The notes beneath the pieces were generated by a model that had not been told where the DNA came from, did not search any database, and worked only from the letters and a program-made list of their open reading frames with translations. DNA of 64,000 nucleotides, taken from NCBI RefSeq assembly GCF_022201045.2, contig NC_068564.1, positions 33,447,001 to 33,511,000 on the forward strand, in the 5' to 3' direction. The position numbers were made by a program, and so were the translations under genes. Position 1 is the first letter of the stretch, and every line of letters starts with the position of its first letter. The DNA comes from Citrus sinensis. Taxonomy: Eukaryota > Streptophyta > Magnoliopsida > Sapindales > Rutaceae. Positions 1-64,000 of this stretch are shown piece by piece.

Positions 1-554
1 ACACATATTATTGTTTGTTTAAAACAAAATATAAAGTTGTAGTGGGGTTTATTGAAATGAAATGCAATGAACTTGTAACTATATCTTGCATCGATTTCTT
101 GTTTTATTCAGAACCGAAGATATTAAAGACTTGTAAGTAGAAAAATTAAACTTGAAACCTGTATCATTATCTTGTATGCTACTTGTCTGCTAGACTGCTA
201 GAGCTGACTGATAATTTCTATGCATGGCAGCCATTCCATAGTAGGTAGGACTAGGAGGTGTTGGACCAGCCAGGTCTACAGACTTTTCGAAACTAAATAT
301 TATCTAATTATTTCATTTTAAAAATGATTTTTCTTATCAACGTGGCAACCGGGACTAAAGGCCCAGGTTTTCTTAGGCCCACCCCATCCCATAAAGTTTC
401 ACGAAAGCAGAAAGACGAAAAAGATTAAGACGCACATTCTGTTCCCAATCAAAAGTCTGGATTTTTACAATCTCTTTAAAAAGAATATAATTGGGAAAAA
501 AAAAAAAAAAGGCAGAAAGATAAGGGCACTAAACGCACTTTCGTTGCTTCTTCC
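1..554. other. Upstream region of the LPAT gene
   Basis: No gene is visible here. The stretch holds the presumed promoter and 5' UTR of the acyltransferase that starts at 555. A poly-A run lies at about 498-511. I could not place a convincing TATA box or transcription start. Confidence 0.5.
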
Positions 555-3349
555 ATGGAAGTCGCTGCTGCTTATCCTTCCTTGAGTTTACTTCATCTCC
601 GTAAGCTCTCCCGCTCTCTTTATACGTGAAAGAACGCATCACTCATTTTACACATTTTTTTTAGTGATCTAATTTCTTATTTTCTCTGCTTATCAATTTT
701 CTCCAGGTTCTAGAAAGTCTTCTACGCATTCTTCTTTGTCGCGGGTAAATTTAGATTCCTCTTATTTTCTCTGTTTCTGGTAGGTATGAGTGACAGTGTG
801 AGAGAGAAAGAATTTATGCTTTTCTGGGTATCCAAACATAAATTCTTGACAAAAGAAGACTTTCGTGGATTAATAAAACAATAATACTGTGCTTCCAGAA
901 GCTTGTATTCCAATTGACGTGGCATCGTTATTTTATTATCTCACTGTCATATGGTGAACTGTAAGAGCACCGCCTATGTGTCAAATCAGTTGGGATCAAC
1001 TTTTTAAGCATTACTCATAACTATATTTGTTTGACGAAACAGCTTGTAAGCTTTGTGGATGTTATTTAGAGAGATATGCTGCAAGTGTTTGGATGATCCG
1101 GTTAAATCTTTTGTGCTGTAAAATTCAGTAGTTGATTGGGTGTTTAGCTTGCAAGAGCATAGATTAAATTAAATTGCTATATGCCATTCAATTAAAACTA
1201 AATCATATGAATTGTTATATTCATTCATTGCGATAAGAAGAAAAGATGAAAAATGGAAAAAAGCACAATAATCAAAAGTAATTTATTTATTGTACACGAG
1301 TTATTTGTAAATGTTTCAAATGATTCCCTATTAGTTGTTTTGGCTTTCTGCCCCTCCTGTGTGGTTGATGCCAGTGTTGACTGGAGATTATAGGATTTGA
1401 GAATCTCCTAAGGTTACTTTTTTCACTTCTTGCAGTTGTGCCCTTATAAAGGGCTTGGGTGTTCCGCATATAATCAGGCAGTTTTGAGAAATCCATATAG
1501 TTGTAAGTAACATTTTTAGCTTGTATTTTTACTTCATTTACTCACTGACGCTAAAATCTGGCATTTCAATTTTCTTATATTTGCCCGATGTTATTTGTGG
1601 CACACCCAACTTATGAAAAATTTCAGAGTTCATTTAATACGTACTTTCATGACATTTTGGGTTAAGAATATTTTGAAGAATTTACCTTCTATTAATTGAA
1701 AGGTTAACTGTAACATCTTCTGCTTTTGTTCTCACGTTGGTAACTATGTCTGATAATGGTTGGTTGAAATTACTGTATTCTCAAAGTCTTTTAAATGTTA
1801 GCAGCTGTATTGTGGTAAGTTCAACATAAAAGGATTACCAATTTCATAACACACTTGCATTTGTTGTTGCTTTTGATGGTTTGGCAGTTTTCCTTTGTGA
1901 AATCTGATATGTAACTATGTAAGAGTGAATTACAGGTGTGGTTGGGATATTCTTGCTGTTACCAGACGTGCCTGATAAACTAGATCTTTCTAATCTTTAT
2001 GCTTTCTTCTTTCTTTTGCAGCTGCACAAAATGGCTTTCAGTGCATCACAAGGAAGCGTGTTGGTTTCTCATGGCCTAATTTTGATCTAAAGCTTAATAG
2101 ACGGTGCTATGATATTAAATTTTCCAGAAATGTAGTTGTGAGATCTCAACTTGCTGGAACTGGGACTCCGGATGCTGCCTACCCATTATCAGGTTTCACT
2201 GCGAACCATTTTATGTCATTTCCTCTCTTGCCTCCTCCTTCCTGCTTTTATCAAGTTTCAGCTGTCTGCCTAATTATTTCTCACCAAAGTTTTAAAGTGC
2301 AGAACTTAAACTGGGGTCCAAAGTTAGAGGAATATGCTTTTATGCTGTTACTGCTGTAGTTGCCATTTTTCTGATTGTGCTGATGCTTGTGGGTCATCCC
2401 TTTGTGCTTTTGCTGGACCGATACCGAAGAAAATTTCATCATTTTATTGCCAAACTTTGGGCAACATTGACTGTTTCTCCATTTCTTAAACTTGAGATTG
2501 AGGGGCTGGAGAATCTGCCTTCTTCAGATACTCCTGCTGTTTATGTTTCCAACCATCAGAGTTTTCTAGACATATACACTCTTCTCACTCTTGGGAAAAG
2601 CTTCAAGTTCATCAGCAAGACGGGAATATTTCTCTTTCCTGTCATTGGGTGGGCAATGTCAATGATGGGTGTCATTCCTTTGAAACGCATGGATAGCCGA
2701 AGCCAATTGGTATTTCTTTTCTTTTCCTCCTTCCTATTCTAATTGAAGCATTTGTGGTTATTTATTTTGTTTAGGGTAGCAGGCAAACTTCCAAACTGTG
2801 TTTTATCACTTAGTTCGTTCATTTGTTTCCTCCGACAGGCTCAGGTTTCTGCCCTTCACCCCCTTGGATTTGAAATTTTTATTGGTTTTCTGGTATAGGA
2901 ATGTCTTAAGAGATGCATGGAACTTATCAAGAAGGGGGCCTCCGTATGTTTCTTTCCGGAAGGAACACGGAGTAAAGACGGAAAATTAGGCGCTTTCAAG
3001 GTGAGCTGGCAAGGTCGTGTTGGCACTTTATACTGAAAAAGAGACTATGATATTATTGAAGACTTTGGGGTCAATATTAGAATTATATTATGGTTCTATG
3101 AATTCATTTATTTATCTTGCTGGTGATATGCAGAAAGGTGCATTCAGTGTTGCAGCAAAAACTGGAGTCCCGGTGGTACCCATAACTCTAGTGGGAACTG
3201 GCAAAATCATGCCTTCAGGAATGGAGGGTATGTTGAATGAAGGAACCATTAAAGTTGTTATTCATAAGCCTATTCAAGGACATGATGCAGGAGAACTGTG
3301 CAATGAAGCTAGAAACTCAATTGCAGATGCACTCGGTCTTCAAAGCTGA
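555..3349 (+). CDS. LPAT1: 1-acyl-sn-glycerol-3-phosphate acyltransferase, chloroplastic (LPAT1/ATS2-like)
   Basis: Transfers an acyl group to the sn-2 position of lysophosphatidic acid, making phosphatidic acid for plastid glycerolipids. Exons read as 555-600, 2022-2192, 2303-2709, 2899-3000 and 3134-3349, all GT-AG, giving 313 residues in one closed frame. The first ~70 residues are basic and Ser-rich, as a transit peptide should be. A hydrophobic segment lies at about residues 83-110. The PlsC/LPLAT domain follows, with the HX4D motif as NHQSFLD at residues 156-162 and the FPEGTR motif at about 227-232. The exon 1 to 2022 junction joins in phase. A further splice-like segment at 707-744 would break the frame and was left out. 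Family assignment is firm; plastid targeting rests on the N-terminus and on similarity to Arabidopsis LPAT1. Confidence 0.93.
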
Positions 3350-6300
3350 AAATTTTACTGCAAAAAACAATACTTGTCGCTACATCTCAATGCCTGATTT
3401 CATGCTATGAATGAAAGAAATACAATCTTAAAGGTACATGTTTTATAACTCCCTTTTGCATTTTTCATACACAATTGAGGTGAATGTTCATGATTTCTAA
3501 TAATCTGAAAACATCTAACTGGAGAGTGGAGACCTTTAGAGCAAAGCAATTTGCATTCATATCATTTACAGCTCCGTGTGAGAAGATTTTGACAACTTTT
3601 AACTGAAGAGGTATTTGAAGGGTTGGAGTTTCTACCAAAGTCTCGCAAAGACTTATCTCTAGGCATTCAAATTATTGTGAACTTAGGCATCAAATTATTG
3701 TGCACTTATTGATGTGTAATATAATTGATATGCTGTTATCTAATAATGCATAATGCGCTCATTTTTATCCTACGTTATATTGGTCTAGTTTTAACGTCGT
3801 TTTTCCACTTCATATACATGATGTGCTATTGTTCTTGTTCGTTCTTGCAGGTCTGTATATGTTGTTAACGTGAAGTCCATCGGTAACTTTGTTTGCCGCA
3901 AAACAGCTCATCTTTGGAACAGCTGGCTGACCCTTTTAATGGCATTTTTATTTTTAATCTCTTTCGACTTTTTTTTTTAATTATAATTTCTTTTTGTGCT
4001 GTCACCTGACGCGGATGAAAAAGGATCTGCCCTGACAATTTTTTTCCAAACACGGCTGGCTTAGTTTACACTCTTGTTGGACCATATCAATGTCTTGAGA
4101 AGACTTGGGTCCATTTAAGAGGCAATTGGTAGAGAACGATGTGTATAATCGAACTTACAGAAAGAACAGAATTTTACTTTGAATAATGAATAAAAATAAC
4201 ATCTCTTAAAAATAATTATTTTCTTATGTATTTCTTCTCCCCCATGGAGAACGTCATTGTTGTTAGCTTAGCTAATTGACTTGTACTGTCGAGAAAAAAT
4301 AATTTTCTTTTTGTGCTATCGAGATTAAAACCAAATTAAAAAAAAAAGTCATGACAAATAATTATTAATAGTGACATTTTGTAATTATAATATTAGAGCA
4401 GAGGAAATGAAATATATTCTCTCTCCATTTATATTAATCACATTTTTTTATTTTAAAAAAATCAACTTTTTTTTTTTGGTTTGTTACTATATGCTTAACA
4501 ACAATGATACATTTAATTATTTTAAAGGTAAAATTTACTGACCACTTGTTATTTTTACATTTTATCAAACATATATTAATTTTTTAATAGATATTCTCCT
4601 GAAATTTACGAAGTGTATTATTTTTGTCTCTTTTTTACACGGTTAGAGGATTTAATTGAATATAAGTAAAATGACTATTTCTTTCATGAACATAATCCTA
4701 ACTAAATGTCAAAAAGCAGATTTCATGTTATAACTATTGGGCTAATAATGACTACAAAATTATCTATATAAACTCATAAAGCTAGCTAATTTGTAAACTT
4801 CAGGTGGAAAGTAGGAAAAAAAAAGTTTTGGTGTATTTTTTATAAAATATGAAATATCAAGTGGTCAAGAGATATATTTTTTTTTATTTTAATGAATGTA
4901 TGTATGTATGTATATAATCTTTCTCAGTTGTTGGCTTACTCTCTAAAGAATAACTATATATAGATTTCATTCAAAGATCTCTGACTATATTAAAATTAAG
5001 GATAATTTTAAAAATAAAAAATACATATTTTAATGTAGTATATTTTATTTTATAATGTATTGAAACTTATATATTTTTTATCTGTTAATTTATCACTAAT
5101 TTTAATATAGTTAGAGAAGAACATCCTCACTAAAAAATAAATAAACAAATTTGTAATATATTAGAGACTACACCTTTTATCTATTATATTAAAATTTATA
5201 ATATTTTAATACATTCTCATCTAATTTCTGGTCACTCTATGATGCTGTTATAAAAATTACAGCATCAATACTAGTATAAATTTTTACCATTAGATTTGAT
5301 CAACTGTTCATAAAATTAAAAGTTAGTTAGGATAATATTTTAATTTTAATTTACTAATTATCAAATCTGCTGACCATGTTTTCTAAGGATTGAATAATAA
5401 AAAGAAATTAGTATAGTCTATCAATGCTTCTATATTTCCTTTTAAAATATATGTTTTTTAATATTAACACAATTGAATCTTAGTTTATTTTCTTATTATT
5501 ATCTCATTTTCAACAAAAGTTTACTAGACTAATAAATAGTGCAACAATAATTCAACTCAATCTTCCGACAATGAGTAATTTCAAAAAAGAAAAAAGACAA
5601 TGAATAAAATTAAGAATTTAAAATATATTGTCCCAATTATAAATAAAAAATGTGTCTGAATTAACATGTGTTGTTAAAAATTAAATAATTCATATTTGTT
5701 ATTTACACATCTAAATTAATTATATATTTACATATTTAATTTTAATTTTGTTGGTGATTTAGAAAATATTTTTAGAATTAAAAAAATAAAATTATATTCC
5801 ATGAACTTAAATTTTATGTATTAATTATTAAATAATTAATTATTTATCTATTAAATTAAATTAATAATAAAAATTAAAACATTTAAATCTAAGAATTTAT
5901 AATGACTCTATTATTAATATTGTAAAAATTAATGCCGCAGAGAAATCCGTAATTTCTCATCAAGGAGTGAATATATAGATATATAAAAACCCAATTAATA
6001 AAAGCCGCCAATCGAGCAAAACGCGGGGCCAAAATCGTCAAGTTATTATTATTATTATTTTTTTTTTTGGGTGCCGTCTTCGTAAACGATATTTTTAATT
6101 TTTGACTTTCTTTTTTCTCTTTCTCGTTTTCTTATGAGAGCATGCAAATCTTTCAAATCTTTCACTTCAAATTTCTGTAAATTATTAACTGATAAATTAA
6201 AGCAGAAGCCATTTTTTCACTGTAAGTTTTTCTTTCTTTTGATTTTCTTATTCTTGTCTCCAATTTTATTAAGATCAATACTTATTAGTTATTAATTGTT

Positions 6301-7135
6301 TGTTGCAGGTTTTAATTTTACTTTAATTTTGTTGCATGATAGCTGAAGTTGTGTTAGATTTTAGTGTAATTTCGGTACTCGAGTTCTAAACGACTGTGCT
6401 TGTAATCTATGAAGTGAACTGACTTTGTTATTAGTTTAATTTTATTGAAAAAAGTTTTTTTTTTAAAGTTAGTCTTTTCATTGAAGTTATGAGATTAGGT
6501 ATTCATAGTGGAGAGGAGTTGAGAAAAAAACACTGTTGTCAATCTTTTGGAAAACAAAAGAATAATCGTAAGATTAGAATCAGGTTATAATTATTTTGGA
6601 GATCTAAGATATCGACTGATAAGATGTTCCGAGTGATGGTAAAACATGGGTTTGACTTTTTGAATAATTTTGTATTATTCTTGGGTTTTATGGAAAGCTC
6701 ATTCTGTAATGCTCTGAGTGAGTACTTGCAGTGTGTGACATCGATGAGGCCATGCTTTGTAGGAAAAGTGTATCTATTTTTGCTGAAATTTCTTTTGTGG
6801 CCAAAAGTGTAAGCTATGAACAGCCATATGTAGTGTTATGAATCTCAAATAGTAGTGGCTTGAGCAATCATTTGTGAGACAATTCTCATGTTCTTGCTTT
6901 ACTGTCTACAACCTGGTCTGTGCAAATATAACCCTGATCTTCATGCTTTGTGAACATTTCTATTTACTGAAACGGGAAGGTTCAAGCCGATATTTGCTTG
7001 GTGGGTTAGTGTTTGCATTATTTACATGGCCTGCATGCTGAGCCTTGAAGTTGATGTTGTTTCATGTCAATTTATATTTGCTTTAATAAACTCTTTTGTT
7101 GGTTTGCAGGGGTATTTTGTGTTCAACTGTAAAAA
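3350..7135. other. LPAT 3' flank, AT-rich intergenic DNA, and CNGC 5' leader
   Basis: About 3350-4200 is probably LPAT 3' UTR and flank, with an AATAAA-like signal near 4187. From 4200 to 5940 the DNA is very AT-rich, with a short (TATG) repeat near 4894-4913 and a small near-palindrome, GATGCTGT...ACAGCATC, at about 5240-5266. No protein-coding signal was seen. From about 6000 the base composition rises. An intron-like segment ends in ttgcag at 7108-7109, suggesting a non-coding first CNGC exon near 6130-6220 and a spliced leader. Confidence 0.5.
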
Positions 7136-10100
7136 ATGTTTGATTGTGGTTACAAATCGTATTATATGGATGGCCAGCAAGAGAAGTTTGTCAGGTACCA
7201 TCTAGGTTTGGACTTGGATGTTCACAAAGGACAAGAGAGTTAAATTTATTCCGATGTCTGATGTTTTGTATTTGGCAGATTTGGCCTTGGATGTTTGTGC
7301 AGGACTAGAAAGTTAAATTTTATTCAGTTTTTTGAATTTTGATGTTATTGAATTGATTTGTCCAGGTTTATGCTGAAGAACCATGGATATTAAATGTTAG
7401 CTAGATTAGTGAATTGGTGATCACCTCGGATGCTAAACTTCTAAACTACATTTAATTGAGTTTCATGCTTTCTTTAGTTTGGGAGTGGACCAAGACATCT
7501 AGTTTCTTAACTCACTTTGTAATACAGTTTTCAGAATTTCAAGGTTTTTCCCCCTAAAGATAGGAGGGTGGACAAAGTCTAAATCAATTTTTTAGTCTCC
7601 TTCATATCCCAAGATTTTAACTGGAGTGGTCAGGTAAAGAAAATTGCTCGAAAACCATTCAGTCAAGTCCATAGAGTCAAAAATTGGATATTGAATGTTG
7701 CCCTCTATTCTAATTTCATGGATAACGCAAATAAGTTGCCTTTCTAGATTGGACACTGTGTATCATGTTACCATAAACTTGCTTTGATGAATTTTCCTCA
7801 TCTTTATTTTTTATATCCTAATATGAATTTCAGAATTTAAACATTTAAAGGAATCTAATTTTTTTTTTTTTTTGGGGTTTTGTCTTATCACTTTTCTAGG
7901 TTGGATGACTTGGACTCTAGATTATCGTCATCTTCTGATACAGGAGTGAGAAGATGTGGATTCAACGTCGAGGGATTAAGTCGAACTGGTCATGCCAGCA
8001 ATACAACATCTTTCAAGAGAGGAATTAGGAAGGGATCTGAAGGACTTAAGTCAATTGGTCGATCACTTAGATTTGGGGTTTCTAGGGCTGTATTTCCAGA
8101 AGATCTTAAGGTGTCAGAAAAGAAGATATTTGATCCTCAGGACAAACTCCTCTTGTTCTGCAATAAATTATTTGTAATATCATGTATTCTGGCAGTATCT
8201 GTGGACCCACTATTCTTTTATCTTCCAGTCATCAATGATTCATCAAAGTGTCTTGGTATAGATCGAAAGTTGGCAATTACAGCTACAACATTGCGTACAA
8301 TTGTTGATGTTTTCTATCTTTTGCACATGGCTCTACAATTTCGAACTGCATTTATTGCCCCATCATCTCGGGTTTTTGGACGGGGTGAACTTGTAATAGA
8401 TCCTGCACAAATAGCCAAGCGATACATGAGGCGGTATTTCATCATTGATTTTCTAGCTGTGCTCCCCCTACCACAGGTTTAAAACATCAACCTAATGTTT
8501 ATTAACTTCAAGTTTGTGTGCTTTGTTATTGTCCCGACGCAATTCACTTCAACTTTTTGCTTTGTATTAGTTTCTTGTATTTGCTGTATGTTTGCCTAAC
8601 TCATTTTTATTTTTATTTTTATTTTGTAGTCCTAGATCTACAAGCATGCATGAGCAGTATGCTAGTTTTCTTTATATACTGTAGTCAACTCAGTTTTTCT
8701 TATTTGCCTCATTTCTTATTTGGCTTATGGGACTTCAGTTGCTGAAATCAACATTGGTACTTGGTAATCTAAAAGTATATGTAAGGGGATTTTTAGTTTC
8801 TTTTAGTTTCCTCTGCAGCTATTTACAATATGGACATCTATATTTTGCTGATCTACGCAATCAGTCTTTATTTGTGGAGGAGATGCTTGTCTTTATTATC
8901 AATTATTCCACCAAAGTTCATAAATTAATAAATTGATATGCACACTGGATAATAACATTTATAGCTTTTTGTTTCTTCAACCACAAGCAATTAAAAGCAT
9001 ATAATCCATGCATTCTTGGTTATAGCTTAAAATTGATTATTTCCTTTGTTTAAGTGCCATGTTCTCCTCCACTTCCACACCTTCATCTGTTGGTGAATAA
9101 CCCATGATTGATGTTATGCTTTATCACTTTAGACTTGCATGTAAATTAGGAAGTCACTGTTTTAAGTCTCTAATATGTTGTGTTTAATGTTTTCTTTCCT
9201 TCTTTACTGGAATGTGATATAGTTTTAATTTTAACAGAAAATATCTCTGGAAATTCTTCGCTTCATGCTGCATACTTGTTTATTCACATCCAATGTTGCC
9301 ATGTAACACATATTCATTGTTAAATTCAGAAGTGTGGTGACAAACAGCCCTTTAGCTTAATGGCATTACTGTATCATGATTTTGAATTTTGTAGGATGTC
9401 AATAAATGTCTGTTATAGCTTTCTCATTGGCATTCTTTTTCATTGAAAATTGCAGATTGTTGTTTGGAGGTTTCTTCTGAGATCAAATGGTTCAGATGTC
9501 CTGGCTACAAAACAGGCTTTATTTTTCATTGTTTTGTTCCAGTATTTCCCCAGATTTTTTCGTATCTTGCCCCTAACATCAGAGCTGAAAAGGACTGCAG
9601 GTGTCTTTGCTGAAACTGCTTGGGCTGGTGCTGCATATTACCTGCTGTTATACATGCTTGCCAGTCATGTAAGTCCCTTTTCTTCCAGTTTGGCATCCTT
9701 GTCCGATTAGAAAAAGCTTCTTCATTTATTTATCTTTGCTCGCTTTTGTGTTCATTTATTGGATGCTGTTTGATGTGATTTTTCTTGCCACTTCAGTTTC
9801 TGATGTATAAATTTTATTATATATTATAATTTCCTTCTATCCTTCTTTTTTGACCTTGGGTTTTAATAACAGACATACAGTTTTGATCTCTGATTAGTGC
9901 AGGCGATTCTGCCATCTCTTTAAATCTGTCATCTTTCTGGTTTCCACCGTTTTCTTACATCAAATTGTTTATTTTTAGCAGATGCCAACATGTATTTTTA
10001 TCTGAGGGGAAAAATTTAATGTAATTTTGGATGATATTTTGCAGGTAGTTGGGGCATTGTGGTACTTATTAGCTCTAGAACGCAATGATACTTGCTGGCG

Positions 10101-13100
10101 GAAGGCTTGTAGCGTGACTGCAAATTGTACTAAAGATTTTCTGTACTGTGGAAATCAAGATATGACAGGTTATGCTGCCTGGCACGACATCAGCAATACA
10201 ACACTCGAGTCGAAGTGCTCAGCAGATGAAGATGATCCACCTTTTGATTTTGGTATCTACTCACAGGCATTGTCATCTGGCATAGTTTCATCTAAGAAGT
10301 TTTTCTCCAAGTACTGTTACTGTTTGTGGTGGGGCCTGCAGAATTTGAGGTAATAGAACTTTTGTCCATCAAGGTGCTACTTAATTTATATGTATTAATA
10401 TCAAGTGTCAGGCACTTAATTTATATATGTTAATATTAAGTGTCAAGCATCCTATATTTGGCTTGGAAGATGTAGTTTCACTTTCCTGACATGTTGTGAG
10501 GTCCATCTTGGAAGGTCGGGGGCTTGTCCTAGAAATTAAAGCACTAAAATTGCTGTGTAGGAAGCAATATGATTTGGGCACAATGATTGTGGGTAGCGAA
10601 AGTATTAGTTCTGCAAGTCTGAGAGAATTAAATTTGCCAGGTCCTGTAAGCTGCTACTGTGGTGAGGGATGCAGATTTCACTTTGGTAATGAAATTTTTA
10701 CCAGTGAATTAAAAAAAAGAGGTTTTCATTTCTCTTTGTGGAAAGGGACAGAGTTGGTTGAACAGAGCTTCTTTGCAATCCAACATGACCATGGCTTTAT
10801 TAAGTTTTCAGCTATCAGTCCCAAGTGGCAGATTCATTGTTCCAATCTTTACCTCCAAAACAACTCTTCCAAAAAGCCTCTAGAAGACCTAATTGCTGCT
10901 GTCCTATATTGTGCCTGTGTTGTCTTTATCTTATGTGACTGAATTATGATGATTTGTTGTTGTTTGCAAAATATAACAAATGTGGCTTTTCATCTTTATA
11001 CATAATCTATTGCAAAGTAATGCATTCAACAAACCTAGTAACTGTTGTACAGGGTTGCACTTCTTGCAGTTCATCACAATAGTTGTAGTTCTTTGTTTTG
11101 GAAAATTTTAGTTAACTTATTACCTGAGATAACTTGGCAATGTTATGCAAAGTAGAAACACCTACTATTTTGATCTGAAGTCAGAATATATCATGCTGAA
11201 ATTTAAGTATTAATTGTTCTCCCCCCCCCCCCCCCCCTTCCCCGGCGCCGATTTCTCTGCAGTACACTTGGCCAGGGGCTTCAAACTAGCACATTTCCTG
11301 GAGAGGTCATATTTTCCATAGCACTAGCCATTTTTGGTCTCATTCTCTTTGCTCTTCTGATTGGCAATATGCAGGTAAATTCTTCACTGACATTTGGATT
11401 CATTTTGTCTTCTTTCTCAAGTGTTGTAACTGGCAAAAATTTTGGACATAATTTATTATTGTACATCTGAGACAGCTGAAGCTCTTGTGAATTTTATGCG
11501 TGTTTATGAGTTGATTATAGTGGCGTTGAATCTAGTGACTACAATCCCTGGCTACAAATTGATCCCAAGAATTGCACTAAGAAGACTTGATTTCTGAATA
11601 TCTGGCTATAAGATGAATATATTCTCTTAAGAGTTGTGTAAATGTATAAGCAATTACTTAGTTTAGCTGATGCATGCTTCGATCATATTAACTGATTCAA
11701 TGTGCATTTAAAGATAAGGTGGGACAAGAAGTTAAACTGGCAGGGATCATGCTTTCTTATGATCTGAGCATGTAGTTTGTTCTTCAATTGAATAATCATT
11801 CACGTCTTGTATAGTGTGGGGCTATTTTATTTATAATTAAGGGTTTCTTCTAATCCATTATTGAAATTTATAGGATCAAGCAGGGTAATTGTGCCAAAAT
11901 TCTTACTTTTCCTATTGTGACAGACCTATCTTCAATCTTTGACTATTCGACTCGAGGAAATGAGGATCAAAAGGCGTGACTCAGAACAATGGATGCATCA
12001 TCGCTTGCTGCCACCAGATCTCAGGGAACGGGTAAGACGTTATGACCAATATAAGTGGTTAGAAACACGTGGGGTGGATGAAGAGAATTTGGTTCAAAGC
12101 TTACCAAAGGATCTGAGGAGAGACATCAAGAGGCACCTCTGCTTGGCTTTGGTTAGGAGGGTAAGTTAATTTGATTTTTTTCACCACTTTTTTCTGTCAT
12201 TATATTTCTTCTTTTTCGCGTGGTGATAATGATGTTGTTTGTTGGTTGGTTTTATTACTGTTTCACATTGCTCCTTTTGCAAACAATTTGCAGCTAAAAG
12301 TTTTCATTAATCGGTTTGCATCATAGTGCTCCTGCTTATTGCTCACTGTAAGTTGTAGAAATCTTGAATGAATCAATGGAAACATGTTATCCCTGAGGGG
12401 ATAACCTAGTTGGGTTGGCCTTTGCAGTGGAAGCTGGAGGGATCGATTCCCCCTCACGCCAATCTTGGGGTGGGTAGCTTTAATTTGCGTTTGTGCATGG
12501 GGTAGGGTGGGGATAGGGTATGTGACAAAGAAAGATAAAAAATTAAAAAATTAAAAGCATGCTCCATCTTTTTTAAAAACACAGTACTGTGTTTACTATT
12601 ATTATGTAGTTTGGGTAATTTATGCATATCTGAATGATTGAAAGTAGGGAAATATTGTTTATTGATTTCTGTTGATTGGTTTAATTTTCATCAGTTTTCA
12701 AATGAAAATCATACCGTATGCCGAAGAGATGCACTGTGTCAAAATGTTTGGTTAGGACATGATTGGACTGTCTTGTGAAAGTATGGATACATTTTGGTCA
12801 TTGGCTTACTAATTATCCAATTGCTTTGCACTCTGCATGTTCTGCCTTCTCTTCAAAATAGTTTCTTGCCAGTTCTCATGTAGTTGGAAGTTATGAATTG
12901 CTTTGTTGGTGTTCTATAGGTACCTTTATTTGAGAATATGGACGAGAGGTTACTTGATGCCATTTGTGAGCGCCTGAAGCCATGTTTATTTACAGATAGC
13001 ACTTACATAGTTCGAGAAGGAGATCCAGTTGATGAGATGCTTTTTATTATACGCGGCCGCCTTGAAAGTGTAACGACAGATGGTGGAAGGAGTGGCTTCT

Positions 13101-13624
13101 TCAACCGCGGTTTTCTGAAAGAAGGAGATTTCTGTGGCGAGGAGCTTCTAACTTGGGCACTGGATCCCAAATCTGGTGTTAACCTCCCATCCTCTACCAG
13201 GACAGTGCGGGCTTTGAAAGAGGTCGAGGCTTTTGCCCTAATGGCCGAAGAGTTAAAATTCGTCGCTAGTCAGTTCAGGCGTCTTCACAGTAGACAGGTT
13301 CAACACACCTTCCGATTTTACTCACAGCAGTGGAGGACTTGGGCAGCTTGCTTCATACAAGCTGCATGGCGTCGTTATTCCAAGAGAAAGAAAATGGAGC
13401 AAACACGGAAGGAAGAAGAAGAAGAAGAAGAAGCATCAGAAGGAGTCCAAAGCAGCAGCACAGGTGGAGGTTCTTATAGCATTGGTGCCACCTTCTTAGC
13501 TACCAGGTTTGCAGCAAATGCACTTCGAGGGGTACATCGAAACAGGAATGCTAAGAGTGCTAGAGAGTTGGTGAAACTACAGAAACCTCCAGAACCTGAT
13601 TTCACTGCTGAAGATGCTGATTAA
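7136..13624 (+). CDS. CNGC: Cyclic nucleotide-gated ion channel (CNGC5/6/9 clade)
   Basis: Plasma-membrane cation channel of the plant CNGC family, typically Ca2+-permeable and controlled by calmodulin and cyclic nucleotides. Exons are 7136-7194, 7900-8476, 9456-9668, 10045-10349, 11263-11374, 11924-12160 and 12920-13624, giving 735 residues with every junction in phase. The ATG at 7136 opens a short exon encoding MFDCGYKSYY, which joins to LDDLDSRL as in Arabidopsis CNGC6. In order there are the cytosolic N-terminus, six membrane segments (exons 2-5), a pore with WWGLQNL at about residues 378-384, a C-linker (exon 6), and a cyclic nucleotide-binding domain (from about residue 502) with the GEELLTWAL cassette. 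An IQ-type calmodulin site follows (CFIQAAWRRY, about 645-654), then a Glu-rich tail. Introns carry a 17-base poly-C tract and a SINE-like insert. Which member of the clade it is remains uncertain. Confidence 0.93.
10380..10450. repeat. Short tandem repeat in CNGC intron 4
   Basis: A unit of about 35 bp (ACTTAATTTATATGTATTAA followed by TATCAAGTGTCAGGC) occurs twice in a row with a few changes. It lies just after exon 4 and has no visible coding role. Confidence 0.6.
11221..11237. repeat. 17-base poly-C tract in CNGC intron 4
   Basis: A pure run of 17 C followed by a GC-rich stretch ends 25 bases before exon 5 begins at 11263. It therefore lies inside the pyrimidine tract that precedes the 3' splice site. 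Confidence 0.9.
12395..12540 (+). mobile_element. SINE-like (tRNA-related) insertion in CNGC intron 6
   Basis: GC content rises sharply within an AT-rich intron. The segment has an A-box-like AACCTAGTTGGGTTGG near 12406 and a B-box-like GGATCGATTCC near 12440, about 35 bases apart, as in RNA polymerase III promoters of plant SINEs. An A-rich end near 12530-12555 fits a SINE tail. I could not identify target duplications, so the ends are approximate. Confidence 0.45.
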
Positions 13625-15028
13625 ACTGCCTATACCTTGACGAGTCATTTAAACTGCCCATAACTTGCTACTTCTCTGATTTTACTTACAAGCGGAAACT
13701 TTGTATCATACACATTTTATCTTGGAATTACAGTTTTTGTTAAGGCTGCTGGGGAAAAAAAAATGTTAAACTGTAAAAGCTTTGCTGCTGCTTTCTTTAT
13801 CTTGGAATTACATTTTGGATTAAAGTGGGAATCTTGATGAGTGGAAATCATAGGATTAAGAGTGTGGAGTGAGAGTAAGTTGTTTATTTACACTGGAATT
13901 GAAGTATTGAAGTATGAAATTGAAATTAGAATTTAATTTATGTGTTTACATTGTTTTGAATCGAGAGTAAATGATTTCAAATTGTAATTTTACTTTTATT
14001 TAAAGAATTATAGTTTTAAATTTAAAAATTAATAAAAATATATTTAAAAATAAAATAATTATTTTATTATATTTATCAATTAATAATAATTATTAATATT
14101 CTTATTATATAAATCATAATTTTTTATTAATTTTAATTTTAATTATGTAAATAAAAATTTATTAATAAAAGTAACATAAATGAAATATTATTATTAATAA
14201 TATAGTATAAAATTAATATTTTTATAATAAAATATTTATTATTAATAATATTAAATAAATATAATAATATTATATTTTTAAATAAAAATAGTATATAATA
14301 TTATTATTAATTCTCTCTGAGTACAATAATATTATTTTAAAGTAATTTTAATTTAGAATTCATGTAAATTATTATTTTTAATAAATATAATTTATAAAAT
14401 AATATAATAATATTATTTAAATAAATATGATATTATTTATTTTATTTTATTAAATATAAAGATAAAAAAAGAAGATGAGAGCGGGGATTCACATTTTTCC
14501 ATAAGAGTGAAAATCTCAATCCCCACTTTAAAATTAGGTGAGGTTCTCATAGTGGAATTCACAAACCCCCTTCAAATTTGTAAGTAAACATTAGAGTGTA
14601 AGAAATTTACACTCCTCACTCTCACTTAAAAAAAAAAAAACCAACATAAATAACGGCAAATGTTAATTTCTTGGAGACTTCAAAGAAGATGGCACAAAAC
14701 ATTTACATCACAAGAATTCCTCTTTTTCATTTATATAATAAACATTGATGCCACAGAATAGTGGGTAACAATCCTGTCATGTCTCGTACAAAACAGCGAA
14801 GAAAGAACAACAATTAACAAGGAGGTAAGACCTAGAACTGCCAATGGAAAAAAGTGTGAATTACCAAGAAAAATGGGAATAATTTCTGTGATTTCAGCTA
14901 ACCTATACCACGAAAAGTGGGAATAATTTCTCTGTGATTTGAGCTTAAAAATTGAATCCCTGTTACCTGCGGAAGTTCATGGATAAATCAGATTCCACAA
15001 ATAATTTTTGCATCTGAATTGTAACCGA
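13625..15028. other. Convergent intergenic region between CNGC and TMN
   Basis: Holds the 3' UTRs of the two convergent genes and one copy of the Tourist-type element described separately. The phrase TTTATCTTGGAATTACA occurs twice (about 13719 and 13796). No coding potential was seen. Confidence 0.6.
13800..14646 (-). mobile_element. PIF/Harbinger-like (Tourist-type) non-autonomous element, copy 1, reverse orientation
   Basis: Read in reverse, its terminal 150 bp at each end match copies 2 and 3 (26575-27470 and 32925-33715): a subterminal block of AGTGTGGAGTGAGAGTAAG, then a stretch matching AATTTAATTTATGTGTTTAC. The core is AT-rich. The right end reads CCAACA followed by TAA, fitting the family's terminus and TAA target site. 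The left terminus has diverged, so its position is approximate. Confidence 0.7.
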
Positions 15029-18000
15029 TCAATCAATCTTTACTGACGAGTAGATAAGCCTCGTGAACCAAAAGCAGGCGTAGAAACCAATTGTACCAGT
15101 AAGCACAAAGAAAGCATATGAGGCGATCAGCATATACCCGAAGTACAAGATTCCAGACACCGGCTTGCTGATCTCAAGCTTTGTGAAGAAATAAAAAGCA
15201 GCATAGAGGAACAGATAGAGTGCTGAGGAACCTGAAGTCAGGTAAGATCTCCACCACCAAAGGTAATCCTCACTGCATAACTGGAAGTAACAGAGCACAA
15301 TTGTGATCTCAGCACATGTGACAATGAGAATCAGGAAGACAAGCAGGAGGAAGCCAAATAGGTAATAGAACTGATGCAACCATATTGAGGTGAGAATGAA
15401 AAAGAGCTCAATGAAGATGGCTCCAAATGGAAGTATGCCCCCAATTAGGATAGAGAAGATGGGATTCATGTACCAGGGCTGCTCTGGAATCTGTCTTGGG
15501 ATCTTGTTGGTTTTCACAGGATCCTCAATTGCTGGCTTTCTAAAACCAATATAACTACCCACAAAGACAAGTGGGACAGAAATGCCAAACCATAAAAAGA
15601 CCAGAGCAAACATGGTTCCAAATGGCACTGCACCAGAGGATTTCTCGCCCCAAATTAAAGCATTTAGGACAAAGAAAATGGCAAAGCAAATTCCAGGGAA
15701 CATGAAAGCTGTTTTGAGAGTGATTTTCTTCCACTCTGTTCCTTTGAACATCTTATAGAGACGAGCAGAAGCATACCCAGCAAGTAAGCCCATAAATATC
15801 CAAACCAGGAGCATGGCCGTCATTAACCCACCTCTATTTGAAGGAGAGAGGAAACCAAGAACAGCAAAGATCATGGTAACAAGAAACATTCCAAAAAACT
15901 GAACACCTGTCCCAACATAGACACAAAGTAAATCTGAATTTGCCGGAGGCCTGAATACATCCCCATGGACTAGTTTCCACCCAGTCTCTTCCTGAGCTTC
16001 TTCTTGAGTTTCCAATTGGTTGTACTTGGAAATATCCCGGTAAAGAGTACGTAACATTATCATAGCAACCATCCCCGAGAGAAAAACAACAATCATCAAA
16101 GAATTAACGATTGAAAACCAGTGAATCTGATCATCAGCCATCAGAAGATAGGTATCCCAACGAGATGCCCACTTTACATCACTTTCCTGCAAGGTAAGAC
16201 AATGGGTAAGAATTATTAAGAAACAACACTGTCATACAACCATACAGGCACCCAATACAGTGTCAAGAGATATAAGACCTTACCTGGAACTCCACATCAT
16301 ATGTAAATATAATTTCCTTCTTATCATCAACTTCTTGAGGAGATTCAGAGTTGGTAACAGCCCTTTTTGCATGAGGATCACAGGTTGTTAGACGCGTCTT
16401 CTCACTCCAATCACCTTCATACTCATGTTTAACACTGGATTCACCAAAATGCGTCAGTATCAATACACATGCATAACTGCCACCGACAAGAGAAGTTAGC
16501 ACACATTCGTACAAGGAGATGATAAAAATGACCTGAATGGTTTGACCTCAAATCCTACGATCCTTGATGTTTCTGCCTGAGGATCTTTGTGATACTTGAC
16601 GGTGAACGCCAAGTGGTTGTGGATAAAATGCTTTTCTTCTTTGCTCTGAAAACAATTTTAAGTACAGAAAATTATCAAATTGTTCAACAAATTTTTTGAT
16701 GTTCCAAATAGATACAGATCACATACCCCAGCATACTGTCCTCTGAGACCAACACGAAATCCTTGTTGATAAACTATACCATTTTCCTGATCAGGTCTCC
16801 GAATGGGAACAACCAGAGGAAGGTTATCCAAGATCCTTTTGTAAATACATCATAAATCAAAAGATTATTCCATAAACATCATAACATTTTGCTGTGTACA
16901 CAAGAAAGAAAAAAATTAAATTTTAAAGTCACTGAATAAATGTCTCACATGTTCACCCGATACTCATCGTTTATCTTTTCCTTAAATTCGTCGGCAGTTT
17001 TCTTATTAAGCGTTAAACGACATACAACATTGCACATCAGCGGTTCTCTCATTTTAAACTGCAAAAGATAAATTTTGTCAGCCAGTCAACCAAAAACAAA
17101 GAAACAATGAGTAAATTACTTGAGAAACATAAACTTACCACATAAGGAGAGTTTTCAATTCGATCGCCACGAAGAACTTCTCCAAGATTTTCTGCACTGT
17201 CAACTATACGCTCTGGTTTACAATAAGGGAGGGAATAGTAGGAGTATGGAAGTTGTGTTTTTGTTGAGGTCAGTTTGTTCACTTTAACTTTCAACTCATC
17301 CCCCTGCATCAGTGCAAAAGTGTAAAAGCCACAAAATAACTTCATGTCATCAGAAAGTACTCGGTCCAAGGTCAGACAAAAATGATGCACAAAAGAAAAA
17401 CACATTGGAACAGTTCAACGCTTTTCACATATAGAATATTCACCATTTACAGACACTATTCCAATGTGGATATAAGCCAGTTAACATGAGCAAGCAGCAT
17501 GGGATGTAATGATATTACACATTACATGTACAAGAGGAGCACAATAGTGCCTTTAAAGTTCTAAGCAATATGGCACAATTGTATTCAAGTGTGAGGACTT
17601 ATGTTAGTTACCTCTTCAAGTACATATTCAAATAGTATAAGCTTTGATGGTAAGTGTGCTTAATATGCAAGACCTAACCTGGGTTCAATTCCAATTACAT
17701 CTATAATTCTAAATCGACCATTTACTTTCTAAACTACAAAATTGCCATTAGAACAAGTGGAATCACAAGCAAGTCCAATTCCAACAGAATGAGCCTGCTG
17801 CTTTACAATTGATCTACTAGCACCCCACTTAATCAATAGATTCAAAGCAATCGTGGGTATAGTCTACGCAAGATTAAAGTATCTCTCAACTAGATCACCA
17901 CTAAGACACTTAATGTAACGGATCCAAGAGAGTCGTGGTAATTCGTTCAGAAAGCTCAACTGCAAATTCAAAGTCACAACAGAGCTTCATCTCATGATTG

Positions 18001-18432
18001 TTTCTGACCACCAAAGTCATTCAAAAAATGACCTTCATATTGCAGAAGTCTAATAAAACATTCAACTAAACACAAACGAACATTAAATATAGAAATTTGA
18101 ATGAGAAAGTCTGATAGTCATTCCACTTTCAAAGCTAAATAACAGTCAAAACAGTTAAAAAGGTATCCATTTTTTTGATTAATTTTCCTACTTTCAGCTA
18201 AACAAAACGATAAAGAAAAAAAAATCACATCTTTTTAACAATAGTTCCTTATACGAGAGATCTAAGCAAAATCCATTACTCATATGAACCCACGACCCAG
18301 ACGACATGTCGTTTAAGAACTGACCTTCTGAAAATCTTGAGGAGCGACACCTGGAAGATAGAAGCACTGAGAATAATGAACAAGAAGCACAAACACAGAG
18401 ATGATCAATACGACTTGTTTCGGACCCGCCAT
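15029..18432 (-). CDS. TMN8: Transmembrane 9 superfamily member (nonaspanin, TMN8-like)
   Basis: Golgi/endosomal membrane protein of the TM9SF family, with roles reported in membrane protein sorting and ion homeostasis. Exons on the minus strand are 18432-18325, 17303-17139, 17058-16949, 16835-16727, 16645-16533, 16434-16284 and 16186-15029, giving 637 residues, all in phase. It starts with [20 protein letters not shown], a signal peptide, followed by a luminal domain of about 230 residues. The large last exon carries the nine membrane spans. The C-terminus [10 protein letters not shown] ends in KID, fitting the KXD/E Golgi-retention signal known to bind COPI in plant TMNs. Sequence matches recalled Arabidopsis TMN8 closely (for example [20 protein letters not shown]). 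The family is firm; the exact number within it is likely but not proven. Confidence 0.93.
17630..17740 (+). mobile_element. Possible SINE fragment in TMN intron 1
   Basis: Contains a perfect B-box-like GGGTTCAATTCC at about 17692, with an A-box-like TGATGGTAAGTG some 45 bases upstream. No clear tail or target duplication is visible, so this could be chance. Confidence 0.3.
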
Positions 18433-18870
18433 GGCTTCAGACGGATCTAGAACGGAACACCCACTTCCCTTTTAACTGGTAATATGCTTTGCTGTTTTGT
18501 GATTTGTCGTTGTGTGTTTAGCGTTCTTTTTAATACTAGAGAGAGAGACAGACACAGAGAGCCTCGATGACGGATGGACAAGAAGAAGAAGAAGAAATAC
18601 AGGAATAACAAATGAGTAGCAGGTGTTAGCTGGCAAAGGTGAAGCCATCGGTGATCGGTGCATCATAGGCCGAAGCATCAATTTCTTTTGGTGATGTTAG
18701 GGTTGGCAAAACACTGGGTTCGGACCGGGGTTGGACATGCCCGGATTGAGACAACAAATGCATGAATTCGGGATCATGCCCAATTTTCCCACATGCGGTT
18801 CGGGCCCCTCTGGGCCCCGGTTTTTAATCTGAACTTCCCAAATTAGAATTGAATTAAAAAAAAAAAAAAA

Positions 18871-19069
18871 GTAATGATACAATCACAAATTCTTGTATAA
18901 ATTTATTTTGTACAAATTGATGTGACATTAATTTATTGGTCGAATGAAAATATAAATTAATAAAAATAAATCATGTGGGTCAAGTGATATTTAATTCAAC
19001 CAATCTTATCATGTCGTATCAGTTTGTACAAAATAAATTTATACAAGAGTTTGTGACTGTATCATTACT
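18871..19069. mobile_element. Short TIR MITE (199 bp) with ~55-bp inverted ends
   Basis: The left end GTAATGATACAATCACAAAT is repeated in inverted form at the right end (ATTTATACAAGAGTTTGTGA followed by CTGTATCATTAC). The two arms stay complementary for about 55 bases with few mismatches. The middle is AT-rich and non-coding. Flanks are A-rich, so the target duplication cannot be read. Confidence 0.8.
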
Positions 19070-19689
19070 CAAAAAGAAAAATATCAAATGACAAAAATAA
19101 AACATTACTAACACCAGCGCATAATTGCCTTCAAGTGTCGTAGCACCACCAGAGTTTATTACGTCTATTGTTGTTGCTGTGACTACAATGTTGTCGACGT
19201 GGGAGATCCGCTCTTGCTGAAAATAATTTTTGAACACCATCATCGTTGTCTTGATCAAAATAATTTTGAACTCAATTTATTTCTCTTTTTACATGAGACT
19301 GATTCACGAGAGATAATCGGTGGTGTCATAGGCTCGTGGTGACATGGTGCAACTAGATGGTGAGATGTTGAAGCCAAACATTAGATTGCATTAGTTCAAT
19401 GTTATGTAAGGTCCTAATATGCTATGTACTCAACACACCCTTAGAATTTATGCAGTAGATTTGCCTTCTGATTGATTACGGATTGGCATTCAACACGCTG
19501 ATCATCTATGAACTATGTACTCATATGTTTATTGCATGTTTATAGTTACAAACTACTGGGAATTTTTTACATTTGAAATATGTATTTTTACTACTGAATT
19601 TAAAAAAAAAAAAAAAGTGAGAGTAAACTATTAAATTAACTCTATTTTTTTTTTATCATATTGTCAAAATTTTAAATTAATAAATTGAA

Positions 19690-19850
19690 GACCTAATCTT
19701 ATGTGTGCTGTCACACATTTTATGGTGCACAACTAGATGCAGGTCGACATTATGTTGGTGGGACTAATGGGTCAACAACATGATCCTGTCGATAAAAACT
19801 TAACACATATCCATCGCACACCATAAAGTGCGTGATGATCATAGTTCAAT
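19690..19850. mobile_element. Degenerate hairpin MITE
   Basis: Left-arm phrases (ACATTTTATGGTGCACA, then CAGGTCGACA and ATGTTG) recur inverted on the right (CATGATCCTGTCGA, then CACACCATAAAGTGCGTGAT). The arms are imperfect, so this is either an old element or a chance fold. Confidence 0.45.
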
Positions 19851-21982
19851 GAACTAATAACTAGCATAATAGTCAAATATTTGAATCAGTTAATGATTTT
19901 CTAAACACAGTTTAAGAGCAATGACCCACATAAAAAATGGAAAATTATGTCTTTATTTGTGATTTGATAAGAAATAGGGATCCAGATATTATTATTCCCT
20001 TTTAGTTAGTTTTTGATTATTTAGTGATCTTTTGTTTTTCTTTAACTCTCCTGTTGGCCGTTCATTGAGGGATGTAGTATGTGATGTACGGCGGAGATTG
20101 ATCAGAAGATTGTGCGCCAAGTGCATGATGGTAATTATTCCCCACTAATTAGAACTACTTGCATTTTGATTTGATTTTGATTTCTCAAATGAGGAATGAT
20201 CATAATTTACAAATAAACTCTCTTGAGTCAAATGGTATGTGTTATCTCTTCTTGCAGTTTCCTTTCTTAATTGTAATGATTAATTTTAAAAGATGGGTTA
20301 AAGTTTTTTAAGCATTTTTTCCCAGTTGTATATAAATGAGTTTATAAATAATATTGTTACATCAAAATGTACGAGAAAAGTTCGAACACATGTATTTTTT
20401 TTATTTATAATAATTTTAACATATACAATAACTAATTTAATTGGTAGTGAAATTGTAATTTGTGAAAATAAATAAATAAATAAATAAAGATTCTAGAACT
20501 GTAACAATTTATCCCCCTTAATTTTTTGAGAAAGCACTTGCATGTTACACCCAACCAACAACCTAAACGCACTTTTGTCATAGTTTTTGTAATTGAACCA
20601 TAAAATTAAACAAACTAAAACACAAAAAATAATTGCATGTTAGGTTTGAAGTTGATTAAAGAATACCCAACAAAAGGGGGAGGCATAGCGACATTCTAGC
20701 AGACGTGGACCCATTAATTGAGTTTGCTGTTTTAAGCTACAAGATTTGCGTGCTTTAACAAATAATAATTTATTATTCTTTGTATTTGCAGTAGGGTGCA
20801 TTGATGGACATCTTTGTGAAGAAGATAGTGTTAATTTGAAGCCGTACGCAATGATCTTTAAATCTGCACTTGTGCTATCATAACTTTTAATATCTAGACC
20901 ACCCACATGCAATTCAAAATCAATCCCAAAATCCTGCTTCCTGATTCTTAGAATTAAAAAAAAAAAAAAACTTCTTTTTATTTATTTATTTATTTATAAG
21001 ATACATGATTAATCTCAGAGTAAAACTAGATTTACAAGTTACAACCATTGTATGCTGCAATCTCGCGTTTTTATTTTTTCAAGTAGTCTGAGTTCAACGC
21101 CTAGAATTGGGCATGCAACGTAAAATTTATGTAGTATCGTAACAAAAAATCCTTTAGAGGTGTAAACTGACCCTTAATCTTGTTCACAACACCAGTTGAA
21201 ATGTTAAATGGCAGCAGTAAATAACCAGGATACAACATTTTCAGAGAGTATTTTGCGGCTCATGGGAAATTGGCGGTTTTTTTTTTTTTTTAAAATTCTC
21301 ATTTAAATGCGTTTTTGTTTCTTCTCTTGCTAATGGGTCAAGTTCCTCTAGTATCAACCATCAAGCATAGCCAAGGCTTATTAACTAGCAGGAGTCAGAT
21401 GCGAAGTCAAAAGCATTGTACTTCACAAAAAGATTTCTAGATAAATGTGTTTTTCCAACTTTCTTGCATAAGTAGCAGAATCCTTTGAAATGAAAATGAA
21501 GTAGCAGCATTCTTAAATCGGAAATTTATAAGATTACCAATCATTAAAGTAGAAACAAATCAGGCATTCCCATTATTAATTCTTGAAATAGACACTAGCA
21601 TGAAGACTTCACAACAAATGAATCATTTCCCTATCCCACATTACTCTTTCTCTTTCACGAGAGTAGCCTATGCGCTCAACTTTTCGATACACCAAAAAGA
21701 ACTAACTTAACAACAATCATTTTGAAAACACTCCCTTACAATTCCACCAAATTTTTTAAATACCTTCACAATCAATCTCCAAACACCTCTTCACATGTTA
21801 CAACTTACAAGTCCCCCTTCCTTCCTTTTGCCCCATGGGAAAACCCTCCTCGACAAGTGAAGATCCATATCCATTATCACCACAGAAAGCATTTGTGTAC
21901 TAAAAGTTAACAATGACAGTTTGGCTTCAAGCTCAACAGTGTAAAAGAGGGGGGAATGAGTGATCCTTGAAATAAATGAGAT

Positions 21983-24981
21983 TTAGTTTTCTTCTTGAGT
22001 ACTATTTGGTTGTTCAATCACTCTCACAGTACGAGGAAGTATAAATTCAGCAAATATGGGATAGTGAGAGGACGGATAACACCCATCAATGTTATCATTC
22101 ACAACTTCACACGAACCAGGAATCAGAGATCTACCTCTGAAAAGAATCCAGTCAATGTGTAGATCCTGTGTCTGGCGATCCCAGCAGAGGCAGAGTGCTC
22201 TAAAAATCAACTTGAGAAATTCAAGAGCTCCTTGCTTGTTACCTAACAAGCAGCAATATCAAACAATAAAGATAGGCTACGGTGGTTATATCATACTAAC
22301 AAAGCACCCAAAAAGTTGAGAGTGATAACCTTTGAATCCATGATAGGTGCGTATGAGGGAAACATTTTTCCGCATCCGAGCATTAGGCCATGCATCTCGC
22401 ATGTCTCCCACTACACCATGTTCCCTGCAGGCAATGCATAGACAGAAGGCAGTGGCAATCCAGTCAGCGCCATATCAGCTGTCAGACTGAACTACATATA
22501 TTCCCCTCAAACTAAACTCTGGGGAGTTGCATTTGGATTTATCTAAATTTAAGTGCATGTATGGAAAGAAAATGTGTCACACTTAACACTCTATTGTTGG
22601 GCAATATAAAATGCTTTAAACTTAGAGAACAATGGAATTTATTTTTTCACTGTGGTGAAATCAATTCCTTCAGCTAAAAGGATATGTTTTAGAAATGTAG
22701 AACAGAATCAATGATCCTCAAGTTTGCAATTCTTTAAAAATACTGCTAAAGTTTGCAATTCTTGAAAAAAATGCTGCAACAGCATCTGGATATCATTTCT
22801 GCAAATTTCATTTCCTCCAAACCAACAGAATCAGAAGTTCCATCCTAAAGTCCAAGTAAAACTTTTGACTGAAATAGGCATTTTTGGAGATGATTTTTAT
22901 TTGAATAAATATAGAATCCGAGTATCCAACTTGATTTGACACAATATCTTGTTCCCAAAATCAGAAATCGAAGGAATATCTTTGGGCAAGTTGCCCCAAA
23001 AGAAAATAAATAAATAACTAAAAAGGAGAAAGAGAGAAATGAAGTCCCAGGAAAGACTAAATACCAAATCAGCTCTAAGCATCTTCCATGCACAACAGAG
23101 CGCAGAAAAACATTATCAATGGTGGATATGCTAAAATAAGGACAAGGGCCATTGAGATAGAAATAAAAAATTAAAATGTTGAGTTCAGGTTGAAACTCCA
23201 TAGATAATATGGTGGGCATTGTCTAGAAGGATAAAAGAAGACAAAGGGAACAATTATTTTTATTAAAAAGAAAAATAGCTACATTAATATATACCAAAGA
23301 ATACCTTGATCTCCCAAGAAGAAAACGTCCTGTAGTTGATTCCTTCTGTGTGTTGAATCCACCACAGTATATAACTGGCAAACTAGGAGGTAAGGAGGCA
23401 ATGTGCTGCCAAGTAAGTAAAGCACTTCGTCTGCGGGCACGTGCAGTAAACTCATCCATGTTCGTATTCACTATTTGAAATGAAAATCCTGGCGGTTCAA
23501 CTCCTTTCAGTTGGAATGTGTGGGCATCATGTCAAAGAAACAAAACAAGCAATGCTCTTCTGTAATATATAATGTTCAAAACTGTTTATTACAACTAGCA
23601 TAATGGTAATAAATGCCTTCTCCACCCATGTGAGAAGGGTACCAACCTCGGACCTTATACCAACCCAAGAGATTTTACTAGTTGAACCACTGGCACTCAC
23701 ATATGACGTTAATAATTTATAAGAGCAAAGGATTTCAGAAAAGACAGACAATTTAAGTTGGTGAAGTAAAATAGGAAGGATATAGCCCAAGTAGCAATAC
23801 ATGGAACTTCAGCACCCCATGCTTTACTTCCAGGCACAGAAGGTGACTCTGACAACCAAAAGGTTCCACCTTCTAGCAGCTCTACCTTCATTTAATATAA
23901 AAGTGGCGTTAAGGCAGACTGGCAGTACCAATCTTTTGACAAACAAAATTAGAAAACTCAGCCAAATTGGCCCAACAAGTAGATATAGTACCTTTTCCTT
24001 GTCATAGAAGATGGTGCAATGTTCGTCTGAAGTGTCTTCAGGTCCTTTTCTTGATACTCCAAATTGATCATAGGCTAGATCATAGTAAAGAAGCATTGAA
24101 TACAATAAAATTAATCAGGTTTAGGACGCGATGGGAAAGGAGTGTTTGGTCATTTCATACATAAGAAGTCAACGTTTTAAATTCCCAACAAGCTTAAACG
24201 CTAAAAGCCCCATTACTTATAATATTACTTCTGCAAAAATAGAAATCATGTGTCGTTAAAGGAATAAAATCTAAGATATGAAAAGTACTAATGTTACTTC
24301 GAATTGCTTCTCTTGTGTATGTTTTGCACATTAGCTGAAATTTTTAGCTCCAAATATCTGAAATTCTTGACACTAGTATCTGAACTTTAATAGTACATCC
24401 AAATACTTCAACTATCAGTACAAATCTGAAATTCAGAAGTAAATCATCAAAGAAAAAAGTTACCTGGCAAACACTGCTGAAGATAATCCAACTGTGATTT
24501 AACACCTGAACCATATAGAAAGTGTTTAATTAATAACAAAAATACCATCACCACCAATAGAAAAAAAATGCTCAAAATATCATCTGAAACAAGCTGAGAT
24601 CAAGCATTTCAGATAAACAAGTTACCAAAACAAAACTAAAGTTTAAACAATAACCTATTAACTGGCCATACATTCCAGTAGCAAAACTCAACTACATCCT
24701 AAAATAACAAAATTCCACCTCCAAAACACAAACCAAGAACAACCCAGATCGCCCATTTCATCAAAAGAACAACCCACAAGCAAGATCCGCAAACACAACT
24801 ACGTATATCAAAAGATAAAAAGTGGAAACAAAATAGCACCTTGTTGAGTACAAAGAATCATAGGAGAGTAACTAGTGATGACACTTATACATAAATCTCT
24901 CCTCTTCACCCATGAATTTGGACTATCTTCTTGTTGATCTTCATGAAGATTAAAAGTCATCAAAGACAATGCAACACTCAT
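21983..24981 (-). CDS. Endonuclease/exonuclease/phosphatase-fold protein (At1g11800-like), degenerate active site
   Basis: Member of a plant branch of the EEP superfamily (DNase I/CCR4-like fold); its substrate is unknown. Minus-strand exons are 24981-24840, 24505-24464, 24074-23992, 23885-23784, 23519-23305, 22424-22330 and 22242-21983, giving 312 residues with every junction in phase. Motifs follow the EEP order: MTFNL (Asn11), CTQQG (44-48) where LQE is usual, YDQFGVSRKG, VNTNMD, YCGGFN (174-179) where GDFN is usual, TYHGFKG (about 221-227), HIDW with Asp257, and SSH (284-286) where SDH is usual. Thus the metal-binding Glu and two Asp positions are changed while the fold is kept. The intron between exons 4 and 5 is of the U12 AT-AC type. 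An 80-bp tandem duplication lies just upstream of the start codon. Confidence 0.88.
23520..23783 (-). other. U12-type AT-AC intron in the EEP gene
   Basis: On the minus strand the intron begins ATATCCTTCC, an exact match to the U12 AT-AC donor consensus, and ends GCCCAC. A branch-site match TTCTTTGAC lies so that its A is about 12 bases before the AC acceptor. Splicing here joins ATWA to TFQLKG in frame. No GT-AG alternative nearby keeps the frame. Confidence 0.88.
23596..23712 (-). mobile_element. Possible SINE remnant inside the U12 intron of the EEP gene
   Basis: Read on the minus strand it has an A-box-like GTGGTTCAACTAGTAAAATC and about 35 bases on a B-box-like CCGAGGTTGGTACCC, followed by a GC-richer body. 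This resembles tRNA-derived plant SINEs. No tail or target duplication could be fixed. Confidence 0.35.
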
Positions 24982-25061
24982 TTTCCTTTTTTCTTTCTTC
25001 TCAGGATCTTCAAACTAAGCAAGCAACTACATGATCATTGATCAGTTGATTTTCAACTACT

Positions 25062-25221
25062 TTGATTACCACCAGAAAGTTAAAAACTTAGAAGAGATTT
25101 CTATCTTCCAATCTTGACAGCTGAGATCAGTGCTAAAAACGTTGATTACCACAAGAAAGTTAAAAACTTGGAACAGATTTCTATCTTCCAATCTTGACAG
25201 CTGAGATAAGTGTTAAAAATG
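25062..25221. repeat. 80-bp direct tandem duplication upstream of the EEP gene
   Basis: Two copies (about 25062-25141 and 25142-25221) share TTGATTACCAC, AGAAAGTTAAAAACTT and GATTTCTATCTTCCAATCTT with only a few differences. The spacing is exactly 80 bases. It sits about 80-240 bases upstream of the start codon at 24981, in the presumed promoter or leader. Confidence 0.9.
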
Positions 25222-26574
25222 GAGATTCAGAGCTTCAGTGTTTGTTTCAAGGTGGGATTTTTGAACTGTGAAGAAAAATGTAAAGAAATTAGACTGAAAA
25301 TTGGGTTAATAATATCTGGACCCATGCTTTATAACATAAATACAATTAGTAATATGGTTTTGAACTATTTTCATAAATCCCCAAAAGACTTTTTGTTATA
25401 TTTTATCAAATAATTGATTACTAATGAAAACTGAGGTCCACAAAATTATGAGCTATTTAAAGTAAATCATATCACCAAAAACCACTAAAAAATGATAAGA
25501 AAATTGACTCGTTGATTTTTGCATATTACTTATAAAAACTTCTATATACTATTTTTATAATTTTTTTTTATATAAATCATTATAAAACTTCATCAAGACT
25601 CATAATGAACAACTACAAAGAAGAAATTAATATAAAATATAGTTATATGAAAAATAAAAATAATGTAAAAATTAATCTCTCCTCATCAAAACATGAAAAC
25701 ACTAAGACATAAGAAACCTAAAACGATCAAAATTATTGAAAACAAATGTAATATTAGATTTTGAAACTCTATTATTTTGTTTTTTATTTTTTATTAATTT
25801 TTAAAAGATAAAGGACTGAACAAAACCTAAACCAATTTTTTAACATTTTATTTTCTCATAATTCAACTTAGGTATTTAACTGATAAAATTACTTAAAAAT
25901 TACTCAATTAAGTTCTTAAGAGTTAACATCTCTTTATTAAACAAAAATAATTTATTATTATCCATAATAGTTCATTTTATATAAGTTTAATTAGATTTAT
26001 TATTCAGACTTTTAAAGTATAAGAATCAAATAAGTAATCTTGATTAAAAATTTAATGGAATCTAATGGTAGGAATTTTCAAGAAAGAATTATTTTTTTTA
26101 AAAAAAGTAAACCCTACTTGTAATTTAGCCGATATAAGGGACTTGGATGTTTTTATCACCAACTCAATTATGCGTAAGCGGAGTCACTTGAAACATGGGC
26201 AAAGAGGATTTGCCACACAGTTGAGTGCAAGTTTCCCCTTCCTTTTTAGTTTTCTTATGTAATCTCCGAAAGTCACTATAAATTTTATTCTTCATTTACT
26301 TATCCATATGATAAATAAATAAATAAATAAAAATATTATTTTTTAAAAATCTCTTTAAATATAAATAAATTAATATTATTCTTTAAAAACTTTTTAAATA
26401 TAAATTAATTAATATTATTTTAATTAAATAATTATTTTTAAATTTTTAAAAATAATTAAAATACATTTTTAACAAAAAATAATAAAATATAAATTAAAAA
26501 AAATAACTCTTCAAATTAAAAAAAATCATTTCTTATTTAAAAAATCTTAATTGTAGTATCTTTTAAAATTTTAA

Positions 26575-27470
26575 TGTTGTGTTTACTTGCTGGAGTGAGA
26601 GTGAGGAGTGTGGATTCCTCTCACTCCAGCGTTTACTTACTTAAAATGGGAAGGGATTGAGAATCACACTCCGTAGACCCCATCCATTTTTAGAGTGGGA
26701 AGTGGGAGTGGGACTCCCATTGGGAGAGGTGGGAGTGGATTCCCACTCCCACCTCTCCCATTTCTACTCTTTTTATTTTATTTTATGTTTTATAATTAAT
26801 AAAATAAAATAAATAATATTATATTTATTTAAATAATAATATTATATTTAACTAAATAATAATTTACATTGATTCTAAGTTAAAATTATTTTAAAATAAT
26901 ATTATTACATTAATAGAGAATTAATAAATATAATATTATTATATTTATTTTAAAAATAATAGTACTATATTTATTTTAAAAATAATAGTACTATATTTAT
27001 TTAATAATAATAATAAATACTTTATTCTAAGAAAATATTAATTTTGTACTAAATAATATTATATTATTATTTTATATAATAATAAATTTAATATAATTAT
27101 ATAAAATAAAATAAAATAACATTTCATTTTATATTAAAATTACAATTAATAATTTATTGTTCATAATTAAGAATATTAATAATTATAATAAATTTACAAA
27201 TATAATAAAATAAATATTATTTATTAAATATATTTTTTTATTAATTTTGTAATTAAAAATTATAATTCTTAAATAAAAATAAAATTATAATTTAAAATTA
27301 TTTACTCCCAATCTAAGACAAAGTAAACACATAAATTAAATTCTGATCTCCATTCCATGCTTCCATTCCAGTGTAAGTAAACAACCTACTCTCACTCCCA
27401 CTCCACACTCCCAATCCTAGAATTTCCAGTCCTCAAGATTCCCAATCCAATCCAAAAAGTAAACACTACC
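26575..27470 (+). mobile_element. PIF/Harbinger-like (Tourist-type) non-autonomous element, copy 2 (896 bp)
   Basis: The left end is TGTTGTGTTTACTT and the inverted right end is GGTAGTGTTTACTT, a 14-bp TIR with a few mismatches. Both sides are flanked by TAA (26572-26574 and 27471-27473), the target duplication expected of PIF/Harbinger elements. Subterminal blocks are rich in GGAGTGAGAGTG-type sequence. The core is almost all A and T and has no coding potential, so it must have moved with a transposase supplied elsewhere. Confidence 0.87.
26721..26760. repeat. Perfect 18-bp hairpin inside Tourist copy 2
   Basis: The left arm TGGGAGAGGTGGGAGTGG (26721-26738) is followed by a 4-base loop and its exact reverse complement (26743-26760). 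This GC-rich stem is absent from copy 3 at the equivalent place. Confidence 0.9.
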
Positions 27471-27955
27471 TAAATGTTAGTTTAACTCTTTAAATAAATA
27501 ATAAAATTTTATTTAAATATTCTTTTGGTGATGCTCTTAATCATCATTCGAATCAACAATTGAAACATGTTATTGGATAATCACTGCAGAGTAGCCAAAC
27601 TGGTAAAATATGTATTATAAAAAAAAAAAAAAAAATTGACCGTGTAACGAAAAACTCGATGAGACATAGCATAGACTACGCGACACTTCAAAATTACTGA
27701 CATCAAACGCATAATCTGATCAAGAAAAATAAAGGAGATAAAAAACTTTCAGCAGAAAATCCGATCATTTGAGACAAAGCTTATAACGAAACTGTGCATA
27801 AGCTCATCACTCAACATATTTTATTCGTAAATAACACCTAGCCCTAACCCGAAAACTCCCGAAAGATTCCTCCTTAGCATTTCTCCTTTCATCCCACTTT
27901 TCAAACTTTGTTGATATGTATATGGATCCATTCGAGTGTACGTTTAAGCTTGTAT

Positions 27956-30900
27956 CTAACATGAGTTCTTCAGAACCCACTCCACCATCGTTGAAATACC
28001 AAATCCTGTAGCAGAGCGCATCTTCTCGCTCCAGACAGGACCAGCAATGTCAATATGCATCCACTGAACCTTCTCATCAACATACTGCAAAAGCAAAGTT
28101 CAAATTTCAGATGTGTGCAGCATGCTTCTGAATTCAAAGGACTCTGTTTTTTGAAAGCGAGACAAAGCGTAAGAAGCCATTAAGAGGATGTCCTTTGTCC
28201 TACTGTGTGTAGGGTTCTCAAAATGAAACCAACCAGAATTGTGAAAACAGAAAAGGAAAATGATCTGTTAAAGTTTGTTTACTAAGGTCAGAGGAGAAAG
28301 CAAGTATGCACAAGTGTTATGTTGGAAGAATTGCTATAAGAGAGACTGTAGATTTGCTTGATTGCATTACCTGTTTCAAGAACAGAGCTGCAGTGATAGC
28401 ACCACCTTGCCGACCACCAGTGTTAACCATGTCAGCCACTCCAGATTTCATCATCTCCCAATAACTTTCCTCCAATGGCATCCTCCAAATTTTCTCTCCA
28501 CTGACTTGTGAAGCTGCCATAACCTCATTTGCCAGGTCATCACTTGGTGTAAAGGCACCTTACAAGGAGAAAGTTCACATAAATTTCAGAGGACAATTGA
28601 AGATTCAAATAGCAAGACCGGCAATTTAAATGGGATTTGAGAATGAAAATGTAACCCACCATCTCTTTCCCCAGGGGAGTCCACCCCAGAAAGAAAATAG
28701 AAAAGCAAGGTCCTATACTATCAAAGCTAATTTATATGCCGTGCCAAAAGGAGGGAAAGAAATTGTAGGGACTTGATTTCAGAAGATACACTCATTCAAG
28801 AAATAAATAAATAAAACGAAAATGAAGGACATTTGTAAACCTGCAACTGAGGGTCCAAGAGCAACTACACAGGCTCCTGTTAGTGTGGCCAGATCAATGA
28901 CCTGCAGAACAAGTAAACATGCTATTAGAAATTCAAACTGTTGGAATGAAAAAAAAAAAACAACGCAATGGAATTTCTTATTTAAAAATAACAACAAAAA
29001 ATCTTGGAAGAGCGTGAACTCAGATATTTATAGTAAATTTTAGAAGCTCAGTAACATATAATGCAACTATAGCTTCAAGATGCTAATTTAAGCACCAAAA
29101 ATTAAAAAAAATAAAAAGAAAAGAAAACTAAGTTGGACGTGCTTTTGTACATGATTGAAGTCGAAATTTTATGCTCAATTTCAATATGAATTATATATTT
29201 TTCCAGAAACTAACCACTTTTGCTCTTAAACATTCAATGTGGTAACCAACAATCTCACGAAAAACAAATAAAAGCATGTCCAACGAGTATGCAGTAAGAC
29301 CACATCCTTTAACAAACAAGTCTTTACCAGAGTCTTAAAGTGAAATATGAAACAAAATCATGTTTATATCATGCAAACATGTTCTAACAATCCCATATGA
29401 GAATATGACAGTTTTTCAGATGATTTGGATGCAATTAGCACCCATAATATAAGCACAATCGGCAGATATCTGATCAGTACATTACCACCGAAAGCAAGGA
29501 GGCAAAATATATTTCACATTTCTTCTAATTAGAGGGGCATTTGTATGAAATAGTTTAGCAGCTGGAAAAGGTTCGTGGTATTCGGGACCTAAAGGACAGA
29601 ATTTATTATCACAATTGTGTGAATTTGCATTACCTTGTCTACGCCCTGATTACAAGCATAAATTAAAGCATCTGCAAGTGTAAGTCTGCCTTCAGCATCA
29701 GTATTATTGACCTGCAATAAAGATAACAAAACATATTTGGTTCACCACCATGATGAAGTTGGTCAATACTTGTATAAAGGTTTCAACAAGAACATAAAAA
29801 TAAGAAATTTACTAGAACTTTGTTTCTCATTAATGTACAGTGTATCAAGCACAACCATGATGTGGTTTGAATGATAATGAACTGCTTATTTTCTTGATGG
29901 TAATTTGATAAACAGCAACAGAGTACTGAATAGTCCAATCTGTTTGAATTTACTAACAAATCATAGCTATTCAGCATGGTCAAAAAACAGATATGTGACC
30001 CAATCTTATACTGTAAAAATTAAATCCTACGGATTTATATATTATAGTTGTAAGAGCTTGCTCTCAACCTTAGGACTGTGCACTCGTATGACAGAGATGT
30101 ACCTCAATTGTCTTTCCATTTGCAGCTGTAATAATATCTCCAGGCCTCATACCTGTCCCACTTATCATGTTCTCACAAGCTGCAACAATGAAATGAACCT
30201 GCATGTGCAACAACATTCACAGAGTCAGAAAGGCTTACCATATTGTATTTTGTCACTTGAAGATAGCATAAAGGACACAGGAAAAAAAAGGGACCAAGAA
30301 CATGATCAACTTACCTCTACTCCAGGAGGTTTTATTTGACCAATGGCTTTTGCTGCACCTAGAACGGCAGCTGCACCTCCCATGTCATATTTCATGTTCT
30401 CAATTAAACAGCCAGGCCCAGTCTTGATGTTGTAGCCACCACTAATAACACAAAAAATAGATATATAAGGACCTAAATATAGAGAGTGCTGATAAAACTG
30501 AAGGTGGATACCAATTGTAACTCTCCATATTGACCAAGATAATGGAAAAAGCAACAGCAGTGGACATCAGTGGCAGGGACATAGTGAGAGAAACAATAGT
30601 ATGATTTGCTTTCAAGAAATACATTATTATATTCATAGCAGTGTCGGATGTTGAAATATTCAAAGGAACTGACATCTAATTCTCCTTCCCCACTCCCTAC
30701 CCAATCTCATTTTCTCTTATCTTTCAGGTAGTCATTGTATTAAACTACATACATAATAATTACCTGTCAAAAGTCAATCCCTTTCCAACCAACGCCAACT
30801 TGATTTTAGCAGATCCACCTGGAGGTTTGTAGCACAAATGGATGAAATGAGGAAGATTCGCAGAAGCTGCAGCAACACCCAAATAGGACCCCATTTTCAA

Positions 30901-32451
30901 CTCTTTACATTTCTCAATGTCCAAAATAGTGGCAGAGAGGACATCACTGTACATGGAAGCAACCTTTGAAGCCTCCTCCGCCAGTACCGCTGTAGCATAG
31001 AATTCAATCCATACAAATTAATTCAAAGAATTATCTCCAACTGTTTGAAACAAAAAAAAAAACTATCGGCCATCAAAATGCCAATTGACAAAAACAAGAT
31101 AAGCCAGTCAAACTACTTGATCAATCACAAGGACAACACATTTATAACTGACCACAGCACAGATTAACTGCAAGAAACAAGATTAAATTTATCATGAAAA
31201 AGAAAAAATATAGCACATACGAACCAGGGGTAAGCACATTGGCAGGGGAATTCACAAGCTCCCTGCCAAAAATCACAGCTGAAGAAACATGTTCAGCGTA
31301 CTTCAGCTTCTTTTCTAATTCAGGTCCTGTTCCAAGTCCAATAATGTCCACAGACTTGAGTGATACAGGTTTCTTTGACTCAGACCTATACCGATTATCT
31401 TCAAATGTCCCCAAAACAGTTCCTATCAAAATTTAAATCATTCCACCAAAAATCAATTCCACTTCTTTATGCAATTATACTGCATATGTAAGTTAAAAAG
31501 TCAGGAAACTCCTAAAATAAGTACCAGATGCCACTGCCGAAGCAGCAGTAAGCTTTGATTCATCTGAGAGACCGTCAGAAGAGGCAAGCACAACAGCAAC
31601 GTTGCTGGCTTGAGCAGCCTTTGCAGCCGCAGCAACAGACTCTCCAAGACTGCGAAAGTCCCCGGCCCTTGAAGCTGACTGGCCTAGACCAATCAAGCCT
31701 ACCCTTTTGGAGCCAATGCCAGGGAGTCTAATAACAGTTGACTGGCCAGCTTTTCCAGTGAAATCCTCCTCAGAAGAAGCTTCAGATAAAAGACCGCCCA
31801 ATTGGGCATCTAGCTTTTTCAAAATTGAGTTCTGGAATTTTGAATTATCATCCTTGCCCATGTCTTTCTCTGTGACACCCACTGCAAGTATATCACCTTT
31901 CCATTCCACCACATCAACCTCTTTTGCGGCAAAAGAGATCTTCCAAAACGTTGTCAACAGAACATAATCAGTATTTCAAATCAATCTCAAGTGAGCAACC
32001 AGACAGTACCATGTAGCACCCGCTAGATCATTATTATCTTTTTATAAATATATAGATATAAACTCGACCAATCAAATCATAGAAATATTTGTTAAAAAGG
32101 AAAAAACCTATGAACAACAATTTTGAGGCATAAATTAAAAACAGATCTAATCACAAAGCCACTAACATTAACTATCACGTAAAAGAACAAGAGGAAGAGA
32201 GAGAGAAAAGAGGGGACCTTGAGAGGGTCGATTTGAGCAGGCTTAGTGAGGCCAAGAGTGGCACGAGCAATAGAGTGAGCCATCCTGAGCTTTCCTCTAC
32301 AAAACAACAAGGGTGGTGGTGGTGACGGCGCACAATAACGTCTAAAAGCAGCTGCAGATCCTAATCCTAATTTCGAGAATAACAAAGAAGACGATGATGG
32401 TGAAGAAGACCAAGAGAGGCAAGTCGTCAAAGATACGACAATGGCGGACAT
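27956..32451 (-). CDS. LAP2: Leucine aminopeptidase, chloroplastic (peptidase family M17)
   Basis: Hexameric metallopeptidase that removes N-terminal residues (Leu, Met and others) from peptides. Ten minus-strand exons: 32451-32218, 31939-31525, 31422-31225, 30989-30764, 30441-30315, 30198-30103, 29711-29634, 28901-28841, 28558-28371 and 28084-27956, giving 583 residues, all in phase. The first ~55 residues are rich in Ser, Arg and Pro, like a transit peptide. The M17 catalytic domain has GKGLTFDSGG (Lys352, Asp357), KYDMGG (Asp377) and the signature NTDAEGRL (435-442; Asp437, Glu439, Arg441), so all metal ligands and catalytic residues are present. Met57 opens [15 protein letters not shown], which aligns with the start of cytosolic Arabidopsis LAP1 (MAHTLGLTQP). 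A TATA-like box lies only ~30 bases from the first ATG. Function is firm; the paralogue number is a guess. Confidence 0.94.
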
Positions 32452-32478
32452 ATCTGTCAGTGTGAGTGTGAGCCTCTG

Positions 32479-32486
32479 TATTTATA
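32479..32486 (-). promoter_or_regulatory. TATA-like box of the LAP gene
   Basis: The minus strand reads TATAAATA 28-35 bases upstream of the annotated start codon at 32451. If used, transcription would start almost at that codon, leaving little or no leader. Other promoters further upstream are possible. Confidence 0.4.
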
Positions 32487-32924
32487 GATGGATATACTTA
32501 CTAGTGTACAAGTGAGCATAGCATATCATTATCTCTTCCTCTGTTTATTGTCTAACATTAACGAGCACGCATTGTGATGCTGCGTTCGCGTACCGGTTGC
32601 ACCCGATTCTCCGCTATTGCCGAAATATCATTTGGACCCTTTAACTTCTACAATTTCTCAGTTAGGGATAGTTATTTTATTATACGCATCGTCATCAATT
32701 ATGTGATATGCATCCACTTGACTTGTGAAGTATGCGTAATTGAGTTATAATTAAAATAATCGATCCCTTATATATCCTATTTAAACGTCTCCAATAATCA
32801 AATCCCCTCTTCCACGACAGTTACATATATCTAAATCAGTTAGTTGTCGCATTAGGTAGCAACATGAGCTACACACGCGCACACACACACACACGTATAC
32901 ATATATACATACGGAAGAAACTAA

Positions 32925-33715
32925 TGTTGTGTGTACTTACATATTTAAGGAGGAAAGTAGGAATCTTGCTCTGTAGCCTCCACTCGTTTTTTGAGTGTGG
33001 AGTGAAATTTCTACCCCCACAAGAGAAGTCCACCCCGCATCTTCCTTTTTTATTCTTTCTTTACTAAATATAATATAATTATATTTATTAAAATAAATTA
33101 ATTTTACAATTACTTAAAAATAATAATATTATCTAAATAATATTATTATATTTAGTTAAAAATAATAATCTATTTAATCTAAGTTAAAATTGTTTAAAAA
33201 TAATATTACTATGTTCACAAAGAATTAATAATATTAATATATATTATTTAATTTTAATAGTATTATATTTATTTAATGTTAATAATTAATAATAATAAAT
33301 AGTTTATTCTAATAAAATATTAATTTTGTATGATATTATTAGTAATATTGTTTAATGTGTTGCTCTTATCAATAATTTTTAATTTACATAATTAAAATTA
33401 AAATTAATGAAAATTTGTGATTTGCATAATTAAGAATAATAATAAATTTATATAATAAAAATTAATAATAAAATAAATATTTTATTTTACAAATATATTT
33501 TTTATTCACTTTGTAGTTAAAAACTACAATCCTTGAATAAAGGATAAAATTATAATTTAAAATAATTAACTCCCTATACAAGACAAAGTAAACATATAAA
33601 TGAGATTCCAAATTTTATTCTACACTCTCATTCTAATTTAAGTAAATAACCTACTCACACTCTAAATCCCAATATTCCCACTACTTAGGATTCCCTATTT
33701 AAAGTAAACACTACA
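32925..33715 (+). mobile_element. PIF/Harbinger-like (Tourist-type) non-autonomous element, copy 3 (791 bp)
   Basis: Ends are TGTTGTGTGTACTT and, inverted, TGTAGTGTTTACTT. TAA flanks both sides (32922-32924 and 33716-33718). The right subterminal block shares AAGACAAAGTAAACA and similar phrases with copy 2, and the core is AT-rich. It has the same orientation as copy 2 and has no coding capacity. Confidence 0.87.
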
Positions 33716-35047
33716 TAATTTTAAAGATCTAGTTATATCAGCATAACATATAGTTTTCATTATACACTCTTGACTTTTATTATTGATAAAAATTCATTTT
33801 TGTATTTCATTATGTATTTGATTTGATTTATTTCTTTATGTAGTAGTTGGTGTGACTTGTGATTATCTTCTTCTATGGTTGGTCTTCCTAGGATTCTTTA
33901 TGCCATTAATTAGCGGTTGGCCTTTTCCGTGCGCTCAATCCAATTAATAAGGTCCTACCTGACTAAATAAGAATTATCCTATTTCAAGTTATAATAATTA
34001 ATAACAATGGAAAGCCAACAAATGATGTAATATTTGTTAATAGATTCCGATTCAAATTATCAATAGACTTCTCTGGTCACATTTTACATAATATAACTGT
34101 TATGAAAAAAATAATAATTAACAAACCAACAATTCTTTAATTGAGTTGGTTGGTACCTCATATTTAGTGATTTATGCAAAAACTCGCTTATGTAATTAGG
34201 GTGTGAATAAGTTTTTTTTTTTTTACAATTTATTTAATATCTTGCTTTGATTTTTTTATTCATAGGAAACCATGCATGGGTTTATAGATTGAAACTTGTT
34301 GGACAAGTAGAGTGGAGGTTGTCTATTTGTAAACCTAATTTGCCATATATTAATTAACTGATACTCGTAGTAGTTGCTTTATTAGGAGGCGACGCTTCTT
34401 GAAAACTACAACAAGAAGTCAACAACGAAAATACCCGTCTTTTGATTTTCATCTGAAAATGAAGTAACCGGAATAATTTAAGCATTATTATCTTCAGTCC
34501 CCCGTAGAACAACCGGATTGAAGATGTACGAGGGATTGTTTTGCGTATAATTTAAGCCTCCCTTAATTGCATTTTGCGAAACCCGGCGTTCCCAAGACAT
34601 TGGATTCAACTTTTGAGTTCGATGATCGAGTAGCATCAACATCACCAGATACATAGAATTGATGATATTTTAACTTTGGCAGATGATTGATCAAATGGTT
34701 GACTATGTACGTGTACATTCACATATTGCGTGATTGAGCGAGAAAAATATAATTTTTTTTTTCTTTTAATATATTAATATAGTATAATCAAAATTCTATT
34801 GATACTTATAATAAAAAATCTATCGAAACTATCCTTAAAGTAATTATATTATTTCACAATCTAAATATCTATCATCATATAGTACTGAGAATATCTAGTC
34901 CACCCGTAATTAAGAGAAGACAATTTCTACACTCGCATAACATCAAAAGAATATTTATTTTATCTCTAATTATAAAGAAACAATTAAAATTGAGTCTCAA
35001 CCATTGTAGGACTCAAACTCATACACTCTAGGTGCCTCAAACCTTGA

Positions 35048-35802
35048 GGGTGTGTTTGGTTCAAGGATAAAATGATGGGATTGGATAATTTTAAGATAAA
35101 ATAACCCTAATGCAGTGTTTGTTATCAAAAAATAATTGTGGGATAAAAATATTGGACCCCACCATTTAATTCAATACAGTGTCAAAATTTTATCACAAGG
35201 GGGCGTGTGATAAGATAACACTTAGTCATAGGATAACAAAAAAAAAGCCGAAAATTTTATCCAACAAAATGATTTTTTTTGTTGGGTATGTCATCATCCA
35301 ATGATAGTATATATGCCAGAACACTCTTTCGATGTTAATGATATGTAATATTTTCATATATACAGCTCGTGACATTGTTATGTAATTTTTTTTTCATTTA
35401 TGGATTGATATTCTTATTATATTTGTTGATAATATTCTTATTATGTTTATAATTATATTATTTAGTAACTTATAAGTTAAAAAACTATAACATGTTAAAT
35501 ACAAAAAAAAAATTAAGGGAAGATTTTGTATCTTTTAACAAATTTACCAATAATTATTGATTTCGGTTAGATTATATTCCATGTCTTTTTAAAATAAATT
35601 TAAGATAATTTTGATAAATTAATATATAAGACATATTATTAGTTATTAATCAATCCTTTGACATACTAAACATGAGATATGATTATTTATAGTCCAATTC
35701 AACATTGTACCAAACGTAATATAATATTATATATAATCCAACGTTATCTAATCTAATTTGATTTGATTCCGTCCAATCTAATCCGATATACCAAATGAGC
35801 CC
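35048..35802. mobile_element. Second TIR element family (about 755 bp)
   Basis: Left end GGGTGTGTTTGGTTC and inverted right end GGGCTCATTTGGTAT form an imperfect TIR of about 15 bp. The 3-base sequence TGA flanks both sides (35045-35047 and 35803-35805). The left interior has AATGATGGGATTGGATAA, mirrored on the right by CCAATCTAATCCGA. The host sequence on the two sides (GGTGCCTCAAACCT and GAGTGGTGCCTAG) looks like interrupted simple DNA. The TIR and 3-bp duplication suggest a PIF/Harbinger or CACTA relative; it is non-coding. Confidence 0.7.
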
Positions 35803-36253
35803 TGAGTGTACGAGTGGTGCCTAGAAAAAAAAAAGTTTATTGTAATTTCAAGGTCATTTTAGCGGGCAAAACTATATTGCAATAATGGTATGGTACCACA
35901 GTTGCAATCAGTCATTGGATTTATAGTTATATAGTAGTATTAGTAAGATTTAATGGCTGAAATCAACAGTGGTACCGTACTATTGTTGTAACATAACTGG
36001 GCCCCACTTTAGCGGGCCAGGGACCTATTGTAGACAAATGTAAAATGTAATTCACTAATTGAGAAGTATTATGAATTTTACTAGGGACCTAAATGATGTT
36101 TCATGTATACCCCTACTCAATTTACCTATCTATCCAAATCCAGATCAAAGTTCGAAGAGTCTATTTTCTTCCCTCTCAACTCAAGACATTGAAGCTTTGA
36201 ATTCTCAGTCTGACAAGGCGGAATTTTTTTTTTTTTAATCATTGAAAGCAAAA

Positions 36254-38266
36254 ATGGTGGGAACAAATTTGAAAGCAGAGATTATGAGTTTAATGGAGAA
36301 GCGAAGCGCCTTGGAAGCCGATATGAACGCCATCATCGACCGCCTCTGCCAATCCAACGGCCCTGGTCTCTCCGGCAATCTCGTTGACTCTGAGGTACTC
36401 ACTTACTCAATTATTATACTGTTAATCACTATTAGTATTCGGTGACGAAAGTTGCTCCCTTTATAGGGTTTTCCTCGCACGGATATTGATATTCATCTTG
36501 TGCGATCAGAACGGCGTCGTCTTGCCGGTACCTATATATTTTTTTTATAAGTTTTTATATTGTGAACATTTTATGATTTTATGTAGCGGTCGATTTAAGG
36601 AGGCACAAAAATTTTTTGTAAGCACAAACTAATAAAATTTAATCACTGTGTTTTTCATTCAGTCAATACCCACATATTTTTATTTATTTGTTTATTTTGA
36701 ATGTAGAGCTGCGGAATGATCATAAGGAGATTACAGAGAAAATAAATGAAAATATACAGCTTTTGCATTCTGCAAGGCTCGTTCCAGTTCCAACATCTGC
36801 CAAGGATTCAGGTTTGAGGCTGTAATTAGATATATTCAACTGTGTATCTCTATTAAAGTCTCTCTTTTGTTTAGTTAATTTATTTTAACTCTTGGACACT
36901 TTGTTGAGTTTCTTTTCTGTTGTTCATTCCCTATGATGGTCATACCACTTGATACAAAACAATGTAGTTCTTTTTTAGAAATTTAAAAAAAAAAACTTGC
37001 ACTGTACCCTTCTGGCTGGGAAGGTGTCCCTTCTTGTTTATGTACATTCAGCGGGCTGATTGATCCCTCTATAAAATACATGTTATTTAGTTCTAAGGAT
37101 GAAAAAAAAATGAAGGCTCTTCGCCTTTTGTCCCTCTTTTGATCTCTACTTGGGAAACCTAATCTCATTTTTTCAAGTTTCATGTTTCACATCTCCTTTG
37201 TTGGGCTTGTGGGTACAACATTTTTACAACCTTGTTCAGTTTTGTTCATTTCTGAAAGATTGAAACAAATATGTTTTGCATTGCCTTACTTTAGATATGG
37301 ATAATTTAAATATTTATCTAGCTCGGTCTTCATTTCAATGCAGAATATAAGTGTGTATCTTTTGTGTTTATGTTTCATATGGCTGTTTCCTTTATGTACC
37401 TTGTGTCGGGAATGATGACAAAGCATGCTTTTTTTTTTTTGGCACACATAGTTGTTATATGGCAGACGATATTCGGATTTTCAGAGTCATTTCTGCTAGG
37501 CAACTTGTATAGTTGTCTCCCATTACTATTGTACTATATACTATTAGTGATTGATATACTATTTATTGCTAAAATTGATTCTTCCTTCTTATTTGTTTTG
37601 AGCTGTCAAGAACTCTAGCTTGTATTGGGATTCACATAAAGAAAGTCATTTTGAACACAGCAAAATGATTTCATATTTTTGCCTTATCTTGCAGGTGATG
37701 ATGGCGGGTCAAATAATCAAAACCCATCAATTCTCAGCACTGTTCAATCTGCATCCTTTAATAATGCTGTCCCGAGAAATTCTCCTGCTGCCATGGATGT
37801 TGATGTGATCATAAGAAGACCTTTTGCAGTAATTGATGAGATTACTGATGCATCTCCAGCAGCAGAAGATGGTTTACAGCTTGGAGATCAGGTCTTGAAA
37901 TTTGGGACTGTGGAAGCAGGTGATAACTTGCTAGAAAGGCTTGCGGCTGAAGGTCGGAAAAATCAGGGAAATGCAGTACCTGTGGTAATTATGAGGCAAG
38001 GTGGACTCATCAATTTAGCAGTGACACCACGACCATGGCAGGGCAGGGGTTTATTGGGGTATGTGTTTCATTTTTTTTCCTCTTCTCTTTGGGTTTATCT
38101 ATCCATTTTATTCAACTGTTAAACCCCAGTTAATAAAAATGCTTCGGATGAGAATATCGTCCTTTACCAATTTTATCAAATGTTGGTCGCATCGTGACTG
38201 CTCTCAATACTTGCTGATATTTGGCTTGTTTTGCACACTTGTAGGTGTCATTTCCGAATGTTGTAG
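36254..38266 (+). CDS. PSMD9: 26S proteasome non-ATPase regulatory subunit 9 (PSMD9/Nas2 assembly chaperone)
   Basis: Chaperone that binds an Rpt ATPase and helps build the base of the 19S proteasome particle. Exons are 36254-36394, 36467-36527, 36707-36811, 37695-38058 and 38245-38266, giving 230 residues, all in phase, close to the usual plant length. The N-terminal part is a coiled coil (MEKRSALEADMNAIIDRL; RRRLAELRNDHKEITEKI). The C-terminal half is a PDZ-like domain (about residues 130-220) with AVIDEITDASPAAEDGLQLG and the GDQVLKFG strand. The last exon codes for only a few residues and ends CHFRML, a tail I recall as shared by homologues. The ATG at 36254 was chosen over an upstream non-ATG opening of the same frame. 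Confidence 0.93.
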
Positions 38267-38390
38267 GTCGTCATTCATCCATGAGTAGCTTGGAAGATAT
38301 GATTGTGGTTGCTTCTAGCTTATTGAATCGGATAAAGACAGTAACTCGCGCAACAAAGCTGGACTTGCATGCTTACAGTGTTCTTTGGCA

Positions 38391-38806
38391 GTTATGATTA
38401 GGTGTTTGGATAGACTCAATTGGCTCTCTAAGTCTCAACTGTCTTTCTACCAATTCTGTAAAACAATATAGTGTCATGTCCGCCTTCTTTTTCAGAAATA
38501 TACTGGATATTTGAGTAACATGAAGATTGCACCCAATGCTTGATGAGCTTCTGTTCTGATTCTGTGAAACAATATAGCGTTTGGATTGACTCCATTGGCT
38601 CTCTAAGTCTCAACTGTCTTTTTACCAGTTATGATTAGGTGTTTGGATAGACTCGATTTGCTCTCTAAGTCTCAACTGTCTTTTTACCAATTCTGGAAAA
38701 CAATATAGTGTCGCGTCTGCCTTCTTTTTCAGAAATATACTGGATGTGTGGGTAGCATGAAGATTGCACCCAATGCTCGATGAGCTTCTGTTCTGATTCT
38801 GTGATT
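38391..38806. repeat. 238-bp tandem duplication downstream of PSMD9
   Basis: TATGATTAGGTGTTTGGATA occurs at 38393 and again 238 bases on at 38631. The following ~175 bases match closely (for example TTCTTTTTCAGAAATATACT and GAAGATTGCACCCAATGCT). A sub-unit, GCTCTCTAAGTCTCAACTGT, appears three times (near 38421, 38598 and 38661), so there was a further partial duplication inside the first unit. It may be transcribed as 3' UTR. Confidence 0.88.
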
Positions 38807-39021
38807 TTAATTTCCACTTAGTCCTGATGACTCTACTACTTTTGCTACTTGGTTTTCCCCCTTCTCTTTGCTGTCTGCTCTTTTCTCTTAATATACGCGC
38901 AGTAAGAATTTGCTTAACACATGAATTTATGATGATTGACTTCTCTACACGTTGTCTTATATATATACATATATATTTTTTTTTTGCTGTCGATGTTGCC
39001 TTAAATTTCATCCTCCGTGTC

Positions 39022-39231
39022 AAATCCAGGCAAAGTTACAGAATCAGAATTATTTCTCTATCCAACACGTTCCTAGGAACTGCAATGTAATGGCTCATTC
39101 ATTAGCTAAGGTGGCCTTAGATTTTGAAAACCCTGAAATTTGGACAAATGATTTTCCAGTCCAAATCTTGTTGTTACTGTCGAAGTTTAATCTATAGAAG
39201 CTGAGTTTTTTCCTCAAAAAAAAAAAAAAAA
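39022..39231 (+). mobile_element. 5'-truncated LINE (L1-type) 3' tail
   Basis: The insert is flanked by the same 19 bases, AAATTTCATCCTCCGTGTC, at 39003-39021 and 39232-39250, an exact target-site duplication. It ends in a run of about 20 A. In frame it codes for HVPRNCNVMAHSLAKVALDF, typical of the RNase H domain at the end of plant LINE ORF2, then a stop at about 39195. Only ~210 bp remain, which is normal for 5'-truncated L1 insertions. The perfect duplication suggests a fairly recent insertion. Confidence 0.88.
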
Positions 39232-40458
39232 AAATTTCATCCTCCGTGTCTGTGATTTGATTGTTGGCCTTTTTGGGGAACAGTTATTTGAAATAGTATA
39301 AATTTTAAGTTTTTGCTGGGGAATTTAGTTTTAATTATAGACAGTATTGAAAATCTTGGAACTATACCCCAGTACCATTTGTGATTTATAGTGGCTAAAC
39401 CTATTTTATTTTTCAATGCTCTATTCTATGCCTTTGGACCAATAGGTGGATGCCAGCTATTGGTGCAGACCCTTTACCTTTTTCATTTGAGGAACGACCG
39501 TCTTTGCTTGGGCCATTCCGCGAACCTTCTTTCTTGTGCTTTTGTTAATTTATGCTGTGCCTTTGCCTTGCGGCCTTGCCTACTTTTCTTTCTTTCCAAA
39601 CTTTTTTATTCTACTACTACTGTGCTTTGATTTAGTTGATCGAATCTGATCTCTTCGTCTCATAGTGGAAAGAAGGTCGAGGGTTTAATTGTCATGTTCA
39701 TATTCAATTTGAGTTGGAGGTTCTGGGTATATTGTGGGAGTCGATTTTCTTCTCGTTTCACTGGAGCAGATTCTTAAATTCCAAAGTATCATCTACAAAT
39801 GATAAATGCAGAAACAAGTTACGAACTTGAATGAATGTCCTAAACTGAGTTAGGAGAATGAAATTATTCGAAGTAAATTGATATGGGCATTTACAGACTA
39901 TAATATATTCATGGGCTGGTGCCTGGTAGTGCGAAAAAGCTGTCTCATGAAATCTTCGAACCAATGAACGTTTCCTCCTTGGCACTTTGAGACGTGCTTT
40001 GACCTTTTGGACGAATCCATATTGTTTGACTTAACACCTCGGTGCCACGCCTCTTCAACCTTTTGGTTGTGTACGTGGGCAGCGACAGGACCCCTTTCCT
40101 TGTGGACACCCGGGCGCTTGACTCTTTCGATTGAGCGAGATCGGTCTTTGTTGCTTGTCCCACCTACATGAAGGAATGCGGTGAGGTCGAAGTTCCCACG
40201 GAACGTGATCTGCTAGAAATGTGCCCTGGATCGTGTTTCACAACATATATAACCTATTTTTGTAAACAAAATGTACTTTTGAAAAAGAAAAAAAAAATGC
40301 AGACTTTAGTACAAAGATTAACCCAGCACTGAACTGAAGTCTTAAAAATTTACTATATTTAATTCATCTACATTTGTGGAAAGGAAAACTATTTGAATCT
40401 TAGATACTCCACCTCATGCCCTCAATCCACCACGCTAAAATTTAGATGTCGAAATAAG

Positions 40459-40575
40459 TGATTTAGGTATGATTTAATTCAACTGATTATCTAAGTTCAA
40501 AAGTGATTTATGTGTGATTTAATTTAAATGGTTGTTTAAGTTCAAATCTTAAGAAAGATAAGAGATTATGTCTCT
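40459..40575 (+). repeat. Duplicated SINE-like unit
   Basis: The phrase GTGATTTAGGTATGATTTAA, followed by TTCAACTGATTATCTAAGTT, occurs twice about 45 bases apart. The second copy ends in AAGTTCAAATCTT, which resembles a B box, and TTCAACTGATT resembles an A-box region. It could be a tRNA-derived SINE with an internal duplication. The call is weak. Confidence 0.4.
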
Positions 40576-41043
40576 TATTTTTATAAAAGACTTTCATCAT
40601 TATATTCCACCAATATTAATTTTGAAGTAGAATGAAGGTTGAATTAGATTTTATTTATTTTTAATGACATTTATTGTCTTTTCTAATTTGCTTTTGTAAT
40701 AGGTTTTTTATTAAGGGATAAGGTTGATCGTATCCTTTAATTAGATGTGTTTTTATTTAATTTAAAAAGTTTTCTTGCCTTCGTTGAGGTTTTGCTTCAA
40801 AAATAAAATTTATCCTAAAACTAAATGATATGATAAAGTTAACCTGACTAAATGACTTATTTCACAAAATTATTTTTGACCCGAGGAGGTAACCGGCACA
40901 GCCGGTGAGGTAGTGGCTGGAAACGGGGTCCGTCAGTCAGAGAACAATAAAGAAAGTGAAATCCCAATCTTTAACTTTTCTCTCTCTGTCGCTCATTTGC
41001 TCTTCACTCCTTCCGCTCTCTAAAAGATTTCTTGAGAGAGAAA

Positions 41044-41143
41044 ACTCAAATCTTTGATAGATCGAAGGAAGCCCAACATTCTCTCCTCATTCTACTCAAA
41101 TCTTTGATAGATCGAAGGAAGCCCAACATTCTCTCCTCATTCT
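41044..41143. repeat. 50-bp tandem duplication in the TAG 5' leader or promoter
   Basis: ACTCAAATCTTTGATAGATC, followed by GAAGGAAGCCCAACATTCTC and TCCTCATTCT, occurs twice with a 50-base period and no differences over the unit. It lies some 800 bases upstream of the ATG at 41929, in a TC-rich region that may be the first non-coding exon. Confidence 0.92.
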
Positions 41144-41928
41144 CCGATCAACCCATTTTTAATTTTCCTTTGATTTTCTCGGGGAACAATCAAACAAGAT
41201 AAAAAGCTTTTTAGGATATATAAATGATTGTGTCAGATTTTTTGAATCCTCCCCATGTGGAAGTCCCCGAAACGACACAGTTTCAAAAACCCCGCACTTT
41301 TCTTTTGAGGTACAAACTTTCACAATTTCTCTCCCGCTTTTAAGGATGCAAAATGGAATCCTTTGCCGAGGCTCATTTTGAATGTGCTTCTTTGAATATA
41401 GTATTAGAACTCAAATTTTTAAAGAAAATTAAAAATTTAGCAGTTTTTTTTTTTAAAATTTTTTGGGGTGAATGCGGACGCTAGCATTGTTCACAAGGTG
41501 TACTGATTTTGATTTTTTTTTTTTTAGGGTTTTTGAGCTGATTGAAGTTTGATAATGAGAGAAATGAGGGTTTTAGGGGCTTTTCAGAGATGGGTTTGGA
41601 GAATCGTGGTAGTTGTAGAAGCGTAAATTTGAGTTAGTTTGAAGGTGAATAGGTGAGATCTGCGTTGTGGAATGTCGTTCACTCGATGTGGATAATTGGC
41701 TTTGTTAATGATAAAATGAGGGTTTTATTGAATTCTGTTAGTGGGTTTTGGATGGTATTGGTGATTTGTTGTGCAACTTTGGTAATTTGAGTGGCCCATC
41801 AGCTGAATTTACCTGTTGGTTGTGTAATTTTGAGTATCGATTGGAGAAAACTGGAAAGTTTTGTGAGATTTTGAGGCCAACATAACTGAGATCTTTTGAA
41901 CTTTTTATTTGATTAAAGTTATTGCGAA

Positions 41929-44439
41929 ATGTCGGGTGCCACGAGGGTGAGATCAATGAATGTGGCAGAATCAGAGACCAGGCCGGTCCTAGGACCTGCT
42001 GGGAACAAAACGGGATCGTTGAGTGCATGGAAACCTGCCTCGAAGCCATCAAGAAAGATTGAAAAATCACCTGTAGAGGTTAATGCAGCAGAGGAGAAGA
42101 AAACCCTCTCACCTTCGTCTAAAGCTGCTACTCCTCCTGCCTCTAAGTTGTCTCCTAAATCACATTCCCTTAGTGTTCCTTCAATTCTTCGCCGTCATGA
42201 GCAGTTATTGCAGTCTAATTTATCACTGAATGCTTCATGTTCATCTGATGCCTCTACGGATTCATTTCATAGTCGAGCATCTATTGGGAGGTTGACACGC
42301 TCAAATAGTGTAGGGATTAGGAGGAAGCCATTTCCTTCGAAGCCTAGGAGTGTTGTTTCTGATGGCGGGTTGGATTCTCCTCCACCTGATGGTTCACAGA
42401 CCAAGAAAAGGTGTGCATGGGTGACGCCAAATACTGGTTCGTTCTTGCTTCTTTGATTTTAGAGTAGTTTGTTTTGGTTTTATTATGGTGAAGTTGGTTG
42501 TGACAATATATTCTTCATAAGGCTCACTAGGACATTTGTTTCCGGGCTTTTTAAATCCCATCAATGTAAAACACCAAAATAATATTACTATTTGGGACAA
42601 ACCTTATCACATGTGCTATTTAATATCTTTGCTTTGTTTCTGGCTACTTAGCATAACATCTTCCTTGTAGGTCATGCATTATATAGTCACACAGACATTA
42701 CTGGTTCACGCTTTTCATAAGGGCCCATTATGACATTTGCTCATATGCCTTTATTAAGTGCTAAATGCTGACTGATTTTATTTGCTAAAATCAGATCCAT
42801 GTTATGCTGCTTTCCATGATGAAGAATGGGGAGTTCCAGTCCATGATGACAAGTATGCAATCACTATTTTTGTTACCACTCAACAAGTGTCCCGCTTCCT
42901 TTTAACAATGACTTTGATCTAAATGCTTCTCTGCATACAGGAAATTGTTTGAGCTTCTTGTACTTTCGGGTGCTTTATCTGAACTGACGTGGCCTGCCAT
43001 CCTGAGCAAAAGACACATTTTTAGGTATTCGTCGTATGAAAATCCCATTCCTTTTGTTTTTTTGTTTATTAACATACTCATTGCTGAAGTATATGCTATT
43101 ATATTCGGCCTCTTAACCTTTGCTTGTATCAATCTTATGGATTTCTTGTTTTCTATCTTTTCACAATTGCTCTAATGCAGGGAAGTTTTTGTGGGCTTTG
43201 ACCCCATTGCTGTCTCAAAGTTGAATGAGAAAAAGTTACTAGCGGCTGGAAGTGCTGCAAGCTCTCTATTATCTGAACTTAAGCTGCGTGCTATTATTGA
43301 GAATGCACGGCAAATTTCCAAGGTAGATTTTTACTTTCACTACTGAGAAGTTAAATGTGCAAATATACTATGATCAGTAATTTTATTAGATTGTAGGGGA
43401 TAAGGGAACAAGATATTTTGGATGGGGTGGCATGCATTGGGGGGGCGGGGGGCGGTGGTGTGCGCAACATGAATTGATTACTTTAGAGTTACTGTCTTGT
43501 AAAAGTTAAAAGGTTAAATACATCTTACAGATGGTATCTCTGAGCATAATTTTCCATTTCTTGAAGTAGGAGTATTTAATCCATTGATCTCCTGATGCAG
43601 AAAACCTTTGCTTGGTCCAATATTCCCTTTTGTCGTTTTCCCTTACTTTCTTTGGGGATCATGTAAAATGTTTTTGCTTTGTTATATACAAGTAATTAAA
43701 TGAAATAAAATGGTTGGTTTTATGATCATTTGATCAGGTAGGTTACCCTGTTAGGTGACAAGTAGTTGAACGGTGGTTCTGATCCTCAACAATTAGTACG
43801 ACTCTTATAGGACAAAGCATAATACTTCCATTCATACGGTTTGATGTTGAGTTGTTTGTCTTATTTCAAGAATTACTCATGCGACCTAATTATTCCGTCG
43901 CTTCCAAGATGCCAGCTTGCTTGCTTGGTAAGTCCCAGGTCATTCATCTGACTTGATGGCTTTCCAGTCATTAGCCACTAACCTTTGTTACTGAAGTAAG
44001 TGCCATAATTGCACAATCCATGGTTGCTATGATTATGTTTGCAACTAACTTTTAGCAGGTTTGGTGATGCCAGGTCATAGATGAGTTTGGGTCGTTCAAC
44101 AATTACATTTGGAGCTTTGTGAGCCACAAGCCTATAGTAAGCAGATTCCGATACCCTCGTCAAGTTCCAGTGAAAACCCCCAAAGCTGATGTAATCAGCA
44201 AAGATCTTGTGAGAAGGGGATTCCGGAGTGTGGGCCCAACCATCATATATTCATTCATGCAGGTGGCAGGAGTGACGAACGACCATCTCACCAGTTGCTT
44301 CAGATTCCAGGAATGTATAAATGCGGCTGAAGTGAAAGAAGAAAATGGCATCCCTGATAATGATGAGAACAAGAAGACAGATGGTACTATTTCCCAATTA
44401 TCCATGGCTATTGATGCATTAAGTTTGTCTTCAGAATGA
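41929..44439 (+). CDS. DNA-3-methyladenine glycosylase I (TAG) family protein
   Basis: Base-excision repair glycosylase of the HhH superfamily, Tag type. Exons are 41929-42436, 42795-42852, 42941-43024, 43181-43322 and 44074-44439, giving 385 residues, all in phase. Residues 1-155 are a Ser/Lys-rich plant extension, probably disordered and perhaps nuclear-targeting. The glycosylase domain runs from about 160 to 345: KKRCAW (Cys162), AAFHDEEWGVPVHDD (His177), KLFELLVLSGALSELTWPAI, WSFVSHKP, and TNDHLTSC (His335, Cys339). These four Cys/His positions fit the zinc site of bacterial Tag. The Glu that contacts the damaged base in E. coli Tag (LEGQQAGLSW) is Ser here (LSGALSELTW). A short acidic tail follows. 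Family firm; enzyme activity on 3-methyladenine is inferred only. Confidence 0.92.
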
Positions 44440-45733
44440 ACCACAAAAGACCTGTTTTGTGGCAAGATGGAGATCCTGTGTCAGTCATTATTGACTGAAG
44501 TTCACTGCAACTCTTTACTTTTGGGTAGTAATGAAGGTGGATTTGTGTATAAAAATTTCATGAATTCCTCTGCATCATGAATTTGTAGATTGTAGTTTAC
44601 TAAATGTGAATTACATTAACTGGTGATTGTGATGAAAATGAGGCCCGTCAGAAATGGCCTGCCAAATTGATGTACAATTTTTTGTACAGTTGAGAAAATT
44701 AGCAATTAGATTTATCGTTTCAAAACCAAACTCTTAACAACAAAAACAGATTAACAAAAGTTTTGCTATTCCTTTTGTCGCCATCAGAAACATGACCTCT
44801 CTGGACGGCTAGAACTACTGATCCAGTCCATTTTGCTTTAAATAGTTGACAATGATGGATTAGGGGCACTATGTTTCTGTGTTACCAAAGAACGGGGAAG
44901 GACTGCAAATGTCGAGACTTTTTTTGTTATACTGTCGGGCCCAAAACTCCCATCTAATAAACTAATATTCTAATTCTAATGTTGGGACCCCTTGACGCTT
45001 TCGCAAGATATTGTTAACCTATGCTTTCTCTCTTGTCCAATCTCACCAAGATAAGAACAATAGATGGATCATGGAATATTGTGCGCTGCTAGCGGATTAC
45101 CGTCTTAGAAAGCTTTGCCTTAGCAGACTCCAAACTCTACAAGCAAATTTTAATAGTGTTGTTCTGGAGATGCAAGAACAGAATTTTGCCAAGTTTACTG
45201 AATCGTTGAAGCATTAGATTCTCAAATTCAATTTCTTGAATTGACAAATCAACCGCACTTCACTAGATGGGCAAAGTTATTCCTATCAGTACCAGATCTT
45301 AAAAGCACTAAAGAAATGGAGCTCAATGAACCAGAAATGTACTTTCGCACCCTGCTGAAAGCTTACGGTAAAGTCAATTTAAAACTTGCATTTCAAGCTA
45401 TCTAGTAAAAAATCGGAGAGATTTACAACGGAAAAAAGCTTCACAAATTCGAATCCCAAATCCTGGATCATAAGAACTATCATTGTAAAATTGCTCCTTG
45501 CCTAAAGAACAATACCCAATTAAAGGTGCAGTCTACATTGTTTCCAGTACTATCACTAAGTCAAAGTACAATACCGACTATACATGGATCACCAAAAGAC
45601 TACATTGGTAATAAACACAAAAAAAGATACAAACAGAGAAATGAAACTCAAGCCTGAAAGAATTTTACGATTTTCATGCATAAAAAAGCTCACTAATAAT
45701 CTTCCTATGATACCTAAAATTGGTAAGGAACAT
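44440..45733. other. Convergent intergenic region between TAG and WRKY32
   Basis: Contains both 3' UTRs. An open frame at about 45011-45217 (plus strand, MEYCALLADYRLRKLCLSRL region) looks protein-like in composition but matches no family I recognise and has no visible partner exons. It may be a remnant or chance. Confidence 0.45.
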
Positions 45734-48700
45734 TCAGCAAGGCTTTATTTCAAACCCGATGCTCAGAAGAGTTCGAGCTGATTCCATTGCCTTCTCACCT
45801 CCAAGATCCATGGCCGCACCAGCCAATTCACCTTCTGTTCTGACTGACCACTGGGTTGAAGTCGTTTGGTTTTGGACTGCATCCGTTTTCTTCAATTGCA
45901 AATTGTTCATGGAAGCAGGAGCAGCAGCAGCCACTAGAGGAGCGCTTGGAGGGCCGTGTCGCTTCTTAGGCACGGGCATGTCATGGTCATGTACTCCTTT
46001 GTAGGTTATAATGACAGCACTTGTGTTATCTACAGCTGTCTCAATGTGCTTACGGACAGGGCATCCAGCAGAAGTGCATCTATAATAGTTCCTAAAAATT
46101 TTATTGAAGCAATATATCAGAGGAAAATTAAGGACAGTATCCATTTAAATAGAAAATGACAACTTGAATTACAAGAAAGAAAAAAATGGTGAGGCTCACA
46201 GCCATTCACCCAAGGCAACCATGTTAATTAATATTAGGCAGGTAGGTATCAGCAACAACTGGTTTTATTGCGGGACAGCTCATGATGTTCGTATCGATCT
46301 ATTATGTGCCTCTGCATCTAGCATTGGGTAGACCGAATACAATAACTGTCCTAGCTCCACCGTATCTTTTGTTTGACAGGTGCATGTGAACCCAAAGCAG
46401 TAAAGCAAATGCAGCTGGGTATCTTTTTGGAGAAAATTCATAAAATGGTCCAAGGTTGTCATAACTTTTAAGCAAAAGGCAAATCTTAACATGATTTACA
46501 TCCATGATCCCCATAGTTTCTAATGATAACTTGTGGTTCCAACTGTTTTCACATCTTTTGCCGCTAGATTTTATTACAGGAGGAAGCGATTAGGAACTAG
46601 GAGGGCAAAAAGGCATAACATATGTACTAGCAAGGTTGCTGGGATTACACCTTGCCAGGAAAATTTTAAGATTTTATCTGCCAGAAAACTTTTAAGATTT
46701 TAAGGAAGATCACAACATGATGTCAATAAAAGGCATTACTAGGTGCATAATGACTTTCTCCAAAATGTCATACTATATGCACGACAACTTTTTCAAAAAT
46801 ATCTCAATTATTAGATTTCAGAAATTTTCTACATTTGTTGAATTCTATTACAAGGACGCTTCTTCTCATTGTCCTATAAATCCAGTATTGGCCATAATCC
46901 ACAAGAATGTTGAAAACCGAGTGTGGTAGAGTAGGAGGCCTGCCTTTCAAAATAAAATGACACATAGCACTGCCATTAAGAGAATTAAAAGTCCTTAGCA
47001 AGATCCATGAACCTAGGTGTCGCATCTGAAATAGTCAGAACTCCCAAAAGAGCACTGCATGAGATTTTTCCTTCTCTCATGTTTTGACTGACATTTTTCA
47101 TTCTAAGATACCAATTACTATAATCAAAGTTATTTTAAGAATCAACTTAAGGAAAAAAATAAGACGGCAGCTAAATAAACATTGACTACAGAGTAGCATA
47201 ACGATTTAATAGACTAAGAAACACCAAAACTAGAAAAGCAACAAAGGGAAATGAAGGAATAACCATGCACCTTGGATTCGGATTTCCCTTCACCATTTTC
47301 TGTCCATACTTGCGCCATCTGTATCCATCACCTGAAATCCCCACATCACCTGCTGCATGCACGACAAATTTAGGTTTTTTGCCTGGTTTTAAGAGAGGGC
47401 TTGAATTTGCTAGGTTGTCTTTCTTCACTCTGTTCAATGAAACAAATGAAGAACCATCAAAACCAGATTATCACAGATATCATCTTCCCAGTCCATATTA
47501 AAACAGTAACAAAAACTAATTCCAGAGGAAACTTGCCTTCGCTTTGGCTCTGGTTCACTCGGATGCTCCTCCTTAACCGAGACTTCGCCATCCCCAGCAA
47601 AGCTACTTAAGTTTGGCCGTTTTCTTTCAGGAACTAAATTTGAGTCTCGTACAGAATCTTTTGAAGATGTTGATGGAACTGAATCGTTAAGCATCCTGAG
47701 GGACTGTTCTGTAATGTTATTCCCTATAACAGGTCCAACAGATGATATGAGCCTACTTTCCCTCACACAGTTATTCTTTCTAGGTGGATCATGACTGTGC
47801 ATGCCTTTATTAACAATCTCTATAACATGACCTGAGTGATCAGAACATTCAATCTTTTTAGCACAACAATCAGAATATGTGCACTTGTAGTAGCTTCGAG
47901 AACCTTTAGGACTCTTAACTTGTTTTTGACCATATTTCCGCCAATTGTAACCATCAGAAACAGGTGTCTTCACAATATGAACAACAGATACATTTTTCAG
48001 CTCAGAAGAGTTTTGCAAGTTTGCTTCTGGCACAGATGCAGTATCAACCTTTACAAGTGACAGGTTTTGTCCTGTTAAAGTTGGACTTGGAGCAGATGAT
48101 ATAGGTTCTGTAACAGAAGTAGGTGATAGCTCAGATAAGGATGTTGGGCATATGGATGGCTGAAGTTGATATTGTGTCTGAGATTCAGCAGCCTGGACCG
48201 CTATACTTCCCGAACCTTCATGTTGAGACACCTCAACCTGCTCCTAATAAGGATGAAACAGGAAATAACTGATGAAAAGAATAATAAGATCGGGAAAAAA
48301 ATCAATGCACAAGCCACCGGATTGGCTTGTAAACATAGTTGGAGTTTCCATTTATATATACTTTACCTAAATTATTGAAGATGCATCTAAATCAATGCTA
48401 AACATGGCATGTGGAGGATGATGAGTGTGCCTCATGACCAATCCATGGCATGGCTTATGCAGTTATGACTTAGAGCCAACATTTATAATAACATTCAGCT
48501 CGCTCAGAATAGGATGAGAGGTGCACGCCTCACACGCATTTAAAAATAGGTTTCTCCGAAAAAAGCATTAGTTAGTTAGCATATGCCCATTTTCTTTTCT
48601 CACTTCCAAAATACATAGTACCAATAGAGTAATAAAATGTGCTGAATTCAAAAGAATATGAAAGCACATACAAACATCAATGCCAAAAACAAAAAAAAAC

Positions 48701-49430
48701 AAAAGCACAAGACAGAAGAACCCTGTACATAGAGTAACCAGGCACATACTCTAACATGATTAAACAGGAGAAACGTGTAGCCAACAAAAAGAGAAAACTA
48801 TCAAGGTATGAGAGTAGTTAAACCCTAAATATGGTTTCCATAAGCCTAATCTGAGGTTTAGTTAAACCCTAAACCCCAACCTCAAACGAGCACTAAATAA
48901 ACATTAAATTCCGCAGCCAGTACTTACTCCACTTCAAGTTTAAATCTTTATTCTTCCGTTTCTTGGAAAAACATGAAACTAATAAGTTGAAACCATTTCT
49001 CAACGCAGTATAAGCTACAAAGAATCCCACAAGCACCGACTAAACTATCTATTCAACTGAGCAAATCACTATTTAAGCAGTTAACTCAAAAATAAACAAC
49101 TCAGCTTCAGTTTCCCACCTTCAGTTTAGTTCCTTCATTGGATTCCACTCCAGAATTCACTTGTAAACCTGCCGGATCATCCGTATCACTCTCAAAACTA
49201 AAATAAAAATGAAAAATAAAAAAAGCGAAAGAAAGAAAGAAACTACCTTTATGGTGTTTATTATTCTCGGTGAGTTGCAGTTGGTGTGGCTCAGTGAGTT
49301 GACTCGCTCCCTCATCTTCTTCTTCGTCGTCTAATATTTCCTCATCCTCCTCTTCCTCTTCTTCTTCAAACTCGTCGTTTTGAGGGTTTTCATGTCGTTT
49401 ACGAGCTTCGAAGCTCTCGCTTTCAGCCAT
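45734..49430 (-). CDS. WRKY32: WRKY transcription factor, group I, two WRKY domains (WRKY32-like)
   Basis: Nuclear transcription factor that binds W-box DNA. Minus-strand exons are 49430-49247, 49168-49119, 48237-47537, 47429-47271 and 46091-45734, giving 483 residues. The N-terminus is strongly acidic (runs of Glu and Asp). Domain 1 has WRKYGQK at residues 177-183 with a CX4C...HXH finger (CTYSDC, HSH). Domain 2 has WRKYGQK at 350-356 with CTSAGC and HDH. The C-terminus [14 protein letters not shown] matches recalled Arabidopsis WRKY32. The intron inside the second domain is the one usual for plant WRKY genes. The intron between exons 3 and 4 uses a GC donor. The exon 1/2 boundary is the weak point: the frame also stays open through it, and 49168 was picked because it is the acceptor that keeps phase. 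Confidence 0.92.
47430..47536 (-). other. GC-AG intron in WRKY32
   Basis: The donor reads GAAG|GCAAGT, the strong consensus for GC-AG introns, and the acceptor is GAACAG|AGTGAAG. Only this donor joins PKRR to VKKDN in frame. The nearby GT (seven bases on, after CAA) shifts the frame. Confidence 0.88.
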
Positions 49431-51388
49431 GCCCGAAAATCAAATCAAAATACTCTCTCTGTTTTCAGAGAGTAAAGTGTTGTTCGACTTTATACTGTCT
49501 ACACTGCTGAGACCGAAACTTACACGAAACAAAACCAAACTTTTCGGCTTAAATTAAACCGCCAACCGGTTTGCGGTTTGTTTCATGGACAGAGATTCTC
49601 CTTTGGAGCAATAACATTTGGGTCCCTATAATTTACATATTCACTAATATATATATATATATTATAGTCTAAATTTAGGAAAAACACCAGTTCACCCGAG
49701 GGCTGACAGCACCCTCACAAAAACATATAATCATACGCGTGAGTGTGACTTTCACAATTTCACTCTCTTCCTCGGATACCTTTTTAACAGATTAAATTTG
49801 TTTTTATTTTAACATTATTATTTTTTAAAATCATATTATTCAGAAACTTAAGTCTTTACTATTTTTTTTGGAATTATAACAGTTAAATAATTGATTATTT
49901 GATTTATTAAATATTAACAGATTTTTAGTAGAACCTAATTTTATGGCGTGTATGAAAATAAATAACAATAATATTTATTAGTTATTTTAATGAGGTAAAG
50001 GGATCTGTATGTTATTAACATTTAACACATCTTCGTTTAAAGCGAAGAGCGAGAGCGAGCGGTAGAGGAGGCCAGGAGGGCATATGTGTCTTTGACTTGA
50101 ATTGACCTCAGCCTCAGGTGGTTTATGTGTAACAAACACCGTTTATTTCTCCGTTACTTTTGGTTGCCGGGACGGGCCGTTTTGGGTATCCTGGACTTGA
50201 CGGTTTCTTTAATTGCGCACGTGGCCCTTTCTTACTTGGTAGTTTGACTCGGACATAAATTTTGTGCTGATTTTTATTTAATTTTTATGCTTAGATTCTG
50301 ACCAATTTAAATAAGAAAAGAATGTCTTTTTTTTTTTTTTTCAATTTAATTTATTGCTTTTGGACACTTTTAAGTACACCCTATTATTTTGAAGTTTCCT
50401 AGAATGAAATCCACAATTCATAAGTAAAGTGACAAATCATTTTCTTTATGTGGAAAGTAGATCAAACTTATCATAACTTACGTACTTAAAATTGTTATAA
50501 GTCTAAGAGAGACCATCGATTTAAAACACGGGGGTTGAAAGTTGGAACTCAGTAGACCCTTTTTATCAAGACTGTTCTTTCCCTCCGGCTCCGCACAATC
50601 ACTTAATTATATAATTATATAATTTTTTACTCACACAATCTACAAATTTAAAAAAAAAATGGAAAAAGAAATAGACGGCTGAGATCACAGCAAAGCAAAT
50701 CAGATCATCGCTCATTATTCCAATTACGTTGCATCACCATGATGGTGATGGCACCACGCCACCACCTACGATTATTCAACATTCCCTGTTGAGAAGACCT
50801 TGGGTCCCACCAGATTTGACTTTGGTTTTTAATCACATATAAAACATGTATAAATTCTCAAAAAAAAAAAAAAAAACATGTATAAGACAAAAAAAAAAAG
50901 AAAGTAATAATTTGCTATCAAGAGTTCCTATAACAAATTATTTCAATTAATTCAAATGCATTAAAAATTATCGTATAATGTTAATAGAAAAATGATTTTA
51001 TTTAGGTGAATATACACTAGGAACAATAATAATAATTAATTAGTAATGATGCAGTTACAACAACCCGGCATAGTAAATATATATATAAATTAATGTGACA
51101 TGAAGAGGTTGGTAGTAGTATTAAATTATTATAAACTTATATAATTTAAAAATTATTATTATTTTTTAATTAATCTCTTTTTTATTATATTAATTTGGGT
51201 TGCCTACCACCCACCTTTCAAAAAATAAAATAACAATAAATAAATAAAAGTATACAGTACACAATTTGCATGGGCAGCCAAAACGGTGACGTGGAACCTC
51301 AGTCGATATATATTTTTTTTGTCATATCTGTTAGCTCTCCAAATTATTTTCATTTCTTTTGCTGTGGCTGCTGACTCTCGCACTGAAG
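49431..51388. other. Divergent intergenic region between WRKY32 and PUP5
   Basis: The first ~150 bases hold the WRKY32 leader and promoter. A (TA)n run lies near 49650. At about 50690-50820 there is a short mixed-composition stretch with the near-palindrome CATCACCATGATGGTGATG (about 50734). Otherwise AT-rich, with poly-A runs near 50860 and 50890. No gene was seen. Confidence 0.5.
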
Positions 51389-53483
51389 ATGCAGCCTCTG
51401 CTCGAAGGAGGTTAGTTTTCATTAAAAAAAAAAAAAAAAAGAGAGTAAGCTTACTGTCACTTTGATTCAATTTTAACTATATTTTGTTTGAAACTGTGAA
51501 TACTTCAAAGCAAAAACATTTTTTCTCTGTTTGGTTGCTGAGGAAGTGTTAGGAAAATAAAAGAATCATGTTTGTATGTATATATTGGCAGCCAAGTCAA
51601 AGTTGTATTTTGGAGTTAAGCTTGTGAATTATGCAATCGTTGTAGCTAAAGTAATGAAATTTGTTGACTAATTGGCATTAGAATTACTGAATCGAGAGAT
51701 TAATTGTTTCTGTACTCTCTTTATTTATTTTGTAGATTTTTATTGAGTATTTTGATTCTTTTTGTCAAATCATTTGGGTAATCTTTGAGTTTGATGATCT
51801 CCGTGACCGTGAGAAGGGACTTAGAGGATTATGAGACGGGACTATTTTTGATAACAGGAAGCTCGTTTGATTATGTTAATTATGTTGTGCGTTGCTCAGA
51901 GACGACTGATGATTGATTAGTTATCATTACCCTATTTGTCAATTCTCATGGTTGGATATGTGATCTGCACAGTGTTCTCCGTCCGTATCTAGATTTTGTG
52001 ATATGGATTTATGGTTAATTAGCTCTAATTTTATAGGAGATAACTTGTCTTTAAGTGCTTTATGTGATATCTTTTGCCCTGATTTGAAAAGCTCACTTAA
52101 CTCGTAGGAAAATGCTTGCCGCTTTTTTTTTTCTTTTTTTTTTCAGTTGGACTCAAAATTGTTAGATTACTGTTCAGCTGTCAATAGATCATATTAACTG
52201 AATGTAAACGGTGCCATAAATCATTCGTAGTTCGATAATCTTTACAAACCGAGGAAAGGTGTATGGTGCATACGTTGATCTGCTTAAGATAAGAGTGTTG
52301 CAGATGTGTCTGGCTAGAATAGACCAATATCAATGCATCCTTTTTTTATGAATGATTTTGATCTTTGGGTTGTTTTTTATTATTGTCTTATGAATACTGA
52401 TATCTGATGTTAGGGGAAATAATGGACGAGGTGTCACCAATGCCTTCTGTTTCATTATGGGACCGGATTTCCAATTCAAAGACCTTGGCTTGGGAATCAT
52501 ACAAAAGAAAACCAATCTCCCATTGGATTCTTCTAGTGTTGAGCAGTGCAGCAATGCTTGTAGCATTTCCTGCTTCGAGCCTTCTATCTCGGGTCTATTA
52601 TGCCAATGGGGGCACAAGCAAGTGGATCATTTCATGGGTTGCAGTTGCTGGGTGGCCTTTGACTGCTTTGATCTTGCTGCCTACATATTTCGTATTTAAA
52701 ACCTTTCCCACTCGTCTTGACTTAAAACTCACTCTAGCTTATATTGTCCTGGGTTTTCTAAGTGCTGCGGATAATCTCATGTATGCATACGCCTATGCCT
52801 ATCTTCCGGCATCAACTGCTGCTCTTTTGGCATCATCATCGCTAGTTTTTTCCACCCTATTTGGTTATTTTCTAGTGAAGAATAAACTGAATGCTGCAAT
52901 GATAAATGCTGTCGTGATAATAACAGCTGCTATGACTATAATTGCACTGGATTCAGATTCTGATAGATACGGCAACATTACTGACAGACAATACATCATG
53001 GGTTTTGTTTGGGATATCCTAGGATCTGCACTCCATGGTCTCATCTTTGCCCTTTCTGAGCTAGTTTTCGTGAAATTAGTAGGCAGAAGGTCCTTCCATG
53101 TTGTATTGGAGCAACAAGTCATGGTTTCTTTGTTTGCCTTTGCATTTACAACTATAGGAGTCGTCGTGAGTAAGGATTTTCAAGGTATGAAATCCGAGGC
53201 CAAAACTTTCAAAGGTGGTGTAGCTTCGTATTACCTGGTTCTCATATGGGGCGCAATTACTTTCCAGCTGGGGGTGTTAGGAGGCACTGCCGTGCTTTTT
53301 TTGGCTTCCACTGTGCTGGCAGGCATCCTCAATGCAATAAGAGTACCCATCACAAGCATTGCCGCTGTTATATTGTTACATGATCCAATGAGCGGATTCA
53401 AGATCCTATCACTGATTGTTACGTTCTGGGGTTTTGGTTCCTACATCTATGGAAATTCTTCTACTCCCAAAGATTCTTCTTGA
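51389..53483 (+). CDS. PUP5: Probable purine permease (PUP5-like)
   Basis: Plant purine permease of the drug/metabolite transporter superfamily; members carry purines, cytokinins and related bases across membranes. Two exons: 51389-51410 and 52414-53483, joined in phase, giving 363 residues starting MQPLLEGGEIMDEV. A shorter start at the internal Met (52423) is possible if the first exon is only a leader. The protein has about ten hydrophobic segments, the conserved WISWVAVAGWPLTALILLPT, LGFLSAADNLMYAYAYAYLP and FLASTVLAGILNAIRVPITS, and matches Arabidopsis PUP5 as I recall it. Nearly all coding sequence is in one exon, usual for the family. Substrate cannot be told from sequence. Confidence 0.9.
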
Positions 53484-54179
53484 TGGCTTATTATTGAGGT
53501 TTTGAAGATACTTTTCAAGGCATCACATATAAAGACTTGATAACTCATTAAAATATGTATGTAACTACATTTTTCCCAGAAATTATAAATCTTATGTTGC
53601 CTGTTTGGAAAATCGTTGAGCTTCATGTTTAGGGTAGTTATATATTCACCACAATTGGCCTTTGCAAATAGTATACATAGCTTTTCAAACCAAAGCCTTG
53701 CGCATTGTAAGCCGGCAAGCAGCACAAAATGACAAAATTACCTATGCTGTTTATCGCCCTTTCAGACTCGCTACTGTTTTATGACACAAGCTTTGGGCAA
53801 CAAAACACGCGCATCCAAAGCAAAACATTCTAAATTGGGATACGGAAATGAGGCTAATTATTATAAGAGAATAAAGGAGAAAGCGAAATCCCAAAATTAG
53901 TTCTGCAAACTCAAAACATAATAGACAAGGATTTAATAAAATAGTAAAATATATATAAGTCCGAGATGCTGTCAACATAAATTTCGTTCAACAGGAGATT
54001 GACGACACCTGCTTTCTTTCCACTTCCTTTATCACAAGCACGACGATATTTTAATACACAGCCAAAATACTATCTTAATGGAAGTTTGTTGTGGACATGG
54101 ATGGTAGATAGTCTCCATGTTGGCAACATAAGAAAGAGTTCTCCTGCTATCAGCCAAAGCTAATGCCATGGGATTATAG
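53484..54179. other. Convergent 3' ends of PUP5 and eIF5A
   Basis: About 700 bases between the two stop codons, probably all 3' UTR from both sides. No gene or repeat was seen. Confidence 0.6.
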
Positions 54180-56249
54180 TTAATTCTTAGGACCAATGTC
54201 CTTAAGGGCACAGATCTGCTCCTCTCCCATTGACGACATAACGGTCACCACAAGGTCTTTTCCTTCAGCAAACCCATCTTTAATCTACATGCAGTTAAAG
54301 AGTAAGCATAAATTGCCAGGAAAGATATCAGATGAACAACCTATGTATGTAAAGCATGCTCCAAAAAGTTTTAAGCAACACATACAGCACTTCACGACAT
54401 ACCTGGCTAAGCAGATTTTCATCGGTAGGAAGCCTCAGATCATCCTTGGTGTTTCCGGTTTCAGTTAAAAGGCTCACCTACAAAGAAATCAACTCCAATC
54501 AGTTAATAAGATTGGCATGACACATAGCAAGGTAAGTGATTAAGCAATATCTTCTTTTTTATATTTATTTATGGGAAATTTTATTTGCAGTGCCTCTTGG
54601 GAAATGTTTGATTCACAGAATTAAAGCGACAGTTCGAATTATACAAGTCATTTTACACTCTTCCCATAAACAAATTTCATGGGCTGCAAAGTCGGGGGTA
54701 ATAACATCTAATCATAGTAGCTTACTACTTTTCTACATACCACAATAAATGTTATATTCCATCTATGGTGCATCTACATAGTTCATCCATGCAAACACCA
54801 AATCCAAATTGACAAATATATTGCACATATGATGAAAACAATATTTGCAAGTAAAATTGAAAGCAGTGTTAACAGGAAGAAAAGGCACGAATCAACATGT
54901 ATAATGAGGATTATACAACTCTTGAGGTGGGGACACATGGATAAATTTGGGGGTCCAGGTCTGTACTAATAGAAGATAAAGCAAAGTAAACATTTCAAAT
55001 TCATGAATCAACAAATGACAGTCTATCCCTTATGCCATAATTTGCTATCAAGTGATAGGATAACTTACAAAACCATCTTCGGATATATCAATCAGCTGAT
55101 AGTCAGTGCGAGTAACATGGGGAGCCTGTGAAGACAATTGCAAATACAGAGCAAACCATCAACTTTTTGGCTTTGGGAAAAAAAATAAAAATAAAAATAA
55201 AAACTCTAAGATAGAACCCACAGAAAAGATAAACAAGAAAGAAAAGGCTTTGCATTACATCACAATTGTGGGAGGAAGGCACAATATCTTCAAGCTTCTT
55301 TCCATTAAATATATCAATTCCCACAAAGTGGCACTTGGCATGTCCATGCTTGCCAGTCTTTGAAGTGGAAACTTCAACAACCTGTTTAGAGTGAAGGGAA
55401 AAAGATGGAAACTTGAATACTTGTGGCTGTCAGGGAATTGTAAAACTGTACTATTAGAGACGATATAATCCAACACAGTCAGGCAAAAGGCAAAGAGGAA
55501 CAATTTTATATAAAATCTCCTTTTATATGTTAGACAATTACTATACTGTACTAATAAAATGATTGCATAGCAACCCTTCTCTCAAAGATACAAGGTCATT
55601 TTACCGCATTTCTTTTGACACGTTTCCCTCAAGCACCCTCGTATACTACAATCAGATCATGAACATTTGTGATTTAAAAACACTACGTGTCACCATTAAG
55701 CTTCAAATTCACCCATATAAGCTACCAAACTACAATCGTAATCTACATGTTTTATAAAATCTAATCTCCAAAATCAAACTGAATTAAAAAAAAAAACTCC
55801 AAAATCAAACCGACAAAGCAAATATGAGGATTCCATCAACATCCACAATTGAAACTCAATATTTCGCAAGCGCCAATAAAATTCACTACTCAAAATTTCA
55901 CAAGCGCCAATAAATTCACTAAATAGCATATAAAATGAATAAAATAAAACCCCATTGACATACATATACATTCAATTGTGATAAAAACAAAAAACAACCC
56001 ATCAAAGATCTGACCAACGAATACCCAGATTCAAATTCATTACAAACAAAAGAAAAACCAAAACTTGACACCCCAAAAAAATCAGAAGAAAAAAAAAGAG
56101 AATTTTTATTTAAAAAGAGAAAAGACCTTGCAAGGACGATTTTTGATGACAATATAACCATTCTTGCGGATGGTTCCAGCTTGCTGAGGGAAAGTCTTCG
56201 ATGCACCGGCATCAGCCTTCGATTCGAAGTGGTGCTCCTCGTCCGACAT
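54180..56249 (-). CDS. eIF5A: Eukaryotic translation initiation factor 5A (eIF5A)
   Basis: Ribosome-bound factor that relieves stalls during elongation and aids termination. Minus-strand exons are 56249-56127, 55381-55259, 55125-55069, 54477-54403 and 54284-54180, giving 160 residues, all in phase and of full family length. The N-terminal SH3-like domain has the hypusination loop [12 protein letters not shown], so Lys52 should be converted to hypusine. The C-terminal OB-fold domain starts near [17 protein letters not shown]. The protein ends [15 protein letters not shown]-rich leader lies directly upstream of the start codon. Identity is certain. Confidence 0.96.
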
Positions 56250-56258
56250 AGTTTTTTT

Positions 56259-56288
56259 CTTTCTTCTTCTTCTTCTTCTTCTTCTTCT
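56259..56288. repeat. GAA/TTC repeat in the eIF5A 5' leader
   Basis: A TTC run on the plus strand, so GAA in the transcript, ends about 10 bases before the start codon. It is likely part of the 5' UTR. Confidence 0.85.
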
Positions 56289-56495
56289 CCTTCTGCTTCT
56301 GTCTGTGTTTGTGTCAATAAATTATTAAAAAAACGAAGCAGCAGACTTGTAGGACGTACATATGCTTTTATTTATTTATTTATTTTGTTCATGATCATGG
56401 ATCGATAAATAACATTGACCTCTTTAAGACTTTGAATATACATAATTAAGGTCGTGATTTTCATGTTATCTCACACAGGTCCTTGTGGACTACAT

Positions 56496-56700
56496 TTTTT
56501 TTTTTGGATTTTGACCACGAAGTATCCTGGAGAGGGCCCCAACTGTGGGAGGTACTTTTAAGCCCGTACCACAACCCAGACTAGAAGTCTCCGCTCGAAC
56601 CGAGAGGCACATATTCTCTCAATAAAGGCGACTTCTCTGTGACTCGAACTGGGGAACAAACCCAATCAAGCCACATTATTACATGTGATCTCGTAATTTT
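56496..56700 (-). mobile_element. Possible SINE or other GC-richer insertion
   Basis: On the minus strand it has the B-box-like CCAGTTCGAGTCAC and a body with GGTTCGAGCGGAGACTTCTA, clearly richer in G and C than its surroundings. No convincing A box or target duplication was found, so the type is uncertain. Confidence 0.35.
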
Positions 56701-57364
56701 CATTCATCTCAGAAGAGATATTATAATTGGTCAAAAAAAATTTTAAATTGAAATAAGATATTTATAACCGAATGTATTTCAAATCAACTTAAAAGATAAA
56801 TAACTTATATTTTATATGTTTGGGCTGTGATGAGTTAAATTATGTGATAATCTAATTGAAAAAAAATAAAAATAAAAATCCTTGCGAAGATAGTTTAATT
56901 ATCTTTTCCTCGAGAAAGAAGAATAATAATGGACAGATATGACTTATATGAGCAGGGCCTGTGGTAAAATTGAAAACAATTGAGACTCCTATGAAAAATA
57001 AAAACTATATTCTTATTTGTAATTTTATGGGGAAAATAGGGATCCAAATATTAATTACTACTTTTACTTAATTTCTTTTATTATTTTAATCGCCAGAAAC
57101 CTTGAAAGGTTCGTATTTTTTTAACCATGTTTAAGGTGTGATTGAATCCTGGCCGTTGGATACTGGTTTGAGTTTAGTTCCCATTTCATCTGGACTGCAT
57201 CTGATTTTTCTTTGTATAAAAATATGAAATAGAATGTTAATTATTTATCATGTGTTTTATTTTTAATAGTACATTGCAAGCGGCCACTTCTCAGCTCTGA
57301 AAGCCTCGACAAAGAGGGGAACACCACCCCAGTTAAGGAGTCGCGGTCCGGTGGAGTCGATTTT

Positions 57365-57623
57365 GAGTGCGTTTGGGATTGAGATTGGATAGGTACAATA
57401 TTAAAGTGTTTAGTAAACACTAACTGTTGTACCTTAAAAGATATGTTAATACAATTTTTTACTTGTATAATAAAAAATTATTATATGTTTAATAATTTTA
57501 TCAAAATTATTATTTAAAATTTATATTTACTACATATTATTAATTTTTGTTTCATAGTCACAATTTTTTTTTCCACAGCAGTTGTAACTTAAAAGTTACA
57601 ACACCTCAATCTCAAATGCACAC
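57365..57623. mobile_element. Short TIR MITE (259 bp)
   Basis: Left end GAGTGCGTTTGGGATTGAG and inverted right end GTGTGCATTTGAGATTGAG form a 19-bp TIR with about three mismatches. Inside, GTTGTACCTTAAAAG on the left and CTTAAAAGTTACAAC on the right are also related. AT-rich core, no coding capacity. Target duplication not clear. Confidence 0.7.
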
Positions 57624-58604
57624 TTAGTTCAATAATCTTTTTAATTAGTGAATAATAATCTTGTGATTAAGATATTGGATAAACATTTGGAGTTTTAATC
57701 CCTTTTAAACCATTTTCATTTTTTCTAATTTTGTAATTTGTAAGAGCTCAACTTGTGTATAAATATTTGTATTTACACTCCTATACGTTTCATGTCTCCT
57801 TTAACTTCTCTGATTCGATATAATCTGATATTAATAATTTCACATAAATAATTTGTTAATTGCTTCCAATGAGACCTCAAATCAAAATTTAAAAAAAAAA
57901 AGGAGAGGCCAAGAGGGAATCTAAAACATAAAAAAAGGAAATAGTGGAAGGGCCAAAAAAATTAAAAAAAAGTTCCCTTATAGAATTTTTATAATTTATT
58001 GACTTTTTCTTAATTACCATGATATTATTTTAAGATTTAATTGTAAATTACATATTTGAACTTAATTGGATAATGGCATTAATTTTTTTTTAGAACTAAT
58101 ATTTCATCAATCATCATATATTTACATCATGCAATTAGATAACTAATAATAATTATTACATTAAATTTTATAAATCACTCGCTCAAATAAATAATTTTCA
58201 TAAATATTCGAGAGAGATGTATAAATAATACAAATTGATTATATTCAATTATATAATATTAAACTGCTGTTAATAAGAGAGCAACCGGTCTGCCTTTGGC
58301 CGAGTAAGGCCGAGTGGCAATAGCATTAATTGTTTTGCAGCAAAGATTCTTGTCCGAAAAAGGCTATCAATTTTCACGGTTCACATTGTTTGTCTACTGA
58401 AAGGCACCATTACCATAATCAAAGAAAAAGATGGATCCGAATCCAATGCTGTCGTAAAAGATGCATGGGATGGCGATTATATTAGTCATTATCCATTATA
58501 TTAGTTCTTGCTCTTTGCAATGACAATGATATCTATTACCAATAACCCATAGTCAACATCTTATCGAAGAAAAATTTTTAGTTGTCATTTCAAGTGATAA
58601 ATAA

Positions 58605-59141
58605 GATAAAAGTGTATTTAATCTTTATCTTTTAATTAGTATCTATTTAATTTTTATATTTTTAAAAATATCTTAAAATATCTCTGTCATTAAAGTAATA
58701 ATACTCTTATCGTTATTTTTTATTTCTTTTAACTCACTTTTATAATATTACTATTTTATAATTATTTTTTTGGATATTAATAAAAAAATAATTAAATTAC
58801 CAATTTAATCTTAAAAATAAAAAAAATTATATTAATTTTTAATTGTCAAAAATTATATGTAAACTACCAAGTGTGCAAATGGTGTTTGCAAAAAATTTAA
58901 TATAATTTTTTTTAATTTTTTAGGGTTAAATTGGTAATTTAATTATTTTCTTTTTATTAATGTCTAAACAAAAAAAATTATTATAAAAGATTAATATTGT
59001 AAAAGTAAGTCAAAATAAATAAAAAGTAACAATAAGGATATCAATACTTTAACGGTAGGAATATTTCGAGATATTTTTAAAAATACAAAGATTAAATAGA
59101 TACTAATCTTAAAATATAATGATTAAATAGTCTTTTACCCT
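58605..59141. mobile_element. Foldback Mutator-like (MULE-type) MITE, 537 bp
   Basis: Flanked by an exact 9-base duplication, GATAAATAA (58596-58604 and 59142-59150), the length made by Mutator-type transposases. The ends are long inverted repeats: left ATAAAAGTGTATTTAATC... and inverted right GTAAAAGACTATTTAATC.... The pairing continues inward through TTAGTATCTATTTAAT and TTTTTAAAAATATCT to near the centre (TTACCAATTTAA against TTAAATTGGTAA), so almost the whole element can fold on itself. No open reading frame. Confidence 0.87.
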
Positions 59142-60648
59142 GATAAATAAACTAAAATATTTATATTAAGAGCTTTCTACGAATGAGCTTTTCACACTTT
59201 AAAATTATCAAATCTAGCAATATCTTTTTGTCGATTTATGTTATGTTTATGGGTGGCTCTTTGACACTGGTCGGTTGGTATAAAAATCCCATATGAATAG
59301 TTAGATTTTTCATCCAATAGTTTACAATAATTAAACAAAATAAATAAAAATATGGGAAGAAGCTACTTATATTCTCAGTCTTTATTTATTATAAATGGTC
59401 ATATAAAATCTTTTAATTTCAGAAATAGTGTAGTGGATCCCTTTTTATTATAATACAACATTGTTTGATAGTAGTCGATACTTTTATAATAAATAGAATT
59501 AAACTAATGTATAAAATAATAAATAAAATAGCTTATAAATATAAATAAAATATCAAAATAATTATAATTAGTAAAATAAAATATATATTTCACGCCAATT
59601 ACTTTCAATATTAAGCTGTTATTAGTATGTCCTCGCAAATTTTATTAATATTTCAATCCATTAATCCAAGAATTAACCTTAGAATTTATGCTAATAGAGA
59701 CATGATATACAAAATATTATAAATAAGAAATATAACATAAATGATAGAATAATAATATTAAAATAATTTACTGTAGAATTTCATTTATAATTAATTTTTA
59801 ATAGTCGTATCAAATTTATCGGATAATCGAGGGGTGTAGCTCCATACTTGTGAATCTTTGGATACTGTGAAAGTTTTTGATGGGTTGTTGCATGACTAAA
59901 ACCCCGTCGCAAATATTTGTGAGAGCACGAGCATTATTATTATATAATATTTCTAAATGTACAGGTGTAACTCCAGGACCGCTGTATCAGTGTATGGACT
60001 ATGGAATATGGATGCTCCATATTCTTCTCAAATCACATGATGTGGCCCAAATAAAGCAATGAGCTCTAGCTGCCCATGAAATTTAAGGCTAGCTATTTTA
60101 TTACTGATGCACTTGACTTGATTTCCATCCCAAAATTGCGAAACTAAATTTGTGAGTAAATTAACAATTGAACTTTGGTTCAGTGAGAGAACCCTTACAC
60201 TTACAATAATAAGTGTAAGGTTTGAGCTTCCATAAAAGTATTTATGGAGCTTATTTATAATCATCACTTAATTATTAAATAATTGAATAGAATCAGTCCA
60301 TTCCTCACGAAATGTGAGTGGAGTGAACAGCCTTCGAATATTTGAGAGAATTTAAAGAATTTGGACAACGCTTCAAAAAAATACATACCATGAAGAAGAT
60401 TTCAATTATAAAATATATTTATAAATATTAATTATAATACTTATAATCGTGTATAATAGTATTTAAAAAAAAATTGTGTGTAAATCAAGCAATTGGGATA
60501 CTTTACATTACATCACTGGTTTTCAATATGACTCTGGCTGCAGCAGCCTCTGCATCATTACCATTTGCCAAGCCCTGCCACTTTCCCTGTAGAAACGGCA
60601 CGCATGCTTTGTTGTTTTTTTTTTGGCTGCACGATGCCACCCATTTTT

Positions 60649-60718
60649 ATGATTATTCCCACACCGGAGAGGGGGGGGGGGGGGGGGAGCCACAAATATG
60701 ATTATTCCCACACTGGAG
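60649..60718. repeat. 17-base poly-G run between two 21-bp direct repeats
   Basis: ATGATTATTCCCACACCGGAG (60649-60669) and the same sequence with one change (60698-60718) flank a pure run of 17 G (60671-60687). Probably a local duplication. The homopolymer length may be uncertain in the assembly. Confidence 0.85.
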
Positions 60719-60890
60719 CTGATGCATATTTATTTTAATTACAAATATAAATCTTAATTAAATGAGTCAAAAGTGATTGAAGTGAGCAGTGATCAAATCC
60801 CAAAAGTTTAGCATTCAAATGATGCTACTGTCTCCCTATCAAGTAATCAATAAATTAGTTAAAATTTGCTAATAATGGCCATAATCTTTT

Positions 60891-60940
60891 CTTCTTCTTC
60901 TTCTTCTTCTTCTTCTTTTCTTTTCTTTTCTTTTCTTTTT
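60891..60940. repeat. CTT/TTTTC microsatellite
   Basis: A (CTT)n run of about eight units passes directly into a (TTTTC)n run of about five units. Confidence 0.9.
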
Positions 60941-62449
60941 CCTAAGTCACGGACTCTCGAGTCTTTTTACCACTGGTCTATCATGATTATGATTGAAAAC
61001 AATTATTCCCACTAATTGCTGTCTTTGTTTAACATTAGTATGAGAGAAAAAAAAAAAAGGAAAAAAACTCAACAGATACAATTGAGCTCATGATGCTAAT
61101 GATACTAGAAACTGAGTGGGTTCAGTGGAGACTTCTGCATTATGCAGGACATTGACCTTCACTAAAAAAAAGCTGAAAAAAAAGGAAAAGCAATTATTAA
61201 CAAGACCATATTTAAAAAGAAAATGAATAAAAGGTGCATATGATCTTGTATCCAATTTTTTCAATTGATGATCTTCTACAAACATTTAAGAATAATTTTG
61301 AACATACATTACAGTGCAAAATATGACAAAAATTTCACATATTCTCTAATTCAATATTTAAGCCACCAACCTCGAAAATTACCATAAACGAGAGCAGATC
61401 TTTGCTAAATTGCTAGCTACTTATGTTATTATTTGGGTCACTATCAGCTAATGATGAGGTAAGCATATGCGCATCTTCATGAACATGTTCACAGTGTTAA
61501 TTTATGTATGTAAGCATGTATTATATATATATAATTAGTATTAAGTCATATTGAGTTATATTAGTATATTAAGATTCTCTTTCTCCCTCTCTTCCTTCAT
61601 AATCATTATTCGTTATCAAATTATTTTGTCTAATATTTGGTGTTATTGCTGTAAAGACTTGCTTATCTCAAAGATTATATATGTGGCTTGCATGTCTGGG
61701 TCATATTATCATGCATGCATGAAGCAATCAATCAAATTTTTTATAACATAGAACGTGATAATATTTTTTATAACGTTAACTGATAGCACAATAATACATT
61801 TGCATTTATGCACGTTATGGCACCTTTGCCCGCAGAAGAAACACTCTTTTACATGATCTCATACAAAAGCATACGAGGTGGGAGATCATGCCACAAGCTC
61901 CTCAACGGAGAGAGGCCTTAGGTAGGACAGATTTTATGTACTTATCTAAAAAAATAATGACAAGTGTTTAAAATTTTTCTGTTATTAATCCTCACTGCTC
62001 CCAAATGAATTGTAAATACATCAGTTGAGACTTTTGCTCTCATATCTTATCGATAGAATACACTTAAAAAGGTTTCATTTCATTACTCTGGTGTTAGTTG
62101 AAGCCGCATCGCCTTCGTTTGGCTGTATTTGCATGAAAGGAAGTACCAAGTTACTCCCAAGAGATGATGAAAATTGGTAGGAGAATATTTCAAGTTTCTA
62201 GGATCAAACTTCTGTATGCATATAAATTAAACTTTTATGCCACCAGCAATGGAGAGATGAAAAGAAATACATCAAGGTCCCAAACGAAAAACCATAACTT
62301 CTGGACAACCACTATACATTCATCCCATGGCAGCATAGAAAGATCTGATAACAGGAAAAGAAAACATTAGGGGTAAAAAAAAATTATAACATCAGAATAC
62401 AACTTTTACGTAGTCTTATCACTCTGTTCTTCATTGTCAAGCTGTGGAC

Positions 62450-64000
62450 TCAAATGTCTTTAAGAAGGCCAACTATCTGCTGCATGCTGGGACGCTTCAA
62501 AGGAAGATCGGCCGTGCACAGATATCCAATCTTCAGAGCTTCTTCCATTTGTTTTTCAGGCCCCGTATCACGAATCTTTGGATCAATAGCTCTTGATCCT
62601 TTGTTGTTTCTTACCAATCCCCTAACCCAGCTCACCAAATTTCCTTCTTTCTCCTCAGGATAATCATCGCCAAGTGGTTTCTTTCCTGTAATTAGCTCCA
62701 ACAGAACCACACCATAGCAATATACATCAGACTTTGGTGTTGGGAAGTCGGAGTCAGGCTGAGCAAATTCTGGGGGAATGTATCCTGGTGACCCACGAGC
62801 AATTTCTTCGTCTAAACCATTTCCAAATATCTTAGCCAATCCAAAATCAGATAATCTAGGCTCCAAATTCATATCCAGATAAACACTGCTAGCTTTAATA
62901 TCCCTGTGAATTATTGGTGGCGAGCATCCATGGTGAAGAAACGCCAGTGCTCGTGCAGTGCCGAGTGCTATTTTATGTCGGAATCTCCAAGTTGTTAATA
63001 ACCCTTCAGAACCTACATTTTGTATACTATTAGTACCATCTTCTTCCCATGTATCTGTGCTCCAATCCTCTGTAGTTTGAACCCCAAGTGGCAAGTCATG
63101 AAGCAAATTTTGCAGGTTCCCATTTTCCATGTAGTCATAAATAGCAATCCTTTGATCCCCAGCTATACAGTATCCAGTCAATGGAACAAGATTTGGGTGT
63201 TTAATTCGACCAAGATACTCAAGCTCTCTTGCAGCTTCTTGATCTGTTAATGTTGATCCATGGACCAAAACTTTCACAGCCACATGAATTCCACCAGGTA
63301 GAAATCCTCTGTACACGGGTCCAAATTTCCCTTCAGCCAAAAGTGTGCCTCGATCAAAATTTGACGTTGCAGATAAGAGGTCTGCAAATGTGATATTCAA
63401 CAATGGTTTCTCAAAAATTACTACCTGGACAGAATTTGCATGCTTAACATCCGCTACCCAAGTAGTTGAATCAGTCTGGAAAGAAAAGGGGCCTGAAACA
63501 TTTTGCTCCTCTTTATAGGAGGTTTGCTTTACAACCCACCTTTTGGGTTTCCTTCTACAACCAAAGGCTAGACACAGCAAGCCAGCAAGCAAGCAGAACA
63601 TTGAGAGAGTTAAAGCCAAAGCAAGCTTGAGCCCTTTGTGATTAGCTGCTTTTCTTTTGAAGAAGGAAGGATTTGCGGCAATCGGGCAGTCGTTTGATGA
63701 TCCAAAGAAGGCTGTTTGTAGAGTTTCAGGCGATAACTCAGAAGCACAAAGGGTTAAGTTGTTGTAAGAGAAGTTGAATCTTTCCATCTGAGGAAGTTTT
63801 TCCAATAGGGAGGCAGGAATTTCCCCACTCAAATTGTTGTGCGACATATCAATGATTCCAAGATTTTTAGCACTCACCGTAGGAATTTGGCCAGTAAGAT
63901 GGTTCATGGAAAGATCAAGTGTACGCAAACTGCTCAACTGTAAGATTTCACTAGGAATATCACCAATGAGACTAGTTCTGGACAAATTGAGATGTTCTAA
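62450..64000 (-). CDS. LRR receptor-like kinase (At2g24230-like), 5' part beyond the window
   Basis: Plasma-membrane receptor-like kinase. The frame is open from the right edge ([14 protein letters not shown]) to the stop at 62450, so the N-terminal leucine-rich repeats lie outside. Visible parts in order: the last LRRs ([30 protein letters not shown]), a membrane span ([20 protein letters not shown]) followed by basic residues, then a kinase domain. The kinase has AEGKFG in the glycine loop, VAVKVLV (ATP-binding Lys), HRDIKAS (catalytic Asp) and DFG, all the main catalytic residues. The first loop glycine is Ala. The protein ends ...GLLKDI, some residues short of the KDIEP tail recalled for the Arabidopsis homologue. 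No intron is present in this part. Confidence 0.93.

Follow-up and report, generated by a model that had tools for sequence, protein, structure and literature searches.

The window, a contiguous stretch of 64,000 nucleotides, carries on its minus strand a gene of the EEP (endonuclease/exonuclease/phosphatase) family. The coding sequence runs from 24981 to 21983, is divided into seven exons, and encodes 312 amino acids without any internal stop codon. The fourth intron of this gene is very probably of the U12-type AT-AC class. The exons, and the predicted intron with its signals, are located as follows.

24840..24981, minus strand: coding exon 1, with the ATG at 24981
24464..24505, minus strand: coding exon 2
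23992..24074, minus strand: coding exon 3
23784..23885, minus strand: coding exon 4, ending in ...CIATWA
23520..23783, minus strand: intron 4, very probably U12-type AT-AC, 264 nt, phase 0 (from signals, frame, and homology)
23775..23783, minus strand: putative 5' splice site ATATCCTTC (from the motif)
23531..23539, minus strand: putative branch site TTCTTTGAC (differs from TTCCTTRAY at one position; its branch A lies 12 nt from the final intron base)
23520..23521, minus strand: putative 3' splice site AC (from sequence and frame)
23305..23519, minus strand: coding exon 5, starting with TFQLKG...
22330..22424, minus strand: coding exon 6
21983..22242, minus strand: coding exon 7, with the TAA stop

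Upstream of the ATG, an 80-bp unit is repeated twice in tandem (25062-25219, 93% matches), probably within the 5' UTR or the promoter. Several other coding segments were recognized in the window. Ion-transport and cyclic-nucleotide-binding segments on the plus strand (7880-8482 and 12938-13624) are perhaps parts of one cyclic-nucleotide-gated channel gene. Two WRKY domains on the minus strand, about 1.7 kb apart (45734-46144 and 47434-48231), perhaps belong to one two-domain WRKY gene. Additionally, matches were found to EMP70 (15029-16192, minus), the N-domain of M17 aminopeptidases (31493-31957, minus), a purine-permease type transporter (52407-53483, plus), and an LRR/protein kinase (62450-63985, minus).

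The sole Pfam match of the 312-residue protein at E ≤ 1 was PF03372, with 32.6 bits against a cut-off of 24.5. A phmmer search against the PDB gave seven matches at E ≤ 1. Four were bacterial-type EEP chains (3g6s, 3mpr, 4c1r, and 3l1w; 3mpr and 4c1r are apparently one protein), with E values from 3.7e-28 to 1.1e-16 and alignments running through the junction of exons 4 and 5 in every case. The remaining three were PDE12 chains at a non-significant E of about 0.06. An earlier note on this DNA had placed the gene in the EEP family, and both the domain score above cut-off and the bacterial EEP structures agree with it. Throughout the genome (299,734,781 bases, 11 contigs), six matches to the protein were found among the best candidates scored, all of them its own exons. 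At the search sensitivity applied, the gene is present in a single copy.

Bacterial and archaeal genomes were scanned for relatives of the protein, and the best 80 of the 579 listed were used. As the spliced plant protein formed the first row of the search alignment, the selection of these 80 was not blind to the gene model. Viral contigs were scanned for more relatives as well; 298 stretches matched the pattern and none of them was a relative. Compared with the best 80 of the 579, in all of which the corresponding residues are E, H, D, and D, the plant protein has Q47, N143, G177, and S285. Furthermore, position 146, a histidine in 74 of these 80 relatives, is a glutamate in the plant protein. 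N11, Q46, N179, D257, S284, and H286 are invariant in the 80 and are retained. We take the replaced and the retained positions to be residues of the EEP active site. The pattern suggests that the protein encoded at 21983-24981 (minus) is a pseudoenzyme, in which catalysis would have been lost and the fold kept.

A tree of 81 rows, comprising the plant protein and the best 80 of the 579 relatives with eukaryotic relatives left out, was evaluated unrooted. The plant row and ten others were split from the other 70 (99/97), the ten being seven Pseudomonadota, two Cyanobacteriota, and one Thermodesulfobacteriota. By path, a Sphingomonas is the nearest row to the plant protein, which sits on a branch of length 2.4. 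Because of this long branch and the lack of eukaryotic relatives, the tree decides neither for nor against gene transfer.

The replacement of four residues that are invariant in 80/80 of the bacterial relatives (best 80 of 579), together with the branch of 2.4, could also be read as the mark of a decaying gene or pseudogene, for which splicing of the segment would be irrelevant. Such decay is highly improbable. No stop or frameshift interrupts the 312 codons of the seven exons, the splice sites are intact, the Pfam domain scores above its cut-off, and a bacterial structure is matched at E 3.7e-28.

Intron 4 starts with ATATCCTTC and ends with ...TTCTTTGACATGATGCCCAC. Its donor ATATCCTT matches the U12 5' splice site RTATCCTT at 8/8 positions. 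The consensus of U12-type branch sites is TTCCTTRAY, and TTCTTTGAC fits it at eight of the nine positions. The coordinates 23520-23783, the donor, the branch A at 12 nt, and the AC end, all of which the earlier note had described, were found base-exact in the sequence. The note's further statement that the frame is restored exactly from ATWA to TFQLKG holds too: the join is in phase 0 (...CIATWA/TFQLKG...) and lies in the uninterrupted coding sequence of 312 amino acids. Unspliced read-through of the intron would run into a TAA after 24 codons. When the same donor is joined to an alternative AC two bases further on (23518), the product is out of frame (lengths of 264 versus 266 nt). The remaining introns of the gene, which had been called GT-AG, are so in 5/5 cases in the model.

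Counts of the motifs in the window were considered as a proof of the intron and rejected, the donor and composite counts being at chance level. ATATCCTT was observed three times (3.86 expected) and RTATCCTT four times (6.42 expected). When 64-kb sequences were simulated, 136 of 200 contained a composite of the donor, AC, and a branch site deviating at no more than one position; the mean was 1.7. The window itself contains two such composites, ending at 23520 and 23518, both of which use the intron 4 donor; only the one ending at 23520 preserves the reading frame. Since the motifs alone are insufficient in 64 kb, the junction was tested independently of them, by homology.

Residues 119-128, which span the junction 123/124, were covered by the aligned segment in 80/80 of the relatives and were ungapped in 68/80 (best 80 of 579 in both cases). 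In the other 12 of the 80, all gaps start at residue 125 or later, and none lies at the junction. For the scoring of joins, a profile was built from the 80 bacterial relatives alone, with the plant protein left out. All 5296 in-frame, stop-free joins between donors at 23870-23691 and acceptors at 23640-23431 were scored with it. The AT-AC join 23783/23520 reached 234.5 bits and rank 5 of 5296; the best join was 0.7 bit higher (235.2 bits). Five further joins lay within 1 bit of the best join and 13 of the 5296 within 2 bits, and the other AT-AC pair, 23781/23518, scored 0.7 bit below 23783/23520. Homology thus fixes the junction to a precision of a few bases only.

Within this range, the splice signals single out one join. 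A perfect donor combined with a branch site at 9-16 nt that has no more than one mismatch occurs in 3 of the 5296 joins, and only one of the three, that of intron 4, has the AC end. Among the 13 joins that come within 2 bits of the top score, the AT-AC join alone has both the perfect donor and such a branch site. At densities of 3.1e-5 for the donor and 1.6e-4 for AC with a branch site, the chance of finding both on one of 13 joins is about 7e-8 if they are independent. It is this coincidence of the U12 signals with the boundary set by homology that makes the intron call significant.

The same scores bear on the use of a GT-AG intron by the major spliceosome, with the AT-AC signals present by coincidence. 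AT-AC motifs alone do arise by chance in 64 kb, and 21 in-frame, stop-free GT-AG joins are available in the tested range. The best of these 21, however, reached only 224.2 bits (rank 522 of 5296), 10.3 bits below the AT-AC join, and would retain intron-derived residues and lose TFQLKG, so that this explanation has next to no probability. Removal of the AT-AC intron by the major (U2) spliceosome deserves equally little credence: major-class AT-AC introns exist, but the accessible part of the source describing them (PMC2831892) gives them a G at position +5, where intron 4 has a C, and the donor (8/8) and branch site (8/9) fit the U12 class.

Loci for the RNAs of the minor spliceosome were found in the genome above the respective Rfam cut-offs: two for U6atac (90.7 and 79.4 bits), one for U12 (91.1 bits), and two for U11 (74 and 54.7 bits). 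Each of the best U6atac, U12, and U11 loci is preceded by an RTCCCACATCG element, at 65-78 nt, and by a TATA-like stretch, at 30-33. An element of the RTCCCACATCG type is presumably the upstream element of plant snRNA genes. The second U6atac locus has GTCCCACATTG as its element at 66 upstream and no TATA match. Together, the elements of these four loci fit RTCCCACATYG. At the second U11 locus, both the upstream element and the TATA-like stretch were absent on inspection. The U12 locus includes ATGAGTAAGGAA. Pairing of U12, U6atac, and U11 stretches with the branch site and the donor was predicted, with no shuffled control.

A candidate for U4atac (C1:23532198-23532346) scored 35.8 bits, below the Rfam cut-off of 53. 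It has ATCCCACATCG, an element of the type seen at the other loci, 80 nt upstream, no TATA match, and the stretch AATTTTTGG, which we take to be Sm-like; extensive pairing with U6atac was predicted, again with no shuffled control. The laxer search that yielded it also matched 11 of 14 prokaryote controls, none above the cut-off, so that the candidate's score is hardly informative by itself. All three matches to exons of the CCDC84/CENATAC family were above the cut-off (best 118.7 bits). The default-threshold RNA and family searches matched 0/14 prokaryote controls and were run with no positive control.

In summary, we assign a probability of about 0.95 to the reading in which this plant EEP-family gene has a genuine U12-type AT-AC intron of the ordinary kind at 23783-23520 (minus). 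Its basis is the sequence signals, the reading frame, the homology across the junction, and the minor-spliceosome RNA genes; the class proposed in the earlier note is backed by the first and third of these. The transcript is very probably spliced at 23783/23520 by the minor spliceosome. The intron 4 donor would pair first with U11 and then with U6atac, and TTCTTTGAC with U12, the branch A staying unpaired. The minor spliceosome would then join codon 123 (GCT) to codon 124 (ACA). The outcome is a gene model for the locus, and the case illustrates how homology allows a U12 AT-AC intron to be called without transcripts.

The origin of the intron is a separate matter. The protein could be a bacterial-type plant protein with a dismantled catalytic site, its gene having entered the plant lineage from bacteria and acquired the AT-AC intron afterwards. 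We consider this unlikely and put it forward tentatively, since the tree, without eukaryotic relatives, is indecisive on the bacterial origin. Large U12 intron gains have occurred in the slime mould Physarum. In the genomes compared in PMC2831892, a single clear-cut case of U12 intron gain is given in the portion of that paper at hand. If true, the gain would be a rare one, located inside a pseudoenzyme whose expression would depend on the minor spliceosome.

With respect to Arabidopsis, At1g11800 presumably shares the EEP superfamily, in the broad sense, with the Citrus protein, which may also resemble At1g02270 and At5g54130. The sources describe At1g02270 as an uncharacterized calcium-binding protein and give At5g54130 the name of a calcium-binding EEP family protein; a Pfam scan of the Citrus protein gave no match to an EF-hand. 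At1g11800 had been named in the earlier note as the orthologous gene, which is unsupported. In the available parts of the sources, it is listed as TDP2 (PMC10118267), and a TDP2 domain with one RanBP2 zinc finger is described (PMC7154859). No RanBP2 zinc finger was found in the Citrus protein by the Pfam scan, and none of the seven PDB matches at E ≤ 1 was a TDP2-named structure.

The bacterial EEP proteins 3g6s, 3mpr, 4c1r, and 3l1w share the domain with the plant protein over residues ~4-185, contiguous across the intron site. Whereas the bacterial relatives keep E, H, D, and D, the plant protein carries E47Q, H143N, D177G, and D285S. These replaced active-site residues in a still recognizable EEP domain are more worth pursuing than the intron.

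AT-AC introns had been called a small minority, which is borne out by a share of 0.06% of plant splice-site pairs in the section available of PMC6310983. In the accessible tables and text of PMC7367187, 269 U12 introns of Arabidopsis are counted in IAOD and 26% of the Arabidopsis U12 introns are AT-AC (Table 2), and for this reason the subtype is well known. Intron 4 shares with the plant U12-type AT-AC introns the donor, the branch site near the 3' end, the AC end, and a host with minor-spliceosome RNAs. The sole difference found is phase 0, which is less common among minor introns (~22% on average, as given in the part of PMC10639083 at hand) and counts against the assignment. As an intron, intron 4 would be an ordinary member of a class that has long been known.
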